Shown piece by piece: positions 1-61,198 of a stretch of 61,198 nt of DNA. The stretch spans positions 1-61,198 of the forward strand of contig SKJB01000098.1 of assembly GCA_007116145.1 (NCBI GenBank), written 5' to 3'. Under the pieces are notes generated by a model, which had not been told where the DNA came from, did not search any database, and saw nothing but the letters and a program-made list of their open reading frames with translations. Both the position numbers and the translations under genes were made by a program. Numbering within the stretch: position 1 is the first letter of the stretch; every line of letters begins with the position of its first letter. This DNA is from Limnochordia bacterium. GTDB taxonomy: Bacteria > Bacillota > Limnochordia > Darwinibacteriales > DTU012.

Positions 1-1
1 A

Positions 2-448
2 ACGTTTCATCTACTAACACAGGTGGGCGGTCGCGCAGGTCGTGATATTAAGCAAGGGAGGGTGATTATTCAGTGTTATGACCCAACCCATTATGCTTTG
101 CAAGCTGTAAAGAACAATGACTACTTAGGGATGTATCGCCAGGAAATTACCTTTCGACGGCAACTTGAGTATCCACCTTTTGGCCATTTGATTCGTATCC
201 TCATTCAAGGGAGCGAGCACGAAAGTGAACAGTATGCGCGGGAAGTGGATAAATACTTGCGAGAGCAATTGCCTACAACAGAGGTGTATGGTGCAGTACC
301 TGCACCTGTTGCGCGTATAAAAGGCAGGTTCCGATGGCATATTTTAATTAAAACAGTGGATGGTATTCATAGTGTGCTCTGGACAATTCCTCAACCAAAG
401 AATAAGGTTAGTGTCTCGATTGACGTAGAACCGCAATTTTTTCTGTAA
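2..448 (+). CDS. priA: Primosomal protein N' (PriA helicase), C-terminal part
   Basis: This is the 3' end of priA; the start lies upstream of the window. PriA is a superfamily 2 DNA helicase that reloads the replisome at stalled forks. The reading frame is open from base 2. The visible part begins at helicase motif VI (TFHLLTQVGGRAGRD), whose arginines contact ATP, and continues through the C-terminal domain (RQEITFRRQLEYPPFGHLI), the usual end of PriA. The apparent GTG at base 23 is an internal codon, not a start. The order priA-def-fmt is a conserved bacterial arrangement. The identification is firm from motif and context. Confidence 0.95.
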   Translation, partial: TFHLLTQVGGRAGRDIKQGRVIIQCYDPTHYALQAVKNNDYLGMYRQEITFRRQLEYPPFGHLIRILIQGSEHESEQYAREVDKYLREQLPTTEVYGAVPAPVARIKGRFRWHILIKTVDGIHSVLWTIPQPKNKVSVSIDVEPQFFL

Positions 449-464
449 GAAGTTGGAATAAGCA

Positions 465-494
465 ATGACTACATTCTTGAAGGTATGCTATAAT
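465..494 (+). promoter_or_regulatory. Putative sigma-A promoter upstream of def
   Basis: A perfect -10 box TATAAT (489-494) is preceded by the extended element TGC and lies 18 bases from a weak -35 (ATGACT, 465-470). It sits in the short gap between priA and def, so def-fmt and the following genes can probably be transcribed independently of priA. Confidence 0.5.
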
Positions 495-527
495 ATGGAT
501 AAATACTTAAAGAGAGGAGGGACGGAT

Positions 528-998
528 TTGGCTGTCTTAGAAATTGTTAAAGTCGGAAGTGAGCTATTACGACAACAGACAGAAACCGTCCCCAAAGTGA
601 CGAAAAAGATAGTAGGTCTCATCGCAGACATGATTGAAACAATGTATGCAGCGGATGGCGTGGGTCTAGCGGCTCCGCAAGTCGGGATACTATTAAAGAT
701 TATTGTCGTCGATGTGGGTGAGGGTCCTTTTGCACTAATTAACCCAAGAATCATTAAGGCCGAAGGCGAAGAAATCGATGTTGAAGGATGTCTCAGCGTT
801 CCTGGAAAACAGGGGTACGTGAGACGGGCAGCAAAAGTGTGGGTCGATGCTCTCGATGAAAAAGGTAAGAATGTGCGGATTGAGGCACAAGAGCTATTGG
901 CTCGCGCTCTACAACACGAAATCGATCATCTAAACGGAGTGCTCTATATCGATTTACTCGAGGAAGAAATCCCAGATAATGGTGTTAAAGGAGTGTGA
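528..998 (+). CDS. def: Peptide deformylase
   Basis: Def removes the formyl group from the N-terminal Met of nascent proteins and acts at the ribosome. All three metal-site motifs are present: GVGLAAPQVG, EGCLSVPG (metal-binding Cys) and QHEIDHLNG (two His ligands and the catalytic Glu). The frame is open further upstream, but I place the start at TTG 528. It follows AGAGGAGGGA at normal spacing and gives a family-like N-terminus (AVLEIVKVG) and 156 residues. An earlier start would swallow the TATAAT promoter. The gene is followed directly by fmt, which uses the formyl-Met product pathway. Confidence 0.95.
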   Translation: MAVLEIVKVGSELLRQQTETVPKVTKKIVGLIADMIETMYAADGVGLAAPQVGILLKIIVVDVGEGPFALINPRIIKAEGEEIDVEGCLSVPGKQGYVRRAAKVWVDALDEKGKNVRIEAQELLARALQHEIDHLNGVLYIDLLEEEIPDNGVKGV

Positions 999-1002
999 TT
1001 AT

Positions 1003-1953
1003 ATGCGCGCTATTTTTATGGGAACCCCAGAATTTGCAGTACCCTGTCTTCAAACTGTGGCACAGGAGCATGAATTGTTAGGAGTAGTAACCCAACCAGA
1101 TAGCCGGCAGGGACGGGGACATAAACTCTGCTTTTCTCCCGTGAAACTGCAGGCTTTAAGCTATAATGTCCCAATTCTCCAACCGATTAAGCTCAGAGAA
1201 GCAATTACAGTAAATACGATAAAAGACCTACAACCTGAGGTGATTATCGTTGTTGCTTACGGGCAGAAAATACCAAAGATACTATTAGAACTCCCTGCAA
1301 AAGGCTGTATTAATGTACACTCATCTTTATTACCTAAATATCGAGGCGCAGCCCCGATTCAATATGCGATACTAAAAGGAGAAAAGGAGACTGGGGTCAG
1401 CACCATGTATCTATCCCAACAATGGGATGCAGGTGATATTATCCTGCAGGATAAAGAAGTGATTTATCCTGACGATACAGCGGGCTCGCTTCATGACCGC
1501 TTAAGTCTGCGTGGTGCTTGTTTACTAAGTCAGACACTAAAGCAGCTTAGCGCTGGAGTCGCTCCGCGTATTCCTCAAAACCACGAGGCAGCCACGTATG
1601 CGTTTAAGTTAACAAAAGAACAAGGTGCGATAGACTGGACGAAAACCGCTGACGAGCTTCAAGACTTTGTGCGAGGAATGAATCCTTGGCCAACTGCGTA
1701 TACCTATTATAACGAGGAGACAATCAAACTTTGGGAAACAGAAATCTTACGGTCTGAGAGTTCTAAAAATGGACACCCTGGCGAGATTGTCAACATCAAT
1801 GATCACGGGATTTGCATTGCCACAGGATCCAACGGCACTATCATTGTAAAACAGTTGCAACGTCGTGGATCCCGCAAATTATCGGGCAAGGACTTTGCGA
1901 ATGGGTTACGGCTGAAAATTGGCGATAGGCTAGGAAAAGTGGACTCTAAATGA
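1003..1953 (+). CDS. fmt: Methionyl-tRNA formyltransferase
   Basis: Fmt transfers a formyl group from 10-formyl-THF to initiator Met-tRNA. The N-terminal domain begins MRAIFMGTPEFAVP and carries the catalytic segment NVHSSLLPKYRGAAPIQ and the later Asp in QQWDAGDII. The C-terminal OB-like tRNA-binding domain follows from about residue 205. The start ATG 1003 has AAAGGAG eight to ten bases upstream; the longer open frame would run into def. The length (316 residues) is normal. The stop overlaps the next ATG by four bases (ATGA), suggesting translational coupling. Confidence 0.96.
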   Translation: MRAIFMGTPEFAVPCLQTVAQEHELLGVVTQPDSRQGRGHKLCFSPVKLQALSYNVPILQPIKLREAITVNTIKDLQPEVIIVVAYGQKIPKILLELPAKGCINVHSSLLPKYRGAAPIQYAILKGEKETGVSTMYLSQQWDAGDIILQDKEVIYPDDTAGSLHDRLSLRGACLLSQTLKQLSAGVAPRIPQNHEAATYAFKLTKEQGAIDWTKTADELQDFVRGMNPWPTAYTYYNEETIKLWETEILRSESSKNGHPGEIVNINDHGICIATGSNGTIIVKQLQRRGSRKLSGKDFANGLRLKIGDRLGKVDSK

Positions 1954-2678
1954 CACAAACCAACGAAAATCCCAAACTTTTTATCGTACTTTTAATTGTT
2001 AGCCTTGGATCCTTCCTCTTGCTAGCTGTAGTCTTATCATTTGTAAGTCAATTTGGCACGTTTGTGCTGATTGGAACTCTAGGAATTGTAACTTTCGGTG
2101 GGATATTGCTCCTTGGACTGCTTCTCGCACTGAAACAACATCAGCTTGTCCCTTTTTTTGAAAAGCCTATTTCCCTTATGATCCTGATGCTTTATCCAGT
2201 TGCCTTGAAAATTGGTACGCTTGGAGGTAAGGAAAAGGACGAGATTCGAGCATCTTTCATTTCGATTCATAATCGCTTGGCGAAGATCAGAAAAATTACA
2301 GCAGATCCTGATAAAATCCTTGTGCTTCTACCTCATTGTCTCCAATGGTCTGACTGTCCACATAAGGTGACAACAGCTGTCACGAATTGTAAAGAATGTG
2401 GACGATGCACACTAACAGATTTGCTTGCGTTACAAAGGCAGTATGGATTTCACATATCGGTGGCAACCGGAGGGACCTTAGCTAGGCGTAAGATCCAAGA
2501 GTTACGCCCGAAGATAGTAATTGCAGTTGCTTGCGAACGGGACTTAGCAAGTGGTATCCAAGACGTGCAGCAAATTCATGTACTAGGGGTAACTAGTGAA
2601 CGTCCTTTTGGTCCGTGTTTTAACACTTCCGTGGATTTAGAAGAACTAGAACAGACCGTCTTGCATGTAATTCGCTAA
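1950..2678 (+). CDS. DUF116 family membrane-anchored cysteine protein
   Basis: A 242-residue protein of the DUF116 family. Two hydrophobic segments occupy roughly residues 10-60, followed by a cytoplasmic domain with a cysteine cluster (LPHCLQWSDCPHKV, then NCKECGRCTL and a later AVACERDLASG). The spacing suggests a metal or iron-sulfur site; that is inference. DUF116 genes are common next to fmt and rsmB in clostridial genomes, as here, but no biochemical role is established that I know of. It is translationally coupled to fmt. Confidence 0.85.
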   Translation: MTQTNENPKLFIVLLIVSLGSFLLLAVVLSFVSQFGTFVLIGTLGIVTFGGILLLGLLLALKQHQLVPFFEKPISLMILMLYPVALKIGTLGGKEKDEIRASFISIHNRLAKIRKITADPDKILVLLPHCLQWSDCPHKVTTAVTNCKECGRCTLTDLLALQRQYGFHISVATGGTLARRKIQELRPKIVIAVACERDLASGIQDVQQIHVLGVTSERPFGPCFNTSVDLEELEQTVLHVIR

Positions 2679-2691
2679 TTATTGCTATACT
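2661..2691 (+). promoter_or_regulatory. Possible promoter for the YugP-like peptidase gene
   Basis: TTGCAT (2661-2666) and TATACT (2686-2691) with an extended TGC are separated by 19 bases. The match is moderate and the spacer is long; it overlaps the end of the DUF116 gene. Confidence 0.35.
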
Positions 2692-2714
2692 AAAGTAAAG
2701 GATGTGTATGCGTA

Positions 2715-3398
2715 ATGTTTTTCTTTGATCCTACGTATGTTTTATTAATTCCTGCCCTGATATTTGCCATGTATGCCCAGCAGAAAGTTGATTCTACCTT
2801 TCGCAAATATCTTAACGAACGTATTACATCGAATGCAACTGGAGCCAGTGTTGCCCGCAAGATATTAGATGCCCATGGTCTAACGGATGTGCCTGTAGAA
2901 GTTACTCCAGGTAGATTAACGGATCATTACGATCCACGTAAACGAGTATTACGACTCTCTCAAACAGTGTATCAAAGTAGCAGTATAGCTGCTGTTGGTG
3001 TGGCAGCTCACGAAGCTGGTCACGCCTTGCAGCATTCTCATAATTATGTACCACTAGGCATTCGTAATAATCTATTTCCCGTGGCAAGTTTTGGTTCAAC
3101 ACTGGCGTTTCCGTTATTCTTTATCGGTTTCTTTCTAGGAACAGAACTCTTTATGCAGTTGGGTATTTGGTTCTTCATAGCAGCTTTACTTTTTCAAGTA
3201 GTAACGTTACCAGTGGAGTTTAATGCATCGAGCCGTGCACTACGCCTATTAACTGATGGTGGGTTCGTGACTCAAAGGGAATTGCCAATGGCTAAAGCCG
3301 TGCTTAACGCTGCTGCTCTTACTTATGTTGCAGCTGCAGCCATGGCAGCATCTCAGCTGATTCGCTTGTTAATTTTAAGAAATTCACGAAGACGATAA
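2715..3398 (+). CDS. Zinc metallopeptidase, YugP family
   Basis: A 227-residue membrane zinc peptidase (Zn_peptidase_2 / YugP type). The metal motif HEAGH is seen in GVAAHEAGHALQHSHNYVP, at about residues 98-102. Hydrophobic stretches lie at the N-terminus, around residues 125-165 (two segments) and near 195-220. The substrate is unknown. The gene lies between DUF116 and rsmB, its usual position in clostridial-type genomes. The start at ATG 2715 follows AAAGGATG. Confidence 0.9.
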   Translation: MFFFDPTYVLLIPALIFAMYAQQKVDSTFRKYLNERITSNATGASVARKILDAHGLTDVPVEVTPGRLTDHYDPRKRVLRLSQTVYQSSSIAAVGVAAHEAGHALQHSHNYVPLGIRNNLFPVASFGSTLAFPLFFIGFFLGTELFMQLGIWFFIAALLFQVVTLPVEFNASSRALRLLTDGGFVTQRELPMAKAVLNAAALTYVAAAAMAASQLIRLLILRNSRRR

Positions 3399-3437
3399 AT
3401 ATCCGGCGGTCAATCCGCTGGGTTTTGAGGTGAAGAG

Positions 3438-4781
3438 ATGAAAACAAACCCACGCGGAGCCGCACTGTTTGGATTATTGAAGGTAGAGAAGGACATATTT
3501 ATTTCCGAGGCGCTGAATCTAGCTCTAACGCAGTATAATCTTTCGGCTAAAGATCAAAAGCTTATGACCGAGCTTCTGTATGGTACTGTTCGTATGCAAG
3601 GCACGCTCGATTACTATCTTAATCAGATAAGTAGCCGAAAGTTAGATACACTTGATTCAACAATGCGCAATGTATTACGATTAGGGGCGTACCAATTAAT
3701 GTTTCTTGATCGTGTTCCCGCTTCTGCTGCTGTAAATGAGAGTGTTAAGCTTGCACCAGCCAAGAACCGCAAAACGTTGGCTGGATTTATTAATGGTGTG
3801 CTTCGAAACCTTGCTCGGCGCCAAGAAAGTATTGAATTTCCTGACTTGCACCATCATCCTGTTGATCATATTGCTGCTAGATATTCACATCCTCAGTGGT
3901 TGGTGAGACGCTGGATTTCTCGCTGGGGTGTTCAGGAAACAATAAAACTCTGCCAAGCGAATAACGCGCCACCGCTGATGAGTATTCGAGTTAATACGTT
4001 AAAGGTATCCGTTGCTGATCTTAAAGCCCACTATGAAGCTTTAGGTCTCACCGTTCAGCTTGGACAGTTCGCGCCTGATGTTTTAGTGATCGAACAAGGG
4101 TTGCGGATAACAGAGGATCCAAAATTTCAAGCAGGTTTTTACTATGTACAAAATGAAAGCTCGGTATTAGTTGGACATGCACTTAGTCCCAAACCAGGTG
4201 AGTGTATTTATGATCTCTGTAGTGCTCCAGGAGGAAAAAGCACGCATATAGCTGGTCTTATGAAAAACCAAGGTGATGTATTAGCAATTGATCAAAGTGA
4301 TGAAAAAATACGATTAATTAAAGAAAATGCAGCTCGCTTGGGGATCACAATTATTCGGCCACTCGTTGCTGATGCTAGTTGCTTACCCAACCTAGCACCA
4401 GCTGATCGCGTAGTCGTTGACGCGCCGTGTTCTGGTTTGGGCGTGCTTCGGCATAAACCAGATATTCGCTGGCGAAAAAAACCGCAAGAAATCCTGACGT
4501 TAGTTAGCATTCAACGGAGTATTCTAACACAAGCAGCTGATCTAGTAAGACCTGGAGGAACTCTTGTGTATTCCACCTGTTCAACGGAAAGAGAGGAGAA
4601 CGAAGATAATATATTGTGGTTTTTAGATAACTTTCCAGAATTCCAGATACAAGCGTTACCGAATTGGTTCCCCAATGGAACGCAAACTATGTTACAAATT
4701 CTCCCACATCAGCAGAGAATTGATGGTTTTTTTATTTGTCGGTTGGTAAGAAATGGCAAAAAGCAGGACTTTTCTAATTGA
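3438..4781 (+). CDS. rsmB: 16S rRNA (cytosine-967-C5)-methyltransferase
   Basis: RsmB methylates C967 of 16S rRNA using S-adenosylmethionine. The first 140 residues form the NusB-like RNA-binding domain (LLYGTVRMQGTLDYYL). The methyltransferase domain carries the SAM motif CSAPGGKSTH (about residue 260), DAPCSGLGVLR (about 329) and the catalytic STCSTEREEN (about 380). The length of 447 residues is typical. It starts at ATG 3438 with GAGGTGAAGAG upstream. The following gene begins 50 bases downstream with its own strong ribosome-binding site. Confidence 0.96.
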   Translation: MKTNPRGAALFGLLKVEKDIFISEALNLALTQYNLSAKDQKLMTELLYGTVRMQGTLDYYLNQISSRKLDTLDSTMRNVLRLGAYQLMFLDRVPASAAVNESVKLAPAKNRKTLAGFINGVLRNLARRQESIEFPDLHHHPVDHIAARYSHPQWLVRRWISRWGVQETIKLCQANNAPPLMSIRVNTLKVSVADLKAHYEALGLTVQLGQFAPDVLVIEQGLRITEDPKFQAGFYYVQNESSVLVGHALSPKPGECIYDLCSAPGGKSTHIAGLMKNQGDVLAIDQSDEKIRLIKENAARLGITIIRPLVADASCLPNLAPADRVVVDAPCSGLGVLRHKPDIRWRKKPQEILTLVSIQRSILTQAADLVRPGGTLVYSTCSTEREENEDNILWFLDNFPEFQIQALPNWFPNGTQTMLQILPHQQRIDGFFICRLVRNGKKQDFSN

Positions 4782-4833
4782 CGACGAATACGCTAAGAGA
4801 TGGATCGTTAGAAGGGAGGAAAAAGTTTCAATT

Positions 4834-5628
4834 ATGCGAGTATTAGTTGTGGATAATAATGTTGAGTTATGTAGTATTTTAACGGAATTTTTCGACAGCC
4901 AACCAGACATGAACTCTGTAGGTGCGGCCCATGACGGCGAACAAGCATTAACAAAAATTAAGGAATTGACCCCTGACGTGGTGATTCTAGATATCACTAT
5001 GCCTCACTTAGATGGTATAGGGGTTTTAGAACGATTGAAAAAGCTAAACCTAGAGAAAAGACCAAATATTATCGTGTTGACAGCTTTTGGCAAAGATGAT
5101 CTAGTCACGCATCTAGGTGAATTAGGGGTAGATTACTTCGTGATTAAACCGTTTAACTTAAATTTGCTAGCAGACCGAGTTCGACAGTTTACAGCTACGC
5201 ACATTCCCGTTCCTGATCAGATGTCGTTTAAAGAAGTTTCACCAACAGCAGAACGAGATTTTCAAATCCAAGAAGGTGCGACACGCAATGATAATCGAGA
5301 GCAAGAGGTTGTCAAGTTTTTACACGAAATGGGAATCCCTCCTCACTTTAAGGGTTTCACATACTTACGAGAAGCTGTAATCATGTGTAATCATGAAGGC
5401 TATGTCGGCGGCGCTTTAACAAAGCAGTTGTATCCTGCTCTTGCGCGCAAATATAAAACAACGGTAGGAGGGGTTGAAGCTGCCATTCGCAATTCTGTTG
5501 TCACCGCTTGGGAAAACGGAAATCCTGACTATATTCGTGCGCTATGCGGATCGCATCGCGGCCAGCGTATACCCACAAACTCACTGATAATAGCTAAACT
5601 TGCTGAGGAAGTGAATGCAGTTACTTGA
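4834..5628 (+). CDS. Spo0A-like response regulator (divergent)
   Basis: Response regulator with an N-terminal receiver (phospho-acceptor D53 in VVILDITMPHLDG, K105 in VIKPF) and a C-terminal Spo0A-type effector (HEMGIPPHFKGFTYLREA; YPALARKYKTT). Overall likeness to Spo0A, the sporulation master regulator, is clear over about 264 residues. Two differences stand out. The acidic pocket reads D7-N8 instead of the usual Asp pair. The normally near-invariant recognition helix SRVERAIRH is GGVEAAIRN. The start is ATG 4834, with GGGAGG 14 bases upstream; an ATT codon at 4831 or a longer product cannot be excluded. The locus (between rsmB and a CBM9 gene) is not the usual spoIVB-spo0A position, so it may be a paralogue. 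Confidence 0.85.
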   Translation: MRVLVVDNNVELCSILTEFFDSQPDMNSVGAAHDGEQALTKIKELTPDVVILDITMPHLDGIGVLERLKKLNLEKRPNIIVLTAFGKDDLVTHLGELGVDYFVIKPFNLNLLADRVRQFTATHIPVPDQMSFKEVSPTAERDFQIQEGATRNDNREQEVVKFLHEMGIPPHFKGFTYLREAVIMCNHEGYVGGALTKQLYPALARKYKTTVGGVEAAIRNSVVTAWENGNPDYIRALCGSHRGQRIPTNSLIIAKLAEEVNAVT

Positions 5629-5634
5629 GTAAAT

Positions 5635-5676
5635 AAACCTTACTACTCCAGCTATTTGCAGTAGTAAGGTTTGTTT
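5635..5676. terminator. Intrinsic terminator, probably bidirectional
   Basis: A perfect 13-base inverted repeat, AAACCTTACTACT (5635-5647) against AGTAGTAAGGTTT (5660-5672), with a 12-base loop. Short T-rich sequence on both sides suits termination of the Spo0A-like gene and of the convergent CBM9-like gene. Confidence 0.75.
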
Positions 5677-5696
5677 GTCACACATTGAAACCTTAC

Positions 5697-6356
5697 TTAT
5701 TGTAAGCGAAACTGTTGCCAACCGCTTGGACGAAAATGCGGGTTGGCACGAACAGAAGAAACTTCTCCCAGTAGACCTCTTTGATCGACATCTCGCACGA
5801 CTAACGCTAAACCAATCATATCGCCTTCTTTTGGTGTAACACCTAAAAGGCTCCAGGGTAGATATATTTCTACCACATATCCATGATCATTTACTGCTAC
5901 AGAATAATTAATCGAACGCAAATTTAAGCGTAAATGCTCATGACCACCATATGCGAATGATGTTAACATTGGATCTCCAAACACATTTTTGGGAGATACA
6001 ATAAAAATATAGTCTGTTACGCTAGGCTTTGTTCGCCCTTGTGATTTTCCGTTTCCTTGTGCATCTAAATAGATGCTCACATGGTCTCGATCCCCAAAAT
6101 CTCGTAGCACGCTGTGTTTAGGACCGACAGAGTTATCCTGTACGAAGACAGTGAGGTAGAGAAATTGAGCATCCCAGGCTACTCGGGCATTCGCCGCTAG
6201 AGATTCGCTTTGCGACTGCGAGTGGATAAGGGGTACTTGTAGGGTGTTTTGCCAATTGGTAAAGGCAGGAATAGTGGTGCTTTTTGCTTGCGCTTGCCAG
6301 CTGGTTAGAAGCAATAAAAAGGCAACTCCAAAGCCGAGCCACAATTTTTTATTCAC
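5697..6356 (-). CDS. Secreted CBM9-like carbohydrate-binding protein
   Basis: A 219-residue exported protein. A signal peptide is visible (KKLWLGFGVAFLLLLTSWQ, then AQA-K as a likely cleavage site). The mature part resembles a single family 9 carbohydrate-binding / DOMON-like beta-sandwich: ARVAWDAQFLYLTVFVQDN near the start, DHVSIYLDAQGNGK, and YVVEIYLPWSLLGVTPKEGD near the end. No catalytic domain is attached, so the role is probably ligand binding, perhaps sugar or haem; the ligand is unknown. The start is GTG 6356 behind AAGGGAG. It sits next to a sugar-type oxidoreductase on the same strand. Confidence 0.75.
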   Translation of the reverse strand: MNKKLWLGFGVAFLLLLTSWQAQAKSTTIPAFTNWQNTLQVPLIHSQSQSESLAANARVAWDAQFLYLTVFVQDNSVGPKHSVLRDFGDRDHVSIYLDAQGNGKSQGRTKPSVTDYIFIVSPKNVFGDPMLTSFAYGGHEHLRLNLRSINYSVAVNDHGYVVEIYLPWSLLGVTPKEGDMIGLALVVRDVDQRGLLGEVSSVRANPHFRPSGWQQFRLQ

Positions 6357-6387
6357 TATGATTCGCTCCCTTGTAAAACAAAATAAA

Positions 6388-6416
6388 AAGAGACCATGAA
6401 TAATGGCCTTTTTCTA
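6388..6416 (-). terminator. Likely terminator of the oxidoreductase gene
   Basis: Read on the minus strand, AAAAAG pairs with CTTTTT and ATGG with CCAT around a small internal loop. The hairpin is followed by TTTTTATTTT just after the oxidoreductase stop codon. Confidence 0.5.
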
Positions 6417-6440
6417 ATACAGCTACTGTTCTTGATTTTC

Positions 6441-7508
6441 TTACGCTTTCCTGCTGGGAGTTAGTGGGTTAGGCAAAAATCCTAGGTCTTCTTGATACGG
6501 AAACGTAACCGCTTGCCCTGTATCACCCGAGTAATAAATTGCTTTTACGATTTCTAGCGCTTTACGCCCTGCTTTACCATCGATCTCCACTGGGCTTTTC
6601 GTTAGTAACGAGGTATAAAACTTAGTTATCTGGGTGCCATGGCTAGCGCCCCAATAGGACTTTCCGAGGAACTGATTATCTTTACTGGGTTGAATAATTT
6701 TAGCCGGCTCACCATTGATGCGAATAACTGCTTGATCCGCTTCAATTATTGCTACCCCAAGTTCTCCGTGGATTTCTAATAGTATATCTGCATTATAACT
6801 ATAACATGTAGTGGCATAGAGACTACCCACTGCTCCGTTTTTAAAACGCAGCGAGGCTTCCACAACATCCTCTACTTCAATGCTCCTGTGCCCTCGGTTA
6901 GCTATTGAAGCTTGCAAAGATTCTACATCGCCCATTATCCATTGCATTAAGTCAACAGTATGAATCGATTGATTGATTAAAGCTCCTCCGCCCTCTGTAA
7001 TCCAAGAACCTCGCCAATCACTGGTATCGTAATAGGCATCATTGCGAAACCAATGAACGGCCATCCGACATCCTAACAGTTTTCCTAATTGACTTGTTTC
7101 CACAATGTCTTTTACAACTATAGAAGAGTGATTATATCGGTTCTGAAAGATTACACCTAATGGAACCTGACTATCTTTGGCTGCAGCAATCATAGCATCT
7201 GCATCCACTAACTTTGTTGCCATTGGTTTCTCTGTTAATACAGCGATTCCTTTTCGTATTGCTGCTAAAGCAATTTCTACATGCGTATAATGAGACGTAC
7301 AGATATGTACAGCATCAAGCTCCAAATCCAATACTTGTCTGTAATCAAAGTAATAGGGAACTTGATACATTTTCGCTTTTTCTTTTGCTCGCTCTTGGTC
7401 AATATCACAAACCGCGATCAATCTTGCTTGTTTTGAACTGTTAATACTATCAAGGTGTACATTAGAGATACCTCCACAACCAATCACTGCTACTTTTAAT
7501 ACATCCAC
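6441..7508 (-). CDS. Gfo/Idh/MocA family NAD(P)-dependent oxidoreductase
   Basis: A 355-residue dehydrogenase of the glucose-fructose oxidoreductase / inositol dehydrogenase family, which oxidises or reduces hydroxyls of sugars and cyclitols. The Rossmann nucleotide motif is VAVIGCGGISNVHLDS at the N-terminus; the family EKP signature is seen in VLTEKPMATKLVDAD, and the C-terminal substrate domain includes WRGSWITEGGGALINQSIHTVD with the catalytic-type His. The start is GTG 7508 behind AAAGGGAG; the open frame extends further but lacks a ribosome site. The substrate is not predictable. The neighbouring CBM9-like gene hints at carbohydrate-related work. Confidence 0.9.
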   Translation of the reverse strand: MDVLKVAVIGCGGISNVHLDSINSSKQARLIAVCDIDQERAKEKAKMYQVPYYFDYRQVLDLELDAVHICTSHYTHVEIALAAIRKGIAVLTEKPMATKLVDADAMIAAAKDSQVPLGVIFQNRYNHSSIVVKDIVETSQLGKLLGCRMAVHWFRNDAYYDTSDWRGSWITEGGGALINQSIHTVDLMQWIMGDVESLQASIANRGHRSIEVEDVVEASLRFKNGAVGSLYATTCYSYNADILLEIHGELGVAIIEADQAVIRINGEPAKIIQPSKDNQFLGKSYWGASHGTQITKFYTSLLTKSPVEIDGKAGRKALEIVKAIYYSGDTGQAVTFPYQEDLGFLPNPLTPSRKA

Positions 7509-7581
7509 GCTAAACTCCCTTTCTATTACCAATAATACTAATATATAGGTATGAACTATACCGCATATTATTCGCTTTTCA

Positions 7582-7611
7582 TTGACAAAGTCCTGCCAAT
7601 TTGTGTATACT
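7582..7611 (+). promoter_or_regulatory. Sigma-A promoter of tRNA-Pro
   Basis: Perfect -35 TTGACA (7582-7587), 18-base spacer and TATACT (7606-7611), 22 bases upstream of the tRNA 5' end. Confidence 0.8.
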
Positions 7612-7633
7612 AGTATTTGAAATAGCAAGCTGT

Positions 7634-7710
<77 letters not shown>

Positions 7711-7716
7711 TGGACC

Positions 7717-8013
7717 TTAACTAGATGAGTTGTCATCTGGTTTTTTTAATATTGCATTGAGATTTTCCATGGCCAGGATATCGTTGGCAAAACAAAAGAA
7801 TTTCCGAAGTGTTTTGCGTAATCGGTTTTTATACGAGGATGTTTGGGCACAATGATTAATAAACTGATTAACATCCTCTTCCGTACTATTGGCTAAAAGA
7901 TACCGAATAAAGCGACTAGCATCCCCTAAATAATATTCTTCGGAGCGAACCCCTGTATCTAATAGATACTCCACATATGCAGTCAAGAAGTGCACCTTGC
8001 TGTTCTTGTACAC
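7717..8013 (-). CDS. Orphan integrase-like core-binding (SAM-like) domain protein
   Basis: A protein of about 98 residues that I read as a stand-alone N-terminal core-binding domain of tyrosine recombinases. The pattern FLTAYVEYLLDTG, then YYLGDASRFIRYLL, then NRLRKTLRKFFCFANDIL parallels the first domain of the XerC encoded at 56.0 kb in this window (YLRYLQINSNIS, AYLQDLRRFATF, ARHLASIRGLYKYL). No catalytic domain with the R-K-H-R-Y residues follows. GTG 8013 has a better-spaced ribosome site (GGTGAGG) than GTG 8022. It ends seven bases from tRNA-Pro, a typical integration-site neighbour. It could be a decayed integrase or a domesticated DNA-binding protein. Confidence 0.6.
   Translation of the reverse strand: MYKNSKVHFLTAYVEYLLDTGVRSEEYYLGDASRFIRYLLANSTEEDVNQFINHCAQTSSYKNRLRKTLRKFFCFANDILAMENLNAILKKPDDNSSS
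7720..7747 (+). terminator. Intrinsic terminator of tRNA-Pro
   Basis: ACTAGATGA (7720-7728) pairs with TCATCTGGT (7733-7741) over nine positions (one G-T wobble) around GTTG, followed by seven T residues. It lies inside the last codons of the convergent minus-strand gene. Confidence 0.75.
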
Positions 8014-8120
8014 AACAATCACCTCACCCTTAGGGTATCCTGTTTAGTATAAGCTATCCAAGAGAAGAATAGCGAAAGAATGAGGAAACACAAATTTAAT
8101 AACAAGAGGTACTAGTAATC

Positions 8121-9176
8121 ATGAAAAAATTGGATAAACTACAAATTAATGGGTTAACGTTACCGGAATTAGTACCCTTATTGAGAGAGATGGGCATTGA
8201 GACCTACCGTGCAAAGCAAATATTTCAATGGATTCACCAAAAAGGCATTCATAACTTTACGCAAATGCACAATCTACCAAAAAGAGTTATGGTAGAGTTA
8301 GAGGATAGATTTACCATTGCCGCAATTACAGTAGGCACGAAACGTTTAAGCTTTGACAAGACAGAAAAGTTTTTGTTTGCACTTATCGATAATCAAACCA
8401 TCGAAGCAGTTTTCATTCCAGAGGGATCAAGAAATACTGTTTGCGCAAGCTCTCAGGTAGGCTGTGCGATGGCCTGTACGTTCTGTGCTACTGGAGCACA
8501 AGGGTATAACCGCAGTCTAAGCGCGGGCGAAATTGCGGCACAGATTGAGTACATCGAAAGGTGTTGTCAGACAGTAAACGCTAGTCATATTACAAATGTA
8601 GTCTTTATGGGGATGGGTGAACCGTTAGCGAATTACGACGAATTGCTAAAAGCAATAACGATATTAAATCATCCAGACGGGCTAAATATTGGAATGCGCA
8701 AATTTACTATCTCAACCTGTGGAATTGTACCAAAAATCTATCAATTAGCCCAGGATAATGATCAAATTGGCTTAGCGGTCTCCTTACATGCACCAACGGA
8801 TCGTAAGCGCAGTGCGATAATGCCCATTAACAAAACGTATCCGATCCGTACGTTGATCGAAGCTTGTCGTCACTATACCGAAAAAACCCGTCGACGCATC
8901 ACCTTCGAATATGCATTAATTCATCAATTTAACGATACATTAGAGGATATCAACGAGCTGAAAATTTTGTTGGGTCAGCTGTTATGTCATGTCAATGTAA
9001 TCCCAGTTAATCCTGTTAGTGATCACTATATGCGTCCAACAAATGCTCAAGTGGCAGCCTTTGTTAGGCGTTTAACTACTAATAATGTACCAGCAAGTAT
9101 TCGTCGGGAACGCGGATCTGACATTGAGGCCGCCTGTGGCCAATTACGCCAAGCTACACAGGAGGAGAAGCTATGA
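8121..9176 (+). CDS. rlmN: 23S rRNA A2503 / tRNA A37 C2-methyltransferase, radical SAM
   Basis: RlmN adds a methyl group to C2 of A2503 in 23S rRNA and of A37 in some tRNAs by radical SAM chemistry with a methyl-cysteine intermediate. The CxxxCxxC iron-sulfur motif is in VGCAMACTFCATGAQGY, and the second catalytic cysteine is near the C-terminus in DIEAACGQLRQ. A 351-residue protein starts at ATG 8121 behind AAGAGGT. The stop overlaps the start of the FHA gene (ATGA-type overlap), coupling ribosome maturation to the phosphosignalling cluster downstream. Confidence 0.96.
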   Translation: MKKLDKLQINGLTLPELVPLLREMGIETYRAKQIFQWIHQKGIHNFTQMHNLPKRVMVELEDRFTIAAITVGTKRLSFDKTEKFLFALIDNQTIEAVFIPEGSRNTVCASSQVGCAMACTFCATGAQGYNRSLSAGEIAAQIEYIERCCQTVNASHITNVVFMGMGEPLANYDELLKAITILNHPDGLNIGMRKFTISTCGIVPKIYQLAQDNDQIGLAVSLHAPTDRKRSAIMPINKTYPIRTLIEACRHYTEKTRRRITFEYALIHQFNDTLEDINELKILLGQLLCHVNVIPVNPVSDHYMRPTNAQVAAFVRRLTTNNVPASIRRERGSDIEAACGQLRQATQEEKL

Positions 9177-9931
9177 AGCTATTCGATCGAATTGAAGGAG
9201 CATTGGAAACTGTTTACGAAGGTATCTTTCGCAAAGGTACTCGAACCAAAATTCAGCCTGTAGAGATCGGTCGCTCATTGATGAAAGTTATGGAAGCTCA
9301 CAAACGTATTAGTATCTCCAAAACCTATGTTCCGAATAGTTATGAGATTTTTCTCCATCCGGACCAGTGGGTAAACTTTCGCGCCATGAGAAATACACTT
9401 TCGCAAGAATTAAAAGGAGTTTTGGTCGCAAAAGCAGAAAAGGAAGAATTGAGCTTTATTGGTAATTTGACGATTAACTTTGTTGAGGATGGAGATTTAG
9501 ACGTAGGGAATGTACGAGTCACTGCCGATTATGAGGAGCAATCGGAGGCTGTAACTGGATTTTTTACGAAGCCAGAGAAACCATCAAGCGCTCCGACTCA
9601 AACTCTGATGTTTAGTTCCGATGCACTCATCGTTTCTAGTGCTGGTGTGCTATTATATCAGGAAGAAAATGAGACTAAAAGGGCAAGCTTAGAAAATCCC
9701 TTTAGTCTAGGACGTAGTTCGGAATGTGATCTTATACTCAAAGACAATAATGTTAGTCGTGTTCACGCTTGGTTTCGGCTGCAAAATGGCAGTTGGGTCA
9801 TCCAAGATAACGATAGTACAAATGGAACATTTGTTAATAACGATAGAATCAAAGAGTGTTCACTGCGCGGCGGTGATACCATTCAGATTGGGACCACAAT
9901 AATCAAATTTGAGGATCATGATCATGAATGA
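9173..9931 (+). CDS. FhaA-like protein: DUF3662 plus FHA domain
   Basis: A 252-residue protein with an N-terminal DUF3662 domain (LFDRIEGALETVYEGIFRKG, about 1-115), a linker, and a C-terminal FHA domain (about 165-245) with the phosphothreonine-binding signature LGRSSECDLIL, VSRVHAWF and DSTNGTFVNN. FhaA proteins bind phosphorylated partners of PASTA-type Ser/Thr kinases; in mycobacteria FhaA takes part in cell-wall synthesis with PstP, RodA, PbpA and PknB. The same set follows here, so the likely partner is the PrkC kinase encoded four genes downstream. Confidence 0.9.
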   Translation: MKLFDRIEGALETVYEGIFRKGTRTKIQPVEIGRSLMKVMEAHKRISISKTYVPNSYEIFLHPDQWVNFRAMRNTLSQELKGVLVAKAEKEELSFIGNLTINFVEDGDLDVGNVRVTADYEEQSEAVTGFFTKPEKPSSAPTQTLMFSSDALIVSSAGVLLYQEENETKRASLENPFSLGRSSECDLILKDNNVSRVHAWFRLQNGSWVIQDNDSTNGTFVNNDRIKECSLRGGDTIQIGTTIIKFEDHDHE

Positions 9932-10022
9932 TTTTGTACAGCTTATAATCCGGGTTCTGCTTGTGGTTTGGTTATATCGATTTGTTTATCGGATACTCCG
10001 AACTATGCTCAAGGAGTTTTAG
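9924..10022 (+). CDS. 32-residue membrane peptide in the fhaB position (probable FhaB remnant)
   Basis: An ORF of 32 codons overlaps the end of the FhaA-like gene by eight bases, with GAGG nine bases before ATG 9924. The peptide starts MNDFVQLIIRVLLVVWL and continues with basic and hydrophobic residues (YRFVYRILRTMLKEF), that is, one membrane segment with a positively charged end. In actinobacteria and some Bacillota fhaB occupies this slot and starts with a very similar membrane anchor before an FHA domain. Here TAG stops the frame and no FHA domain follows. It may be a truncated fhaB or a real microprotein. Confidence 0.55.
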   Translation: MNDFVQLIIRVLLVVWLYRFVYRILRTMLKEF

Positions 10023-10040
10023 CTATAAGGGGTGAGGTTG

Positions 10041-10742
10041 ATGAAAATAGGGGTAGCCACAAGCGTAGGGCTTGTTAGAGACCACAATGAAGATGCGTAC
10101 TGGGTTAGTGATCCTATTTTTGTTGTATGTGATGGGATGGGAGGCCATAATGCGGGTGAAGTCGCATCATCGATTGCTGTCAATGTCATAGAAAACTTTT
10201 GCTTTTCGCAACAAGTCTCATTAAGTCAAATACAACAAGCGATTAGCGAGGCACATGAAAAAATAGCGCAGAAGGCAAAAGACAATTCATTAGTTGGGAT
10301 GGGCACAACGATTACTTTGGGCATAGTCGAGCAAAAAGCAATGGAATCGTGGCTTCATTTAGGACATGTTGGAGATAGTCGAGCGTATGTTCTCCGTCAA
10401 GGTCATCTTGTGCAACTTACGCATGATCATTCTGTTGTGGCTGAGTTGGTGCGAAACGGGAACATAACGGAGGGAGAAGCTGTGAATCACCCTCATCGCC
10501 ATGTGCTCACACAAGCCTTAGGTGTAGGGGAGATTACGAGTGAAACCCAATCGTATCAATTGGAACCCGGTGATTATATTTTATTGTGTACGGATGGACT
10601 TTCAAATGTCGTAGCTGATTTCGAAATGGCAAAAGTAATGCAGTCAAATATCCCACAATTAGCGGCCGAAACCTTAATCGATTTAGCCAACAAGCAGGGA
10701 GGTCCCGATAACATTACAGTAATAATCATCGGTATCCCATAA
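10041..10742 (+). CDS. prpC: PP2C-type Ser/Thr protein phosphatase
   Basis: A 233-residue PPM/PP2C phosphatase that removes phosphate from targets of PrkC and from the kinase itself. The metal-binding motifs are visible: RDHNEDAYWV near the N-terminus, VCDGMGGHNAGE, HVGDSRAYVL and GGPDNITVI at the end. I choose ATG 10041 behind AAGGGGTG; an upstream in-frame GTG at 10032 has the ribosome site running into it. It has the usual place of prpC/stp/pstP upstream of the kinase. Confidence 0.95.
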   Translation: MKIGVATSVGLVRDHNEDAYWVSDPIFVVCDGMGGHNAGEVASSIAVNVIENFCFSQQVSLSQIQQAISEAHEKIAQKAKDNSLVGMGTTITLGIVEQKAMESWLHLGHVGDSRAYVLRQGHLVQLTHDHSVVAELVRNGNITEGEAVNHPHRHVLTQALGVGEITSETQSYQLEPGDYILLCTDGLSNVVADFEMAKVMQSNIPQLAAETLIDLANKQGGPDNITVIIIGIP

Positions 10743-10753
10743 GGGGGTAGTCA

Positions 10754-11956
10754 ATGAATGTGCGAATCAGTCAATGGATCGAACTCGGATTATGGTGGGC
10801 GGCTTGTTTTTTTTGGTTAATGTATTTTGACAGAGAAGTATCCTGGTGGCAACCAATGAGTTTGTGGTTGTTGTTCTATGGATTGTATCGATTCATATCC
10901 CGCGATCGGGCTCCTGCAAACGGTCTATTGCTCGTTGCAACACTCGCAGCGATTGGTTGGTTATTCATGGCCCGCTTAAGTAGCTCGTTAGTCGTGGAAT
11001 ATTGGCAAAGTCACATGATAGCTGGTGGAGTATTTGCCGTTGCGTATACAATAAATTGGTCGAGGTGCCCTTATAAGTACCTCTATGGAACCTTAACCCT
11101 ACTACTATTGCTGATCACAGGTGTTTTTGGGACCGAAGTAAGTGGTGCTAGGGCTTGGCTCAGCGTTGGCGCACTGCGTTTTCAACCAATAGAAATTGCC
11201 CGAGTGTTTTTATTGCTCTTTCTTGCTGGTTTCTTTTTCGATAACCACCAGCTACTACAAGCAAATAAAGGGTGGCCAATTCTGCGCTATTGGGGTCCGA
11301 TTTTTGTACTTATGACAGGAGTCCTGGTATTTTTAGCCGTACAACGGGATCTAGGTCCTGCACTGTTGTTCTACTGTGTTTTCATTACACTGAGTCTATA
11401 CACAGCATTCAGTTGGTACTCTGTTGGATTGTATGTACTCGCTAGCGGGTTTGGTGTAGTATTTGCATGGTTTGAGTTTGGTCATTTTCGCCAAAGGATT
11501 TGGATCTGGTTAGATCCCTGGGTTCACCAACATCATGCAGGATATCAAGTTTTACAAGGTCTTTTTAGCCTTAATGCAGGAGGTTTATTTGGAACTGGCC
11601 TTACGTTTGGAGCTGGTGCATTGATTCCAGCCGTACACACAGATTACATTTTTGCTCTCATTGGTGAAGAATTTGGATTATTAGGTGCGAGTATGGTTTT
11701 ATTACTGTATTTTATGCTGTTATTCTGGGGTCTAACGATAGCAAAACATCAAGATGGACAAGACCAATTGTTAGCTGTTGGGATTGTAGCTCTATGGGGA
11801 TTTCAAGTGTTTTTAGTTGTTGCGGGCAACTTAAAAATTCTACCTTTAACGGGTATGACACTCCCATTTTTAAGTTATGGGGGTAGTTCACAAATCGCTA
11901 ATATGTGGTTGTTAGGGATCCTCATTAGCTTAGGAGGTCAACAACGACATGAGTGA
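10754..11956 (+). CDS. SEDS family glycosyltransferase (RodA/FtsW/SpoVE type)
   Basis: A 400-residue polytopic membrane protein with about ten hydrophobic segments. SEDS signatures include GARAWLSVGALRFQPIEIAR in the middle and LPFLSYGGSSQIANM near the C-terminus. SEDS proteins polymerise lipid II into glycan strands together with a class B PBP; the next gene is such a PBP and overlaps by eight bases. The pairing rodA-pbpA between phosphatase and kinase genes matches the actinobacterial pstP-rodA-pbpA-pknB order. Whether it serves elongation, division or sporulation cannot be told from sequence. Confidence 0.93.
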   Translation: MNVRISQWIELGLWWAACFFWLMYFDREVSWWQPMSLWLLFYGLYRFISRDRAPANGLLLVATLAAIGWLFMARLSSSLVVEYWQSHMIAGGVFAVAYTINWSRCPYKYLYGTLTLLLLLITGVFGTEVSGARAWLSVGALRFQPIEIARVFLLLFLAGFFFDNHQLLQANKGWPILRYWGPIFVLMTGVLVFLAVQRDLGPALLFYCVFITLSLYTAFSWYSVGLYVLASGFGVVFAWFEFGHFRQRIWIWLDPWVHQHHAGYQVLQGLFSLNAGGLFGTGLTFGAGALIPAVHTDYIFALIGEEFGLLGASMVLLLYFMLLFWGLTIAKHQDGQDQLLAVGIVALWGFQVFLVVAGNLKILPLTGMTLPFLSYGGSSQIANMWLLGILISLGGQQRHE

Positions 11957-13298
11957 CCCTAAACGCAATCTCCACAGATTTTTTTGGGTGTTTACGCTCT
12001 TATTTAGCATTCTCTGGATCGGACTTGTGTATTGGCAAGTTTTGCGATTTGATTTAGCCAAACATCCAGCCAATCCTCGTACGTATACAATGTATAGTGC
12101 AAAACGTGGTTCAATATTGGATCGTAAGGGACGACCACTTGCGGCAAGTCAGGAAGTGGGTAATGTTTTTCATCGAGTATATGGGAATCCATTGAGTTTG
12201 TCGCATGTTATCGGCTATTTTCATCCTCGCTTCGGGATGACACGGCTAGAGAAATCGTTACATACCTCACTTGCCCGTGGACACGATATTCTACTAACTA
12301 TCGATTGGCAGATTCAACAGGTCGCACAAGATCAACTCGGAGATAGCGTAGGCGCAATTGTGGTATTACAGCCGAAAACAGGACAAGTTTTAGCCCTGGT
12401 TTCCACACCATTTTTAGATGCGAATAATCTGGCAACGAATTGGCTTGCGTATTTAGAGGACGAATCGAGTCCTTTTTTGAATAGGGCTACTCACGGATTG
12501 TATCCACCTGGATCGGTAATAAAGCCACTCTTATTGGCAGCTGGCTATCAAGAGGATGTCGTTCGGGCAAACACCGTGTTTAGCGATTCCGGAAGCATCA
12601 CTTTTGACTCTCAGACCATTCGTAATTTTGGAAATAAGAGTCTGGGACGTATTACGGCAGAGGAAGCATTAGCGCTATCTGCAAATGTTTTCTTTGCGGA
12701 TCTTGCTGTTCGCTTGGGGCCGCGTGTGCAAGAATATTACCGTAAGTTTAGTTTGGGTACACCATGGGATCTCGGCATTCAGAGTAACGCTGGAAATATT
12801 CCGTCTACTAAGCAATCTCCATTTGGTTTTGCACAATTAGGAATCGGTCAGGGTGAACTCTTAGTAACTCCGTTACAAATGGCTGTAGCCATTGCTACAA
12901 TTGCTAATGGAGGAGTTAGGATGGAACCATACCTGGTTCGAGAAATCCAAGGTTCTTGGTTAGGACCGAGAATTCATCGCCCACAGGCTCATCGCCAGGT
13001 TGTATCGCAATACACAGCCGCTTTAGTTCGCCACGCTATGCTATTAGCTGTAGAACAGGGGACGGCTAAAGCGGCGAAGATACATAACGTCCAGGTCGCA
13101 GGGAAAACAGGTACGGCACAAAATCCACATGGAGCCGATCATTCTTGGTTTGTTGGATTTGCCCCTGCCACTGCTCCACAATTTGCTATAGCGGTTCTCG
13201 TGGAGCACGGTGGTCTTGGAAGTCTTAGAGCGACGCCGATGGCTAAACAAGTCCTACAAAAAGCCCTAGATGGCATGGAAGAAAGGTTGATACCATGA
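11949..13298 (+). CDS. Class B penicillin-binding protein, PbpA-like
   Basis: A 449-residue transpeptidase that cross-links peptidoglycan. There is one N-terminal membrane segment (FFWVFTLLFSILWIGLVYW), then a short stalk (SAKRGSILDRKGRPLA) and the penicillin-binding domain with the active-site tetrad SVIK in YPPGSVIKPLL, SAN in LSANVFFADLA and KTGTAQ. It is short for a class B enzyme because the dimerisation/pedestal part is reduced, as in the PbpA group. It is encoded with an eight-base overlap after the SEDS gene and a four-base overlap before prkC, so the three are probably translated as a coupled unit. Confidence 0.94.
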   Translation: MSDPKRNLHRFFWVFTLLFSILWIGLVYWQVLRFDLAKHPANPRTYTMYSAKRGSILDRKGRPLAASQEVGNVFHRVYGNPLSLSHVIGYFHPRFGMTRLEKSLHTSLARGHDILLTIDWQIQQVAQDQLGDSVGAIVVLQPKTGQVLALVSTPFLDANNLATNWLAYLEDESSPFLNRATHGLYPPGSVIKPLLLAAGYQEDVVRANTVFSDSGSITFDSQTIRNFGNKSLGRITAEEALALSANVFFADLAVRLGPRVQEYYRKFSLGTPWDLGIQSNAGNIPSTKQSPFGFAQLGIGQGELLVTPLQMAVAIATIANGGVRMEPYLVREIQGSWLGPRIHRPQAHRQVVSQYTAALVRHAMLLAVEQGTAKAAKIHNVQVAGKTGTAQNPHGADHSWFVGFAPATAPQFAIAVLVEHGGLGSLRATPMAKQVLQKALDGMEERLIP

Positions 13299-15220
13299 TC
13301 GGGGAATTACTTTTAAATAGATATGAAATTTTAGAGAAGATTGGTGACGGCGGGATGGCCTTGGTTTTTAAGGCGAAAGACACCCTGCTTAATAGACATG
13401 TCGCAGTGAAGGTTTTAAGAGAGCAGTTTGCATCTGATCGAGAATTTATTGAGCGATTTCGGCAAGAAGCCCAAGCAGCAGCTAGTCTCTCGCACGCAAA
13501 TGTTGTAAATATATATGATGTGGGTCAAACACAAACTACCCACTTTATTGTGATGGAATATATTCAAGGCAAAAACTTAAGTCAGATAATTAAAGAAGAA
13601 GGGCCAGTGGAAGAGTCCTTTGCTATTGAAGTAGGCATTCAGATCGGTCATGCTTTATCTCATGCTCATCAACACCACATTGTTCATCGAGATATTAAAC
13701 CCCATAATATTCTCATAACCAAGGATAAGCGGGTAAAGGTGACCGACTTTGGGATAGCAGCAGTTTCCTCGGTAAATATCACCCAAACTGGAATGGTATT
13801 AGGATCTGTTCATTATTTTTCTCCTGAGCAAGCGCGCGGGACAAAGGTTGATCATCAATCCGATCTTTATTCATTAGGAATTGTGATGTATGAAATGTTA
13901 GTGGGTAAGGTTCCTTTTCGCGGAGATACACCCATCAGTATTGCCTTAAAGCAGTTACAAGACGATCCTATACCACTACGTCAATTAAAGCCTGCCATTA
14001 GTGAAGAGGTGGAACGTATAGTTCTCACTCTGTTAGCCAAAAAGGCCGTTGATAGGTACTCATCGGCTACGCAAGTAATTAGCGCCTTACATAATGTGAA
14101 ACAGCATAGTTCAACGCATTTTGCATCTGAACAGACACAGAAGTTACCGGTTTTTACCGCTAAAGAAGAGGTGGACGATATCGTGCCTGCAAAAAGTACC
14201 AAAAAGAAAAAGAAGAAACGAAGTTTGTATCCGATACTAATTATTTTTATTCTCTTATTTGGTCTTCTCTGGGCTACGCAACAAATTCTCCCTAGATTAT
14301 TATTTCCGCAGGAGGTTGAAGTGCCTAATATCGTTGGTCTACATCGCGATGCTGCGCAAGAGCTCTTACGGCAAAACGACTTAATTTTTGGGGTGGATCG
14401 CGAAGTGTTCGACAACGAAATACCTAGCAATCACATTATCAGTCAAGAACCAGCAGCCAATCGAATGGTTAAGCAGAATCGCACAGTGCTTGTGCGCCTT
14501 AGCCAAGGGCCAGAATTTATAGATATGCCCAGTGTTGAAGGACTTTCTCTCCGTGAAGCAAAGCTTAACCTCACACAGGCTGGTTTTACGATTGGAGAGG
14601 AAGAAGCAACCTTTGATCCAGAGGTTGCGATTAATACTGTGATAAGTCAAGAACCCGCGCCTGGTCAACGTGTGAAAAAGGGGATCCCTGTTAATCTTGG
14701 AGTGAGTAAAGGAACCGATGTGCAACTTGTGATTGCTTTACCTGATTTTCGGGGGCAAAACGTGGAGAGTGCGAAGGAGCAATTAACCAGTTTAAAGTTA
14801 ACATTGGGTAATGCTTATCCTGAGTATAGTACGACTGTACCTCAGGGTCAAATTATTGAGCAGAACCCAGCAGTCGGTACTACTGTGGAAGTGGGTTGGG
14901 CTATTGATTTTGTTTATTCGCAAGGCCTCCCAGGAGGCACTCCTTCGCCAATAGCACCCGAAGACAATATGCTAGGACGGTGGACATCGGATGGAACTTG
15001 GCGAAGTGCAGAAGTACGAATTAGTGTCCCAGAAGGGCCAACTCAGGAGGTTGCTATATTGGTAGTTGATGATTTCGGAGCAAGAGAAGTTTATCGTGAA
15101 ACTCATAGTGGAGGATCTTCTTTTCATACTACTGTTCAGGGTCGTGGTGATGGAGCAAGGATTCAGGTGTACATCGGTGGACGAATGTTTCTGGACAGAC
15201 AATTTAAGGATCTTGATTGA
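13295..15220 (+). CDS. prkC: PASTA-domain Ser/Thr protein kinase
   Basis: A 641-residue membrane kinase. The cytoplasmic kinase domain (about 1-270) has GDGGMALVFKAKD, the ATP lysine in HVAVKVL, HRDIKPHN and DFG. A lysine-rich linker and one membrane segment (about 310-330) follow, then three PASTA repeats (about 340-545, with VEVPNIVGL, IDMPSVEGL and ALPDFRGQ) outside the cell. An extra C-terminal beta-rich domain of about 85 residues completes the protein. PASTA kinases sense muropeptides or lipid II and control wall growth and spore germination. The order phosphatase-kinase-rsgA-rpe is as in Bacillus subtilis. Confidence 0.96.
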   Translation: MIGELLLNRYEILEKIGDGGMALVFKAKDTLLNRHVAVKVLREQFASDREFIERFRQEAQAAASLSHANVVNIYDVGQTQTTHFIVMEYIQGKNLSQIIKEEGPVEESFAIEVGIQIGHALSHAHQHHIVHRDIKPHNILITKDKRVKVTDFGIAAVSSVNITQTGMVLGSVHYFSPEQARGTKVDHQSDLYSLGIVMYEMLVGKVPFRGDTPISIALKQLQDDPIPLRQLKPAISEEVERIVLTLLAKKAVDRYSSATQVISALHNVKQHSSTHFASEQTQKLPVFTAKEEVDDIVPAKSTKKKKKKRSLYPILIIFILLFGLLWATQQILPRLLFPQEVEVPNIVGLHRDAAQELLRQNDLIFGVDREVFDNEIPSNHIISQEPAANRMVKQNRTVLVRLSQGPEFIDMPSVEGLSLREAKLNLTQAGFTIGEEEATFDPEVAINTVISQEPAPGQRVKKGIPVNLGVSKGTDVQLVIALPDFRGQNVESAKEQLTSLKLTLGNAYPEYSTTVPQGQIIEQNPAVGTTVEVGWAIDFVYSQGLPGGTPSPIAPEDNMLGRWTSDGTWRSAEVRISVPEGPTQEVAILVVDDFGAREVYRETHSGGSSFHTTVQGRGDGARIQVYIGGRMFLDRQFKDLD

Positions 15221-16083
15221 TGGGTGATCAAGGAATAATTATTCGCGGAATCGGTGGGTTTTATGATGTTCAAACAACGCCTAACCAAATTATTCGCTGT
15301 ACACTAAGAGGGAAGCTCCGCCTTGATAAAAAACGAGTAGTTGTAGGCGATAGGGTGGTTATTTCTAGTACGGAAGGAGTGATCGAAAGATTACTTCCAC
15401 GACACAATGAGCTTGTAAGACCTGCCATCGCTAATATCGATCAAGTTGTTGTGGTAATGGCACTTGCCCAACCAACTCCAAACCTGACCTTACTAGATTC
15501 TATTTTGGTGTTAGCCAGTAATCATCAGCTCGATAAAATTATCTGTTTTAACAAAGAGGATTTAACAGATGAGAAGCAATCAATCGTCGATATATACAAA
15601 ACTATCGGTTATACAGTGCTTGTGACTAGTACGAAGGAAATGCACAGTATTGATACACTGCGCGATCGGTTAGCGGGCAAAATTACCACCTTTGCAGGTC
15701 CTTCAGGCGTAGGAAAATCTTCCTTGTTAAACGTAATTCAGCCAGGTTTAGGATTAGTCGTAGGGACTATAAGTGAGAAGCTTAAACGGGGTAAGCATAC
15801 AACGCGGCAAGTGGAATTAATTCCTTTGGAGTCAGGTGGCCTTGTTGCAGACACCCCAGGATTTTCCCAGCTTGGACTAGAAAAGATATCGGGAAGTGAT
15901 GTGCAGATGCATTTTCCAGAAATCTGGGAAACAGCGGCTGATTGTCAGTATCGAGGCTGTATGCATCACAAAGAACCGAATTGTGCCGTAAAAAAAGCAC
16001 TACGTCACGGCACCATTGTTCCAAGCCGTTATGAGCATTATCTTACCTTAGTAGCAGAAGCTTGTAAGCAAAAGCATTATTAG
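15220..16083 (+). CDS. rsgA: Ribosome small-subunit GTPase A
   Basis: RsgA is a circularly permuted GTPase that checks late 30S assembly. After an OB-fold (residues 1-70) the G motifs appear in the permuted order: CFNKEDL (G4), then GPSGVGKSSLLN (G1) and DTPGFSQLGL (G3). The C-terminal zinc site is CQYRGCMHHKEPNC. The start ATG 15220 overlaps the prkC stop by one base; an in-frame TTG sits one codon earlier. The length of 287 residues is normal. Confidence 0.96.
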   Translation: MGDQGIIIRGIGGFYDVQTTPNQIIRCTLRGKLRLDKKRVVVGDRVVISSTEGVIERLLPRHNELVRPAIANIDQVVVVMALAQPTPNLTLLDSILVLASNHQLDKIICFNKEDLTDEKQSIVDIYKTIGYTVLVTSTKEMHSIDTLRDRLAGKITTFAGPSGVGKSSLLNVIQPGLGLVVGTISEKLKRGKHTTRQVELIPLESGGLVADTPGFSQLGLEKISGSDVQMHFPEIWETAADCQYRGCMHHKEPNCAVKKALRHGTIVPSRYEHYLTLVAEACKQKHY

Positions 16084-16094
16084 AGGAGGAGATT

Positions 16095-16745
16095 ATGAAG
16101 CAACCGACAGCGATTTGCCCATCTATTCTTGCCGCTGACTTTAGCGAGCTAGGAAAGGAATTAGATAGGATTTCCCATGCTGATGCCATTCACATTGATA
16201 TTATGGATGGTCATTTTGTACCCAATATCAGCTTTGGACCAATGTTAGCCTACGCAGTACGTAAAACGACAAATACCCCATTAGATATCCATTTAATGGT
16301 GACCGAACCAGAAGCTGTTATTATGCAACTAGCACCACTAAAACCTGAATATATAACCGTTCACTATGAATCTTGTGTGCATTTGCAGCGGGTAGTATCA
16401 GCTATTCGCGCAAATGGGTCTAAGGCAGGAGTAGCTCTTAACCCTCATACCCCAATTGAAGGGATAAAATATCTACTTGCAGATATTGATTTGATTTTGG
16501 TTATGAGCGTCAATCCAGGATACGGCGGTCAACAATTTATTTCTAGCATGTTGACGAAAATTGCCGATGTACACCAAATGATTCAAGGTAGAAATATTCG
16601 CCTCCAAGTGGATGGGGGGGTTACGCAAGATAATGTTGGTCGCATTGTACAAGCAGGTGCTGATATGATTGTAGCAGGATCGGCAATATTTACTGCTGAG
16701 CATGCGAATAACTATATAGATACGATGCGAAAAACCACAAGCTAG
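16095..16745 (+). CDS. rpe: Ribulose-phosphate 3-epimerase
   Basis: Rpe interconverts ribulose 5-phosphate and xylulose 5-phosphate in the pentose phosphate pathway. The 216-residue TIM barrel shows the family motifs ICPSILAADFSELGKEL, HIDIMDGHFVPNISFGP (metal-binding His and catalytic Asp), VNPGYGGQQF and LQVDGGVTQDN. ATG 16095 follows GAGGAGGAG. It is the last gene of the prkC-rsgA-rpe run, closed by a strong two-stem terminator. Confidence 0.97.
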   Translation: MKQPTAICPSILAADFSELGKELDRISHADAIHIDIMDGHFVPNISFGPMLAYAVRKTTNTPLDIHLMVTEPEAVIMQLAPLKPEYITVHYESCVHLQRVVSAIRANGSKAGVALNPHTPIEGIKYLLADIDLILVMSVNPGYGGQQFISSMLTKIADVHQMIQGRNIRLQVDGGVTQDNVGRIVQAGADMIVAGSAIFTAEHANNYIDTMRKTTS

Positions 16746-16782
16746 AGGCACTTAGTGTGCCTCGTTTTGCTTGTGGTTTTTT
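16731..16782 (+). terminator. Two-stem intrinsic terminator after rpe
   Basis: An outer stem AAAACCACAAGC (16731-16742) pairs with GCTTGTGGTTTT (16769-16780) and encloses an inner hairpin GAGGCAC/GTGCCTC (16745-16763). It ends in a run of six T. The outer 5' strand lies in the last rpe codons. Confidence 0.8.
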
Positions 16783-16822
16783 ACTAACGTAATTTTAATG
16801 TTAAAAAATTAGTAATTTATAC

Positions 16823-16851
16823 TTGACATATTTGAAAATTTGATCTAAAAT
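16823..16851 (+). promoter_or_regulatory. Strong sigma-A promoter in the rpe-thiT interval
   Basis: A perfect -35 TTGACA (16823-16828), an optimal 17-base spacer and TAAAAT (16846-16851). Expected transcription start near 16858. The next coding start is more than 500 bases downstream, so the promoter serves a non-coding or leader RNA. Confidence 0.8.
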
Positions 16852-16857
16852 TAGGTT

Positions 16858-17182
16858 AAAGATACTGAATGATATTAAGTTTACCAAAAGGATGTATAGT
16901 CTGGCAATGAAAGGAGAGGTGTATCGTATCTTACAGTAAATGGTCTGTCTGGCGTAACAGACCAAGATCTCATAGAATTACCACAAAAATAAGACTATTT
17001 CCCTTGGGCATGGATGCGATTGAACTAGCACATTGTTAGTTATGGACCACATATAAACAAAGCCTAGTGGTGCTTACCCAAAATCTACTTAGACTCCAAG
17101 TAACATCATCCACTAGATCTGTTTAGCAAAAATACAAGCCACTTACATCCCTTTTGGTAATTTACAGAAGGGATTTTGCTTT
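16858..17182 (+). ncRNA. Candidate structured non-coding RNA or tandem leader, unknown class
   Basis: Together with the riboswitch below, this fills the 647-base gap between rpe and thiT. A closing helix is formed by 16881-16896 (TTACCAAAAGGATGTA) with 17144-17160, 16 pairs with one bulged base. Inside it I see TAGTCT (16897-16902) with AGACTA (16992-16997), hairpin GGTCTGT/ACAGACC (16942-16963), a seven-pair hairpin at 17023-17041, and CTAGTGG (17064-17070) with CCACTAG (17110-17116) enclosing TACTT/AAGTA. A terminator hairpin ATCCCTT/AAGGGAT (17147-17173) followed by TTTGCTTTT shares bases with the closing helix, so the two exclude one another. I recognise no known RNA family. Confidence 0.6.
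17147..17182 (+). terminator. Terminator of the candidate ncRNA, competing with its closing stem
   Basis: ATCCCTT (17147-17153) pairs with AAGGGAT (17168-17174) around a 14-base loop, followed by a T-rich tail (TTTGCTTTT). The 5' strand is also the 3' strand of the long closing helix of the upstream RNA, an attenuator-like arrangement. Confidence 0.6.
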
Positions 17183-17184
17183 TG

Positions 17185-17213
17185 ATGACGAATAGAGTAG
17201 TTAAGAACATAAT
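17185..17213 (+). promoter_or_regulatory. Possible weak promoter for the TPP riboswitch
   Basis: ATGACG (17185-17190), a 17-base spacer and CATAAT (17208-17213) would start RNA at about the first riboswitch base. The match is modest; transcription could instead come by readthrough from 16823. Confidence 0.35.
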
Positions 17214-17218
17214 AGTGT

Positions 17219-17304
17219 AACCGCTAGGGGAGCTAGTAGCTGAGATTGGTGTAATGCCAAGACCCTTAGAACCTGTTGGATAATTCCAACGTAGGAAAGC
17301 GGTC
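17219..17304 (+). promoter_or_regulatory. TPP riboswitch (THI element)
   Basis: The conserved thiamine pyrophosphate aptamer is plain: closing stem ACCGCT (17220-17225) with AGCGGT (17298-17303), the AGGGGAGC and CTGAGA core, ACCCTTAGAACCTG, and TTGGATAATTCCAACGTAGG. It senses TPP and controls the thiamine uptake gene thiT and its partner thiN immediately downstream. Confidence 0.92.
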
Positions 17305-17322
17305 GGACAGCGGAAAATAGAA

Positions 17323-17352
17323 GCTGTGGACGACCGGTGCCACAGTTATTTT
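17323..17352 (+). terminator. Riboswitch-controlled terminator before thiT
   Basis: CTGTGG (17324-17329) pairs with CCACAG (17340-17345), followed by TTATTTTT. It is positioned as the expression platform of the TPP riboswitch; termination when TPP is bound is the expected behaviour. Confidence 0.6.
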
Positions 17353-17392
17353 TGTGCTGTTTTTTATTTCAAAAAAAGGAGATATGGTAAAG

Positions 17393-17923
17393 ATGAGGAG
17401 TACAAAACTTTTGATTATGATTGAGGTTTCATTATGTGTGGCTTTAGCTATGGTTTTCGCGCAGTTTAAGTTATGGCAAATGCCAAATGGGGGATCGGTT
17501 ACATTACAAATGGTACCGATTTTTGTCCTCGCTTTGCGACGAGGAGGAAAGGCGAGTCTCACCGCTGGACTCGTTTTTGGAATCTTACGTATGATGCTTA
17601 GTTCGCATGTGTATTATCCGCTCCAGGGATTATTAGACTATCCAATTGCCTTTGCTTTGGTCGGTGTAAGTGGTTTTTTTGTCAAATCTCCAAAGATTGG
17701 TATGGGACTTGGTGTAACGTTACGTTTTATTGCCCACGTAGTCGCTGGGAAAGTTTTTTTTGGTCACTATGCACCAGAAGGAATGAACCAATGGTGGTAT
17801 ACACTTACCTATAATGCTACTCATCTGATTCCTGAAATTATTTTGACATTAATTGTTATAGGTATCTTGATGAATCGGAGGGATTTATTTGAGCTACAAG
17901 GACAAGCAACGAAGATGGGATAA
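17393..17923 (+). CDS. thiT: Thiamine ECF transporter S component
   Basis: ThiT is the membrane S component that binds thiamine and works with the shared ECF energising module encoded elsewhere. The 176-residue protein has about six hydrophobic segments and the family pattern MPNGGSVTLQMVPIFVLALR near the N-terminus, with the aromatic C-terminal part (HYAPEGMNQWWYTLTYNA) typical of the thiamine pocket. ATG 17393 has AAAGGAG at good spacing; ATG 17384 is too close to the site. The TPP riboswitch directly upstream supports the substrate. Confidence 0.93.
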   Translation: MRSTKLLIMIEVSLCVALAMVFAQFKLWQMPNGGSVTLQMVPIFVLALRRGGKASLTAGLVFGILRMMLSSHVYYPLQGLLDYPIAFALVGVSGFFVKSPKIGMGLGVTLRFIAHVVAGKVFFGHYAPEGMNQWWYTLTYNATHLIPEIILTLIVIGILMNRRDLFELQGQATKMG

Positions 17924-18548
17924 GGCACTCATCATTGGCCTAGGGGACGATGTTCCGGTCGATCATCCTCCTATTAGTGGCAATACGTTAATTGTTTGTG
18001 CCGATGGAGGGAGTACATGGGCGAAACAATGGGGACTTACTCCACACTTAATCCTAGGAGATTTTGATTCACAATCCACAAATGATTATCAATATTGGGA
18101 CTCTAAAGGGGTTTCCTTTCAGTCATATCCACCTGAAAAGGATCAAACTGATCTTGAGCTGGCTATCGACTATTGTCTGAGTCTAGGAATACGAGATATC
18201 ATTATGGTAGGGGTGTGGGGAGGAAGAATCGATCATTCTCTTGGAAATTTAGAGCTTTTGTATCGACTCGGTACGCAGAATATCCAAGCGAGTATTGAAA
18301 CCAAACAAGCATCATTGAAGCTTGTTTGCAGCTGTTTAGCACTTACAGTAACAGTAGGGTCTCTTATCTCATTGATTCCTTTGACCTCTAAGGTGTCTAA
18401 AGTGACCACTACAGGGCTATACTATCCATTAGATAGAGCAACCTTAGTTAAGGGAAATACACTTGGTATCAGCAATAAAGCAGTCGAGGAAGAAGTTAGT
18501 ATTTCCTCTGGTGAGGGAATTTTATTAGTAATTGCAACGAAGCCATGA
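17889..18548 (+). CDS. thiN: Thiamine pyrophosphokinase
   Basis: ThiN converts thiamine to TPP using ATP, so with ThiT it forms an uptake-and-activation pair under one riboswitch. The 219-residue protein carries VCADGGSTWAKQWGLTPHLILGDFDS, EKDQTDLELAIDY and GGRIDHSLGNLELL. The start is TTG 17889 with GGAGG seven bases upstream, 35 bases inside the 3' end of thiT, which suggests coupled translation. In Bacillus the same gene lies between rpe and rpmB; here thiT and its leader are added. Confidence 0.95.
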   Translation: MSYKDKQRRWDKALIIGLGDDVPVDHPPISGNTLIVCADGGSTWAKQWGLTPHLILGDFDSQSTNDYQYWDSKGVSFQSYPPEKDQTDLELAIDYCLSLGIRDIIMVGVWGGRIDHSLGNLELLYRLGTQNIQASIETKQASLKLVCSCLALTVTVGSLISLIPLTSKVSKVTTTGLYYPLDRATLVKGNTLGISNKAVEEEVSISSGEGILLVIATKP

Positions 18549-18572
18549 CAATTTAGAGACAAATTTAGACAT

Positions 18573-18602
18573 AAAAAACCCCAAGCTTTCGTGCTTGGGG
18601 TT
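18573..18602. terminator. Intrinsic terminator between convergent thiN and rpmB
   Basis: A perfect 10-base stem AACCCCAAGC (18577-18586) and GCTTGGGGTT (18593-18602) with loop TTTCGT. On the minus strand it is followed by a run of T, so it mainly ends rpmB; on the plus strand the tail is weak. Confidence 0.75.
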
Positions 18603-18618
18603 ACATTTATCGAAGGGG

Positions 18619-18810
18619 CTAAATGGCTCGTTCAATCTTATTGCCCTTCAAACATCTCGTACATACATAGGCCCTTCTTGAACTTCCTTTAATCAAAACC
18701 TTAATTTTTTGTAAGTTTGGTTTCCATGTACGACGAGTTTTATTCATAGCGTGACTTCGTTGATTACCTGTTTGAGTGTGTTTATCACAAACAATGCACC
18801 TTCTAGCCAT
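18619..18810 (-). CDS. rpmB: 50S ribosomal protein L28, zinc-binding form
   Basis: A 63-residue basic protein of the large ribosomal subunit, starting MARRCIVCDKHTQTGNQRSH. It keeps both cysteine pairs (CIVC and CTRC), the zinc-binding type of L28; organisms that also have a zinc-free paralogue usually switch between them under zinc starvation. The start follows AAAGGGGG on the minus strand. Its position opposite yloU/asp23, after thiN, is the same as in Bacillus. Confidence 0.96.
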   Translation of the reverse strand: MARRCIVCDKHTQTGNQRSHAMNKTRRTWKPNLQKIKVLIKGSSRRAYVCTRCLKGNKIERAI

Positions 18811-18852
18811 AAATCTTACCCCCTTTAACCATCAATTCCTTTACCGTTATTT

Positions 18853-18881
18853 ATTGTAGCATACCCCAAATATCTTTGCAA
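18853..18881 (-). promoter_or_regulatory. Sigma-A promoter of rpmB
   Basis: On the minus strand TTGCAA (18876-18881), a 17-base spacer and TACAAT (18853-18858) preceded by an extended TGC. It lies 43 bases upstream of the rpmB start. Confidence 0.6.
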
Positions 18882-18923
18882 GGGAAAAATACTTTACATT
18901 TTCATGCTAAACAGATAAAATTA

Positions 18924-18970
18924 GGATAAGTACAATGGATAAGTACAAAATGGATAAATACGGTTATAAT
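18924..18970 (+). repeat. Three tandem 13-15 base repeats abutting the -10 box of the asp23 promoter
   Basis: Units GGATAAGTACAAT (18924-18936), GGATAAGTACAAAAT (18937-18951) and GGATAAATACGGT (18952-18964) run directly into TATAAT (18965-18970). The region where a -35 box should be (AGTACA, 18942-18947) is poor and falls inside unit 2, so the repeats may be an activator or repressor array. Confidence 0.6.
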
Positions 18971-18999
18971 ATATAACTACAAAAAAAGGAGGGAAAAGC

Positions 19000-19368
19000 A
19001 TGACCCAAAAAATCCATTCAGAGTTAGGTAGTATCAATATTAGCGAGGATGTAATCGCCATAGTTTGTGGTGTAGCAGCCATGGAGTGCTATGGACTTGT
19101 GGGTATGGCACCACGTAATGTGCAAGAAGGTATCTCTGACCTATTACGGAAAGATCATTTTGAACGAGGCGTAGATATCCAATTTAATGAAGATAGCATT
19201 AGTGTCACCCTATATATTGTCGTGCAATACGGGGTTAAGATTTCTGAGGTAGCCCGAAATGTACAAGAGCGAGTGAAATATGCAATAGAAGATCAGTTAG
19301 GTCTTCAAGTAGAAAGTATCGGTGTGCGTGTACAAGGTGTACGTGTTACCGATGTAAAACGAAAGTGA
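19000..19368 (+). CDS. Asp23/Gls24 family protein (YloU-like)
   Basis: A 122-residue member of the Asp23 family, small envelope-stress-associated proteins of Gram-positive bacteria. The N-terminus GSINISEDVIAIVCGVAAMEC and the C-terminal VARNVQERVKYAIEDQLGL are typical. It starts at ATG 19000 behind AAAGGAGGG and directly precedes the fatty-acid kinase gene, as yloU precedes yloV in Bacillus. The exact role is not established; proximity suggests membrane lipid homeostasis. Confidence 0.93.
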   Translation: MTQKIHSELGSINISEDVIAIVCGVAAMECYGLVGMAPRNVQEGISDLLRKDHFERGVDIQFNEDSISVTLYIVVQYGVKISEVARNVQERVKYAIEDQLGLQVESIGVRVQGVRVTDVKRK

Positions 19369-19383
19369 CCGGGAGGACTGGCA

Positions 19384-21057
19384 TTGCAAGTTATAACAGG
19401 ATCTGACCTAAAAATAATGGTTTCCGCAGCTGCGGAAAGTTTACACAATGAACGAGATCGCATCAATGCTCTTAATGTTTTCCCCGTTCCAGACGGTGAT
19501 ACGGGCACGAATATGGCGTTAACACTAAAGGCTGCATTAAAGGAGCTTGACTCATTAGAGGATGCACCCATACACAGAATTGCTGCTGCAGTAGCAAGAG
19601 GTTCGTTGATGGGAGCACGTGGTAACAGTGGAGTTATACTATCACAATTCTTTAGAGGTTTTAGCGATGGCTTAGCAAAGATTGATCAAGCTACGGGATC
19701 GGATGTGGCCAGAGCATTTGTGCAAGCGTCGGAGACCACGTATAAAGCAGTAATGAAGCCTGTAGAGGGCACAATACTAACCGTTGGCAAGGCGATTGCT
19801 GACGCTTGTACAGCAGCCGTGACAAATGGGGATCATAGTGCGGAGAATGTATGGCAAATCGGACTAGATGCAGGCAAAGTATCCTTAGCGGATACTCCAA
19901 ATATTTTGCCCATACTCAAGCAAGCAGGTGTAGTCGATGCTGGCGGAGAAGGACTTATAGTTGCCCTTGAGGGTGCACTAAGAGCCTTTAGAGGAGAAGT
20001 TCCACTGCTGATTACTGGTGCTGAAGACGAACAGGAACGAGGAAAAGAGAACAATGTAGTTGAGGTGCATAATGAAGGGATTAGTCGTATTGAGGGGAAA
20101 TTAGTCAACAAGTATTGTACAGAGTTTTTAATTAAGGGCACTGACTTACAAGTTGACCACATTCGCAACTCTTTAGAATCAAAAGGCGATTCCATGCTTG
20201 TCGTGGGCGAGTCATACTTAGTCAAGGTTCATATTCATACTGATCATCCAGGACAGGTTTTAGATTTTTGCGGCAAACTTGGTGATTTAGATGATATAAA
20301 AATAGATAACATGAAAATGCAAAATGAGAATATCACACTAGAGACGGACAATGTAATTAATTTCCCATCAGGTATCCAAAATGTCGAGATGGAACCTCCG
20401 AAAGCGATTGGTATTGTTGCAGTCGTTCCCGGTCAGGGTCTAGCGGATATTTTCGTCAGCTTAGGTGTTGACAAAATTGTTGCTGGTGGGCAAACAATGA
20501 ATCCTAGTACAGCTGAATTGGTTAAAGCTGTCGAGGGAGTAAATGCAGAGGCGGTTATTATCTTACCTAATAATAAAAACGTTATTTTTTCTGCGCAGCA
20601 AGTTAATGACCTCGTTGATAAGAAAGTTGAAGTGGTAGCTACACGCACAATTCCACAAGGTATAGGTGGATTGATGAATTTTACAGATGAGGAACCTCTA
20701 GAGACAAATGTAACGGACATGGAGAAAGGAGTAAAGCAAGTAAAAACTGGAGAAGTGACGTATGCTGTACGTTCTACCATTGCCGGTGATTTACAAATTG
20801 AAGAACAAGATATCATTGGTTTAGTTGAAGGCAAAATTGCCATAGCTGGTCAAAGTGTCGATCAAGTTTCACTCGATTTGCTGAAGACAATGGTTGATGA
20901 AGATTCTTCCATTATTAGTATTTATGCTGGCGATAATCGTACCCAAAGGGAGTCTGAGAGCTTTCATTCTCAGGTGCAGACCGCATTTCCTGATCTAGAC
21001 GTTGAGCTATATCAAGGTGGTCAACCCCTATATTATTATATATTATCCGTAGAATGA
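19384..21057 (+). CDS. fakA: Fatty acid kinase ATP-binding subunit, DAK2/YloV type
   Basis: FakA phosphorylates fatty acids held by a FakB (DegV) protein so that they enter phospholipid synthesis. The 557-residue protein has the N-terminal DhaL-like kinase domain with NVFPVPDGDTGTNMALT (Mg-ATP aspartates) and GARGNSGVILSQFFRGF, a middle domain, and a C-terminal domain from about residue 335 (KAIGIVAVVPGQGLADIF). The start is TTG 19384 with GGGAGG at proper spacing. The adjacent degV gene very probably encodes its partner. Confidence 0.92.
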   Translation: MQVITGSDLKIMVSAAAESLHNERDRINALNVFPVPDGDTGTNMALTLKAALKELDSLEDAPIHRIAAAVARGSLMGARGNSGVILSQFFRGFSDGLAKIDQATGSDVARAFVQASETTYKAVMKPVEGTILTVGKAIADACTAAVTNGDHSAENVWQIGLDAGKVSLADTPNILPILKQAGVVDAGGEGLIVALEGALRAFRGEVPLLITGAEDEQERGKENNVVEVHNEGISRIEGKLVNKYCTEFLIKGTDLQVDHIRNSLESKGDSMLVVGESYLVKVHIHTDHPGQVLDFCGKLGDLDDIKIDNMKMQNENITLETDNVINFPSGIQNVEMEPPKAIGIVAVVPGQGLADIFVSLGVDKIVAGGQTMNPSTAELVKAVEGVNAEAVIILPNNKNVIFSAQQVNDLVDKKVEVVATRTIPQGIGGLMNFTDEEPLETNVTDMEKGVKQVKTGEVTYAVRSTIAGDLQIEEQDIIGLVEGKIAIAGQSVDQVSLDLLKTMVDEDSSIISIYAGDNRTQRESESFHSQVQTAFPDLDVELYQGGQPLYYYILSVE

Positions 21058-21074
21058 CAAGGAGGTTTGGCCCA

Positions 21075-21929
21075 ATGCCAAGAGTTCATGTGGTAACAGA
21101 TAGTGGTAGTGATTTATCCAAGGAAATCCGCGATACGTACAATATTCACGTTGTCCCTTTGAGCATCCAGTTTGGTGATGAGATTTATCGCGATGGTGTG
21201 GATATGCATGAAGAAACCTTTTATCAACGCTTAACGGAAGGAAGTGTTCTTCCGAGTACATGCCAACCATCACCCGCTGATTTTGTTAAATGCTATAAAG
21301 AAATCGCAGAACCTGGTGATACAATTATATCTGTCCACTTAAGTAGTAAGCTTAGTGGTACATATCAATCGGCATTTTTGGCGACAACTATGATAGATAA
21401 TCTAGATATTGTCGTATTAGATACTAAGTCTGCTTCTATCGGCATTGGGCTAGTTGCCATCGCCGTCGCTGAAGCCGTGCAAAAAGGGGCAACCAAAGAT
21501 GAAGCAGTAGCCCTTGCTCATAAAGTGATTAACGAAATGGGTGTTTACTTTGTCGTTGATACCCTGGAGTATTTAAAAAAGAATGGTCGGATTGGTGCAG
21601 CTCAGGCCATGGTTGGTGCTCTGCTTAATATTAAGCCTATTCTGACCTTAGTTGAGGGAGTTGTAACTCCATTCGATAAAGTGCGTGGTAAGGCTAAAGC
21701 TTTAAAAGGCATTCAAGATATCATTGCTGAGTATTCGGCTAAACATCCAGGTCAAGCCTTGCGCATTGGAATCACGCATGCAAACAGCTATGCAGATGCG
21801 AAAAAATTTAGTGATGAAATAGCGAAAACTATCGATGTACACGAACTAATAATATCTTATATAGGCCCCACCATTGGTGTCCATGTCGGCCCCGGCACCA
21901 TCGCTGTATTATTCTACCCAATGGACTAA
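21075..21929 (+). CDS. DegV family fatty-acid-binding protein (FakB-like)
   Basis: A 284-residue DegV protein that presents a bound fatty acid to FakA. The N-terminus MPRVHVVTDSGSDLSKE and the ligand-pocket segments VHLSSKLSGTYQSA, VVDTLEYLKKNGRIGAAQAM and IGPTIGVHVGPGTIAV are characteristic. The start ATG 21075 is nine to ten bases after AAGGAGG; the upstream in-frame ATG 21054 overlaps fakA and would place the ribosome site inside the gene. A strong terminator closes the unit. Confidence 0.92.
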   Translation: MPRVHVVTDSGSDLSKEIRDTYNIHVVPLSIQFGDEIYRDGVDMHEETFYQRLTEGSVLPSTCQPSPADFVKCYKEIAEPGDTIISVHLSSKLSGTYQSAFLATTMIDNLDIVVLDTKSASIGIGLVAIAVAEAVQKGATKDEAVALAHKVINEMGVYFVVDTLEYLKKNGRIGAAQAMVGALLNIKPILTLVEGVVTPFDKVRGKAKALKGIQDIIAEYSAKHPGQALRIGITHANSYADAKKFSDEIAKTIDVHELIISYIGPTIGVHVGPGTIAVLFYPMD

Positions 21930-21937
21930 AATCTTAC

Positions 21938-21969
21938 CACCCCTGGGAGCCATCCTGGGGGTGATTTTT
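21938..21969 (+). terminator. Intrinsic terminator after degV
   Basis: CACCCC (21938-21943) pairs with GGGGTG (21958-21963), extended inward by two G-T wobbles and GGA/TCC around GCCA, followed by ATTTTT. Confidence 0.8.
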
Positions 21970-21983
21970 GGTGAGGTGCTAAT

Positions 21984-23990
21984 GTGCTCGATCAACCTGT
22001 TACCGCGTTACCCGGCGTAGGTGTGGAAAAAGCAAAAATTTTGGCAAAACTCGATCTTTACTCTGTCCGTGATGTTTTATTTGGATATCCTCGTTCGTAT
22101 AAAGATTACTCAAAGATATACACCGCAGACCATGCAAGGCAGGGTATGGAGGGTCTTTTTACTGGAACCGTGGTAAATCTGCGCGAGCAGCTCTTAAACC
22201 AGAACAAACGCCTTATTCAAGCACAAATCCAGGGAAATACACAATCGCTCACTGTTAGCTGGTTTCAGGTTATGCGCGGTCGCGGGACAAGTTACTTATA
22301 TCGCCAATTGAGTAAAGTTGATCAAATTTGGATCTATGGTCAGATCAAAGAAGGTCCGTATAGTTGGGAATTGACGAGTGGAGAATGGCACACAAAACAA
22401 CCGAAGCATTTAGGTCTTGTTCCTGTCTATCCCTTAGTATCTGGCATTACAAATACGATGCGACTGCAGTGGATTGATTTCGCCTTAAAATATCTGGATC
22501 AAATCTATGAGTGTTTGCCCAAGCAGTTACTTGCTGAGTTCTACCCGCGGACTAAAGCAATTCATGCGATTCATTTTCCAACAGATGACGGGGAATTATT
22601 AGAGGCGCGAAAGCGTCTCATATTTGAAGAATTCTTTCTCTTTCATCTGAGTCTAGGTAAACAAGAAGAACAAAAAAATGCCATTCAACACAAGCCCGAT
22701 GGCAAGTGTTTAGAGCAATACTTTAACACGTTGCCCTTTACCTTAACCGCAGGACAACTTCAAGCGATTTGTGATGTACGTGCGGACATGGAAGCACCTA
22801 TCCAGATGCGCAGACTCATCCAAGGTGATGTGGGTTCTGGTAAAACGGTGATCGCAGAATATGCCACACTCAAAGCAGTAGATAGTGGAGGACAAGTAGC
22901 GTTTTTGGTTCCTACAGAAGTGTTAGCACGGCAAATGTGGACAAGGTTGCGTGAGAGATTTAGCTCTTTCGGTATTGAAGTGGAATTATTGGTCGGTAAG
23001 GATACCACTAAACACCAAAAAAAAATACTTTCTGGTTTAGCACAGGGTACCATAGCAGTGGTTGTTGGTACACATGCGCTAATAGCAGACCGGGTAGTTT
23101 TTGCAAATTTGACGTTAGCGATTGTTGATGAACAGCATCGTTTTGGAGTCCGCCAACGAATCGCTTTAAGCGATAAGGGTAATGCAGATCTACTAGTAAT
23201 GAGTGCAACTCCAATTCCCCGTTCACTTGCATTAACGTTATATGGAGACTTAAACAATACAATTATCCGCGATTTGCCCGCGGGCCGTCGCATTGTGGAC
23301 ACCCGGTTGATTCATCCGAGTAAACGTCAGGATGTATATCGTTTCCTCGTTGGGCGTGTAGAAGAAAAGGAGCAAGGATTTGTTGTTTTTGCACTCGTTG
23401 AAGAGTCAGACAAACTCGATTTAAAAGCGGCCGTTACCGAAATGGAGGTTTTGTCGGCAGGACCTCTTTCGTCGATTCGTGTCGGACTCGTCCATGGACA
23501 AATGGGAAAACAAAAAGCGGAGTGTTTAGAGCTATTTTATCAACAAAAAATTGATGTATTAGTTTCCACGACAGTCATTGAAGTAGGGATGAACGTCCCT
23601 ACTGCAACAGTTATTGTTGTTGAAAACGCAGATCGGTTTGGCTTAGCACAACTTCATCAATTAAGAGGTCGTGTGGGTCGATCGAAAAAACAAGCCTATT
23701 GCTTCTTAATAGCGAATCCTCAATCAGAAATAGCAAGGCAGAGGTTAGACATAATCCGACATACTAATGACGGACTAAGAATTGCTGAAGAAGACTTAAA
23801 GCTGCGAGGTCCTGGAGATCTGTTAGGAACTCGTCAATCGGGGCAACCTTGGTTTAAGCTTGCGGACTTAATCGCAGACGCCGAATTATTAGAAAAGGCA
23901 GCGAAGGCAGGAAGGATGTTAATTCTTGAAGATCCTACCTTAGCGAAGTATCCTACTTTATTGGCAGAAGTGAAAAGGCAACAGCCGTAA
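21984..23990 (+). CDS. recG: ATP-dependent DNA helicase RecG
   Basis: RecG remodels stalled forks and Holliday junctions. The 668-residue protein has the N-terminal wedge/OB domain (VTALPGVGVEKAKILAKLDL), the Walker A motif GDVGSGKTVIAEY, the DEQH box in DEQHRFGVRQR, VMSATPIPRSLALT, and motif VI QLRGRVGRSKKQAYC. The start is GTG 21984 with GTGAGGTG upstream. The order degV-recG-rsmD-coaD is conserved in Bacillota. The last codons contribute one arm of a hairpin spanning the stop. Confidence 0.97.
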   Translation: MLDQPVTALPGVGVEKAKILAKLDLYSVRDVLFGYPRSYKDYSKIYTADHARQGMEGLFTGTVVNLREQLLNQNKRLIQAQIQGNTQSLTVSWFQVMRGRGTSYLYRQLSKVDQIWIYGQIKEGPYSWELTSGEWHTKQPKHLGLVPVYPLVSGITNTMRLQWIDFALKYLDQIYECLPKQLLAEFYPRTKAIHAIHFPTDDGELLEARKRLIFEEFFLFHLSLGKQEEQKNAIQHKPDGKCLEQYFNTLPFTLTAGQLQAICDVRADMEAPIQMRRLIQGDVGSGKTVIAEYATLKAVDSGGQVAFLVPTEVLARQMWTRLRERFSSFGIEVELLVGKDTTKHQKKILSGLAQGTIAVVVGTHALIADRVVFANLTLAIVDEQHRFGVRQRIALSDKGNADLLVMSATPIPRSLALTLYGDLNNTIIRDLPAGRRIVDTRLIHPSKRQDVYRFLVGRVEEKEQGFVVFALVEESDKLDLKAAVTEMEVLSAGPLSSIRVGLVHGQMGKQKAECLELFYQQKIDVLVSTTVIEVGMNVPTATVIVVENADRFGLAQLHQLRGRVGRSKKQAYCFLIANPQSEIARQRLDIIRHTNDGLRIAEEDLKLRGPGDLLGTRQSGQPWFKLADLIADAELLEKAAKAGRMLILEDPTLAKYPTLLAEVKRQQP

Positions 23991-24066
23991 ACGGCGTTGC
24001 CTAGGGGAGAGGAGAAACCGGAGGAAGAATAGAACCAATACAGCTTGGTTCGGCACTTCCTGTGCC
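23977..24066 (+). promoter_or_regulatory. Hairpin-rich leader between recG and rsmD
   Basis: Three hairpins follow one another: GGCAAC-A-GCCGT with ACGGC-GTTGCC (23977-24001), GAACCAA/TTGGTTC (24032-24051) and GGCAC/GTGCC (24052-24066). None has a T tail, so they are not simple terminators. The rest of the 183-base gap up to rsmD holds only its ribosome site. Bacillus has a described leader RNA upstream of the orthologous ylbH gene; I cannot tell whether this is the same structure. Confidence 0.5.
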
Positions 24067-24173
24067 TTTGGGAGGGTCAATCTCTTCATTTAGTAGTATA
24101 TGGCAAAGGTACCAGAGAATATTCAGAGGATCGATTGGTATTTTTTTCCATGATTCCAAAGGAGGATAAAATA

Positions 24174-24737
24174 ATGCGTGTAATAGCCGGAAGTGCTCGC
24201 GGGTTGCCACTGCAGAGTGTTGTGGGTACACAAACCAGACCGACAACTGACCGAGTGAAGGAATCACTGTTTAATATCTTATCACCTCACATCGCTGGTT
24301 CTCGGTTTCTCGATCTCTTTGCCGGTAACGGAGGAATAGGCATAGAAGCTCTGAGTCGCGGAGCTATGCGTGCAATTTTTATCGATAAGAGCTCTAGATG
24401 TAGTGCTATGATCAAACAGAACTTACAAACGGCAAAGCTTGAAGGCGAAGTCTATAAGAATGATGTTGGACGGGCATTGCCCATATTGCGGAAGAGAGAA
24501 CAGCAGTTTGAGTTAATTTTCCTAGATCCACCTTATGGCAGAAATCTAATTATTCCTACACTGCAGAGCATAACGGAGAATAATTTAGTAACCAAGCATG
24601 GAATTATAATTGCGGAATACGGAAAGAAAGAGGAAATTCCGATAGCTATGTGGAATTTGACTCAAGTACGTATTGAAAAATATGGAGATACCAATTTAGC
24701 TTTTTATCGTCACGAGGAGGATCTAAGTGAAAATTAG
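24174..24737 (+). CDS. rsmD: 16S rRNA (guanine-966-N2)-methyltransferase
   Basis: RsmD methylates G966 of 16S rRNA. The 187-residue Rossmann methyltransferase shows [49 protein letters not shown] (SAM binding) and the catalytic FLDPPYG. ATG 24174 follows AAAGGAGGAT; the longer open frame upstream would include the structured leader and is not supported. The 3' end overlaps coaD by 11 bases. Confidence 0.96.
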
Positions 24738-25221
24738 CATTTGCCCTGGGAGTTTTGACCCAGTAACCTATGGACACCTGGATATAGTGCAGCGAGCTGC
24801 TGATATTTTTGATCATGTCTATCTAGCGGTGCTGAATAATCCAGATAAACACCCCTTGTTCACTGTAGAGGAACGCATAGCTCTCTTAGAGGAATCTATT
24901 AGTATGTTGTCGAACGTCTCCGTCGACTGTTTTGATGGCTTAGCAATTGAGTACGCCAAACAAAAAGGTGCCCTTGCAATCGTGCGTGGACTACGAGCTG
25001 TAACAGATTTCGAATTTGAGTTCAAGCTTGCTGCAATGAATCGCGTCCTTGATCCAGAAATAGAGACTGTATTTATGATGACGAGTAGCGAATATTCGTT
25101 TATTAGTTCCTCTGCAGTTAAGGAGGTAGCAAGCTTAGGTGGTAATGTCTCGCAATGGGTATCCCCAAAGGTAGCCCAACAATTGTATGCGAAATTCAAA
25201 GAGAAGGAGGATTCTAGGTGA
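24727..25221 (+). CDS. coaD: Phosphopantetheine adenylyltransferase
   Basis: CoaD makes dephospho-CoA from phosphopantetheine and ATP, the penultimate step of coenzyme A synthesis. The nucleotidyltransferase motif is [17 protein letters not shown] (TxGH), with the second motif [18 protein letters not shown]. Length is 164 residues. The start GTG 24727 follows GAGGAGG inside the end of rsmD. CoA and the acyl-carrier genes downstream share the phosphopantetheine theme. Confidence 0.97.
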
Positions 25222-25688
25222 ATCGGATTAACCTAATTATTTTATTGGATAAATTGGAGAGCATGATCGATAAAGCACCGGAAATACCACTAACGGGTCG
25301 GGTATTGTTAGATTCTGATGAAGTCTTTGAACTTCTCGACAAAATTCGCAACGCTATTCCGGAGGAAGTTAAACGAGCTGAACTCGTATCATCTGAGCAA
25401 GATCGGATGATTTCTGAAGGTCAAAAGAAAGCCGAACATATGATTGTTGAAGCAAAAGAATATGCAACTCGCCTAGTGCGGGAGAGCGAGATTACACGGT
25501 TAGCGCAACAAGAAGCTAAAAAGACATTAGAAGATGCAGCGCATAAAGCGGAGCAGATGCAAATTGGTGCTACTGACTATGCCAACAGAATACTAACGAA
25601 TCTTGAAACAGACTTACAAAAAACATTAGGTATCATTGTAAAAGGTAAAGATAAACTCGGTAAGGATTTACAAGAAAAATCTAGTTAA
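25218..25688 (+). CDS. Coiled-coil ATPase-subunit-like protein of unknown role
   Basis: A 156-residue charged helical protein: [18 protein letters not shown], then a long coiled coil from about residue 45 to 130 rich in Glu, Lys, Ala and Gln ([16 protein letters not shown]). It resembles proteins annotated as V-type ATPase subunit H-like or DivIVA-like in this position after coaD in clostridial genomes, but there is no evidence of ATPase function. The start GTG 25218 overlaps the coaD stop by four bases. Its 3' end overlaps the convergent ylbJ by four bases. Confidence 0.75.
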
Positions 25689-26917
25689 TTTTTACTGTGG
25701 ATCCAAAAGAAGAGGATTCGCTGGAATATGATTGCAGTGACGCCAACGGCAAGTAAAATGCCTACTAGACTGAGAGATATTTGAGTCGATGCCCACAGTC
25801 GAGTAAGAAACGTAGGGTGTAAATAGGCAGGGCTTGTGAATACTGGGACTGATTGAATGAGTAAACTTGTTAGTGCAGCACCCGGTTGTAACAAGATCAC
25901 CGTTAATATCGCTGCTAGGATGGCGTGGAGGAAGCGAGCTATAAGATACGGCCATAAGCGAATGTCTGTTCCGTGAACCATGGCAGCTACTTGGGTATGC
26001 ACAGATAGTCCACTCCAAGCGATGATAGCGCTAGCTGTCATGGCTTTTTGGGCAATAGGCGCTTGAGCCATACTTGCGGCTTGAGATCCTATAGTTATCT
26101 CAAACAGTCCACTGACTAAGGTGTTGATGATATCTGGGCGGACACCCGTTGCGGCAAAAATAACCATTAATAGATTACTAAAGGCTGTAATAATCCCCGA
26201 TACAGTTAGTATTCGAAGTAGTACTGAAAACATCATGATACATCCACCAACAAATAGCATAGAACCGAATGTTTCTCTGACTGCATCGTTAAACAAGTGA
26301 CCAAACGGTCGGCCGTCTGCGGCTCTAGCATCAACGAGTGCTTGCAAAGCCCGGCTGAAATACCCTGATTTATGCGGTTGGGGTTTGCCTTCGGGTCCTT
26401 TATGAAAACGCATAAGAAAGCCAACAACAGCAACGGCTAGGTAATGTGCAAGCGCAATAGTGACACCAAGTTCGGGCATACCAAACATACCGATAGCCAC
26501 AGCTCCGATCATATACAACGGATCCGCGGTGTTGGCAAAACTGACCAAGCGCTCTGCTTCTACTTGCGTGCAAAGGTTTTGTCTGCGCAGACGACCCGTT
26601 ATTTTTGCCCCGATAGGATAGCCTGAAGCTAAACCCATCGCCACTGCAAATGCACCAACACCAGGTATTTTGAATACAGTTTTCATGATAGGCTCTAGTA
26701 AAACACCGATGAAGTGTACCACTCCGAGACCCATCATAATGTCAGCCATAGCAAAAAATGGGAGTAGTGCAGGTAATACAATTTCTAACCATAGCTTCAG
26801 TCCATAAACGGACGCATCAAAGGCGTCTTTTGGATAACGGATGATAGAAACAGTCAGTACCAGTGCAATGGCCGCAGATAGATATGCATTTAAGTAGAAT
26901 TTCTTGTTTTTTACCAT
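25685..26917 (-). CDS. ylbJ: Sporulation integral membrane protein YlbJ
   Basis: A 410-residue membrane protein with eight or so hydrophobic segments and nucleoside-transporter-like gate motifs, for example MGLASGYPIGAKITGRL and VSFANTADPLYMIGA. In Bacillus YlbJ is made in the mother cell and needed for spore cortex formation. ATG 26917 follows GAGGAGG on the minus strand. The gene lies beside coaD as in Bacillus and supports a spore-forming host. A candidate promoter for it in the 152-base upstream gap is not clear enough to call. Confidence 0.93.
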   Translation of the reverse strand: MVKNKKFYLNAYLSAAIALVLTVSIIRYPKDAFDASVYGLKLWLEIVLPALLPFFAMADIMMGLGVVHFIGVLLEPIMKTVFKIPGVGAFAVAMGLASGYPIGAKITGRLRRQNLCTQVEAERLVSFANTADPLYMIGAVAIGMFGMPELGVTIALAHYLAVAVVGFLMRFHKGPEGKPQPHKSGYFSRALQALVDARAADGRPFGHLFNDAVRETFGSMLFVGGCIMMFSVLLRILTVSGIITAFSNLLMVIFAATGVRPDIINTLVSGLFEITIGSQAASMAQAPIAQKAMTASAIIAWSGLSVHTQVAAMVHGTDIRLWPYLIARFLHAILAAILTVILLQPGAALTSLLIQSVPVFTSPAYLHPTFLTRLWASTQISLSLVGILLAVGVTAIIFQRILFFWIHSKN

Positions 26918-27024
26918 AGCAATCCTCCTCTAATAGGTCAATACCATATATATTTGAGTAGCTCAACGAATATGAGTAAAGATCACAACAGGTGGCACAC
27001 TACGAACACGTTAAGTTTTTTTAC

Positions 27025-27053
27025 TTGACACTTTTAAGCAATCTTTGTATAAT
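27025..27053 (+). promoter_or_regulatory. Perfect-consensus sigma-A promoter
   Basis: TTGACA (27025-27030), exactly 17 bases, TATAAT (27048-27053). It drives the DUF177-rpmF unit. The start codon of the DUF177 gene is only 17 bases from the -10 box, so the leader is very short. Confidence 0.9.
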
Positions 27054-27069
27054 TTATGAGGTGAACAAA

Positions 27070-27600
27070 ATGCAAATTGATATTCGTCGCATTAAGGGAA
27101 TGTCCTCTGGCTCATTAGAGGTTTCGACGGAATTACCTGTTCCCGATCTTGGCAGGATTGTCGAAGTAGATCAAGTATTGACGCCTTTACAGGTTAACGT
27201 TAAGGTTACCAATACTAGAACAGGCCTTTATGTTGAGGGACGTTTAGAGACAAAGTTATCGTTGGTGTGTACACGGTGCTTAACTCCGTTTTTGTATGAT
27301 GTGACTGCAGACTTCACAGAACTGTTTATGCAACAGACTTCCGCAGCTAGTAATCAATCGGAAGAAGAAATTTTCTTTAGCGAAGAAGCTCCAAGCTATA
27401 AAGGGGATCAATTAGATGTTACTGAACTTATCTATGAGTCGCTTTTGTTGGAATTACCGATGAAGGCGCTTTGTTTGGACCAATGTAAGGGCCTCTGTTC
27501 TGAATGTGGTCAAGTCCAAAATCTTGGGGCATGTCAGTGTAAAATTGATAAGACCGATCCTCGCTTAGCCTCATTAGCTGACTTGTTCAAAAAAGAATAG
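27070..27600 (+). CDS. DUF177 / YceD family protein
   Basis: A 176-residue protein of the YceD family, almost always encoded directly before rpmF as here. In bacteria it is linked to 23S rRNA maturation or large-subunit assembly, though the mechanism is unsettled. The cysteine pairs VCTRCLTPF and LCLDQCKGLCSECGQ with a final CQCK suggest a zinc site. ATG 27070 follows GAGGTGA just downstream of a consensus promoter; the longer frame would start upstream of that promoter. Confidence 0.93.
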   Translation: MQIDIRRIKGMSSGSLEVSTELPVPDLGRIVEVDQVLTPLQVNVKVTNTRTGLYVEGRLETKLSLVCTRCLTPFLYDVTADFTELFMQQTSAASNQSEEEIFFSEEAPSYKGDQLDVTELIYESLLLELPMKALCLDQCKGLCSECGQVQNLGACQCKIDKTDPRLASLADLFKKE

Positions 27601-27624
27601 TTCTACGAGAGGAGGATTTTAAAA

Positions 27625-27810
27625 ATGGCTGTACCAAAGAGGAAACATTCGAAAAAACGAACTCGTACTCGTCGTGCCCAATGGAAAATTGCGGCTGTGG
27701 GCACTCATAGTTGCCCCCAGTGTCACGCACCGAAATTACCCCATCGAGTATGTCAAAGCTGTGGCACCTATAACGGACGCAAGGTAATTGGAATTAGCGA
27801 TGCCGAATAA
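27625..27810 (+). CDS. rpmF: 50S ribosomal protein L32
   Basis: A 61-residue ribosomal protein beginning MAVPKRKHSKKRTRTRRAQ. The zinc knuckle is complete (CPQCHAPKLPHRVCQSCG). It is preceded by GAGAGGAGG and the DUF177 gene, followed by a strong terminator and then the separately promoted fapR operon. Confidence 0.97.
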   Translation: MAVPKRKHSKKRTRTRRAQWKIAAVGTHSCPQCHAPKLPHRVCQSCGTYNGRKVIGISDAE

Positions 27811-27825
27811 TCTGATGCAGACGTG

Positions 27826-27859
27826 AAAAGATGATAGGAAACCTCTATCATCTTTTTTT
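27826..27859 (+). terminator. Intrinsic terminator after rpmF
   Basis: AAAAGATGATAG (27826-27837) pairs perfectly with CTATCATCTTTT (27845-27856) and is followed by further T residues. Confidence 0.9.
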
Positions 27860-27869
27860 GTAAAAATGC

Positions 27870-27926
27870 TTTACATAAACCCAATCGTCGAGTATACTTA
27901 GTTTAGCTTAGCACCTGGTCTTATTA
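27870..27926 (+). promoter_or_regulatory. fapR promoter with FapR operator
   Basis: TTTACA (27870-27875), a 17-base spacer and TATACT (27893-27898) form the promoter. Just downstream, TTAGCACCTGGTCTTATTA (27908-27926) resembles the known FapR box (core TTAGTACCT with an inverted half). FapR bound there would block transcription of the operon until malonyl-CoA releases it, giving autoregulation. Confidence 0.7.
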
Positions 27927-27940
27927 GGAGGTATGAGGTA

Positions 27941-28528
27941 GTGGTATTATCACGAAAAAATCGTCGTGACAATCTAGTCAGACTTCTATCTCAAGATCCG
28001 TTTCTCGCAGATCGGCAGCTTGCAAAGGAGTTTGCGGTAAGCGTAGCTACGATTCGCTTGGATCGCATGGCGTTAGATATACCCGAAGTCCGTGAACGAA
28101 CGAAGGATATGGCTAATAAAACATATGCAAAATTGAAATCCATTCAAGGATCAGAGGTTATCGGTGAGCTTGTCGATATCGAGGTTGGATCTCATGCGAT
28201 TTCCCTTCTTTCGGTTACTGAGGAGATGGTATTTGCACGCAATCAGATCATGCGAGGGCATTATTTGTTTGCTCAAGGGAATTCCTTGGCCGTCGCACTC
28301 ATAAATTCAAGTATGGCTTTAACGGCAAAAGCACAGGTGCGTTATTTTCGCCCCGTTAAAAATGAAGATCGAGTAATAGCGAAGGCTACCTTAGTATCAC
28401 AAGAGGGTCATCGGTACACCATAAAGGTGGAAAGCCGTGTTTTACAGGAACTCGTTTTTACTGGAGAATTTGTGGTGGTTGCCATTGACCATAAAAAGGA
28501 GGGTGATACCTATGAAAATCGCGGTTGA
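27941..28528 (+). CDS. fapR: Transcription factor FapR, lipid biosynthesis regulator
   Basis: FapR represses fatty acid and phospholipid genes and is released by malonyl-CoA. The 195-residue protein has an N-terminal HTH (DRQLAKEFAVSVATIRLDRM), a linker helix (VRERTKDMANKTYAKLKSI) and a C-terminal hotdog ligand domain (GHYLFAQGNSLAVALINSSMALT). GTG 27941 has AGGAGG nine bases upstream. It overlaps plsX by 17 bases and heads the operon plsX-fabH-fabD-fabG-acpP-fabF. Confidence 0.95.
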   Translation: MVLSRKNRRDNLVRLLSQDPFLADRQLAKEFAVSVATIRLDRMALDIPEVRERTKDMANKTYAKLKSIQGSEVIGELVDIEVGSHAISLLSVTEEMVFARNQIMRGHYLFAQGNSLAVALINSSMALTAKAQVRYFRPVKNEDRVIAKATLVSQEGHRYTIKVESRVLQELVFTGEFVVVAIDHKKEGDTYENRG

Positions 28529-29504
28529 TGCTTTTGGTGGTGATTATGCACCCGAACCTATTGTCGAAGGCGCCCTACAAGCTGCTAACATGTATAAGAT
28601 TTCCTTGATTTTGACAGGAGACGAAATTCGACTTCGATCGCTTGTAGGTGATAAACCGGGTAGTACATATATAGAAATTGTGAACGCCTCAGAACAAATC
28701 CAAATGAATGAACATCCGGTGGAGGCAGTGCGAACAAAAAAAGACTCGTCGCTGATGGTTGCAGCTAGGCTTGTGCGAGAGAAACGAGCAGTAGGTATGG
28801 TTAGTGCTGGCAATACAGGTGCTGTGATGGCTGCATCGTTACTTGGGATAGGACGTATCAAGGGCATCGAAAGACCAGCAATAACATCATTAATGCCCAC
28901 ACTAAAAGGCGTTTGTTTAATTCTTGATGTTGGAGCTAACGTCGACTGCCGACCCAACCAACTTGTACAGTTTGCGCAGATGGGATCCATCTATGCACAA
29001 AAAGTGCTAGGACGAAGTCATCCTAGAATAGGTTTGCTCAGTATTGGCGAGGAACCTTCTAAAGGAAATGAAGTAACGATTAAAGTCCACGAGTCGTTGC
29101 GGCAATCCAAGCTAAACTTTGTTGGTAATGTGGAAGGCCGTGATATCTCGAAGGGTGAAGTGGATGTAATTGTCTGTGACGGATTCGTGGGGAATATTGT
29201 ATTAAAATTCGCTGAAGGACTTGGTAGTGCAATCTTTAGTATGCTAAAGGATGAATTTACACGTTCAATACCCTCAAAGTTGGCGGCCGCAGTATTAAAG
29301 CCAGGCCTTAAGCGGATTAAGCAAAAAACGGATTATACCGAATACGGAGGTGCTCCGTTACTCGGAATTAATGGTATATCTATTATTGCCCACGGAAGAT
29401 CGAACGCTAAAGCAATCCGCAATGCCATAAGAGTTGCTAAAGAGGCAGCAGATTCAGGCGTTATTGAAAGTATTGCACAAATAATGGCAGGTGACAACTA
29501 TTGA
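28512..29504 (+). CDS. plsX: Phosphate acyltransferase PlsX
   Basis: PlsX makes acyl-phosphate from acyl-ACP for phosphatidic acid synthesis. The 330-residue protein begins MKIAVDAFGGDYAPEPIVEG and contains ASEQIQMNEHPVEAVRTKKD, SAGNTGAVMAASLLGIGRI and VCDGFVGNIVLKFAEG, all family hallmarks. ATG 28512 follows AAAAGGAGGGTG within the end of fapR. Its stop overlaps the fabH start. Confidence 0.97.
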   Translation: MKIAVDAFGGDYAPEPIVEGALQAANMYKISLILTGDEIRLRSLVGDKPGSTYIEIVNASEQIQMNEHPVEAVRTKKDSSLMVAARLVREKRAVGMVSAGNTGAVMAASLLGIGRIKGIERPAITSLMPTLKGVCLILDVGANVDCRPNQLVQFAQMGSIYAQKVLGRSHPRIGLLSIGEEPSKGNEVTIKVHESLRQSKLNFVGNVEGRDISKGEVDVIVCDGFVGNIVLKFAEGLGSAIFSMLKDEFTRSIPSKLAAAVLKPGLKRIKQKTDYTEYGGAPLLGINGISIIAHGRSNAKAIRNAIRVAKEAADSGVIESIAQIMAGDNY

Positions 29505-30496
29505 GTTTTAGTGTAGGTATTTTAGGAACCGGTAGGGCGGTACCCGATCAAGTGTTGACAAATGCAGATTTAGAAAAGAGAGTAGATACAACAGACGAGT
29601 GGATAACTTCTCGTACTGGAATTCGGGAACGAAGAATTGCCCCTAACGATATGGCCGCTTCGGATTTAGGTGCTTTGGCTGGACGGCGAGCCTTAGAGTC
29701 GGCAAACCTTTCTGCAGAAGACATCGATTTAATCATTGTTGCTACCATTACGGGTGATATGCCCTTCCCAGCAACAGCCTGTATCATTCAGGATAAAATA
29801 GGAGCGAAGAATGCAGCCGCATTTGATCTATCAGCAGGGTGTTCGGGTTTCGTTTATGCCCTTGATGTAGCAAAGAATATGGTTCTTGGAGGCTCAAAGC
29901 GAGTTTTAGTTATTGGTGTAGATTTATTAAGTCGGGTTACAGACTATAGTGATCGCGCTACCTGTGTACTCTTTGGCGATGGTGCAGGGGCTGCGATTGT
30001 TGGAGCAGTCGCTGACGGTTATGGAATTATCGCTACGGATATTGGTGCAGATGGTGCAGGGGCGGAGTTTTTAAAACTTCCTGCAGGCGGGTCCAGAAGA
30101 CCTGTAACGGATAGAACCATCGAAAACAGAGAACATTATTTATGCATGGCTGGTAATGAAGTGTTTAAATTTGCTGTCCGCATCATGGGTGACTCAACGC
30201 ATCGGGTTTTAGCAAAAGCCCGGTTAACCAGTGAAGATATTCGTTGGTTTATCCCCCATCAAGCGAACATCCGAATTATTAAGTCTGCTGCAACTCGTTT
30301 AGGAATTAGTGACGACCGGCTGTTTATTAATGTAGAGCGATATGGTAACACATCAGCAGCAAGTATTCCGCTAGCCCTCGATGAGATAGTGGAATCTCGC
30401 ACACTTAACGATGGGGACTATCTCCTTGTCGTTGGATTTGGTGCAGGATTAACATGGGGAGCGGCCATAATTCGCTGGGGAGGGATCATTGGATGA
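29501..30496 (+). CDS. fabH: Beta-ketoacyl-ACP synthase III
   Basis: FabH starts fatty acid synthesis by condensing acetyl- or branched acyl-CoA with malonyl-ACP. The catalytic triad is Cys in DLSAGCSGFVYAL, His in FIPHQANIRI and Asn in YGNTSAASIPLAL. The 331-residue protein starts at TTG 29501, overlapping the plsX stop (TTGA). The chain-primer preference (straight or branched) cannot be read from sequence. Confidence 0.97.
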   Translation: MSFSVGILGTGRAVPDQVLTNADLEKRVDTTDEWITSRTGIRERRIAPNDMAASDLGALAGRRALESANLSAEDIDLIIVATITGDMPFPATACIIQDKIGAKNAAAFDLSAGCSGFVYALDVAKNMVLGGSKRVLVIGVDLLSRVTDYSDRATCVLFGDGAGAAIVGAVADGYGIIATDIGADGAGAEFLKLPAGGSRRPVTDRTIENREHYLCMAGNEVFKFAVRIMGDSTHRVLAKARLTSEDIRWFIPHQANIRIIKSAATRLGISDDRLFINVERYGNTSAASIPLALDEIVESRTLNDGDYLLVVGFGAGLTWGAAIIRWGGIIG

Positions 30497-31359
30497 TTGC
30501 TGTAGCCTTTCCTGGTCAAGGTGCCCAAAAAGTTGGTATGGTCTCCTCTTTATCACCACAAGCTCAGGTGTGCTTTGATACTGCGAGTGAATTGCTTGGA
30601 TATGACCTTTATACATTATGTAATCTTGGTCCTGCTGATACTTTGACACAGACGGAGTTTGCACAGCCCGCATTATTGGTTACTTGCTATTCTAGGTGGC
30701 TAGATGTTGTAAAATCCACCCCCGTACAGGTTTTCGCAGGTCATAGCCTTGGACTGATAACGGCAATGGTTGCAGCAAAGTGTATCAGCTTTTCAGACGG
30801 TGTACGGATTGTTCAAAAGCGTGGGCAATTAATGGCTAACTGTGGCCCTAATGGGAGCATGGTGGCCACTCTAGGGCTAGAGACCTCTTTGGTCGAGCAA
30901 CTCTGCGAAAGAGCGAGAGAGCATGGTTGGATACAAATTGCTAATTACAATGCCCCTGGTCAAATCGTAGTGAGTGGTGAACAGTCTAGCTTGGATTATT
31001 TTGGGCTACTAGCTAAAGATGCAGGGGCTAAGCGAGTAATACCTTTAGATGTTAGCGGACCATTTCATTCGAGATTAATGGAACCTGCTGCCCTAGCATT
31101 TAAGACCTTTTTAGGTGAAATAGAGTTTCTAGATCCTGCAGTGCCAATCGTTAGTAATTATGAAAGTAAGTTGTTAACAAAGAAAGCGGATATTCCCAAA
31201 GAATTAGTTGCACAACTCACCCATTCTGTTCAGTGGATCGCTAACGTGGTTTTCTTAGAGTCTCTTGGTATTACTGAACTCGTGGAAGTAAGTCCAAATT
31301 CGATTTTAGTCGGGTTGACAAAAAGAATTACCAAAAACTTGAAATTAACTCTTGCATAG
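30493..31359 (+). CDS. fabD: Malonyl-CoA:ACP transacylase
   Basis: FabD loads malonate onto ACP. The serine nucleophile lies in the GHSLG motif (VFAGHSLGLITAMVA), and the partner His in VSGPFHSRLM. A glutamine oxyanion residue is in FPGQGAQKVGM at the N-terminus. The protein has 288 residues and starts at ATG 30493, overlapping the fabH stop by four bases. The longer frame extends back into fabH and is not used. Confidence 0.97.
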   Translation: MIAVAFPGQGAQKVGMVSSLSPQAQVCFDTASELLGYDLYTLCNLGPADTLTQTEFAQPALLVTCYSRWLDVVKSTPVQVFAGHSLGLITAMVAAKCISFSDGVRIVQKRGQLMANCGPNGSMVATLGLETSLVEQLCERAREHGWIQIANYNAPGQIVVSGEQSSLDYFGLLAKDAGAKRVIPLDVSGPFHSRLMEPAALAFKTFLGEIEFLDPAVPIVSNYESKLLTKKADIPKELVAQLTHSVQWIANVVFLESLGITELVEVSPNSILVGLTKRITKNLKLTLA

Positions 31360-31379
31360 AGAAGAGGGGATGAGGTAGC

Positions 31380-32102
31380 ATGGATAATAGAAACAAAATA
31401 GCGATTGTGACTGGAGCAACTAGAGGTATTGGCAAAGCAATTGCAGAGCGATTGTTAGCTGCTGGCGTGACTGTAGCTGTTTGTGGTCGAAACCAAAAAC
31501 TATTAGCTGAATTTGACCATCCCCAAGCCTTTCCGTTTACCGTTGATGTAAGCAACCCTAATAATGTGGATACCATGACCAAAGAGGTACTAAAACAGTT
31601 TGGTCGGATTGATATAGTAGTAAATAATGCAGGTATTACCAAGGATAATCTATTGATGAGAATGACCGATGATGACTGGAGTTCGGTGTTGGATGTAAAT
31701 CTAACAGGTGCCTTCTATGTATGCCGTTCAGTTATTCGACCCATGATGAAACAGAAGGCTGGTAAAATTGTCAATATATCTTCTGTCATCGGAGTCATGG
31801 GTAATGCGGGGCAAGTCAACTATGCTGCATCTAAAGCAGGTCTTATCGGAGTAACCAAATCCTTGGCAAAGGAAGTTGCATCGCGCGGGATCTTAGTTAA
31901 CGCTGTAGCACCCGGCTACATTGATACCGATATGACACTAATGTTAGACGAGAAACAGCGACAACAGATTATTACCCATATCCCACTTGGAAGAACTGGA
32001 AGCGTGGAGGATGTAGCAGAAACTGTGTATTTCTTAGTTTCTGACGCAAATCAGTATATTACAGGTCAGACCATGCATGTCGATGGCGGCCTGGTGATAT
32101 AA
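31380..32102 (+). CDS. fabG: 3-oxoacyl-ACP reductase
   Basis: FabG reduces beta-ketoacyl-ACP with NADPH. It is a 240-residue short-chain dehydrogenase with the cofactor motif [31 protein letters not shown], the catalytic Ser in [14 protein letters not shown] and the YxxxK in [12 protein letters not shown]. It starts at ATG 31380 behind GAGGGGATGAGG, within the FapR operon. Confidence 0.97.
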
Positions 32103-32125
32103 AAAGAGGCAAGGAGGTGACTTAC

Positions 32126-32356
32126 GTGGATATCTTTGATAAAGTTAGAGAAATAATTGTGGAGCAATTAGGTATAAAACCTGAAGAAGTCACAATGGGG
32201 GCCTCTTTTGTAGAGGATCTCGGGGCTGACTCTCTTGATGTAGTTGAACTAGTAATGGCTTTCGAAGAGGTATTTGATTTAAAAATTCCTGATGAAGATG
32301 CCGAGAAAATTGGTACTGTTGCTAGCGCTGTAGAATACATCAAAGCCCAAATTTAA
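32126..32356 (+). CDS. acpP: Acyl carrier protein
   Basis: A 76-residue acidic four-helix protein carrying fatty-acyl chains. The phosphopantetheine attachment serine is in [18 protein letters not shown]. The start is GTG 32126, six bases after AAGGAGGTGA; the in-frame GTG 32117 falls inside that ribosome site. A terminator follows the stop, which may lower expression of fabF relative to acpP, as ACP is needed in large amounts. Confidence 0.96.
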
Positions 32357-32357
32357 G

Positions 32358-32384
32358 GGAGAGTCCCTCAGGGACTCTCTTTTA
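32358..32384 (+). terminator. Intrinsic terminator or attenuator between acpP and fabF
   Basis: GAGAGTCCC (32359-32367) pairs with GGGACTCTC (32371-32379) around TCA, followed by TTTTA. fabF lies only 20 bases downstream with no clear promoter, so partial readthrough is likely. Confidence 0.75.
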
Positions 32385-32403
32385 TAAAAGTGAGGTTGGT
32401 ATA

Positions 32404-33642
32404 ATGAAAAGACGTGTAGTAGTAACTGGAATCGGAGTCATCTCGCCACTCGGCGGTAAGGATCAACTCTGGAATAATTTACTAAATGGAGTGTCAGGGA
32501 TTGGCACTATCACCAATTTCGATACCGCAGATTTTCCTGTAAAAATTGGCGCGGAAGTGCAAGATTTTGATGTAACAGAGTTCATGGATAGAAAAGATGC
32601 ACGACGAATGGACTCGTTTTGTCAATATGCTGTAGCAGCAGCTAAATTAAGTCTGATTGATAGTAAATTAGAGATAAATGAGAGTAACGCACATCGTATT
32701 GGTGTCACAGTGGGATCAGGCATTGGTGGAATTGATACCATTGAAACCCAAGCAAGAATTCTCCATGAAAAAGGAGTTTCCCGGGTTAGTCCATTTTTTG
32801 TACCGATGTTAATTCCCGATATGGCTAGTGGGCAGATTGCCATTCAAACAGGTGCAAAAGGACCAAATTCCTGTACGGTGACAGCGTGTGCTACTGGAAC
32901 TCATTCCATTGGCGATGCGTTTCGGGTCATAGCCCGTGGCAATGCCGATGTGATGTTGGCTGGTGGTGCTGAGGCAGCAGTAACACCCTTAGGAATGGCT
33001 GGCTTTATAGCAGCTCGTGCTTTATCGACTCGTAATGATGAACCAACTAGAGCGAGTAGACCTTTTGATAAAGAGCGAGATGGTTTTGTTATGGGTGAAG
33101 GTTCTTGTGTCCTAGTGGTGGAGGAACTAGAGCATGCACTCAAACGCGGGGCGGAAATCTACGGTGAGCTTGTCGGTTTCGGCGCAACTGGCGATGCGTA
33201 TCACATTACATCCCCAGCACCACAAGGTGAAGGAGCCCAACGAGCTATGAAAGAAGCTGTGGCAGACGCTGGGTTAAAAGCCGATGATGTAGACTATATT
33301 AATGCCCACGGTACTTCGACAGAATATAATGACAAATATGAAACTCAAGCTATTAAAAAAGTATTTGGCGATCGGGCGTACCAAATACCCGTCAGTTCCA
33401 CAAAGGCTCTTACTGGACATTTATTAGGAGCGGCTGGAGCAATCGAGGCAGCGATTTGTTTGTTAGCATTAAAGAATCAGGTCATTCCAGGGACCTATAA
33501 TTATGATCATCCAGATTCAGAATGTGATCTTGACTATGTACCCAATACATCTCGTGTAGTAGAGATTAATATAGCAATGTCTAATTCTTTTGGTTTTGGT
33601 GGTCATAATGGTGTCTTGCTCACTAAACGGTGGGAAGGATAA
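32404..33642 (+). CDS. fabF: Beta-ketoacyl-ACP synthase II
   Basis: FabF elongates acyl-ACP chains. The 412-residue thiolase-fold enzyme has the catalytic Cys in [15 protein letters not shown] and the two His residues in [11 protein letters not shown] and [15 protein letters not shown]. It starts [18 protein letters not shown] at ATG 32404 behind GTGAGGT. The stop shares one base with the rnc start, the fab-rnc junction known from many Bacillota. Confidence 0.97.
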
Positions 33643-34328
33643 TGGCAAAACATCGGCAAAACCTCGCTGCCCTCGAAGCAATACTTGGCTATCAATTTCG
33701 AGATCAAGCACTACTTGAACAAGCATTAACGCACAAATCCTACGTGAGAGTAGCTGGAGGCTGTAACAATGAACGGCTTGAGTTTTTAGGCGATGCAGTG
33801 GTGCAGATTGTTGTCAGTCAGCACCTCTACGAACAGTTTCCTAATTTAAACGAAGGACAGTTAGCAAAGACTCGTGCGTTACTTGTGAGTCAACCCGCGT
33901 TGGCTAAGCAAGCAAGGCTCCTTTCTCTTAATGAATATATGCGTGTAGGCAAAGGCGAGGAACGTACGAACGCTCGAGAACGGGACTCGCTCCTTTGTGA
34001 TACACTAGAAGCCGTGTTTGGCAGCATTTACCTAGATTCAGGATTAGAAGCGGTTCGTACAGTTATTTTAGCACACCTACCGGACTGGGATAAAAGTCAA
34101 ATAAGTATTATCGACGCTAAAAGCACGCTCCAAGAGCATCTTCAGCAGAAAAGTCAAGCGACTCCAATTTATAATTTAGCGGAAGAGCACGGTCCTGATC
34201 ACCACAAACTCTTTGTCGTCGATGTTTGCTTTGACGACAAAGTACTCGGGAGAGGAGTCGGACGCAGAAAAAAAGAAGCCGCTCAAGCGGCGGCTAGGAA
34301 AGCTTTAGAGAATATTGAGATGCCGTAG
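33642..34328 (+). CDS. rnc: Ribonuclease III
   Basis: RNase III cleaves double-stranded RNA, including rRNA precursors. The 228-residue protein has the catalytic signature NERLEFLGDAVVQIVVS and the second acidic cluster CDTLEAVFGSIYLDSG, then a C-terminal double-stranded RNA-binding domain from about residue 155 (STLQEHLQQKSQ to KKEAAQAAARKALEN). ATG 33642 follows GGGAAGG. In Bacillus rnc is followed directly by smc; here a divergent regulator pair is inserted. Confidence 0.96.
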   Translation: MAKHRQNLAALEAILGYQFRDQALLEQALTHKSYVRVAGGCNNERLEFLGDAVVQIVVSQHLYEQFPNLNEGQLAKTRALLVSQPALAKQARLLSLNEYMRVGKGEERTNARERDSLLCDTLEAVFGSIYLDSGLEAVRTVILAHLPDWDKSQISIIDAKSTLQEHLQQKSQATPIYNLAEEHGPDHHKLFVVDVCFDDKVLGRGVGRRKKEAAQAAARKALENIEMP

Positions 34329-34336
34329 GATTTTAC

Positions 34337-34927
34337 CTAGAGCAGGTTACGCTGGAGGGTTATTATTACACCCAACGCTTTTGTTACAGACAATGAATAG
34401 GGCTGTAAGCTATGGGGAGCATAGATGTTTTTATCGGCCCCTGCTCGGCCGAGAAAGTAGTAGCGTCCTTGTTTTAGCAATACCCAGCTTCCAGTTCTAA
34501 TTTGCCGGGTCGTATTAACAATGATCTGATCATCTTGTGAAAACCAAGGGTAGTAATCATTTGTACTAATTGTCATTGTAAATAATCCACGGGGATTGGG
34601 GTTGTCGTGAAAGAAATGAAACCAGCGAGCCCCAGTTTCTTTGCTTTTTCCGCACCAATCTCTCCACGGTATCCGTAAGAGAAACATGGATTTATCATTT
34701 TCCTGAATGCTTACCCCTTCCAAATTATCAAAATCTTCTTTTAGAATCAATTCCTTAAATTCTCGTATTCCACTAAAGTTTGACTTACCCAACCAATAAT
34801 ACACTGACTTTCCATCAGCAAACTTCATTTCCTTTGCTAGTTGTCTAACAGTTATATTTGGGTTTGCGCGAATTAGACCAGCCATGTAAGTTAACGTTTC
34901 ATCAAAATGCAAATGAAGTCCCACCAT
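34337..34927 (-). CDS. HTH protein with degenerate LexA/S24-like C-terminal domain
   Basis: A 196-residue protein I do not recognise as a named gene. The first 60 residues look like a helix-turn-helix (ITVRQLAKEMKFADGKSVYY). The last 80 resemble the fold of LexA/S24 peptidases (TNDYYPWFSQDDQIIVN, GSWVLLKQGRYYFLGRA and a final KALGVIITLQRNLL). The usual catalytic Ser and Lys positions are Tyr and Gly here, so self-cleavage is unlikely; this is inference from alignment by eye. It is divergent from the sigma factor gene across a 220-base gap and convergent with rnc, eight bases apart. Confidence 0.6.
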   Translation of the reverse strand: MVGLHLHFDETLTYMAGLIRANPNITVRQLAKEMKFADGKSVYYWLGKSNFSGIREFKELILKEDFDNLEGVSIQENDKSMFLLRIPWRDWCGKSKETGARWFHFFHDNPNPRGLFTMTISTNDYYPWFSQDDQIIVNTTRQIRTGSWVLLKQGRYYFLGRAGADKNIYAPHSLQPYSLSVTKALGVIITLQRNLL

Positions 34928-34978
34928 CTTCCCTGTATGAATGTACTATAGGATTTAGCATCCATACATAGGAAAACC

Positions 34979-35011
34979 TTTGCATCAAACATAGAAAGAA
35001 TCGTATGCAAA
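34979..35011. promoter_or_regulatory. Inverted repeat between the divergent HTH and sigma-factor genes
   Basis: TTTGCAT (34979-34985) and ATGCAAA (35005-35011) form a perfect seven-base inverted repeat with 19 bases between. Its place in the shared control region fits an operator. I see no convincing sigma-A promoter for either gene nearby. Confidence 0.35.
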
Positions 35012-35147
35012 CGGGTAAAGAGGCGAAAATTTCCTTGTTTTATGGGTAAATGTAGAAAGTTTTTGTGTGGTAGGCATATTTTTTCTTCTTGCGAATAAAG
35101 ATGCTACTGTAGTGAACTTGTACTCTTGGGACAAGGGAGGAGACGCA

Positions 35148-35858
35148 ATGAATGATGTTAGAAGAACTGGTGAGGAAAATCAAAAACGCGATATGCATTT
35201 GATTCACTTAGTTCGATCTGGTGATAGTATCGCAAAAGAGAATCTTGTACAAAAATATATTCCTATGGTAAAACATATAATTCGTAACTACTATGCTAGT
35301 TTTCTTGACTTTGAAGATTTGATGCAAGAAGGTTTGATTGGATTCCTAAATGCAATTGACGAGTACAAGCCTGAGCAGTTCAATGTACGATTTAGTTCCT
35401 TTGCGTATATCTGCATCATTCGTAAGGTATATAATGTGATTAAACAAACAACTGGCAATAAGCATAAAGCACTTAACGGTGCTACATCACTGTACGCTTT
35501 TATAAACAGCGAAGAGAATCGCATGGTGCTTGACCTCGTTTCCAATGACTACGTTTCTATGGATCCAGTTAAACTGATTGAAGATAAACAGATAAATCAC
35601 CGATTAGAGGAAGTGTTGCTCAACCATCTATCTATACTTGAGTATTCCGTGATCATCAGGTTGCTTCAGGGCTATTCTAGCGGTGAAATCGAAACGGAGA
35701 TCGGTGTTGGTTCTAAAGTAATTGATAACGCAAGAACGAGGGTTAAGTGCAAATTACGCAGGATTATGCAGGAATATGGGTCCCTTTTAAATCCGAAGGT
35801 TCCAACGGCTGTGAGAAAGCGCAAGGATTTATATCTTGATCTAGAACCGGGAGGGTAA
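35148..35858 (+). CDS. SigH-like RNA polymerase sigma factor (sigma-70 family)
   Basis: A 236-residue sigma factor. Region 2 is clear (LVQKYIPMVKHIIRNYY, FEDLMQEGLIGFLNAIDEYK and FSSFAYICIIRKVYNVIKQ), as is the SigH-type linker KHKALNGATSL, followed by region 4 (EYSVIIRLLQGYSSGEIETEIGVG split by a helix-turn-helix). It resembles Spo0H/SigH most, but sigH normally lies near rlmB and secE, so this is probably a divergent paralogue. ATG 35148 follows AAGGGAGGAG; the longer open frame lacks a ribosome site. Its stop is inside a terminator hairpin. Confidence 0.8.
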   Translation: MNDVRRTGEENQKRDMHLIHLVRSGDSIAKENLVQKYIPMVKHIIRNYYASFLDFEDLMQEGLIGFLNAIDEYKPEQFNVRFSSFAYICIIRKVYNVIKQTTGNKHKALNGATSLYAFINSEENRMVLDLVSNDYVSMDPVKLIEDKQINHRLEEVLLNHLSILEYSVIIRLLQGYSSGEIETEIGVGSKVIDNARTRVKCKLRRIMQEYGSLLNPKVPTAVRKRKDLYLDLEPGG

Positions 35859-35871
35859 ACCTTCCGGTTTC
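35844..35871 (+). terminator. Terminator overlapping the sigma-factor stop codon
   Basis: GAACCGGGAGG (35844-35854) pairs with CCTTCCGGTTTC (35860-35871) with one G-T wobble and a GTAAA loop; the tail is short (TTC). The stop codon lies in the loop region. Confidence 0.6.
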
Positions 35872-35874
35872 TTC

Positions 35875-35903
35875 ATGCAAAATTGGAAGAGTTATGATAC
35901 AAT
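35875..35903 (+). promoter_or_regulatory. Likely promoter of the smc operon
   Basis: TACAAT (35898-35903) with extended TGA and a weak -35 ATGCAA (35875-35880) at 17 bases. The preceding terminator makes a separate promoter for smc necessary. Confidence 0.5.
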
Positions 35904-35957
35904 ATTACCGTTACATTGAAAGTCTCGATCGGTGAATATTTTGTGCGGAGGGCTTCT

Positions 35958-38900
35958 ATGCGATTAAAACGATTAGAGTTAGTAGGATTTAAATCATTTG
36001 CTTCTAGGGTAAAACTTGATTTTAATCAGGGGATTACTGCAATTGTAGGACCAAACGGAAGTGGAAAGAGTAATATCTCCGATGCCGTCCGTTGGGTTCT
36101 GGGAGAGCAAAGTATGAGAAGCCTCAGAGGGGCTAAACTAGAGGATGTGATTTTTGCAGGGGCTGATGGTAAACGCGCTTTGGGAATGGCCGAAGTACAA
36201 CTGACCTTAGACAATGTCGACGGATTTTTACCAGTAGATTATATTGAAGTAACCATTACTCGTCGGGTATACCGATCGGGCGACAGTGAATTTTTTATTA
36301 ATAAGCGCGCCTGCCGATTAAAAGATGTTCATGAACTAGTTACTGACACTGGCCTTGGGCGTGAGGGTTATGCGATTATCGGGCAAGGACAAATTGATGC
36401 GGTTTTAAGTGCAAATTCCCATGATCGACGAGTGCTATTAGAGGAAACGGCAGGCATAGTGAAATATCGAAATCGTAAAGAACAAGCCCAAAAGAAGATT
36501 CAACAAACAGACCTTGACTTAATTCGCGTTACTGATATTTTAAAGGAATTGCAGCATCAACTTGGCCCCTTAGAGATCGAGGCTAAAAAGGCAAGAGTAT
36601 ATCAAAAACTTGCCAATGAATTACGCGACTACGAACTCGATCTCTTTACGCTTTGTTTTCGTGAATTGGATGTAAAACGCACAAATCTTAAGCACCAGCT
36701 AGGGGAAAAAGCGGCCATCAGCGACGAAGTTTCAACAGAATTTCAACAACTAGAATTGAATATTAGTGCGACCCAGCATGCAATTGCTAGTCTAGAACAG
36801 CAAATTGAACAAGGGCAAAACCAACTTATGGAAGTCAATGAACAATTCAATACCGCTATTCATACCATGGAACGAATTCAAGAGCGGAGTGGAAATAATC
36901 AAAAACGTCAAACAGAGCTTCGAGCCAAAAGCGATACACTGCAAACAATGATTACCCAGCTTTTCAATAGCATATCAGAGATCGAACAGATACTAGTACG
37001 AGAAAAGCAAGAGTTACAAACTTCCAAAGTAGATTTTACAACCTTTGAATGCACGCTCGTTGATAATCGGCAAACGTATCATGACAGCCGCACTCGACTA
37101 GATATGCAAAAAACACATTTTCTCGAATTTATGCGCGAACTTGCGGATGCTAGAAATTCTGGCCGTAATTATCAACAAGAAATCGCGGCTTTGACCCAGC
37201 AGAGGCACCGGAATACGGAAGAGAGAGATGAGTTACTATTACAGTTAAAAATGATAGATCAGAAAATAACTGTTACCAAAACTGAACAACGCCTAAAACA
37301 AAATGAATGGGAGCAGTTTAAAGAGAGTATTCACGACCATGAAATACTGATAAGAGACCAAAGAAATTATATGCAAGCAAGTACAAAGGAAGAGCAAGTA
37401 GCACTTAGTCGTTATCAACAGCAGCAATCACGCCTCACTGCCCTCACAGAGTTAGATGAGGACTACGATGGGTATAGTTATAGTGTCCGCAAGCTAATGC
37501 AGGAGAAGGAATCTAACATGCAACTTATTGGGACTGTTGCAGACGTGATTAAAGTGCCAAATGGATTGGAGACTGCCTTTGAGATTGCACTCGGACCTGC
37601 TTTGCAGAACGTAATCACGGAAACACATAAAGGCGCTGAACAAGCCATAGAGTGGTTAAAGCACAAGCGGGCTGGACGGGCAACTTTTTTGCCTCTCGAT
37701 ACGATGAAAGGTAGTGGATTTCCAGCTAGTTATAGTCAATTTTGGGAAACTCCCCGTTGTTTAGGGCCTGCAATTGATCTTCTGGTGTTTGATCAGAGAT
37801 TTCGCCCAGCCCTAGCAGCACTCGTGGGACGTGTTGTTGTTGTGGAGGATTTAGCAGCTGCACTAATGATGCAAAAACAATTACCTAGTTTTAGTCGGAT
37901 TGTCACAAAATCAGGTGAACTGATAATGCCTACAGGTGCTCTCACTGGTGGAGCCATTAATGCTAAGAAATCTGGGCTGTTAACACGTAAGACAGAGATT
38001 TCCAAGTTGTCAAAGGAAGTAGAAGCCATACGTGTGACTGTTGATCAAGCGACAGCCACTAAAGATGCAGCGCTTACAGAACTCCAGACAATAGAGGAGA
38101 GAGCAGCTTCGCTTAGACATATGTCTACCCAATGTCAACTTATAGTTTTGGGACTAGAAAAAGATTTACAACAATTACATAATGAGCATGATCGGATCCA
38201 ACGTTCCATCGCTGAGCATAATCATTCCATTGAGCAGATACAAATATCGCAATCAGAGTTAGAGGAAACGATTGGTAAAGCACAGCATAAGGTTGCTCAA
38301 CTTGAAAGAGATGAGATAGGTCAAAGAGATGAGATGACGAAATTAGAAGCGATGATACAGATCTTAGAAGCTCAGATTAACAAGGATAACGAAGAGCTTA
38401 TGCAAAAAAAAGTAAATCTTACTAATTTAACGCGAGGAGTTGAATTAACCAACACCAAACTTACAGCGAACCAGCAACAATTAGCCACAAATAAGGCGGA
38501 AATTGCAGCTTTATTACAAGAGATTCGCTCGCTAGAGGAACAAGATCAGGTTTTGAAAGCAACAGTTGTGGAACAACACCACCAACGTCAAACCCTCGCT
38601 AATCAGAGAGAACAGGCTACCGCATCGTTAGACCAGCTCAAAGTGGAGCGTGCCACTGAGCAAGCAAGGTTAAATGCAGACAATGAGAGATTTAAGAAAT
38701 TACGAAGCGCTATCAGTGCCTTAGACAAACAGACCTATGCCATAGAGTTAGATTTGAATCAAGTAGATATAGAGCGGAACCGACTACTTTCAGATCTTAA
38801 TGAGCGCGCGGTTGTCTTAGAGGACCTGCATGCTCTCACGCCGAAAAAAGAGAAAGATGAGCTCTTGGAGTTAACAAATCGACTGAAACAACAGATTAGA

Positions 38901-39497
38901 GGTTTGGGAACAATAAATCTAGGTTCACTGCAGGAGTATGAAGCCGTTAACGAGCGTAGTTTCTTTCTTCAAACACAAGTGGATGATCTGCGAGAAGCGA
39001 AGGAAGCCCTAGAAGCAGTTATTTGCGAAATGGATATCACATCAAAGCAAAAGCTAAAAAGAACATTTGAGGAATTACGCATTGAGTTTCAACAGATCTT
39101 TCGCCAACTCTTTCAAGGTGGAAAAGCAGATCTCGTTCTCACAGAACCTGATGATCTTTTAGAGACGGGAATTGATATTATTGCACAACCACCTGGTAAA
39201 AAACCGCAGAATTTGCTATTATTATCAGGAGGAGAACGGGCCTTAACAGCCATAGCGTTATTGTTTAGTATTCGTCGAGTTAAACCTACACCCTTTTGTA
39301 TTCTTGATGAAATCGATGCCGCTTTAGACGATGCTAATCTTCATCGTTTTTCACAACTTATGGCTGAATTCTCTGCTTCAACTCAATTTCTAGTGATTAC
39401 TCATCGCCAAGGTACGATGGAGTTTGCGGACAGGCTTTACGGAGTAACTATGAATGATACAGCCACTTCGCAACTCATATCGGTCCAACTTGCATAA
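35958..39497 (+). CDS. smc: Chromosome segregation protein SMC
   Basis: SMC forms the condensin that organises the chromosome with ScpA and ScpB. The 1179-residue protein has the N-terminal Walker A motif VGPNGSGKSNISDAVRW, two long coiled coils (about 170-500 and 670-1010), a hinge between (about 505-665, GLETAFEIALGPALQN to MPTGALTGGAINAKKSG), and the C-terminal signature LLSGGERALTAIALLFSI with Walker B FCILDEIDAALDD. ATG 35958 follows GGAGG at seven bases; an earlier in-frame start is not supported by a ribosome site. Confidence 0.98.
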   Translation: MRLKRLELVGFKSFASRVKLDFNQGITAIVGPNGSGKSNISDAVRWVLGEQSMRSLRGAKLEDVIFAGADGKRALGMAEVQLTLDNVDGFLPVDYIEVTITRRVYRSGDSEFFINKRACRLKDVHELVTDTGLGREGYAIIGQGQIDAVLSANSHDRRVLLEETAGIVKYRNRKEQAQKKIQQTDLDLIRVTDILKELQHQLGPLEIEAKKARVYQKLANELRDYELDLFTLCFRELDVKRTNLKHQLGEKAAISDEVSTEFQQLELNISATQHAIASLEQQIEQGQNQLMEVNEQFNTAIHTMERIQERSGNNQKRQTELRAKSDTLQTMITQLFNSISEIEQILVREKQELQTSKVDFTTFECTLVDNRQTYHDSRTRLDMQKTHFLEFMRELADARNSGRNYQQEIAALTQQRHRNTEERDELLLQLKMIDQKITVTKTEQRLKQNEWEQFKESIHDHEILIRDQRNYMQASTKEEQVALSRYQQQQSRLTALTELDEDYDGYSYSVRKLMQEKESNMQLIGTVADVIKVPNGLETAFEIALGPALQNVITETHKGAEQAIEWLKHKRAGRATFLPLDTMKGSGFPASYSQFWETPRCLGPAIDLLVFDQRFRPALAALVGRVVVVEDLAAALMMQKQLPSFSRIVTKSGELIMPTGALTGGAINAKKSGLLTRKTEISKLSKEVEAIRVTVDQATATKDAALTELQTIEERAASLRHMSTQCQLIVLGLEKDLQQLHNEHDRIQRSIAEHNHSIEQIQISQSELEETIGKAQHKVAQLERDEIGQRDEMTKLEAMIQILEAQINKDNEELMQKKVNLTNLTRGVELTNTKLTANQQQLATNKAEIAALLQEIRSLEEQDQVLKATVVEQHHQRQTLANQREQATASLDQLKVERATEQARLNADNERFKKLRSAISALDKQTYAIELDLNQVDIERNRLLSDLNERAVVLEDLHALTPKKEKDELLELTNRLKQQIRGLGTINLGSLQEYEAVNERSFFLQTQVDDLREAKEALEAVICEMDITSKQKLKRTFEELRIEFQQIFRQLFQGGKADLVLTEPDDLLETGIDIIAQPPGKKPQNLLLLSGGERALTAIALLFSIRRVKPTPFCILDEIDAALDDANLHRFSQLMAEFSASTQFLVITHRQGTMEFADRLYGVTMNDTATSQLISVQLA

Positions 39498-39511
39498 AAG
39501 GAGAGTGTAGT

Positions 39512-40519
39512 ATGGGATGGAAAAATATTTTTTCTCATAGAGAAAAAACAGAAACAGATGTAGAACTACAAACAGAAGAGATTGAGGAAATCGCAGAACC
39601 AATCTCAAAGAGTGGATTGTTTGCGCGGTTAAAACAAGGATTGACAAAAACACGCGAAGGTTTTGTTGGAAAAGTCGAACAATTAGTTCGAGGACGTAAA
39701 ATCGATGATGAACTGTTTGAGGAATTAGAGGAGATCTTAATACAAGCAGATGTAGGTGTGCCTACAACGATGATGTTAACAGAACGGTTAAGGTTAAGAG
39801 TCAGCGAGAGTAAAAGTACAGAAGGAAACCAAATACAAGTTTGGTTGAAGGAAGAAATTGTGCAACTGCTCCAAGCTAACAACGAAACCCTAGTGCTCTC
39901 CGATCAAAAACCTGCTGGAATTATGGTGGTGGGTGTCAATGGAGCTGGTAAGACGACAACGATAGGGAAACTAGCACATCGATTAAGCAATGAGGGGGCT
40001 AAGGTGTTATTAGGAGCAGGAGATACCTTTCGTGCAGCTGCTATTGAGCAGTTGCGCGTATGGGCAGATCGTGTAGGGGTTGATATCATTGCTCATAACT
40101 CTGGATCGGATCCTGCAGCAGTTGCATTTGATACAGTAGCTGCAGCTAGAGCTCGTGATTGTAACGTGTTCATTTTAGATACTGCAGGACGACTGCAGAC
40201 TAAGACTAATCTGATGGCAGAACTTGGTAAGGTCCATCGAGTTGTGATTCGAGAGCTTGGCCGTGAATTAGATGAAGTTTTATTAGTGGTCGATGCGACT
40301 ACGGGACAAAATGCACTGTCTCAAGCTAAATTATTCAGCGAATCAGTTCCTCTTACTGGAATTGTGTTAACCAAACTGGACGGGACTGCTAAAGGTGGGA
40401 TAATTCTAGCACTAGCCCACGAGCTTAAGCTCCCAGTGAAATTGATAGGGGTGGGGGAGACATACACCGATTTGCAGGATTTTGATGCGAAAGAGTTTGC
40501 GCAGGCATTATTTGCTTGA
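39512..40519 (+). CDS. ftsY: Signal recognition particle receptor FtsY
   Basis: FtsY docks ribosome-SRP complexes at the membrane. The 335-residue protein has an acidic N-terminal stretch (about 10-35), an N domain (ARLKQGLTKTREGFVGKVEQ) and the GTPase G domain with GVNGAGKTTTIGKLAH, DTFRAAAIEQLRVW, LDTAGRLQTKTNLM and TKLDGTAKGG. It starts at ATG 39512 behind AAGGAGAG. Its stop overlaps the -35 box of the next promoter. Confidence 0.97.
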   Translation: MGWKNIFSHREKTETDVELQTEEIEEIAEPISKSGLFARLKQGLTKTREGFVGKVEQLVRGRKIDDELFEELEEILIQADVGVPTTMMLTERLRLRVSESKSTEGNQIQVWLKEEIVQLLQANNETLVLSDQKPAGIMVVGVNGAGKTTTIGKLAHRLSNEGAKVLLGAGDTFRAAAIEQLRVWADRVGVDIIAHNSGSDPAAVAFDTVAAARARDCNVFILDTAGRLQTKTNLMAELGKVHRVVIRELGRELDEVLLVVDATTGQNALSQAKLFSESVPLTGIVLTKLDGTAKGGIILALAHELKLPVKLIGVGETYTDLQDFDAKEFAQALFA

Positions 40520-40544
40520 CATTCTTCGCTTAGTTGGTTATAAT
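40516..40544 (+). promoter_or_regulatory. Perfect-consensus sigma-A promoter for ylxM-ffh
   Basis: TTGACA (40516-40521), 17 bases, TATAAT (40539-40544). The -35 box contains the stop codon of ftsY. It allows the SRP and ribosomal genes downstream to be expressed independently of smc-ftsY. Confidence 0.9.
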
Positions 40545-40582
40545 ATCGACTGTAAAGTTAATTTGCTTAACAGAGGTTAGCA

Positions 40583-40945
40583 ATGGATAAAACATTAAAG
40601 ATGAGCTTATTGTTTGATTTCTATGGTCCACTCTTAACGCAGCGTCAACAAACTATTTATCAACTGTATTTTGATGATGACCTCAGCTTGGGTGAAATAG
40701 CTGATCAGCTAAAAATTAGCCGGCAAGCTGTTTTTGATGTGCTTAAACGATCTGGATTATCTTTAGAAGCCTTTGAGAAAAAACTGCAGTTGGTGGCTAA
40801 ACATCAGATTCAACAAGCGTTACTAAATGAGGCCTATGAGCAATTCGTTCAACTTCGGGATTTATTAAACGATAACGACTTCGTTAACCCAGGCTTCTTA
40901 GAGGAAATACAAAACAAAATCAGGCATATTTTGTCAGATAGTTAG
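40583..40945 (+). CDS. ylxM: YlxM-like HTH protein, SRP-associated
   Basis: A 120-residue protein with a sigma-70 region 4-like helix-turn-helix (TIYQLYFDDDLSLGEIADQL, then KISRQAVFDVLKRSG). YlxM is encoded directly before ffh throughout the Bacillota; in streptococci it modulates SRP and FtsY GTPase activity. ATG 40583 follows AGAGGTTAG. The C-terminal half is helical and charged. Confidence 0.94.
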   Translation: MDKTLKMSLLFDFYGPLLTQRQQTIYQLYFDDDLSLGEIADQLKISRQAVFDVLKRSGLSLEAFEKKLQLVAKHQIQQALLNEAYEQFVQLRDLLNDNDFVNPGFLEEIQNKIRHILSDS

Positions 40946-40959
40946 GGGGTTCGTGCAGC

Positions 40960-42300
40960 GTGTCTTTTGGAAATCTTGCCAGTCGCTTACAAGAGACCAT
41001 GAAGAAATTGAAAAGTCGCGGTAAGCTAACAGAGAAGGATGTAGATGTAGCACTGCGAGAAGTACGCTTAGCTCTATTAGAAGCCGATGTACACTATAAG
41101 GTCGTTAAAGACTTTGTTAATACGGTGAAAAGCCGAGCTATTGGTCATGAAGTGCTAAACAGTTTATCACCAGCCCAACAGGTAATTAAAATTGTCGATC
41201 AAGAATTAGCTGCACTTATGGGGGGAACCCAAAGTAAAATTGCTCTCGCATCGAAACCCCCAACAGTCATTATGATGGTAGGTCTTCAGGGTGCGGGTAA
41301 AACCACAACAAGTGGTAAACTTGCACGTTTACTGCATTCCCAGGGACATCGTCCGTTATTAGTAGCGGCTGATGTTTATCGACCTGCGGCTATTAAACAG
41401 TTAATGGTACTAGGGGAACAGATCAATATACCAGTGTTTGAAATGGGTGAGGATGATCCAGTTGTAATTGCTAAAACAGCGTTCCAACATGGAATGTCTC
41501 ACGGAAATGATGTTATCATTTTAGATACGGCAGGCCGCCTACACATTGATACAGAATTAATGGATGAACTGAAAAACATTAGGAAAGAAACCCAACCTCA
41601 TGAAATTTTGCTTGTTGTGGATGCAATGACAGGACAGGATGCAGTGAATGTAGCTCAATCGTTTAACGAGCAATTAGGCCTTGATGGTGCAATTTTAACC
41701 AAGCTCGATGGTGATGCTCGCGGTGGAGCCGCTTTGTCTATTAAATCTGTCACAGGAATACCCATTAAGTATGTTGCTATTAGTGAGAAGATGGATGGGC
41801 TTGAAGTCTTTCATCCCGACCGGATGGCTTCGCGGATTTTGGGCATGGGGGACATGCTTAGCCTTATAGAGAAAGCAGAGGCATCATTTGATCAAAATAA
41901 AGCAAAAGAACTTAGTGATAAACTCCAGAAGGATGGTTTTACTTTAGAGGATTTTCAAGAGCAACTAGAACAAGTTAAGAAAATGGGCCCTCTTAATCAA
42001 TTAGTTGGGATGATGCCTGGTATGGGCAATCTCAAGCAATTGCAGGGAATGGAAGTGGATGAGAGTCATCTTAAACGAATAGAAGCCATCATTCGTTCTA
42101 TGACAGTTGAAGAGAGACGCCATCCCGAAATTATAGCGGGCTCACGACGTAAGCGCATTGCACGTGGATCGGGGACACGAGTCCAGGATGTAAATCGCTT
42201 GCTAAAACAGTTTGAACAAACACGCCAGATGATGAAGCAATTCACTTCAATAGATAAAAAGAGTAAAAAAGGCAAAAAATTATTTTCTTTATTTCAGTAA
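40960..42300 (+). CDS. ffh: Signal recognition particle protein Ffh
   Basis: Ffh binds signal sequences and SRP RNA and targets membrane and secreted proteins. The 446-residue protein has the N domain, the GTPase domain (VGLQGAGKTTTSGKLAR, DVYRPAAIKQL, LDTAGRLHIDTELM and TKLDGDARGGAA) and a methionine-rich M domain from about residue 325 (MMPGMGNLKQLQGM; RKRIARGSGTRVQDVNRLLK contacts RNA). The start is GTG 40960 behind AGGGGG. Confidence 0.97.
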   Translation: MSFGNLASRLQETMKKLKSRGKLTEKDVDVALREVRLALLEADVHYKVVKDFVNTVKSRAIGHEVLNSLSPAQQVIKIVDQELAALMGGTQSKIALASKPPTVIMMVGLQGAGKTTTSGKLARLLHSQGHRPLLVAADVYRPAAIKQLMVLGEQINIPVFEMGEDDPVVIAKTAFQHGMSHGNDVIILDTAGRLHIDTELMDELKNIRKETQPHEILLVVDAMTGQDAVNVAQSFNEQLGLDGAILTKLDGDARGGAALSIKSVTGIPIKYVAISEKMDGLEVFHPDRMASRILGMGDMLSLIEKAEASFDQNKAKELSDKLQKDGFTLEDFQEQLEQVKKMGPLNQLVGMMPGMGNLKQLQGMEVDESHLKRIEAIIRSMTVEERRHPEIIAGSRRKRIARGSGTRVQDVNRLLKQFEQTRQMMKQFTSIDKKSKKGKKLFSLFQ

Positions 42301-42363
42301 TCCTCCAAGCTAGTTCTTCGGGGTGGTTATAGATTAATATTCGTAGCTAGGAGGTGACATTAT

Positions 42364-42636
42364 ATGGCAGTACGAATTCGTTTAAAAAGAATGGGTGCAA
42401 AAAAACGTCCTTTCTATCGTTTAGTTGTAGCTGACTCCAGATCAGCACGAGATGGACGTTTTATTGACACAGTAGGATCGTATGATCCGCTGACCGAACC
42501 AGCAGTGATCAAAGTTGATGAAGAGAAAGCCTTGGAATGGTTACAAAAAGGTGCACAACCATCAGATACAGCAAGAGCTCTTTTGAAAAAGAGCGGTGTT
42601 ATGGAGAAGTTTGCTACAACTCGTAACGAAGGCTAG
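42364..42636 (+). CDS. rpsP: 30S ribosomal protein S16
   Basis: A 90-residue ribosomal protein beginning [19 protein letters not shown], with the conserved [19 protein letters not shown]. It starts at ATG 42364 behind CTAGGAGGTGA. It is the first gene of the classical rpsP-khpA-rimM-trmD-rplS unit. No terminator separates it from ffh, so cotranscription is likely. Confidence 0.98.
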
Positions 42637-42643
42637 AAGTAAA

Positions 42644-42680
42644 CTCGAAAACGTAACATTTCGAGCAGATTCCTAGGAGG
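42644..42680 (+). repeat. Leader element, copy 1, upstream of khpA
   Basis: A 37-base element ending in the khpA ribosome site. It contains a perfect hairpin CTCGAAA (42644-42650) with TTTCGAG (42659-42665) and then CAGATTCCTAGGAGG. A copy with about 32 of 36 bases identical lies before hslV (56985-57019). Confidence 0.7.
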
Positions 42681-42688
42681 CATGTAAT

Positions 42689-42919
42689 ATGAAGGCATTA
42701 GTAGAGTTTATTGCCAAGTCCCTCGTTGATCATCCAGATGAAGTTTCTGTAACAGAAATAGAATCCGACCATGAACTCATATGTCAAATTACAGTTGCTG
42801 AGCAGGATATGGGCCGAATTATCGGAAAACAGGGCCGAATAGCCAAAGCCATCCGAACTGTAACAAAAGCAGCTGCGACAAAAAAGGGTATTAAAGTTCA
42901 AGTTAATATCCTAGAGTAA
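42689..42919 (+). CDS. khpA: KH-domain RNA-binding protein KhpA
   Basis: A 76-residue single-KH-domain protein. The GxxG loop that grips RNA is in DMGRIIGKQGRIAKAIRTV. KhpA works with KhpB/Jag in Gram-positive bacteria and affects cell size and division by an RNA-level mechanism. The gene sits between rpsP and rimM, its standard position. Its ribosome site belongs to a 36-base element repeated upstream of hslV. Confidence 0.95.
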   Translation: MKALVEFIAKSLVDHPDEVSVTEIESDHELICQITVAEQDMGRIIGKQGRIAKAIRTVTKAAATKKGIKVQVNILE

Positions 42920-42933
42920 TGTGAGGCATAACC

Positions 42934-43470
42934 ATGGAAATAGACTGGATACTAGTAGGGGAAGTCACATCCACTCAAGGAACACGAGGTGAGGTGCGCG
43001 TATGGCCTCATACTGAGTTTCCTGAGCGCTTTTTAACGATGGAAGAAGTTTGCTTATTTAGAGAGGATAGCCGTCAACCACAACGAAGGTTGCCAGTCGA
43101 AGGGTGTCGTTTTCATAAGAACTTTATCGTTTTAAAACTTGCAGGAATCGATACGATGAATCAGGCTCTAGAATTAAAGCAGTTATTGATTAAAATTCAC
43201 CGAAATGACTTAGTTCCTTTACCAAGTGGGCGACATTATATTTTTGACTTAATTGGTATGGATGTAATTACCACAGAGCATGTCCATCTTGGAAAAATAG
43301 TCGATGTTCTGCAACAATCCGGCGTTAACGACGTGTATGTAATTAAGCCTTCGTCGAGCATTACAACACATAATCAGATATTAATACCAGTGATTGAGGA
43401 TGTAGTGCTTGAGGTAGATGAAAAACAGCGAAAAATACTAGTTAACCTTTTAGACGGGTTATTAGAATAG
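42934..43470 (+). CDS. rimM: 16S rRNA processing protein RimM
   Basis: RimM assists maturation of the 30S head and binds S19. The 178-residue protein has the N-terminal RimM barrel ([19 protein letters not shown]) and the C-terminal PRC-type barrel ([23 protein letters not shown] and [19 protein letters not shown]). ATG 42934 follows GTGAGG. The gene is in the usual order before trmD. Confidence 0.96.
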
Positions 43471-43480
43471 GGAAATTGCC

Positions 43481-44227
43481 ATGCGGGTAGATGTTTTAAC
43501 TCTCTTTCCATCTATGTTTGAAGGTCCTTTAGGGACTAGTATTCTAGGGCGAGCCCAAGATGAAGGTTTGCTTGAGATATATCTCTGGAACATCAGGGAC
43601 TTTGCCAAGGATAAGCATCGGATTGTCGATGATACCCCATATGGTGGTGGCGCTGGCATGGTACTAAAACCTGATGTTGTTGTGGCTGGAATTTCACATG
43701 TAAAATCCGTCAATCCTGGACCAGTTATTTATCTTACTCCACAAGGAGCATTGTTTAAGCAGAACCAAGCGAAAGAGTTAGTCGCTCTTAACTCATTTTC
43801 GCTTGTATGCGGACATTATGAGGGTCTTGATGAACGAGTTCGCAAAGGCTATATCGATGCAGAGATTTCTATCGGGGATTATGTGTTAACGGGTGGGGAA
43901 TTGCCTGCAATGGTGGTTATTGATACGGTAGCTCGTTTAATACCCGGAGTGCTTGGCCAAGCGGAGTCTTATGAAACAGATTCTTTTTATTCTGGTTTAT
44001 TGGAACATCCACATTATACCCGACCGTTTAACTTTGAGGGTGAGGTAGTACCTGAGGTCTTATTAAGTGGGCATCATGAAAAAATTAGGCACTGGCGTCG
44101 CAAAGAATCATTACGTCGAACAGTGATTAGACGCCCAGATTTACTAGAAGGGCGTTCCCTGACTCTGCAAGAACAAAAAATCTTGCAAGAGATTAACAAA
44201 GAGATATCTGTGAAAGGAGGCAGTTAG
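43481..44227 (+). CDS. trmD: tRNA (guanine-37-N1)-methyltransferase
   Basis: TrmD methylates G37 of tRNAs and prevents frameshifting. The 248-residue SPOUT enzyme starts [17 protein letters not shown] and has the knot region [37 protein letters not shown] and [20 protein letters not shown]. The 3' end abuts rplS by one base. A ribosome site before ATG 43481 is weak (AGGGAAATTG), so coupling from rimM is likely. Confidence 0.97.
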
Positions 44228-44228
44228 C

Positions 44229-44573
44229 ATGAATGTAATTGAAGCAATTCAAAGCGAACAATTTAAACAGGGTATCCCTGAGTTTCGTGGCGGAGATACT
44301 GTTAGAGTCCATGTTAAAGTAGTCGAAGGGACCAATGAAAGAATTCAGATTTATGAAGGCGTAGTTTTGCGTCGCATGGGAACAGGTATTAGTGAAATGT
44401 TCACTGTGCGTAAGATTTCCCAAGGTGTTGGTGTGGAAAGAACCTTTCCGATTCACTCACCGCGCATTGAAAAAATCGAAGTGATCCGTCTAGGTAAAGT
44501 CCGTCGAGCTAGATTATACTACTTGCGAGAACGTTCTGGTAAATCAGCACGAATTAAAGAGCGTCGTCGTTAG
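44229..44573 (+). CDS. rplS: 50S ribosomal protein L19
   Basis: A 114-residue ribosomal protein near the subunit interface. Signature segments are [39 protein letters not shown] and the basic tail [23 protein letters not shown] 44229 follows AAGGAGGCA in the trmD end. A terminator follows and ends the rpsP-rplS unit. Confidence 0.98.
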
Positions 44574-44582
44574 AATGTTTTT

Positions 44583-44611
44583 AAGGGAGTGGATGCACTC
44601 CCTTTCCTTTT
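44583..44611 (+). terminator. Intrinsic terminator after rplS
   Basis: AAGGGAGTG (44583-44591) pairs perfectly with CACTCCCTT (44596-44604) around GATG, with a T-rich tail. Confidence 0.85.
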
Positions 44612-44656
44612 GAATAATATAATAAACAATAATCTTTCAAAAGGGGTAGGTATAGT

Positions 44657-45211
44657 ATGAGTCGGGCAGAGATTAAAGAGTATATCGAAGCTTTTATTGT
44701 TGCTGTGGTTTTGGCTTTATTTATTATTACATTTATTGCCCAGTCGTTTTTAGTACAAGGTAGTTCAATGGAACCTTCATTGCATCACAGTCAACGGTTG
44801 ATGGTTGATAAGATTTCTTATAGATTTGTGGAGCCGCGTCTCGGTGAAATTGTGGTATTTCGCTATCCCACAGATCCAAGGCGTAAGTTTATTAAGCGAA
44901 TTATTGGTGTACCTGGAGATGAAATTCTTATTAATCAAGGTTTTGTGTATGTCAATGGACAGCGCTTAGACGAACCGTATATTAATGGACCAACGTATGG
45001 AGCCTTTTCACGAGACTATGGTCCAGTTACTGTGCCTACCGATAGTTTCTTTGTTTTAGGAGATAATAGACGCAACAGTGATGACAGTCGTTATCCTGAT
45101 GTTGATTTCGTCAACAGTCAATTGTTAATAGGCAAAGCGATTGTTGTGTATTGGCCGCTTAGCAATGCTGAACTAATTAGGATTCCGGGGTCACTTCGTA
45201 CTAGCGATTGA
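44657..45211 (+). CDS. lepB: Type I signal peptidase
   Basis: The enzyme removes signal peptides from secreted proteins at the outer membrane face. The 184-residue Gram-positive type has one N-terminal membrane segment (AFIVAVVLALFIITFIAQS), the catalytic Ser in GSSMEPSLHHSQ and the catalytic Lys in RRKFIKRIIGVPGDE, plus the box E motif FFVLGDNRRNSDDSR. ATG 44657 follows AAAGGGG. The lepB-rbgA-rnhB order is common in Bacillota. Confidence 0.96.
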   Translation: MSRAEIKEYIEAFIVAVVLALFIITFIAQSFLVQGSSMEPSLHHSQRLMVDKISYRFVEPRLGEIVVFRYPTDPRRKFIKRIIGVPGDEILINQGFVYVNGQRLDEPYINGPTYGAFSRDYGPVTVPTDSFFVLGDNRRNSDDSRYPDVDFVNSQLLIGKAIVVYWPLSNAELIRIPGSLRTSD

Positions 45212-45226
45212 AGAGGGAGGTTACTA

Positions 45227-46051
45227 ATGGATATTCAATGGTATCCGGGACATATGACAAAGGCTAGACGTCAAATCTTGGCAGATCTAAAACTAGTTGA
45301 TATTGTAATTGAGTTAATTGATGCTCGCGTTCCCCAGAGCAGTCGAAATCCTGATATTCCAGAAATCCATCGAAAGCCCTATGTGATCGCTGCCACAAAG
45401 ATAGATTTGGCAGACGCGGTACGCACTAAGGTATGGATGGATTTTTGGCGCGAGAAACAGGAAAAGGTTGTTCTGGTAAATATTTTAGCAGGACAAGGAA
45501 TTGGTGCGCTAAATCGAGAAATACATAACAGTTTGCCAAATTTGCCAAGGATACCACGTGCTTTAATTGTGGGGATACCAAATGTAGGTAAATCTTCCTT
45601 AATTAATAGGTTGTCTGGTAAGAGTGGTGCTAAGACGGGTGCGAAACCTGGGGTTACTCGTGGCAAGCAATGGATAAAGTCAAGTCATTTTCAGTTTCTT
45701 GATACGCCTGGAATTCTCTGGCCTAAGTTTGATAGCCAGGAAGTGGCAAGAAAATTGGCTACCATTGCTGCAATTAAAGATGATATTGTCGATTGGGAGG
45801 AAAATGCCGTCTGGTTATTGAACTTCTTACGTATAAATTATTGTGGTTGTATTAAGGCTCGCTATAATTTGTCAGAGGATCACGAAGATACCCTCGCGGA
45901 GATTGGGCGCAGAAGAGGATGCTTGCAAGCAGGAGGCATCGTGGACAAACGACAGGCCGCTCATATTCTGTTACAGGATTTTCGGTCAGGCAGGCTGGGT
46001 CCCATTACCCTTGAGTTACCTGAGAGAAAGGGAGAGCCACACGCAGAATGA
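45227..46051 (+). CDS. rbgA: Ribosome biogenesis GTPase RbgA
   Basis: RbgA (YlqF) is needed for late 50S assembly. The circularly permuted GTPase of 274 residues starts MDIQWYPGHMTKARRQI, with G4 AATKIDLA, G1 VGIPNVGKSSLINRL and G3 FLDTPGILWP, then the C-terminal helical domain. ATG 45227 follows AGAGGGAGG. The stop overlaps the rnhB start (ATGA). Confidence 0.97.
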   Translation: MDIQWYPGHMTKARRQILADLKLVDIVIELIDARVPQSSRNPDIPEIHRKPYVIAATKIDLADAVRTKVWMDFWREKQEKVVLVNILAGQGIGALNREIHNSLPNLPRIPRALIVGIPNVGKSSLINRLSGKSGAKTGAKPGVTRGKQWIKSSHFQFLDTPGILWPKFDSQEVARKLATIAAIKDDIVDWEENAVWLLNFLRINYCGCIKARYNLSEDHEDTLAEIGRRRGCLQAGGIVDKRQAAHILLQDFRSGRLGPITLELPERKGEPHAE

Positions 46052-46650
46052 GGACATTAGAAAAAGAATTGATAACACAAGGTTACACTCATATTGTAGG
46101 TGTTGATGAAGCAGGTAGAGGTCCATTGGCGGGACCCGTTGTTGCTGCAGCGGTAATGATGCCGCTCGCCATAGAGCTTGATCATATCGTAGATTCTAAA
46201 AAGCTCAGTCAACGTAAACGGGAGGCTTCCTACGCACAGCTTTGTAAATACGGACAAATCGGAATTGGTGTTGCCTCGCCCCAGGAGATTGATACCGTCA
46301 ATATTTTACAGGCTACATTTTTGGCCATGAAGCGAGCTATTAAGAATCTACCAGAGCCACCAGATTATTGTTTGATTGATGGTAATCTCTGTATTCCCGA
46401 CTTTAGCACAAAGCAACAAGCGCTTGTTCGCGGAGATGCTAACCATTACCTTATTGCAGCAGCAAGCATCGTGGCTAAAGTCTATCGCGATCGAATAATG
46501 ACTGACTATCACCTGGAATATCCGCAATATGGATTTGACAGACACAAAGGCTATCCGACAAAAAAGCACTACAGTGCGCTCGATCAGTATGGTCCATCAC
46601 CAATTCACCGTTATTCTTTTCAAGGGGTCAGGAGAGGTATAATATCATGA
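46048..46650 (+). CDS. rnhB: Ribonuclease HII
   Basis: RNase HII removes ribonucleotides from DNA. The 200-residue protein shows the catalytic acidic residues in VGVDEAGRGPLAGPVVAA, later LIDGN and IVAKVYRDRIM, and the HKGYPTKKHY segment. It overlaps rbgA by four bases and the following HD-GYP gene by four bases, so translation is probably coupled through all three. Confidence 0.97.
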   Translation: MRTLEKELITQGYTHIVGVDEAGRGPLAGPVVAAAVMMPLAIELDHIVDSKKLSQRKREASYAQLCKYGQIGIGVASPQEIDTVNILQATFLAMKRAIKNLPEPPDYCLIDGNLCIPDFSTKQQALVRGDANHYLIAAASIVAKVYRDRIMTDYHLEYPQYGFDRHKGYPTKKHYSALDQYGPSPIHRYSFQGVRRGIIS

Positions 46651-47708
46651 GGTTTCTGCCAATACATAAACTAGAGTCCAATATGTACCTAGCTCGTGCA
46701 ATTTATAATGATGATGGCCGTGTTTTGTTAAATTCTGGCGTAAAGCTTAATACAAGCTATATCCAACGGATTCGACATTTAGGTATTCCAGGTGTATACG
46801 TTAGTATGGATTTACTCAGTGATTTTGAAATTCCCGAAGTTATTTCGGTTCAGACCCGTCAAAATGCTATTAGTCAGGTGCGAGGTGTATACGAATCAGT
46901 TCGAATCGGAAAGACTTTGGATATGAGTAAAATAAACACGAGTGTGAATGCCATCCTCGATGAAATTCTTGGCAGTCCCCATATCCTCGTCAATTTATCT
47001 GATATCCGTAGCTACGATAGCTATACCTTTGCGCATTCGGTGAATGTATGCGTATTGTCTGTGGTGTTAGGCTTAAAGCTTGGACTCAATGCGCTACAGT
47101 TAAAGGAGCTTGCGGTGGGAGCGATTTTACACGATATCGGTAAAATCGCAATTTCCGATCAAATTATCCTTAAACCGGGACCATTAACCTCAGCCGAATT
47201 AGAAGATGTCCAAAAACATTGCCTATATGGTTGGCAACTATTACGCCATCATCCTGATATTTCTCTTCTTAGTGCCCATGTTGCTTATCAACACCATGAA
47301 CGTCCGAATGGTTCAGGTTATCCTCGTAAACTCAAAGAGGAACAGATTTCTCTGTATGGGAAAATTGTTGGTGTGTCGGATGCTTATGATGCAATGACAT
47401 CAGAACGTATTTATCGCTCTGGTATGCTTCCAGCTGAGGCTCTCCGGGTGATTCGTCAATTAGGGGGCATTCAATTTAGTCAGGAGGTTATTGACTGTCT
47501 TTTTGAGTGTGTTGCACCGTATCCTGTAGGTTCATTAGTCACGTTAAACAGTCGTCAAGTGGGCGTTGTTGTAGATATTAATCAGACAGAGCGTAGTCGA
47601 CCCGTTGTGCGCGTTCTATATCAAGAGAATGGCAAGAAGACAGCCGAGTCCTTTGAGGTTGATCTGTCCAAAGAACGGTATCTTTCTATTGTCGAGGTAG
47701 CCCAGTGA
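46647..47708 (+). CDS. HD-GYP domain phosphodiesterase-like protein
   Basis: A 353-residue protein with an HD-GYP domain (about 120-290), a class that often degrades cyclic di-GMP. The metal motifs are visible: HSVNVCVLSVVLG, AILHDIGKIAISDQIILKPGP, AYQHHERPNGSGYPRKL and VSDAYDAMTS. The GYP is complete as GSGYP. The N-terminal 100 residues start MRFLPIHKLESNMYLARAIY as in many clostridial HD-GYP proteins; a short C-terminal beta segment follows. No receiver or membrane domain is attached. Its position between rnhB and yraN ties it to a housekeeping operon. Confidence 0.9.
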   Translation: MRFLPIHKLESNMYLARAIYNDDGRVLLNSGVKLNTSYIQRIRHLGIPGVYVSMDLLSDFEIPEVISVQTRQNAISQVRGVYESVRIGKTLDMSKINTSVNAILDEILGSPHILVNLSDIRSYDSYTFAHSVNVCVLSVVLGLKLGLNALQLKELAVGAILHDIGKIAISDQIILKPGPLTSAELEDVQKHCLYGWQLLRHHPDISLLSAHVAYQHHERPNGSGYPRKLKEEQISLYGKIVGVSDAYDAMTSERIYRSGMLPAEALRVIRQLGGIQFSQEVIDCLFECVAPYPVGSLVTLNSRQVGVVVDINQTERSRPVVRVLYQENGKKTAESFEVDLSKERYLSIVEVAQ

Positions 47709-48040
47709 ACGTCCAGAAGGGTAAGTTAGGAGAAGACAAGGCCTACAAATTCCTAATCGATCAGGGATTACAGTGTGTGATTCGTAATTACCGCAATCCT
47801 CTCGGTGAAATCGATTTAATTATGACTGAAGAAGACATCCTCGTCTTTGTTGAAGTGAAATATCGAACGACATCGAAATGGGGGAATCCTTTAGAATCGG
47901 TAGATTTACAAAAACAAGAAAAAATCAAAAGAATTGCCTCTTGGTACTTGGCATCTTGTAAGACCGTCCCTAATTGTCGCTTTGATGTAATCGGGATATT
48001 AAACAATCAAATTATCTGGGTGAAGGGAGCTTTTACATGA
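47705..48040 (+). CDS. yraN: UPF0102 / YraN family endonuclease-like protein
   Basis: A 111-residue protein with the YraN fold related to Holliday-junction resolvases: GEDKAYKFLIDQGLQCVIRN, the acidic metal-type motif GEIDLIMTEEDILVFVEVKYR (nuclease-like D and ExK), and RFDVIGI. Activity is unproved in most organisms. It starts at GTG 47705 overlapping the HD-GYP stop and overlaps the next gene by four bases. Confidence 0.93.
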   Translation: MNVQKGKLGEDKAYKFLIDQGLQCVIRNYRNPLGEIDLIMTEEDILVFVEVKYRTTSKWGNPLESVDLQKQEKIKRIASWYLASCKTVPNCRFDVIGILNNQIIWVKGAFT

Positions 48041-49194
48041 GACGTAATCTTATGTTCATTGTTACAGTACTTGTTAGTCTCAGTTTCATCACACTAGCGG
48101 TTCAGGCATCTTCGCTACCGTTTTCTGTGGATGCTGAAATTGGATTTTTGTATGACTTTGATTCGGATCAAATCCTTTATTCGCAACAAGGAGATCAACC
48201 TTGGATTCCTGCTAGTCTTGTTAAGATAATGACTATGTATGTAGCGCTAGACGCAATTGACCGCGGGGATAGATCCTTAGAGGATACTGTTGTGGTCAGT
48301 GAACGAGCGTGGAGAATGGGTGGATCCCAGATGTTTCTCGAAGTTGGAGAACGAGTGAGTATAGAATCACTATTATACGGAATTGCTGTTGTTTCCGGAA
48401 ACGATGCGTCTGTAGCCATAGCCGAAGCTCTAGCCGGAACAGAGCAGAGTTTTGTGCGTTGGATGAATGATAAGGCCCAGGAACTTGGCTTGGCTCTACA
48501 GTTCGCAGACGTTCATGGACTATCTGAAGATAACCGGATTACTGCAAGGGATTTTGCTTTGCTTGTTAGTCATTACCTCAACGATCACCCTGAGGCTCTT
48601 GCCTATCATCAAGAACGCAGTTATGGGTATCAACCACGCTCGCGAACTTCACCGATAGTGCAGAATAACCGTAACGGACTACTTTGGCGATTTGATGGAG
48701 CCGACGGTCTAAAGACTGGCTTTTTAACCAAAGCAGGCTACAATTTAGTAGCGACAGCGAAACAAGATGATCGGCGACTAATCGCGATTATCTTAGGTGC
48801 CGCGAACGAACGAAGAAGAGAAGATGAAGTTACGATGCTTCTAAACTATGGGTTTCGCAGTTTTGAATCAGTCAATCTCGAAGAATTACTGCCTAAACGT
48901 GAAGAACGAGTCTATAAAGGTCGAGAGAACTCGGTAATTTTTGCCCCACAAAATCCCGTAATAACAATTCCGCGAGGTGCGCGTCAGGCACTCACTATTG
49001 AAATACTAAGCGAGCCAGCCATCGCTCCTATTGAGGTTGGACAACGCATTGGAGAAATGGTAGTTTCCTATGAGGAAACAGAGCTAGGACGGACAGCGCT
49101 TGTCGCTTCTGCGGAGGTTTTGCGTGGCAATATATTTCGAGTGATTCTTGATACTTTCGTACTATTTTTCCAGCAACTCATTACTCGTCCCTAG
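48037..49194 (+). CDS. D-alanyl-D-alanine carboxypeptidase (low-molecular-weight PBP, DacA/DacF type)
   Basis: An exported 385-residue enzyme that trims the terminal D-Ala of peptidoglycan stem peptides. A signal peptide is seen (LMFIVTVLVSLSFITLAVQA), then the peptidase S11 domain with the nucleophile in IPASLVKIMTMYVA, the SGN motif in VVSGNDASVAIAE and KTG in DGLKTGFLTKAGYN. A C-terminal PBP5-like beta domain and a hydrophobic, amphipathic tail (FVLFFQQLI) anchor it to the membrane. ATG 48037 follows GAAGGGAG. Confidence 0.94.
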   Translation: MRRNLMFIVTVLVSLSFITLAVQASSLPFSVDAEIGFLYDFDSDQILYSQQGDQPWIPASLVKIMTMYVALDAIDRGDRSLEDTVVVSERAWRMGGSQMFLEVGERVSIESLLYGIAVVSGNDASVAIAEALAGTEQSFVRWMNDKAQELGLALQFADVHGLSEDNRITARDFALLVSHYLNDHPEALAYHQERSYGYQPRSRTSPIVQNNRNGLLWRFDGADGLKTGFLTKAGYNLVATAKQDDRRLIAIILGAANERRREDEVTMLLNYGFRSFESVNLEELLPKREERVYKGRENSVIFAPQNPVITIPRGARQALTIEILSEPAIAPIEVGQRIGEMVVSYEETELGRTALVASAEVLRGNIFRVILDTFVLFFQQLITRP

Positions 49195-49216
49195 CAACTC
49201 ATTTCTAGTCATTTAG
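49172..49216. repeat. 22-base imperfect tandem duplication at the carboxypeptidase stop codon
   Basis: AGCAACTCATT occurs at 49172-49182 and again at 49194-49204, each followed by similar bases (CGTC, AGTC). The stop codon of the gene falls between the copies; the second copy runs into the comM stop on the other strand. Confidence 0.5.
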
Positions 49217-50685
49217 AAAATGTTTAGTGCCTCCCAACGATATTGCAGGGCTTCGGCTATATGCATGAGCTGTATGGTTTTACTCTGGTCTAAGTCCGCG
49301 ATTGTTTTTGCTACTTTCAGTGTTTTGTAATGACCACGAGCAGATAATTTTAGGCGATCGTTTGCTTTTCTTAAAAAGGTCTGGGCCTCTATAGTGATAG
49401 GAATTTGTTGGACTTGCTTATTCGTTAAGCGTCCATTAGGATTTGATTTTGCTGGTGGATGAGAAATCAATCCATTCCATCGGTTCTGCTCTTTGCGATC
49501 ATCTTGATAATCAGAACTCTTTAACGGATGTAAGAAGGTGAACAGATCAATGCGATCTAACAATGGTCCGGTCATTTTCTTCTGATAAGTGATAATTTGG
49601 TTGTGATTACAGCGGCACTCATGATCGAAATCCCCAAGATATCCGCACGGGCAAGGGTTAGTGGTAGCAACGAGCAAAAAGTTTGCAGGAAACGAAATCC
49701 ATTGATTCGCTCTTGTTAGTGAGATAGAACCTTTTTCTAAAGGTTCTCGTAGTGCTTGGATAGCATGTGGACTAAACTCTAGCAGTTCGTCAAGGAGTAA
49801 TACTCCCTCATGAGCGAGGCTGATCTCGCCTGGATTAATGCGTTGACCTCCTCCTACGAGTCCTGGGACAGATATTGTGTGATGAGGACGACGATGAGGA
49901 CGGGTTTGCACTAATTCGGATTTTGGAGGCAATAAACCAGCGGCGCTATAGATCTTTGTCACCTCGATCGCTTGCCGATGCGATAATGGGCTTAACAGAT
50001 CTGGCAGTACTTGTGCTAACAGCGTTTTACCGCTTCCTGGTGGTCCCATAATGAGACTGTGATGCCGACCGAACGCAGCAATTTGCAGCATTCGTTTGGC
50101 GATATCTTGTCCATGAATATATGCAAAGGATGGATTTTGCGCGATGGGCTGATAGGTTTTTGGCGTAACAGGAGTAATCTGCACTTTGCCTTGAAGAAAG
50201 TTCTGCGCTTGCTGTAATGATCGAATGGGATAGACACCGCGAGCAACAGCCGCAGCTTCGTTAGCGTTTTCTGCCGATATTAGCAACGATTTTTGTTGAC
50301 TAGAGGCAAGTTCGGCTAAGGATAGACTGCCTGTAATTGCCCGAGTGTCGCCTCCGAGTGATAACTCACCAGCCATAAAAAAATTAGAGAGCATTTCCTG
50401 GGAAAACTCCCCCATTGCAGCTAGAATTCCAACTGCAATCGGAAGATCGAAAAGTGATCCATTTTTTTTAATGCCAGCTGGTGCTAAGTTTACGGTAATG
50501 CGTTGCATGGGAAACAAAAAACCAGAATTCTTAATTGCTGCTCGGACACGTTCTCGGCTTTCACGAACAGCCATACCCGCTAAACCAACCATTTCAAAAC
50601 AAGGCAACCCTGAACGAATATCGACCTCAATCTGAACAGCAATGGCTTCTAAACCAATGAGTGTTGCGCTATTAACTTTTATCAT
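49213..50685 (-). CDS. comM: YifB/ComM family AAA+ ATPase (Mg-chelatase-like)
   Basis: A 490-residue AAA+ protein. ComM is a helicase that extends branch migration of incoming DNA during natural transformation. The N-terminal Lon-protease-like domain (VNSATLIGLEAIAVQIEVDI) precedes Walker A MGPPGSGKTLLAQVLP, Walker B GVLLLDELLEF and the zinc-like CPCGYLGDFDHECRC. ATG 50685 follows AAGGGAGAG on the minus strand. It lies divergent from a small zinc-ribbon gene and close to dprA, another transformation gene. Confidence 0.95.
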   Translation of the reverse strand: MIKVNSATLIGLEAIAVQIEVDIRSGLPCFEMVGLAGMAVRESRERVRAAIKNSGFLFPMQRITVNLAPAGIKKNGSLFDLPIAVGILAAMGEFSQEMLSNFFMAGELSLGGDTRAITGSLSLAELASSQQKSLLISAENANEAAAVARGVYPIRSLQQAQNFLQGKVQITPVTPKTYQPIAQNPSFAYIHGQDIAKRMLQIAAFGRHHSLIMGPPGSGKTLLAQVLPDLLSPLSHRQAIEVTKIYSAAGLLPPKSELVQTRPHRRPHHTISVPGLVGGGQRINPGEISLAHEGVLLLDELLEFSPHAIQALREPLEKGSISLTRANQWISFPANFLLVATTNPCPCGYLGDFDHECRCNHNQIITYQKKMTGPLLDRIDLFTFLHPLKSSDYQDDRKEQNRWNGLISHPPAKSNPNGRLTNKQVQQIPITIEAQTFLRKANDRLKLSARGHYKTLKVAKTIADLDQSKTIQLMHIAEALQYRWEALNIF

Positions 50686-50721
50686 TTTCGTGACTCTCCC
50701 TTTTTAATTTTTTCATATATC

Positions 50722-50772
50722 TGAATTCTCTTGTTGATTGAATTCTCTTGTTGATTGAATTCTCTTGTTAAT
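50722..50772. repeat. Three tandem 17-base repeats in a divergent control region
   Basis: TGAATTCTCTTGTTGAT occurs at 50722-50738, again identically at 50739-50755, and with one change (TTAAT end) at 50756-50772; a partial fourth copy follows. It lies between comM (minus) and the zinc-ribbon gene (plus). No other copy was seen in the window. Confidence 0.85.
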
Positions 50773-50855
50773 TGATTTTTCCTGCAAAACATAGAATCCA
50801 TTTTTGCATGGCATCCTAAGTATGGAGACTGTCTTTAAAGAGGAGTGACAACTAC

Positions 50856-51092
50856 ATGGACTTCGAAGTTGGAAGCACCCGCATCTACAGTTGCCCGATG
50901 TGCAGCGTGGATACACCGCATAACGTTAAGGCCCATAAAGGGGAGATATATGGGATTGCTTGCACAAATTGTCGTTCAGGGGCATTAGTAAAGGAATTGG
51001 ATCTGCGAATTTATCAATTGAAGTGGGAAGAGGAGTTACGAGAAATACTTGACAGTTTGGTAGAACAATCAATAGGTTGCGATGATGAATAA
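50856..51092 (+). CDS. Small zinc-ribbon protein of unknown function
   Basis: A 78-residue protein not matching a named family that I recognise. The N-terminal half holds two CxxC knuckles (YSCPMCSVDTPHNVKAHKG and GIACTNCRSGALVK) and could bind one zinc ion; the C-terminal half is an acidic helix (WEEELREILDSLVEQ). ATG 50856 follows AAAGAGGAG. It ends 16 bases before dprA and is probably cotranscribed with it. Confidence 0.75.
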   Translation: MDFEVGSTRIYSCPMCSVDTPHNVKAHKGEIYGIACTNCRSGALVKELDLRIYQLKWEEELREILDSLVEQSIGCDDE

Positions 51093-51108
51093 ATAGGAGG
51101 GTGTACTA

Positions 51109-52143
51109 GTGAAATGGAGTTCACGTGATTATCTGATTGCATTTAACATGATGTCTGGAATCGGTCAACGTAGGTTGGCGAGTTTAGAAGAAGCCTTTGG
51201 TACACTAGAGACAGCTTGGAATTGCTCCAAGCAGGATCTTCTTAGTGTACCAGGGTTTGGAGATTCATTGGTTGCTACGGTAACCAGACAGCGACAGCAA
51301 ATTGACCCTTTGCAAGAGCAAAAGAGGGCAGCGAGACTGGGTATTAATATTGTGACTTCACTCGATGCAGAATATCCAGAAGGTCTTCGAGTACTTGATG
51401 CAAAACCACCAGTCATCTACTATAGAGGTATCTTGCCGTTATCACTAGGTATCGCTGTGGTAGGTTCCCGTAAACCAAGTGCTACTGGGAAGCAGCAAGC
51501 GTATCGGTTTTCCCAAGAAATCGCAAAGCATGGTCTACCTGTGGTTAGTGGGTTAGCACGCGGAATAGATACGCAAGCTCATTTAGGCACGCTAGCTGTT
51601 AATGGATACACAATAGCAGTTTTGGGTTCTCCCTTAAACACAATATATCCGCCAGAAAACAGTGGGTTAGCGCAAAAAATTGCCGCTACAGGGTGCTTGA
51701 TGTCTGAATATTCTCTGGATATGGCGGTACATCCAGGTAATTTTCCACAGCGCAATCGAATCATTAGTGGGTTATCGTTTGGAGTACTTGTTGTTGAAGC
51801 GGGCGAACGGTCTGGCGCTATATCGACGGCGTCTCATGCTAGTGAGCAAGGACGCGATGTTTGGGCGATCCCCGGCGAGATCCACCATCCGCTACGAAAA
51901 GGAACAAATAGACTTATTAAGGATGGAGCAGGTCTAGTGGAAGCGGTCGAAGATATTGTAAGTTCGATATCGAGTATTAGTCCATTATCTGTCCAAAAAC
52001 TAGATAAAATATCCCAGGATGTGCTTGAGTATTCCAGACAAGGGTGTTCTCCGCAACAGATCTTAGAATATACTGGATTAAGCGTTCAAAAACTATTTTC
52101 TCTCCTCAGCACCCTGGAAATAAGTGGTTATCTTGATAAATAG
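51109..52143 (+). CDS. dprA: DNA processing protein DprA (Smf)
   Basis: DprA loads RecA on incoming single-stranded DNA in transformation; it is also widespread in non-competent bacteria. The 344-residue protein has an N-terminal helix-hairpin-helix (MSGIGQRRLASLEEAFG), the Rossmann core (VVGSRKPSATGKQQ, VSGLARGIDTQAHLGTL and QRNRIISGLSFGVLVVEA) and a C-terminal winged helix (CSPQQILEYTGLSVQKLFSL). The start is GTG 51109 with AGGAGGGTG upstream. Confidence 0.96.
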   Translation: MKWSSRDYLIAFNMMSGIGQRRLASLEEAFGTLETAWNCSKQDLLSVPGFGDSLVATVTRQRQQIDPLQEQKRAARLGINIVTSLDAEYPEGLRVLDAKPPVIYYRGILPLSLGIAVVGSRKPSATGKQQAYRFSQEIAKHGLPVVSGLARGIDTQAHLGTLAVNGYTIAVLGSPLNTIYPPENSGLAQKIAATGCLMSEYSLDMAVHPGNFPQRNRIISGLSFGVLVVEAGERSGAISTASHASEQGRDVWAIPGEIHHPLRKGTNRLIKDGAGLVEAVEDIVSSISSISPLSVQKLDKISQDVLEYSRQGCSPQQILEYTGLSVQKLFSLLSTLEISGYLDK

Positions 52144-52156
52144 CTCCGATCATTAG

Positions 52157-52185
52157 TTGCATTAACCACCCAAACAGTCTATAAT
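52157..52185 (+). promoter_or_regulatory. Sigma-A promoter before the 111-residue protein
   Basis: TTGCAT (52157-52162), a 17-base spacer and a perfect TATAAT (52180-52185). It starts the unit that includes topA and perhaps trmFO. Confidence 0.75.
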
Positions 52186-52229
52186 AATGAAAGTATATGG
52201 CTATTATTGGAAAATGTAGGAGGTAATAT

Positions 52230-52565
52230 ATGGAGAGTCTGGATAAAACTTCCGGTACTTTAGAATTGCTAGAATACCGGGCGGAAACACGAAAAGCTGA
52301 TGACTCTAAACTAGAATTACACGCAATGCGTATCTATAACGAACAGGAACGTAATGCCATGACAGTTAGCATTCAAGGGCTTTTCTGGAACTTATTGCAG
52401 CAAGGCATTATAACATATAATGAATTTGAATCGACAATGGTACAAATATCGCATGAAAAAGTAAGTATACCTTTGCATTATTGGGATATGGCTAGACTAT
52501 TGCAACCGATTGTTGCCGATCCAATTCGTTTGTACTTTATCACAGGATACTTCTTTCAGCAATGA
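52230..52565 (+). CDS. Uncharacterised 111-residue protein
   Basis: A protein I do not recognise. It begins MESLDKTSGTLELLEYRAE and is mostly helical by composition, with aromatic and hydrophobic patches in the second half (VSIQGLFWNLLQQGIITYN; HYWDMARLLQPIVADPIRLY). There is no signal peptide and no cysteine cluster. ATG 52230 follows GTAGGAGGT and a good promoter, so it is very likely real. It lies just ahead of topA, where Bacillus has no gene. Confidence 0.7.
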   Translation: MESLDKTSGTLELLEYRAETRKADDSKLELHAMRIYNEQERNAMTVSIQGLFWNLLQQGIITYNEFESTMVQISHEKVSIPLHYWDMARLLQPIVADPIRLYFITGYFFQQ

Positions 52566-52601
52566 TGATAGTTTCCAGAGCATATAATTGGAGGTGGAAG
52601 C

Positions 52602-54662
52602 TTGGCTAAATCACTAGTCATCGTAGAATCACCAGCTAAGGCTAAAACAATTAGCAAGTTTTTAGGGAAAAACTATGTAGTAAAAGCCTCTATGGGTCAT
52701 GTACGGGATTTGCCCCGCAGTCAGTTTGGCGTAGATGTCGAGCATAATTTTGATCCTAAGTATATTACCATTCGCGGCAAGGGACCTATTTTAAAGGAAC
52801 TAAAGGACGCTGCAAAAAAAAATGACTGTGTACTTTTAGCAACGGACCCTGATCGTGAAGGCGAAGCAATTGCTTGGCATTTGGCGAAAGCCCTTAAAAT
52901 AGACGAAAATAATTGTCGGATTGAATTCCGCGAAATCACGAAGCAAGCGATTCAACAAGCAGTTAAAAACCCGAGAGATATTGCAGCAAATCTTGTCTCC
53001 GCTCAGCAAGCTCGTCGTATTTTAGATCGAATTGTAGGCTATAAGTTATCTCCTCTATTGTGGGCAAAAGTTAAAAAAGGTCTGAGTGCAGGCCGTGTAC
53101 AATCTGTTACAGTTCGATTAATTTGCGATCGTGAGGCAGAGATCAACGAATTCGTGCCCGAAGAGTATTGGTCAGTCACGGCTTCTTTGAGTACTCACGA
53201 GAACAAAGAATTTTTCGCTAAATTATTTAAGCATCAAGCTAAAAAGATTGAGCTTCATACAAAGGATGATGCAACAAGGGTAGAACAAGCGATTTTGAAT
53301 AAGCAATGGGTGGTGGAAAGTGTCACCAAACGTGAACGAAAACGCAACCCCGCCCCCCCTTTCACTACGAGTACAATGCAGCAAGAAGCAGCTCGCAAAC
53401 TAAATTTTACGTCCAAAAAGACAATGCGAATTGCACAGCAGTTATATGAGGGACTCGATATTGGATCGGAAGGAACAGTTGGTCTGATTACTTACATTCG
53501 CACGGACGCAATGCGGATTGCTGAAGAGGCTAGCGACGAAGTGCGCAGTTTTATCGAAAACCAGTATGGAACAGAATTTGTTCCCCACAATCCGCCGGAG
53601 TATAAGACAAAATCGGGAGCACAAGAAGCCCATGAGGCGATTAGGCCGACTAGTACTTTGCACACTCCAAAAAGTTTAAAAGAATATCTCGGGCGCGATC
53701 AAATGCGTTTATATCGCTTAATCTGGGAACGGTTTGTTGCAAGTCAAATGGCACCAGCTCTGATTAATGGGGTAACAACCGATATAAAAGTGGACGATTA
53801 TATATTTAGAGCCACTGGGTCGAGTATCAAATTTTCTGGTTTCATGCAGGTTTATGTGGAAGGTAGTGACGATGTCGAAGAAAAGGAAAAAATGCTGCCA
53901 GAAATGAGTAAAGGTGAATCTCTTGTCAATAAAAAGCTTGATCTAAAACAACACTTTACACAGCCCCCTCCACGCTATAGTGAAGCTATGCTTGTTAAAA
54001 TACTTGAAGAAAAAGGCATTGGGCGTCCTAGTACATATGCACCGATCATTGACACTGTGGTACGCAGGGGTTATGTTACTCTTGAGGAAAAGCGATTTAT
54101 TCCCACTGAACTCGGAACTATCGTCGTGGAACTCTTGTTAGAAAACTTTGGTAATCTACTCGATGTGGATTTTACGGCTTCTATGGAGCAGAAACTCGAT
54201 CAAGTCGAAGAAGGGAAAGTAGATTGGGTTGATGTAATGCATACTTTTTATGAACCTTTCGCCCATGATTTAGAGAAGGCACATGAACTATTAGAAAAAA
54301 TTGAAATTGAAGACGAAGTGACAGATACTCCTTGTGATCAGTGTGGAAGTTTGATGGTGATAAAATGGGGACGGTTTGGCAAGTTTTTGGCCTGTCCAGG
54401 ATATCCAGAATGTAAAAACACAAAGCCTTTTTTAACGGAAGTAGGGGTGGGCTGCCCAACTTGCAGTGATGGGCAAGTGGTGGAAAGGAAATCAAAGAAG
54501 GGACGCATTTTCTATGGCTGTTCTACCTATCCTGAGTGCCAATTTACTAGTTGGAATCGGCCAGTAAATGAGAAGTGTCCCCACTGTGATCAGGTTATGT
54601 TTTTAAAGAAAAAGAGTGATGACAAAGCTTTTTGCGCTAATAAAGAGTGTTCGGGAGGGTAA
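52602..54662 (+). CDS. topA: DNA topoisomerase I
   Basis: TopA relaxes negative supercoils. The 686-residue enzyme has the Toprim domain (SLVIVESPAKAKTISKFLG; TDPDREGEAIAWHL), the active-site Tyr in GLITYIRTDAMRI, and three C-terminal zinc modules starting CDQCGSLMVIKWGRFGKFL, CPTCSDGQVVERKSKKG and CPHCDQVMFLKKK. The start is TTG 52602 behind GGAGGTGG. The topA-trmFO-xerC-hslVU-codY series is conserved in the Bacillota. Confidence 0.98.
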   Translation: MAKSLVIVESPAKAKTISKFLGKNYVVKASMGHVRDLPRSQFGVDVEHNFDPKYITIRGKGPILKELKDAAKKNDCVLLATDPDREGEAIAWHLAKALKIDENNCRIEFREITKQAIQQAVKNPRDIAANLVSAQQARRILDRIVGYKLSPLLWAKVKKGLSAGRVQSVTVRLICDREAEINEFVPEEYWSVTASLSTHENKEFFAKLFKHQAKKIELHTKDDATRVEQAILNKQWVVESVTKRERKRNPAPPFTTSTMQQEAARKLNFTSKKTMRIAQQLYEGLDIGSEGTVGLITYIRTDAMRIAEEASDEVRSFIENQYGTEFVPHNPPEYKTKSGAQEAHEAIRPTSTLHTPKSLKEYLGRDQMRLYRLIWERFVASQMAPALINGVTTDIKVDDYIFRATGSSIKFSGFMQVYVEGSDDVEEKEKMLPEMSKGESLVNKKLDLKQHFTQPPPRYSEAMLVKILEEKGIGRPSTYAPIIDTVVRRGYVTLEEKRFIPTELGTIVVELLLENFGNLLDVDFTASMEQKLDQVEEGKVDWVDVMHTFYEPFAHDLEKAHELLEKIEIEDEVTDTPCDQCGSLMVIKWGRFGKFLACPGYPECKNTKPFLTEVGVGCPTCSDGQVVERKSKKGRIFYGCSTYPECQFTSWNRPVNEKCPHCDQVMFLKKKSDDKAFCANKECSGG

Positions 54663-54669
54663 TCGTATT

Positions 54670-55962
54670 ATGGAAATTAATGTAATCGGAGGTGGTCTAG
54701 CAGGTTGTGAAGCCGCTTGGCAAATTGCCGAGCGCAACCATCAGGTAACACTATATGAGATGCGACCTGTGCAGACTACACCGGCCCATTGTAGTGATGA
54801 TTTAGCAGAATTAGTGTGTAGCAATTCTCTGGGATCCGATCAATTAGCTAGTGCTGGTGGTCTATTGAAAGCTGAACTCATGAAAATGAACTCTTTTATT
54901 TTGGCAACGGCCATTGCATGTCGAGTTCCTGCTGGGGGAGCCTTAGCTGTTGATCGCACTCAGTTTTCTCACATGGTGACTGAAAAGCTATTGAATCATC
55001 CCCGTGTTACAGTTATCCGTCAAGAGGTCACAACACTCCCAACTGGCATCAACTTAATTGCAGCAGGACCGTTGGCTAGTTCTGGTATCACAAGCGTATT
55101 ACAGGAACTAACGAATAGAGATAATTTATTCTTTTATGACGCCGCAGCACCGATCATCACGGGAGAAAGCATTGATTACGATCAAGGATTCTGGGCGGCT
55201 CGCTATAATAAAGGGACAGCTGACTATTTTAACTGTCCAATGACCAAAGAGCAGTATGAGACATTTTATGGCGAGTTAGTTAAGGCAGAACAAGCTCCTC
55301 TTCACGAAGGGGTCGAAGATGATTTGCGAGTCTTTGAAGGCTGCATGCCTATTGAAGTCATGGCAGCTCGTGGTCTAGATACCTTGCGATTTGGTCCGCT
55401 AAAGCCTGTGGGTTTAGTCGATCAAACGGGAAAGCGCCCATATGCAGTTGTGCAGTTACGTAAAGAAAATACCACCGCATCGTTACTTAATTTAGTGGGT
55501 TTTCAAACACGCTTAAAGTGGGGGGAACAGAAGCGTGTTTTTCGCTTAATTCCAGCTCTGTCACACGCTGAATTTGTGCGCTATGGCGTAATGCATCGCA
55601 ACACCTATATTAACTCGCCTAATGTGTTACACCCTACATATCAACTTGTTGGGAATCCGAACATATTCGTAGCAGGGCAAATTACAGGCGTTGAAGGGTA
55701 TATGGAAAGTGTATCCTCTGGCTTATTAGCGGGAATTAATATTTGCCGAATGAAAGACGGACAGGAACTTATTACGTTACCCGAAATTACTATGATGGGT
55801 GCATTAGCACAGTATATTAGCACGGCATCTACCAGAAATTTTCAACCAATGAATGCTAATTTTGGAATTCTCCCCCCTTTGGCTGAAAGAATTCGGGATA
55901 AGCAACAACGCAAATTAGCCCAAGCACAGCGTTCATTGGATAGTTTTAATGATTTTTTATAA
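54670..55962 (+). CDS. trmFO: Methylenetetrahydrofolate-tRNA-(uracil-5-)-methyltransferase
   Basis: TrmFO forms m5U54 in the T loop of tRNAs using methylene-THF and FAD. The 430-residue flavoprotein has the dinucleotide motif VIGGGLAGCEAAWQIAE, then CSNSLGSDQLASAGGLLK and, near the end, FVAGQITGVEGYMESVSSG. ATG 54670 follows GGGAGGG; the longer frame reads into topA and is not supported. Confidence 0.97.
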   Translation: MEINVIGGGLAGCEAAWQIAERNHQVTLYEMRPVQTTPAHCSDDLAELVCSNSLGSDQLASAGGLLKAELMKMNSFILATAIACRVPAGGALAVDRTQFSHMVTEKLLNHPRVTVIRQEVTTLPTGINLIAAGPLASSGITSVLQELTNRDNLFFYDAAAPIITGESIDYDQGFWAARYNKGTADYFNCPMTKEQYETFYGELVKAEQAPLHEGVEDDLRVFEGCMPIEVMAARGLDTLRFGPLKPVGLVDQTGKRPYAVVQLRKENTTASLLNLVGFQTRLKWGEQKRVFRLIPALSHAEFVRYGVMHRNTYINSPNVLHPTYQLVGNPNIFVAGQITGVEGYMESVSSGLLAGINICRMKDGQELITLPEITMMGALAQYISTASTRNFQPMNANFGILPPLAERIRDKQQRKLAQAQRSLDSFNDFL

Positions 55963-55976
55963 TTTTAAGAATCATC

Positions 55977-56005
55977 TTGCGCTCTCTAAACTTGTATGGT
56001 AAGAT
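55977..56005 (+). promoter_or_regulatory. Putative promoter of xerC
   Basis: TTGCGC (55977-55982), a 17-base spacer and TAAGAT (56000-56005), 30 bases before the xerC start. Confidence 0.5.
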
Positions 56006-56035
56006 GCAGGTAAGAACAGGATAGTGGTGACATTT

Positions 56036-56920
56036 ATGGATACGTTCATTCAAGATTATCTACGGTATCTGCAGATTAACTCGAATATTTCTCAAGCTAC
56101 GCACCAAGCTTACTTACAAGATTTAAGGCGATTCGCAACCTTTATTGAGATACTCTGGGAACAGAGTATCGTACAGGTAGACCATTATCTTTTACGCGAA
56201 TACTTAGCAGTATTACACAAAAAGGGATATACTCGAACTACAATAGCTCGACATTTAGCTTCTATTCGTGGCTTATATAAGTATTTGCATCGAATGGGAA
56301 TTGTAACTAAGAATCCAACAGTGCATGTTAAGTTTGCCCGCAAGAGTCAAACTCTGCCCGATGTTCTCAGTGTTGATGAAGTCAATGACCTTTTATCTGC
56401 TTTTAACAGCACTAGCCCACTAGTTCAACGTAACAGGGCTATTTTTGAATTGATCTATGCCGCAGGTTTGCGCGTAAGTGAAGTGACTAATCTGAATCTC
56501 GTAGATGCCCCTGATAGTAGTGGACTTATCCGTGTTTTGGGAAAGGGTAATAAAGAACGAATTGTTCCTGTTGGTGAATACGCATTGCTAGCGCTAGAAA
56601 ACTACTTGGCTAACGGGCGGCCGTTTTTGATTAAAGCAGAAGAGACTGCACTCTTTGTCAATCATCGCGGATCACGCTTAAGTCCCCGTGGAGTCCAATA
56701 TATTCTTAATCAACATATTCAGAATACTGCGTTGGATAAAGGAGTATCTCCCCATTCCTTACGACATAGTTTTGCTACGCATCTGCTAGATGGAGGAGCG
56801 GACTTGCGAGCAGTGCAGGAGCTCCTTGGGCATGCTAGTTTGTCCACAACTCAACTTTATACAAGGATTAGTCGTAGTCATTTGAAATCGACGTATAATC
56901 GCTCACATCCTCGAGCCTAG
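56036..56920 (+). CDS. xerC: Tyrosine recombinase XerC
   Basis: XerC resolves chromosome dimers at dif with a partner Xer protein. The 294-residue enzyme has the N-terminal core-binding domain and the catalytic domain with R in AGLRVSEVTNL, K in GKGNKERIVPVG, HxxR in HSLRHSFATHLL, H in LLGHASLSTT and the nucleophile Tyr in TQLYTRISRS. ATG 56036 is preferred over the GTG codons 12 bases upstream because GGTGA sits between. In Bacillus the orthologue in this place is called codV. Confidence 0.96.
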   Translation: MDTFIQDYLRYLQINSNISQATHQAYLQDLRRFATFIEILWEQSIVQVDHYLLREYLAVLHKKGYTRTTIARHLASIRGLYKYLHRMGIVTKNPTVHVKFARKSQTLPDVLSVDEVNDLLSAFNSTSPLVQRNRAIFELIYAAGLRVSEVTNLNLVDAPDSSGLIRVLGKGNKERIVPVGEYALLALENYLANGRPFLIKAEETALFVNHRGSRLSPRGVQYILNQHIQNTALDKGVSPHSLRHSFATHLLDGGADLRAVQELLGHASLSTTQLYTRISRSHLKSTYNRSHPRA

Positions 56921-56984
56921 AAGTAAAGAACGATTTATGCGAAAGGCCATTTAATTTTCGTTGTTTTTGTTAAGCTAACTTGCA

Positions 56985-57019
56985 TCGAAAATGTAACTTC
57001 CGAGCAGGTTCCTAGGAGG
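56985..57019 (+). repeat. Leader element, copy 2, upstream of hslV
   Basis: Near-identical to the element ahead of khpA: TCGAAAATGTAAC, then TTCCGAGCAGGTTCCTAGGA, ending in the GGAGG ribosome site. About 32 of 36 positions match copy 1 (42645-42680), with three substitutions and one deleted base. The stem of copy 1 is only partly kept. Confidence 0.7.
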
Positions 57020-57025
57020 GCAAAT

Positions 57026-57610
57026 ATGGAACGTTTTCGTGCCACAACCATTGTGGCAATTCGTAAAGACAATCAGCTTGCAATTGCTGGTGATGGTCAA
57101 GTCACCTTTGGAGAACACACCATTATGAAGCATGGAGCAAAGAAGGTTCGCACTTTGTATAACGGGCAAATTCTTACGGGATTTGCAGGTGCTGCAGCTG
57201 ATGCGTTTACACTATTTGAAAAATTTGAAGCTAAGCTTGAACAGTATCATGGGCAATTAGCACGGGCTGCCGTGGAGTTGGGAAAACAGTGGCGCACCGA
57301 TCGTATGTTACGGAATTTAGAGGCACTGTTAGTTGCTGGCGATGCTAACCAGTTATTACTGATATCGGGATCGGGAGAAATTATTGAACCTGATGACGAA
57401 GTTCTTGCTGTAGGATCTGGAGGATCTTATGCATTAGCCGCTGCGAAGGCTTTGATGCATCACTCTGACTTATCCGCAAAGCAGATTGCGAAAGAAGCGC
57501 TGGAAATTGCAGCAAGTATCTGTGTATACACGAATAGTTGCATAACGGTGTTGGAATTAAATCCTAAGGAGGGACACGATGGAAATGACCCCTCAGCAAA
57601 TTGTGAGTGA
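57026..57610 (+). CDS. hslV: ATP-dependent protease subunit HslV (ClpQ)
   Basis: HslV is the proteolytic chamber of the HslUV protease. The 194-residue protein keeps the proteasome-type core ([47 protein letters not shown]). The active Thr is preceded by six residues (MERFRA), so it should need removal of a short propeptide; Bacillus ClpQ uses Ser2 instead, and residue 2 here is Glu. The 3' end overlaps hslU by 32 bases. Confidence 0.96.
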
Positions 57611-58970
57611 GCTTGATCGCTATATCATTGGGCAGAACCAAGCGAAGCGAGCGGTGGCTATTGCATTACGAAATCGCTATCGGTGGAAATTGCTTGCGTC
57701 TGATATGCGTGATGAAGTTGTTCCAAAGAATATTTTAATGATCGGCCCAACTGGTGTGGGTAAAACTGAGATTGCGAGACGTCTCGCTAAACTTGCAAAC
57801 GCGCCATTCATTAAAGTAGAGGCGACTAAATTTACTGAAGTTGGTTATGTGGGTCGTGATGTAGAATCGATCATTCGCGATCTATTAGAGTCAGCGATTC
57901 GCATGCTTAAAGCAGAAAAAATGCAGATGGTTGAAGATAAAGCAAAATTAGCTGCAGAAGAGCGTTTGCTCGATATTTTTGTTCCGTTACCAGAAAAAGA
58001 TAAACATTCCAATCCCTTTGGCGCTATGTTTGGAATGAATCAAACAACCAACCCTGAAGATGATCAAGCCTGGAATGAAAGCACAGAAAAAACTAAAACT
58101 AGACGCGACCAATATCGGATGCGGTTGATGAACAAAGAATTAGAGTCCGAACTCATAGAAATTGAAATTGAGGACCAGAATTCGCCCTTCTTGGATGTGC
58201 TGTCGGGTGCTGGTATGGAAGACATGAGCATCAATATTCAAGATATGCTCGGCGGTTTAATTCCCAAGCGCAAGCGTAAGCGCAAAACCACAGTCGAAGA
58301 GGCACGGAAAATTCTACTGCACGAGGAAGCTAGCAAGTTATTGGATATGGATACAATAACTGCACAAGCTATTGAAAGATGTGAAGAAGCAGGAATTGTC
58401 TTTATTGATGAAATTGACAAAGTTGCAGGGAAGGAGGGTGCTTCAGGAATTGATGTATCGCGAGAAGGAGTGCAACGAGATATTCTTCCGATTGTTGAAG
58501 GTAGTACAGTGATCACAAAATATGGATCAATCCGGACAGATTACATCCTATTCATTGCCGCCGGTGCTTTTCATGTTGCAAAACCGTCGGATCTTATTCC
58601 TGAATTGCAAGGAAGATTTCCTATCCGCGTGGAGCTCTCTAGCCTTACCAAAGACGACTTCCAAAAAATCCTCACAGAACCAAAAAATGCTTTATTGAAA
58701 CAATATAGAGCACTGTTACAAACGGAAGGTGTCGATATTGAATTCAGTCATGATGGCATAGCAGCAATTGCCGGGCTTGCAGCCCATGTAAATGACACAA
58801 CTGAAAACATTGGAGCTAGGCGTCTACACACCATTCTTGAACGATTACTTGAGGATGTTTCGTTTGCGGCGAACGAGATAACAGAAAAAGTGTGTGTGGA
58901 TGCCAACTACGTTCATACCAAACTTTCGGCAATTAGTACAAATAAGGATTTGAGTAGTTTTATTCTTTAA
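57579..58970 (+). CDS. hslU: HslUV ATPase subunit HslU (ClpY)
   Basis: HslU unfolds substrates and threads them into HslV. The 463-residue AAA+ protein shows Walker [20 protein letters not shown], the pore motif in [15 protein letters not shown], an inserted I domain (about 105-250, acidic), Walker [17 protein letters not shown] and sensor 2 in [23 protein letters not shown] 57579 follows AGGAGGG inside hslV. Confidence 0.98.
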
Positions 58971-59041
58971 ATCTAGGTCGATTTCGGCCTAGTATTTCAG
59001 CCATCAGGACAAGCTCTGGCTAATCCATGGAACAATCCTAC

Positions 59042-59089
59042 AGGAGGTGAACGAGGTCATATTCCCAAAATAGTGACCTCGCAAGTATG
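59042..59089 (+). promoter_or_regulatory. codY ribosome site separated from the start codon by a perfect hairpin
   Basis: AGGAGGTGA (59042-59050) is 36 bases from the codY ATG (59087), too far for normal initiation. Between them CGAGGTCA (59052-59059) pairs perfectly with TGACCTCG (59074-59081). Folding it out leaves six unpaired bases between ribosome site and ATG, a standard distance. No other ribosome site lies near the ATG. The upstream gap (58971-59041) has only a weak CTAGG/CCTAG hairpin. Confidence 0.65.
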
Positions 59090-59869
59090 TTAAGTCTATT
59101 AGAAAGAACCCGAAAAATAAATCGTTTGATTCAGCAACAAACAGGGTATCAGGTAGAATTTAATGAGATGGCCAAACTTCTAGCCGAGGTAGTAAACTCT
59201 AATGTTTATGTTTTAAGTCGTAAAGGTAAGGTTTTGGGTTCTGCGATTATTAGTGAGATAAACTCTAGTGTTATGGAGGATGAGATTCTTGCACAGGGTT
59301 TTATCTCCCATGAATACAATCAAGAAATTCTGAAGATTGATGCCACAAGTGCTAACCAAAAGGGTGACGGTCAATGTACGTACAACCTTGAGGTGCCCTG
59401 TCCGTTTGTGGATAAAATTATAACAATTGTACCGTTAAGCGGTGGAGGGGAACGCTTAGGTACACTCATATTTGGTAAAACGGATCAGAGTTTTAATGAG
59501 GAGGATTTAATACTAGCAGAGTATGGAGCCACAGTAGTGGGCATGGAGATACTGCGAGCTCGCTCCGAGCAAGTCGAAGATGAAGTTCGCAAAAAAGCAG
59601 CCTGTCAAATCGCAATTGGCACTCTGTCCTTTTCGGAACAGGAAGCAGTTGAACATATCTTTGACGAACTTGATGAAGAAGAGGGTTTGCTTGTTGCTAG
59701 TAAAATTGCGGATAGAGTAGGCATTACTCGTTCTGTGATCGTCAACGCTTTACGCAAACTAGAAAGTGCTGGAGTGATCGAATCTCGCTCTCTAGGTATG
59801 AAAGGGACATATATCCGGGTATTAAATGACTATTTCTTAGATGAGCTAGCAAAAAACAGAAATCATTAG
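59087..59869 (+). CDS. codY: GTP-sensing global regulator CodY
   Basis: CodY represses nutrient-limitation genes when GTP and branched-chain amino acids are plentiful. The 260-residue protein starts [18 protein letters not shown], the family N-terminus, followed by the GAF ligand domain (to about 160) and the C-terminal winged helix ([20 protein letters not shown], then [20 protein letters not shown]). This fixes ATG 59087 as the start although its ribosome site is distant. The gene order hslU-codY-flgB is as in Bacillus. Confidence 0.97.
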
Positions 59870-59871
59870 AG

Positions 59872-59905
59872 AAAAAAGGAGCAGTAAAGAGGCTCCTTTT
59901 TTTTT
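59872..59905 (+). terminator. Intrinsic terminator after codY
   Basis: AAAAAAGGAGC (59872-59882) pairs with GCTCCTTTTTT (59892-59902), continuing to nine T. It separates codY from the flagellar operon. Confidence 0.9.
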
Positions 59906-59949
59906 GATCCTGTTTAGTGACAAAGAGTATGATAAAGATATCTACGAAA

Positions 59950-59978
59950 TTGCAGGATTCTGTGGGGTTTTGTAGAAT
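59950..59978 (+). promoter_or_regulatory. Possible sigma-A promoter of the flagellar operon
   Basis: TTGCAG (59950-59955), a 17-base spacer and TAGAAT (59973-59978), between the codY terminator and flgB. The match is moderate. Confidence 0.4.
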
Positions 59979-60030
59979 CTCTTTCTTAATAAAGCTACGT
60001 TTGATAAAAAAATAGGAAGGTTGTGTGCAT

Positions 60031-60417
60031 GTGTTTAAAACTACAGATTATGTGAATCGCGCTCTCGATGGTTCGGCCTTACGGCAACAGGTTTTAAGTA
60101 ACAACCTAGCCAACGCAAATACACCAAATTTCCAACGGTCGGATGTAGACTTTTCTAGTTTGTTTGGACCCAAAATTTCACAGCTGCAATTACATACAAC
60201 CCATGCTGAACATACCCGAAATACGAGCAAAAATCAAAATTCACCAAGTGTCCGACGAGATAGTGCATCTACACTTCGAAATGATGGAAATAACGTGGAT
60301 ATTGATCGTGAAATGGTGATGTTAATGGAAAATCAGTTACATTATCAAGCGATGGCTGATATCCTAAACCGAAACTTAAGTATATTACGGTCTGTTATTG
60401 GTGAAGGGAGACGATAG
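60031..60417 (+). CDS. flgB: Flagellar basal-body rod protein FlgB
   Basis: FlgB builds the proximal rod of the flagellum. The 128-residue protein carries the rod signature LRQQVLSNNLANANTPNFQR and the C-terminal helix MENQLHYQAMADILNRNL. I prefer GTG 60031, ten bases after AGGAAGG, over GTG 60025 which is only four bases away. It is the first gene of the fla/che-type operon that continues past the window end. Confidence 0.95.
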   Translation: MFKTTDYVNRALDGSALRQQVLSNNLANANTPNFQRSDVDFSSLFGPKISQLQLHTTHAEHTRNTSKNQNSPSVRRDSASTLRNDGNNVDIDREMVMLMENQLHYQAMADILNRNLSILRSVIGEGRR

Positions 60418-60419
60418 AA

Positions 60420-60842
60420 TTGAGTATGTTTCAAGCTTTTCGGACTAGTGCATCGGGTCTGACAGCAGAGCGTCTACGAATGGATACAATTGCAAATAAT
60501 TTAGCAAATGCAAACACAACTCGAACCGAATCAGGCGGTGCTTATCGCCGCCAAATGGTGGTTTTTGCACCTATCCAAGAGTCTGGTGGAATAAGGCGAA
60601 AGACAATGGGTCAGGGAGTGAAGGTGGTTGGCATTGTGGAGGACAGTTCTCCATCAAGAATCATTTATGATCCGCAACACCCAGATGCAAATATTGATGG
60701 TTATGTTGAGCTTCCTAATGTTCACGTTGTTAAAGAAATGGTTGATTTGATAACCGCAACTCGAGCATATGAAGCGAATATCACAGCAATCAACTCTGCT
60801 AAATCGATGGCACAAAAGGCGTTAGAAATAGGTCGAGGTTAG
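60420..60842 (+). CDS. flgC: Flagellar basal-body rod protein FlgC
   Basis: A 140-residue rod component. The N-terminus FRTSASGLTAERLRMDTIAN with NNLANANTTRTESGGAYRRQ is diagnostic, and the C-terminus VDLITATRAYEANITAINSA pairs with it in the rod. The start is TTG 60420 behind AAGGGAG; an in-frame ATG lies two codons later at poorer spacing. Confidence 0.97.
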   Translation: MSMFQAFRTSASGLTAERLRMDTIANNLANANTTRTESGGAYRRQMVVFAPIQESGGIRRKTMGQGVKVVGIVEDSSPSRIIYDPQHPDANIDGYVELPNVHVVKEMVDLITATRAYEANITAINSAKSMAQKALEIGRG

Positions 60843-60860
60843 TCCTAATGGAGGTATTCT

Positions 60861-61142
60861 ATGCGAATTACACAACGAATTCCTGAGATTACGAAGAACG
60901 TAACGGCTAACAACAAGCAAGAGACCGTAAATTTTGCTAATCAATTGCAGGAGGCATTAGGGGACATGAACACCAAACTTCATCAAGCTGATGAGGCCAC
61001 ATCCTTATTAGTTCGTGGAGAGATGGATTTTCATAATGCTATGATTATCTCCGAAAAGGCCAATTTGGCACTACAGCTAACCATGGCCATTCGGAATAAG
61101 GTAATAGAGGCATACCAAGAAGTAATGCGAATGCAAGTTTAG
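60861..61142 (+). CDS. fliE: Flagellar hook-basal body protein FliE
   Basis: FliE (93 residues) joins the MS ring to the rod. The second half is typical: ALGDMNTKLHQADEATSLLV and the C-terminal MISEKANLALQLTMAIRNKV-type helix (here MIISEKANLALQL and EAYQEVMRMQV). ATG 60861 follows ATGGAGG. It is third in the operon, as usual. Confidence 0.95.
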   Translation: MRITQRIPEITKNVTANNKQETVNFANQLQEALGDMNTKLHQADEATSLLVRGEMDFHNAMIISEKANLALQLTMAIRNKVIEAYQEVMRMQV

Positions 61143-61158
61143 CCGTAGGGTGAGATAA

Positions 61159-61198
61159 ATGGAAACTATGCTTAATACACTAAAAGAAACCTGGAATA
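61159..61198 (+). CDS. fliF: Flagellar MS-ring protein FliF, first 13 codons only
   Basis: ATG 61159 follows GGGTGAG and opens METMLNTLKETWN before the window ends. The identity rests mainly on position: fliF follows fliE in this operon, and FliF proteins usually begin with a similar short helix before the first membrane segment. Confidence 0.75.
   Translation, partial: METMLNTLKETWN

Follow-up and report, generated by a model that had tools for sequence, protein, structure and literature searches.

The described systems that presumably come nearest to the element reported here are the small RNAs with a UCCC motif, namely LhrC and, beside it, RsaE and FsrA. LhrC of Listeria is a multicopy RNA that depends on a two-component system and uses UCCC sites (PMC4132741). 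Our element resembles LhrC1-5 in its C-rich UCCC box, in redundant copies of this box and in multicopy genes with their own promoters (PMC4132741). It differs from LhrC1-5, RsaE and FsrA in its size (about 150-500 nt), its one long closing helix, its fixed site after rpe, its single copy in most genomes and an additional Shine-Dalgarno-like box; the likeness in sequence to these RNAs was noted for the short box alone and was judged without a dedicated search. With 6S RNA (RF00013) it shares the character of a free RNA of a few hundred nucleotides with a closing stem, but it gives no RF00013 match, and a 6S RNA is encoded at another locus of the genome (G000:C30, 89.8 bits). Riboswitches in which the closing helix (P1) and a terminator exclude each other are similar in that, in four genera, the terminator uses the 3' strand of P1 as its 5' arm; the rest of the order, however, lacks this exclusion, thiT apparently has its own promoter, and no conserved aptamer-like core was identified. 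Among the papers available to a literature search, none links small or noncoding RNAs to Limnochordia, and the main text of two surveys of noncoding RNAs does not mention rpe or thiT.

The element occupies positions 16858-17182 of the window, i.e. of the whole 61,198-nt stretch of Limnochordia DNA that was analyzed, and lies between rpe and the thiT leader (Table 1). The initial annotation had judged it unlike known families, and a search of Rfam 15 agrees, giving no convincing match in this region even at E<=10, where the sole match was a snoRNA on the other strand (18.7 bits, below the cut-off of 36). In the comparison of 14 relative loci with Rfam, TPP alone reached the cut-off. The TPP riboswitch annotated directly downstream was recovered as RF00059; it is separate from the element, with no TPP aptamer match in 16858-17182. 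The promoter recognized earlier as TTGACA-17-TAAAAT has the top score in the region, and the terminator was found again as a 10 bp stem at 17147-17174. Upstream of the element, a strong hairpin with a T run lies over the end of rpe (16730-16782) and is likely the rpe terminator.

Table 1. Features of the post-rpe element and of the adjoining thiT leader in the window
Feature	Positions	Strand	Sequence	Remarks
Sigma-A promoter	16823..16851	+	TTGACATATTTGAAAATTTGATCTAAAAT	11/12 consensus matches; contains the conserved -35/spacer core TTGACAWRTYWGANAATT
P1 5' strand (closing helix)	16881..16896	+	TTACCAAAAGGATGTA	Pairs with 17144-17160
Purine-rich Shine-Dalgarno-like box	16910..16921	+	AAAGGAGAGGTG	Kept in most relatives
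Conserved box	16975..17013	+	GAATTACCACAAAAATAAGACTATTTCCCTTGGGCATGG	Alignments A1, A3; consensus GATYACCACA, A-rich, CCAWCTCCCT(T)GGGCA
P1 3' strand	17144..17160	+	TACATCCCTTTTGGTAA	Doubles as 5' arm of the terminator
Intrinsic terminator	17147..17182	+		Imperfect U tract; stem -14.2 kcal/mol
Predicted sigma-H-like promoter for TPP-thiT	17169..17194	+	AGGGATTTTGCTTTTGATGACGAATA	Block in 29/34 relatives
TPP riboswitch aptamer, thiT leader	17216..17314	+		RF00059, 67.7 bits; outside the RNA

To describe the distribution of the element we used 37 genomes of the order, in which rpe as an anchor gave 35 rpe loci; with thiT as the anchor, the search for related loci returned a single distant, uninformative match. 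At all 35 loci the element directly follows rpe and comprises the sigma-A promoter, P1, the C-rich box and usually the purine box, and a TPP aptamer motif was found downstream of every one except L056. The promoter core TTGACAWRTYWGANAATT has 30 exact matches in 28 of the 37 genomes (none for the reversed pattern), one per genome except for three in G026, and all of them fall at the rpe loci already known, plus one in G007, in which rpe was not found. Since this core is conserved and unique to the locus, it suggests a dedicated regulator. Genomes were assigned to families with the anonymous labels f1-f16; the window belongs to f1, and most of the order to f3. The model derived from f3 recognizes f1 relatives weakly (best 32.5 bits) and does not recognize the window's own copy, so that the link between the window and f3 rests on position, promoter, boxes and the DNA similarity to G002, whose counterpart is 75% identical over 109 bases spanning the promoter and the 5' part; the same DNA search matched G001 at the promoter. 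In G026 (L041) we found three tandem elements between rpe and TPP-thiT, with promoters at 2296, about 2690 and 3058, each of which possesses its own promoter, P1-like ends and its own terminator. The box TCCCTGRGC is present in all three copies, the purine and GATTACTCACA boxes in the third only.

The closing helix proposed in the initial annotation stands: it has 16 bp with a single bulged C, and the longer P1 duplex in the window reaches -26.0 kcal/mol. The multibranch fold that it was thought to close is less secure: its "at least four internal helices" were predicted from a single sequence, and we did not find them to be common to the relatives. The folding energy of the whole region 16858-17182 is unremarkable (z -1.4, with 10 of 100 shuffled sequences as good), and 16875-17164 folds better (z -2.5, 1 of 200). 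Covariation among homologs, proposed as a check, is strong in P1 of the relatives. In A1, an alignment of 14 sequences from f3, 95.3% of the cells of P1 and one hairpin are paired, versus 31.7-41.5% when the pairing is slid; for 11 of the 17 pairs at least one sequence has both partners changed, and there are 36 double-changed cells versus 11.5 in shuffles (0/500 as many). A first test of P1, which compared duplex energy with that of shuffled 5' ends, was weak, with 9 of 43 order and class sequences at p<=0.01. A strand-swap statistic, chosen later and after that result, gives for the best contiguous helix between the 5' and 3' ends of the same 43 sequences 25.8 with their own strands versus 18.2+-0.5 with swapped strands (maximum 20.2 in 5000 permutations), and 25.8 versus 18.2+-0.7 in a diverse subset (n=26); the count of double changes in A1 is independent of this statistic. 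Among the order relatives, conserved internal structure was demonstrated for one f3 hairpin and nothing further beyond P1. The signal that exceeds chance is comparative, comprising the sequence boxes, the conserved promoter core and P1 covariation; the folding energy is not decisive.

Analysis of the sequence between the strands of P1 reveals a recurrent series of boxes. The purine-rich, Shine-Dalgarno-like box is kept in most relatives as AAAGGAGGGT and GAGGTGAT. The consensus of f3 reads AGAAAGGAGGGT ... CGATCACC(A), an A-rich stretch and ATACCAnCTCCCTGGGCA, and that of f1 (alignment A3) GATTACCACA ... ACCATCTCCCTTGGGCA. The C-rich box CTCCCT(T)GGGC, a feature of the UCCC-motif trans-acting small RNAs, is found at 35 of the 35 rpe loci of the order, and longer versions of the element from f1, f2 and f5 contain a second copy of it. 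Pairing of the purine box with the C-rich box was considered and rejected for lack of covariation (13.46 for own versus 13.90 for permuted partners, p 0.88).

Outside the order, a box of the form CCC..GGGCANGG is present at the rpe loci of 7 of 21 other genomes of the class, versus 0.07 expected. Besides CCC..GGGCANGG, these seven loci (f7, f11, f15 and f16) exhibit a promoter, a purine-rich box and ends that are complementary to each other; no TPP riboswitch or thiT was seen at any of them, and what follows is, by eye, either other sequence or an oppositely oriented rpmB-like gene. Their elements appear to be related to those of the order by position and architecture, and they may nevertheless have originated independently, since the f3 model gives no match to them. 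The predicted accessibility of the C-rich box differs among the class relatives, and alignment A4 is too poor in information for a class-wide model of this box. In L094 (f12 of the class) two C-rich boxes, ATCCCTTGGACATGACCGG and CCCCCCCGTTGGGCACGACCGG, follow rpe, perhaps as a double form of the element. The C-rich box is absent from the rpe loci in 30 families outside the class, where most of the promoter-like matches at rpe precede an apparent FMN riboswitch; at L119, L126, L129, L130, L133, L136 and L137 the sequence after rpe reads like an FMN riboswitch with rib genes. When the C-rich box in its class form was searched as a pattern across the phylum, ten matches were returned, one of which is the known element of G038 (L106). 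L101, L102, L103, L105, L107, L108 and L110 were rejected as further elements because their surroundings look coding by eye (ORFs are listed for L102 and L108 only); L107 belongs to a class member and the other six come from outside the class, and L104 and L109 were left out.

We consider it very probable that 16858-17182 is an independent small-RNA gene, given the predicted promoter and terminator of its own, the structure conserved in P1 and the lack of a conserved ORF. Its neighborhood suggests another reading, in which the element is a cis-regulatory leader that works in tandem with the TPP riboswitch, P1 being an antiterminator switched by a ligand or a protein and controlling readthrough into TPP-thiT. 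This agrees with the position before TPP-thiT, which is conserved throughout the order, and with the mutual exclusion of P1 and the terminator, which had been proposed from the window and holds there and in L029, L033 and L038 (four f1 genera in all), though not elsewhere in the order; in the window P1 is also the stronger of the two (-26 versus -14.2 kcal/mol). In f3, however, a strong terminator lies beyond P1 and does not overlap it, the tandem copies of G026 are complete, and TPP and thiT are missing from the class relatives. Moreover, thiT apparently has its own promoter at nearly all loci. A sigma-H-like block, AGGnnTT..GAA, was found between the RNA and the TPP aptamer at 29 of 34 loci versus 0.87 expected from shuffles, with a pattern written after the alignment had been seen; of the other five loci three have near versions, judged by eye, and two a sigma-A-like promoter instead. 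In the window its -35 box lies within the terminator of the RNA, in the 3' arm. A stricter version of the pattern has 13 matches in the same genome versus 1 in a control, some of them immediately before genes that look mreB-like or competence-like in translations read by eye. With such a promoter-like block before the aptamer, TPP-thiT most likely starts a transcript of its own and appears to possess a conserved promoter downstream of the RNA. The two options left by the initial annotation thus separate: the free noncoding RNA is favored by the lack of a convincing Rfam match, P1 covariation, the fixed position, the unique promoter core and the G026 tandem copies, and the second sensor ahead of thiT is disfavored by the apparent promoter of thiT, the terminator beyond P1 in most relatives and the class relatives without TPP and thiT. 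We regard the leader as improbable for the element in general; as the exclusion is real in four genera, control of readthrough may still operate within the window's family.

The Shine-Dalgarno-like box raises the further question whether AAAGGAGG is the ribosome-binding site for an encoded product, either a short leader peptide or a small protein. A scan of ORFs of at least 12 codons starting near the purine box does provide a 19-43 codon ORF at about a third of the loci, several of which read S-L-G through the C-rich box, but over half of the loci, the window included, have none. Downstream of the box neither a start codon nor a frame is conserved, single-base variation affects the A-rich spacer, the C-rich box is not read in a constant frame, and the covariation of P1 acts at the level of RNA. 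With no frame common to all loci we conclude that the element is an RNA; short ORFs may occur in single species, and a coding function of the element itself seems very unlikely. The same boxes, conserved without a reading frame (AAAGGAGGGT/GGTGAT and GATYACCACA), could instead be recognition sites of a decoy or scaffold that binds a protein or the ribosome rather than mRNAs, and GATCACC resembles the 3' end of 16S rRNA. We hold this to be unlikely, though less so than a leader of thiT: neither box is present in the first two tandem copies of G026, and GATYACC is not kept in every family of the class.

On balance we lean towards a free-standing small RNA that probably acts in trans through its C-rich, anti-Shine-Dalgarno box. 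An RNA of about 300-325 nt would be transcribed from its own sigma-A promoter, with a dedicated regulator acting at the promoter core, and ended by its own terminator; P1 would join its ends, and the interior would display the Shine-Dalgarno-like purine box, the A-rich stretch and then CUCCCU(U)GGGC. By analogy with the UCCC-motif small RNAs of Firmicutes, the C-rich box could pair with the ribosome-binding sites of target mRNAs, a tentative proposal to which we give somewhat less than even weight, and which does not explain the Shine-Dalgarno-like box and GATYACC. In the window's family, where the terminator takes one of its arms from the 3' strand of P1, the strength of P1 may also set the leakage into TPP-thiT. 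A bolder proposal, which we consider about as improbable as the thiT leader, would make the element a class-wide family of post-rpe RNAs that hold Shine-Dalgarno-like and anti-Shine-Dalgarno-like boxes in one closing helix and act on the translation machinery (the ribosome or the 16S end) rather than on a few mRNAs.

Taken as a small-RNA gene, the locus illustrates that adjoining a riboswitch can mislead on function. The element represents an RNA family that Rfam 15 does not contain and that is kept at one chromosomal place throughout the order and, probably, in several families of the class as well. Its promoter core occurs nowhere else in those genomes, which suggests a dedicated regulator and a role in core physiology.
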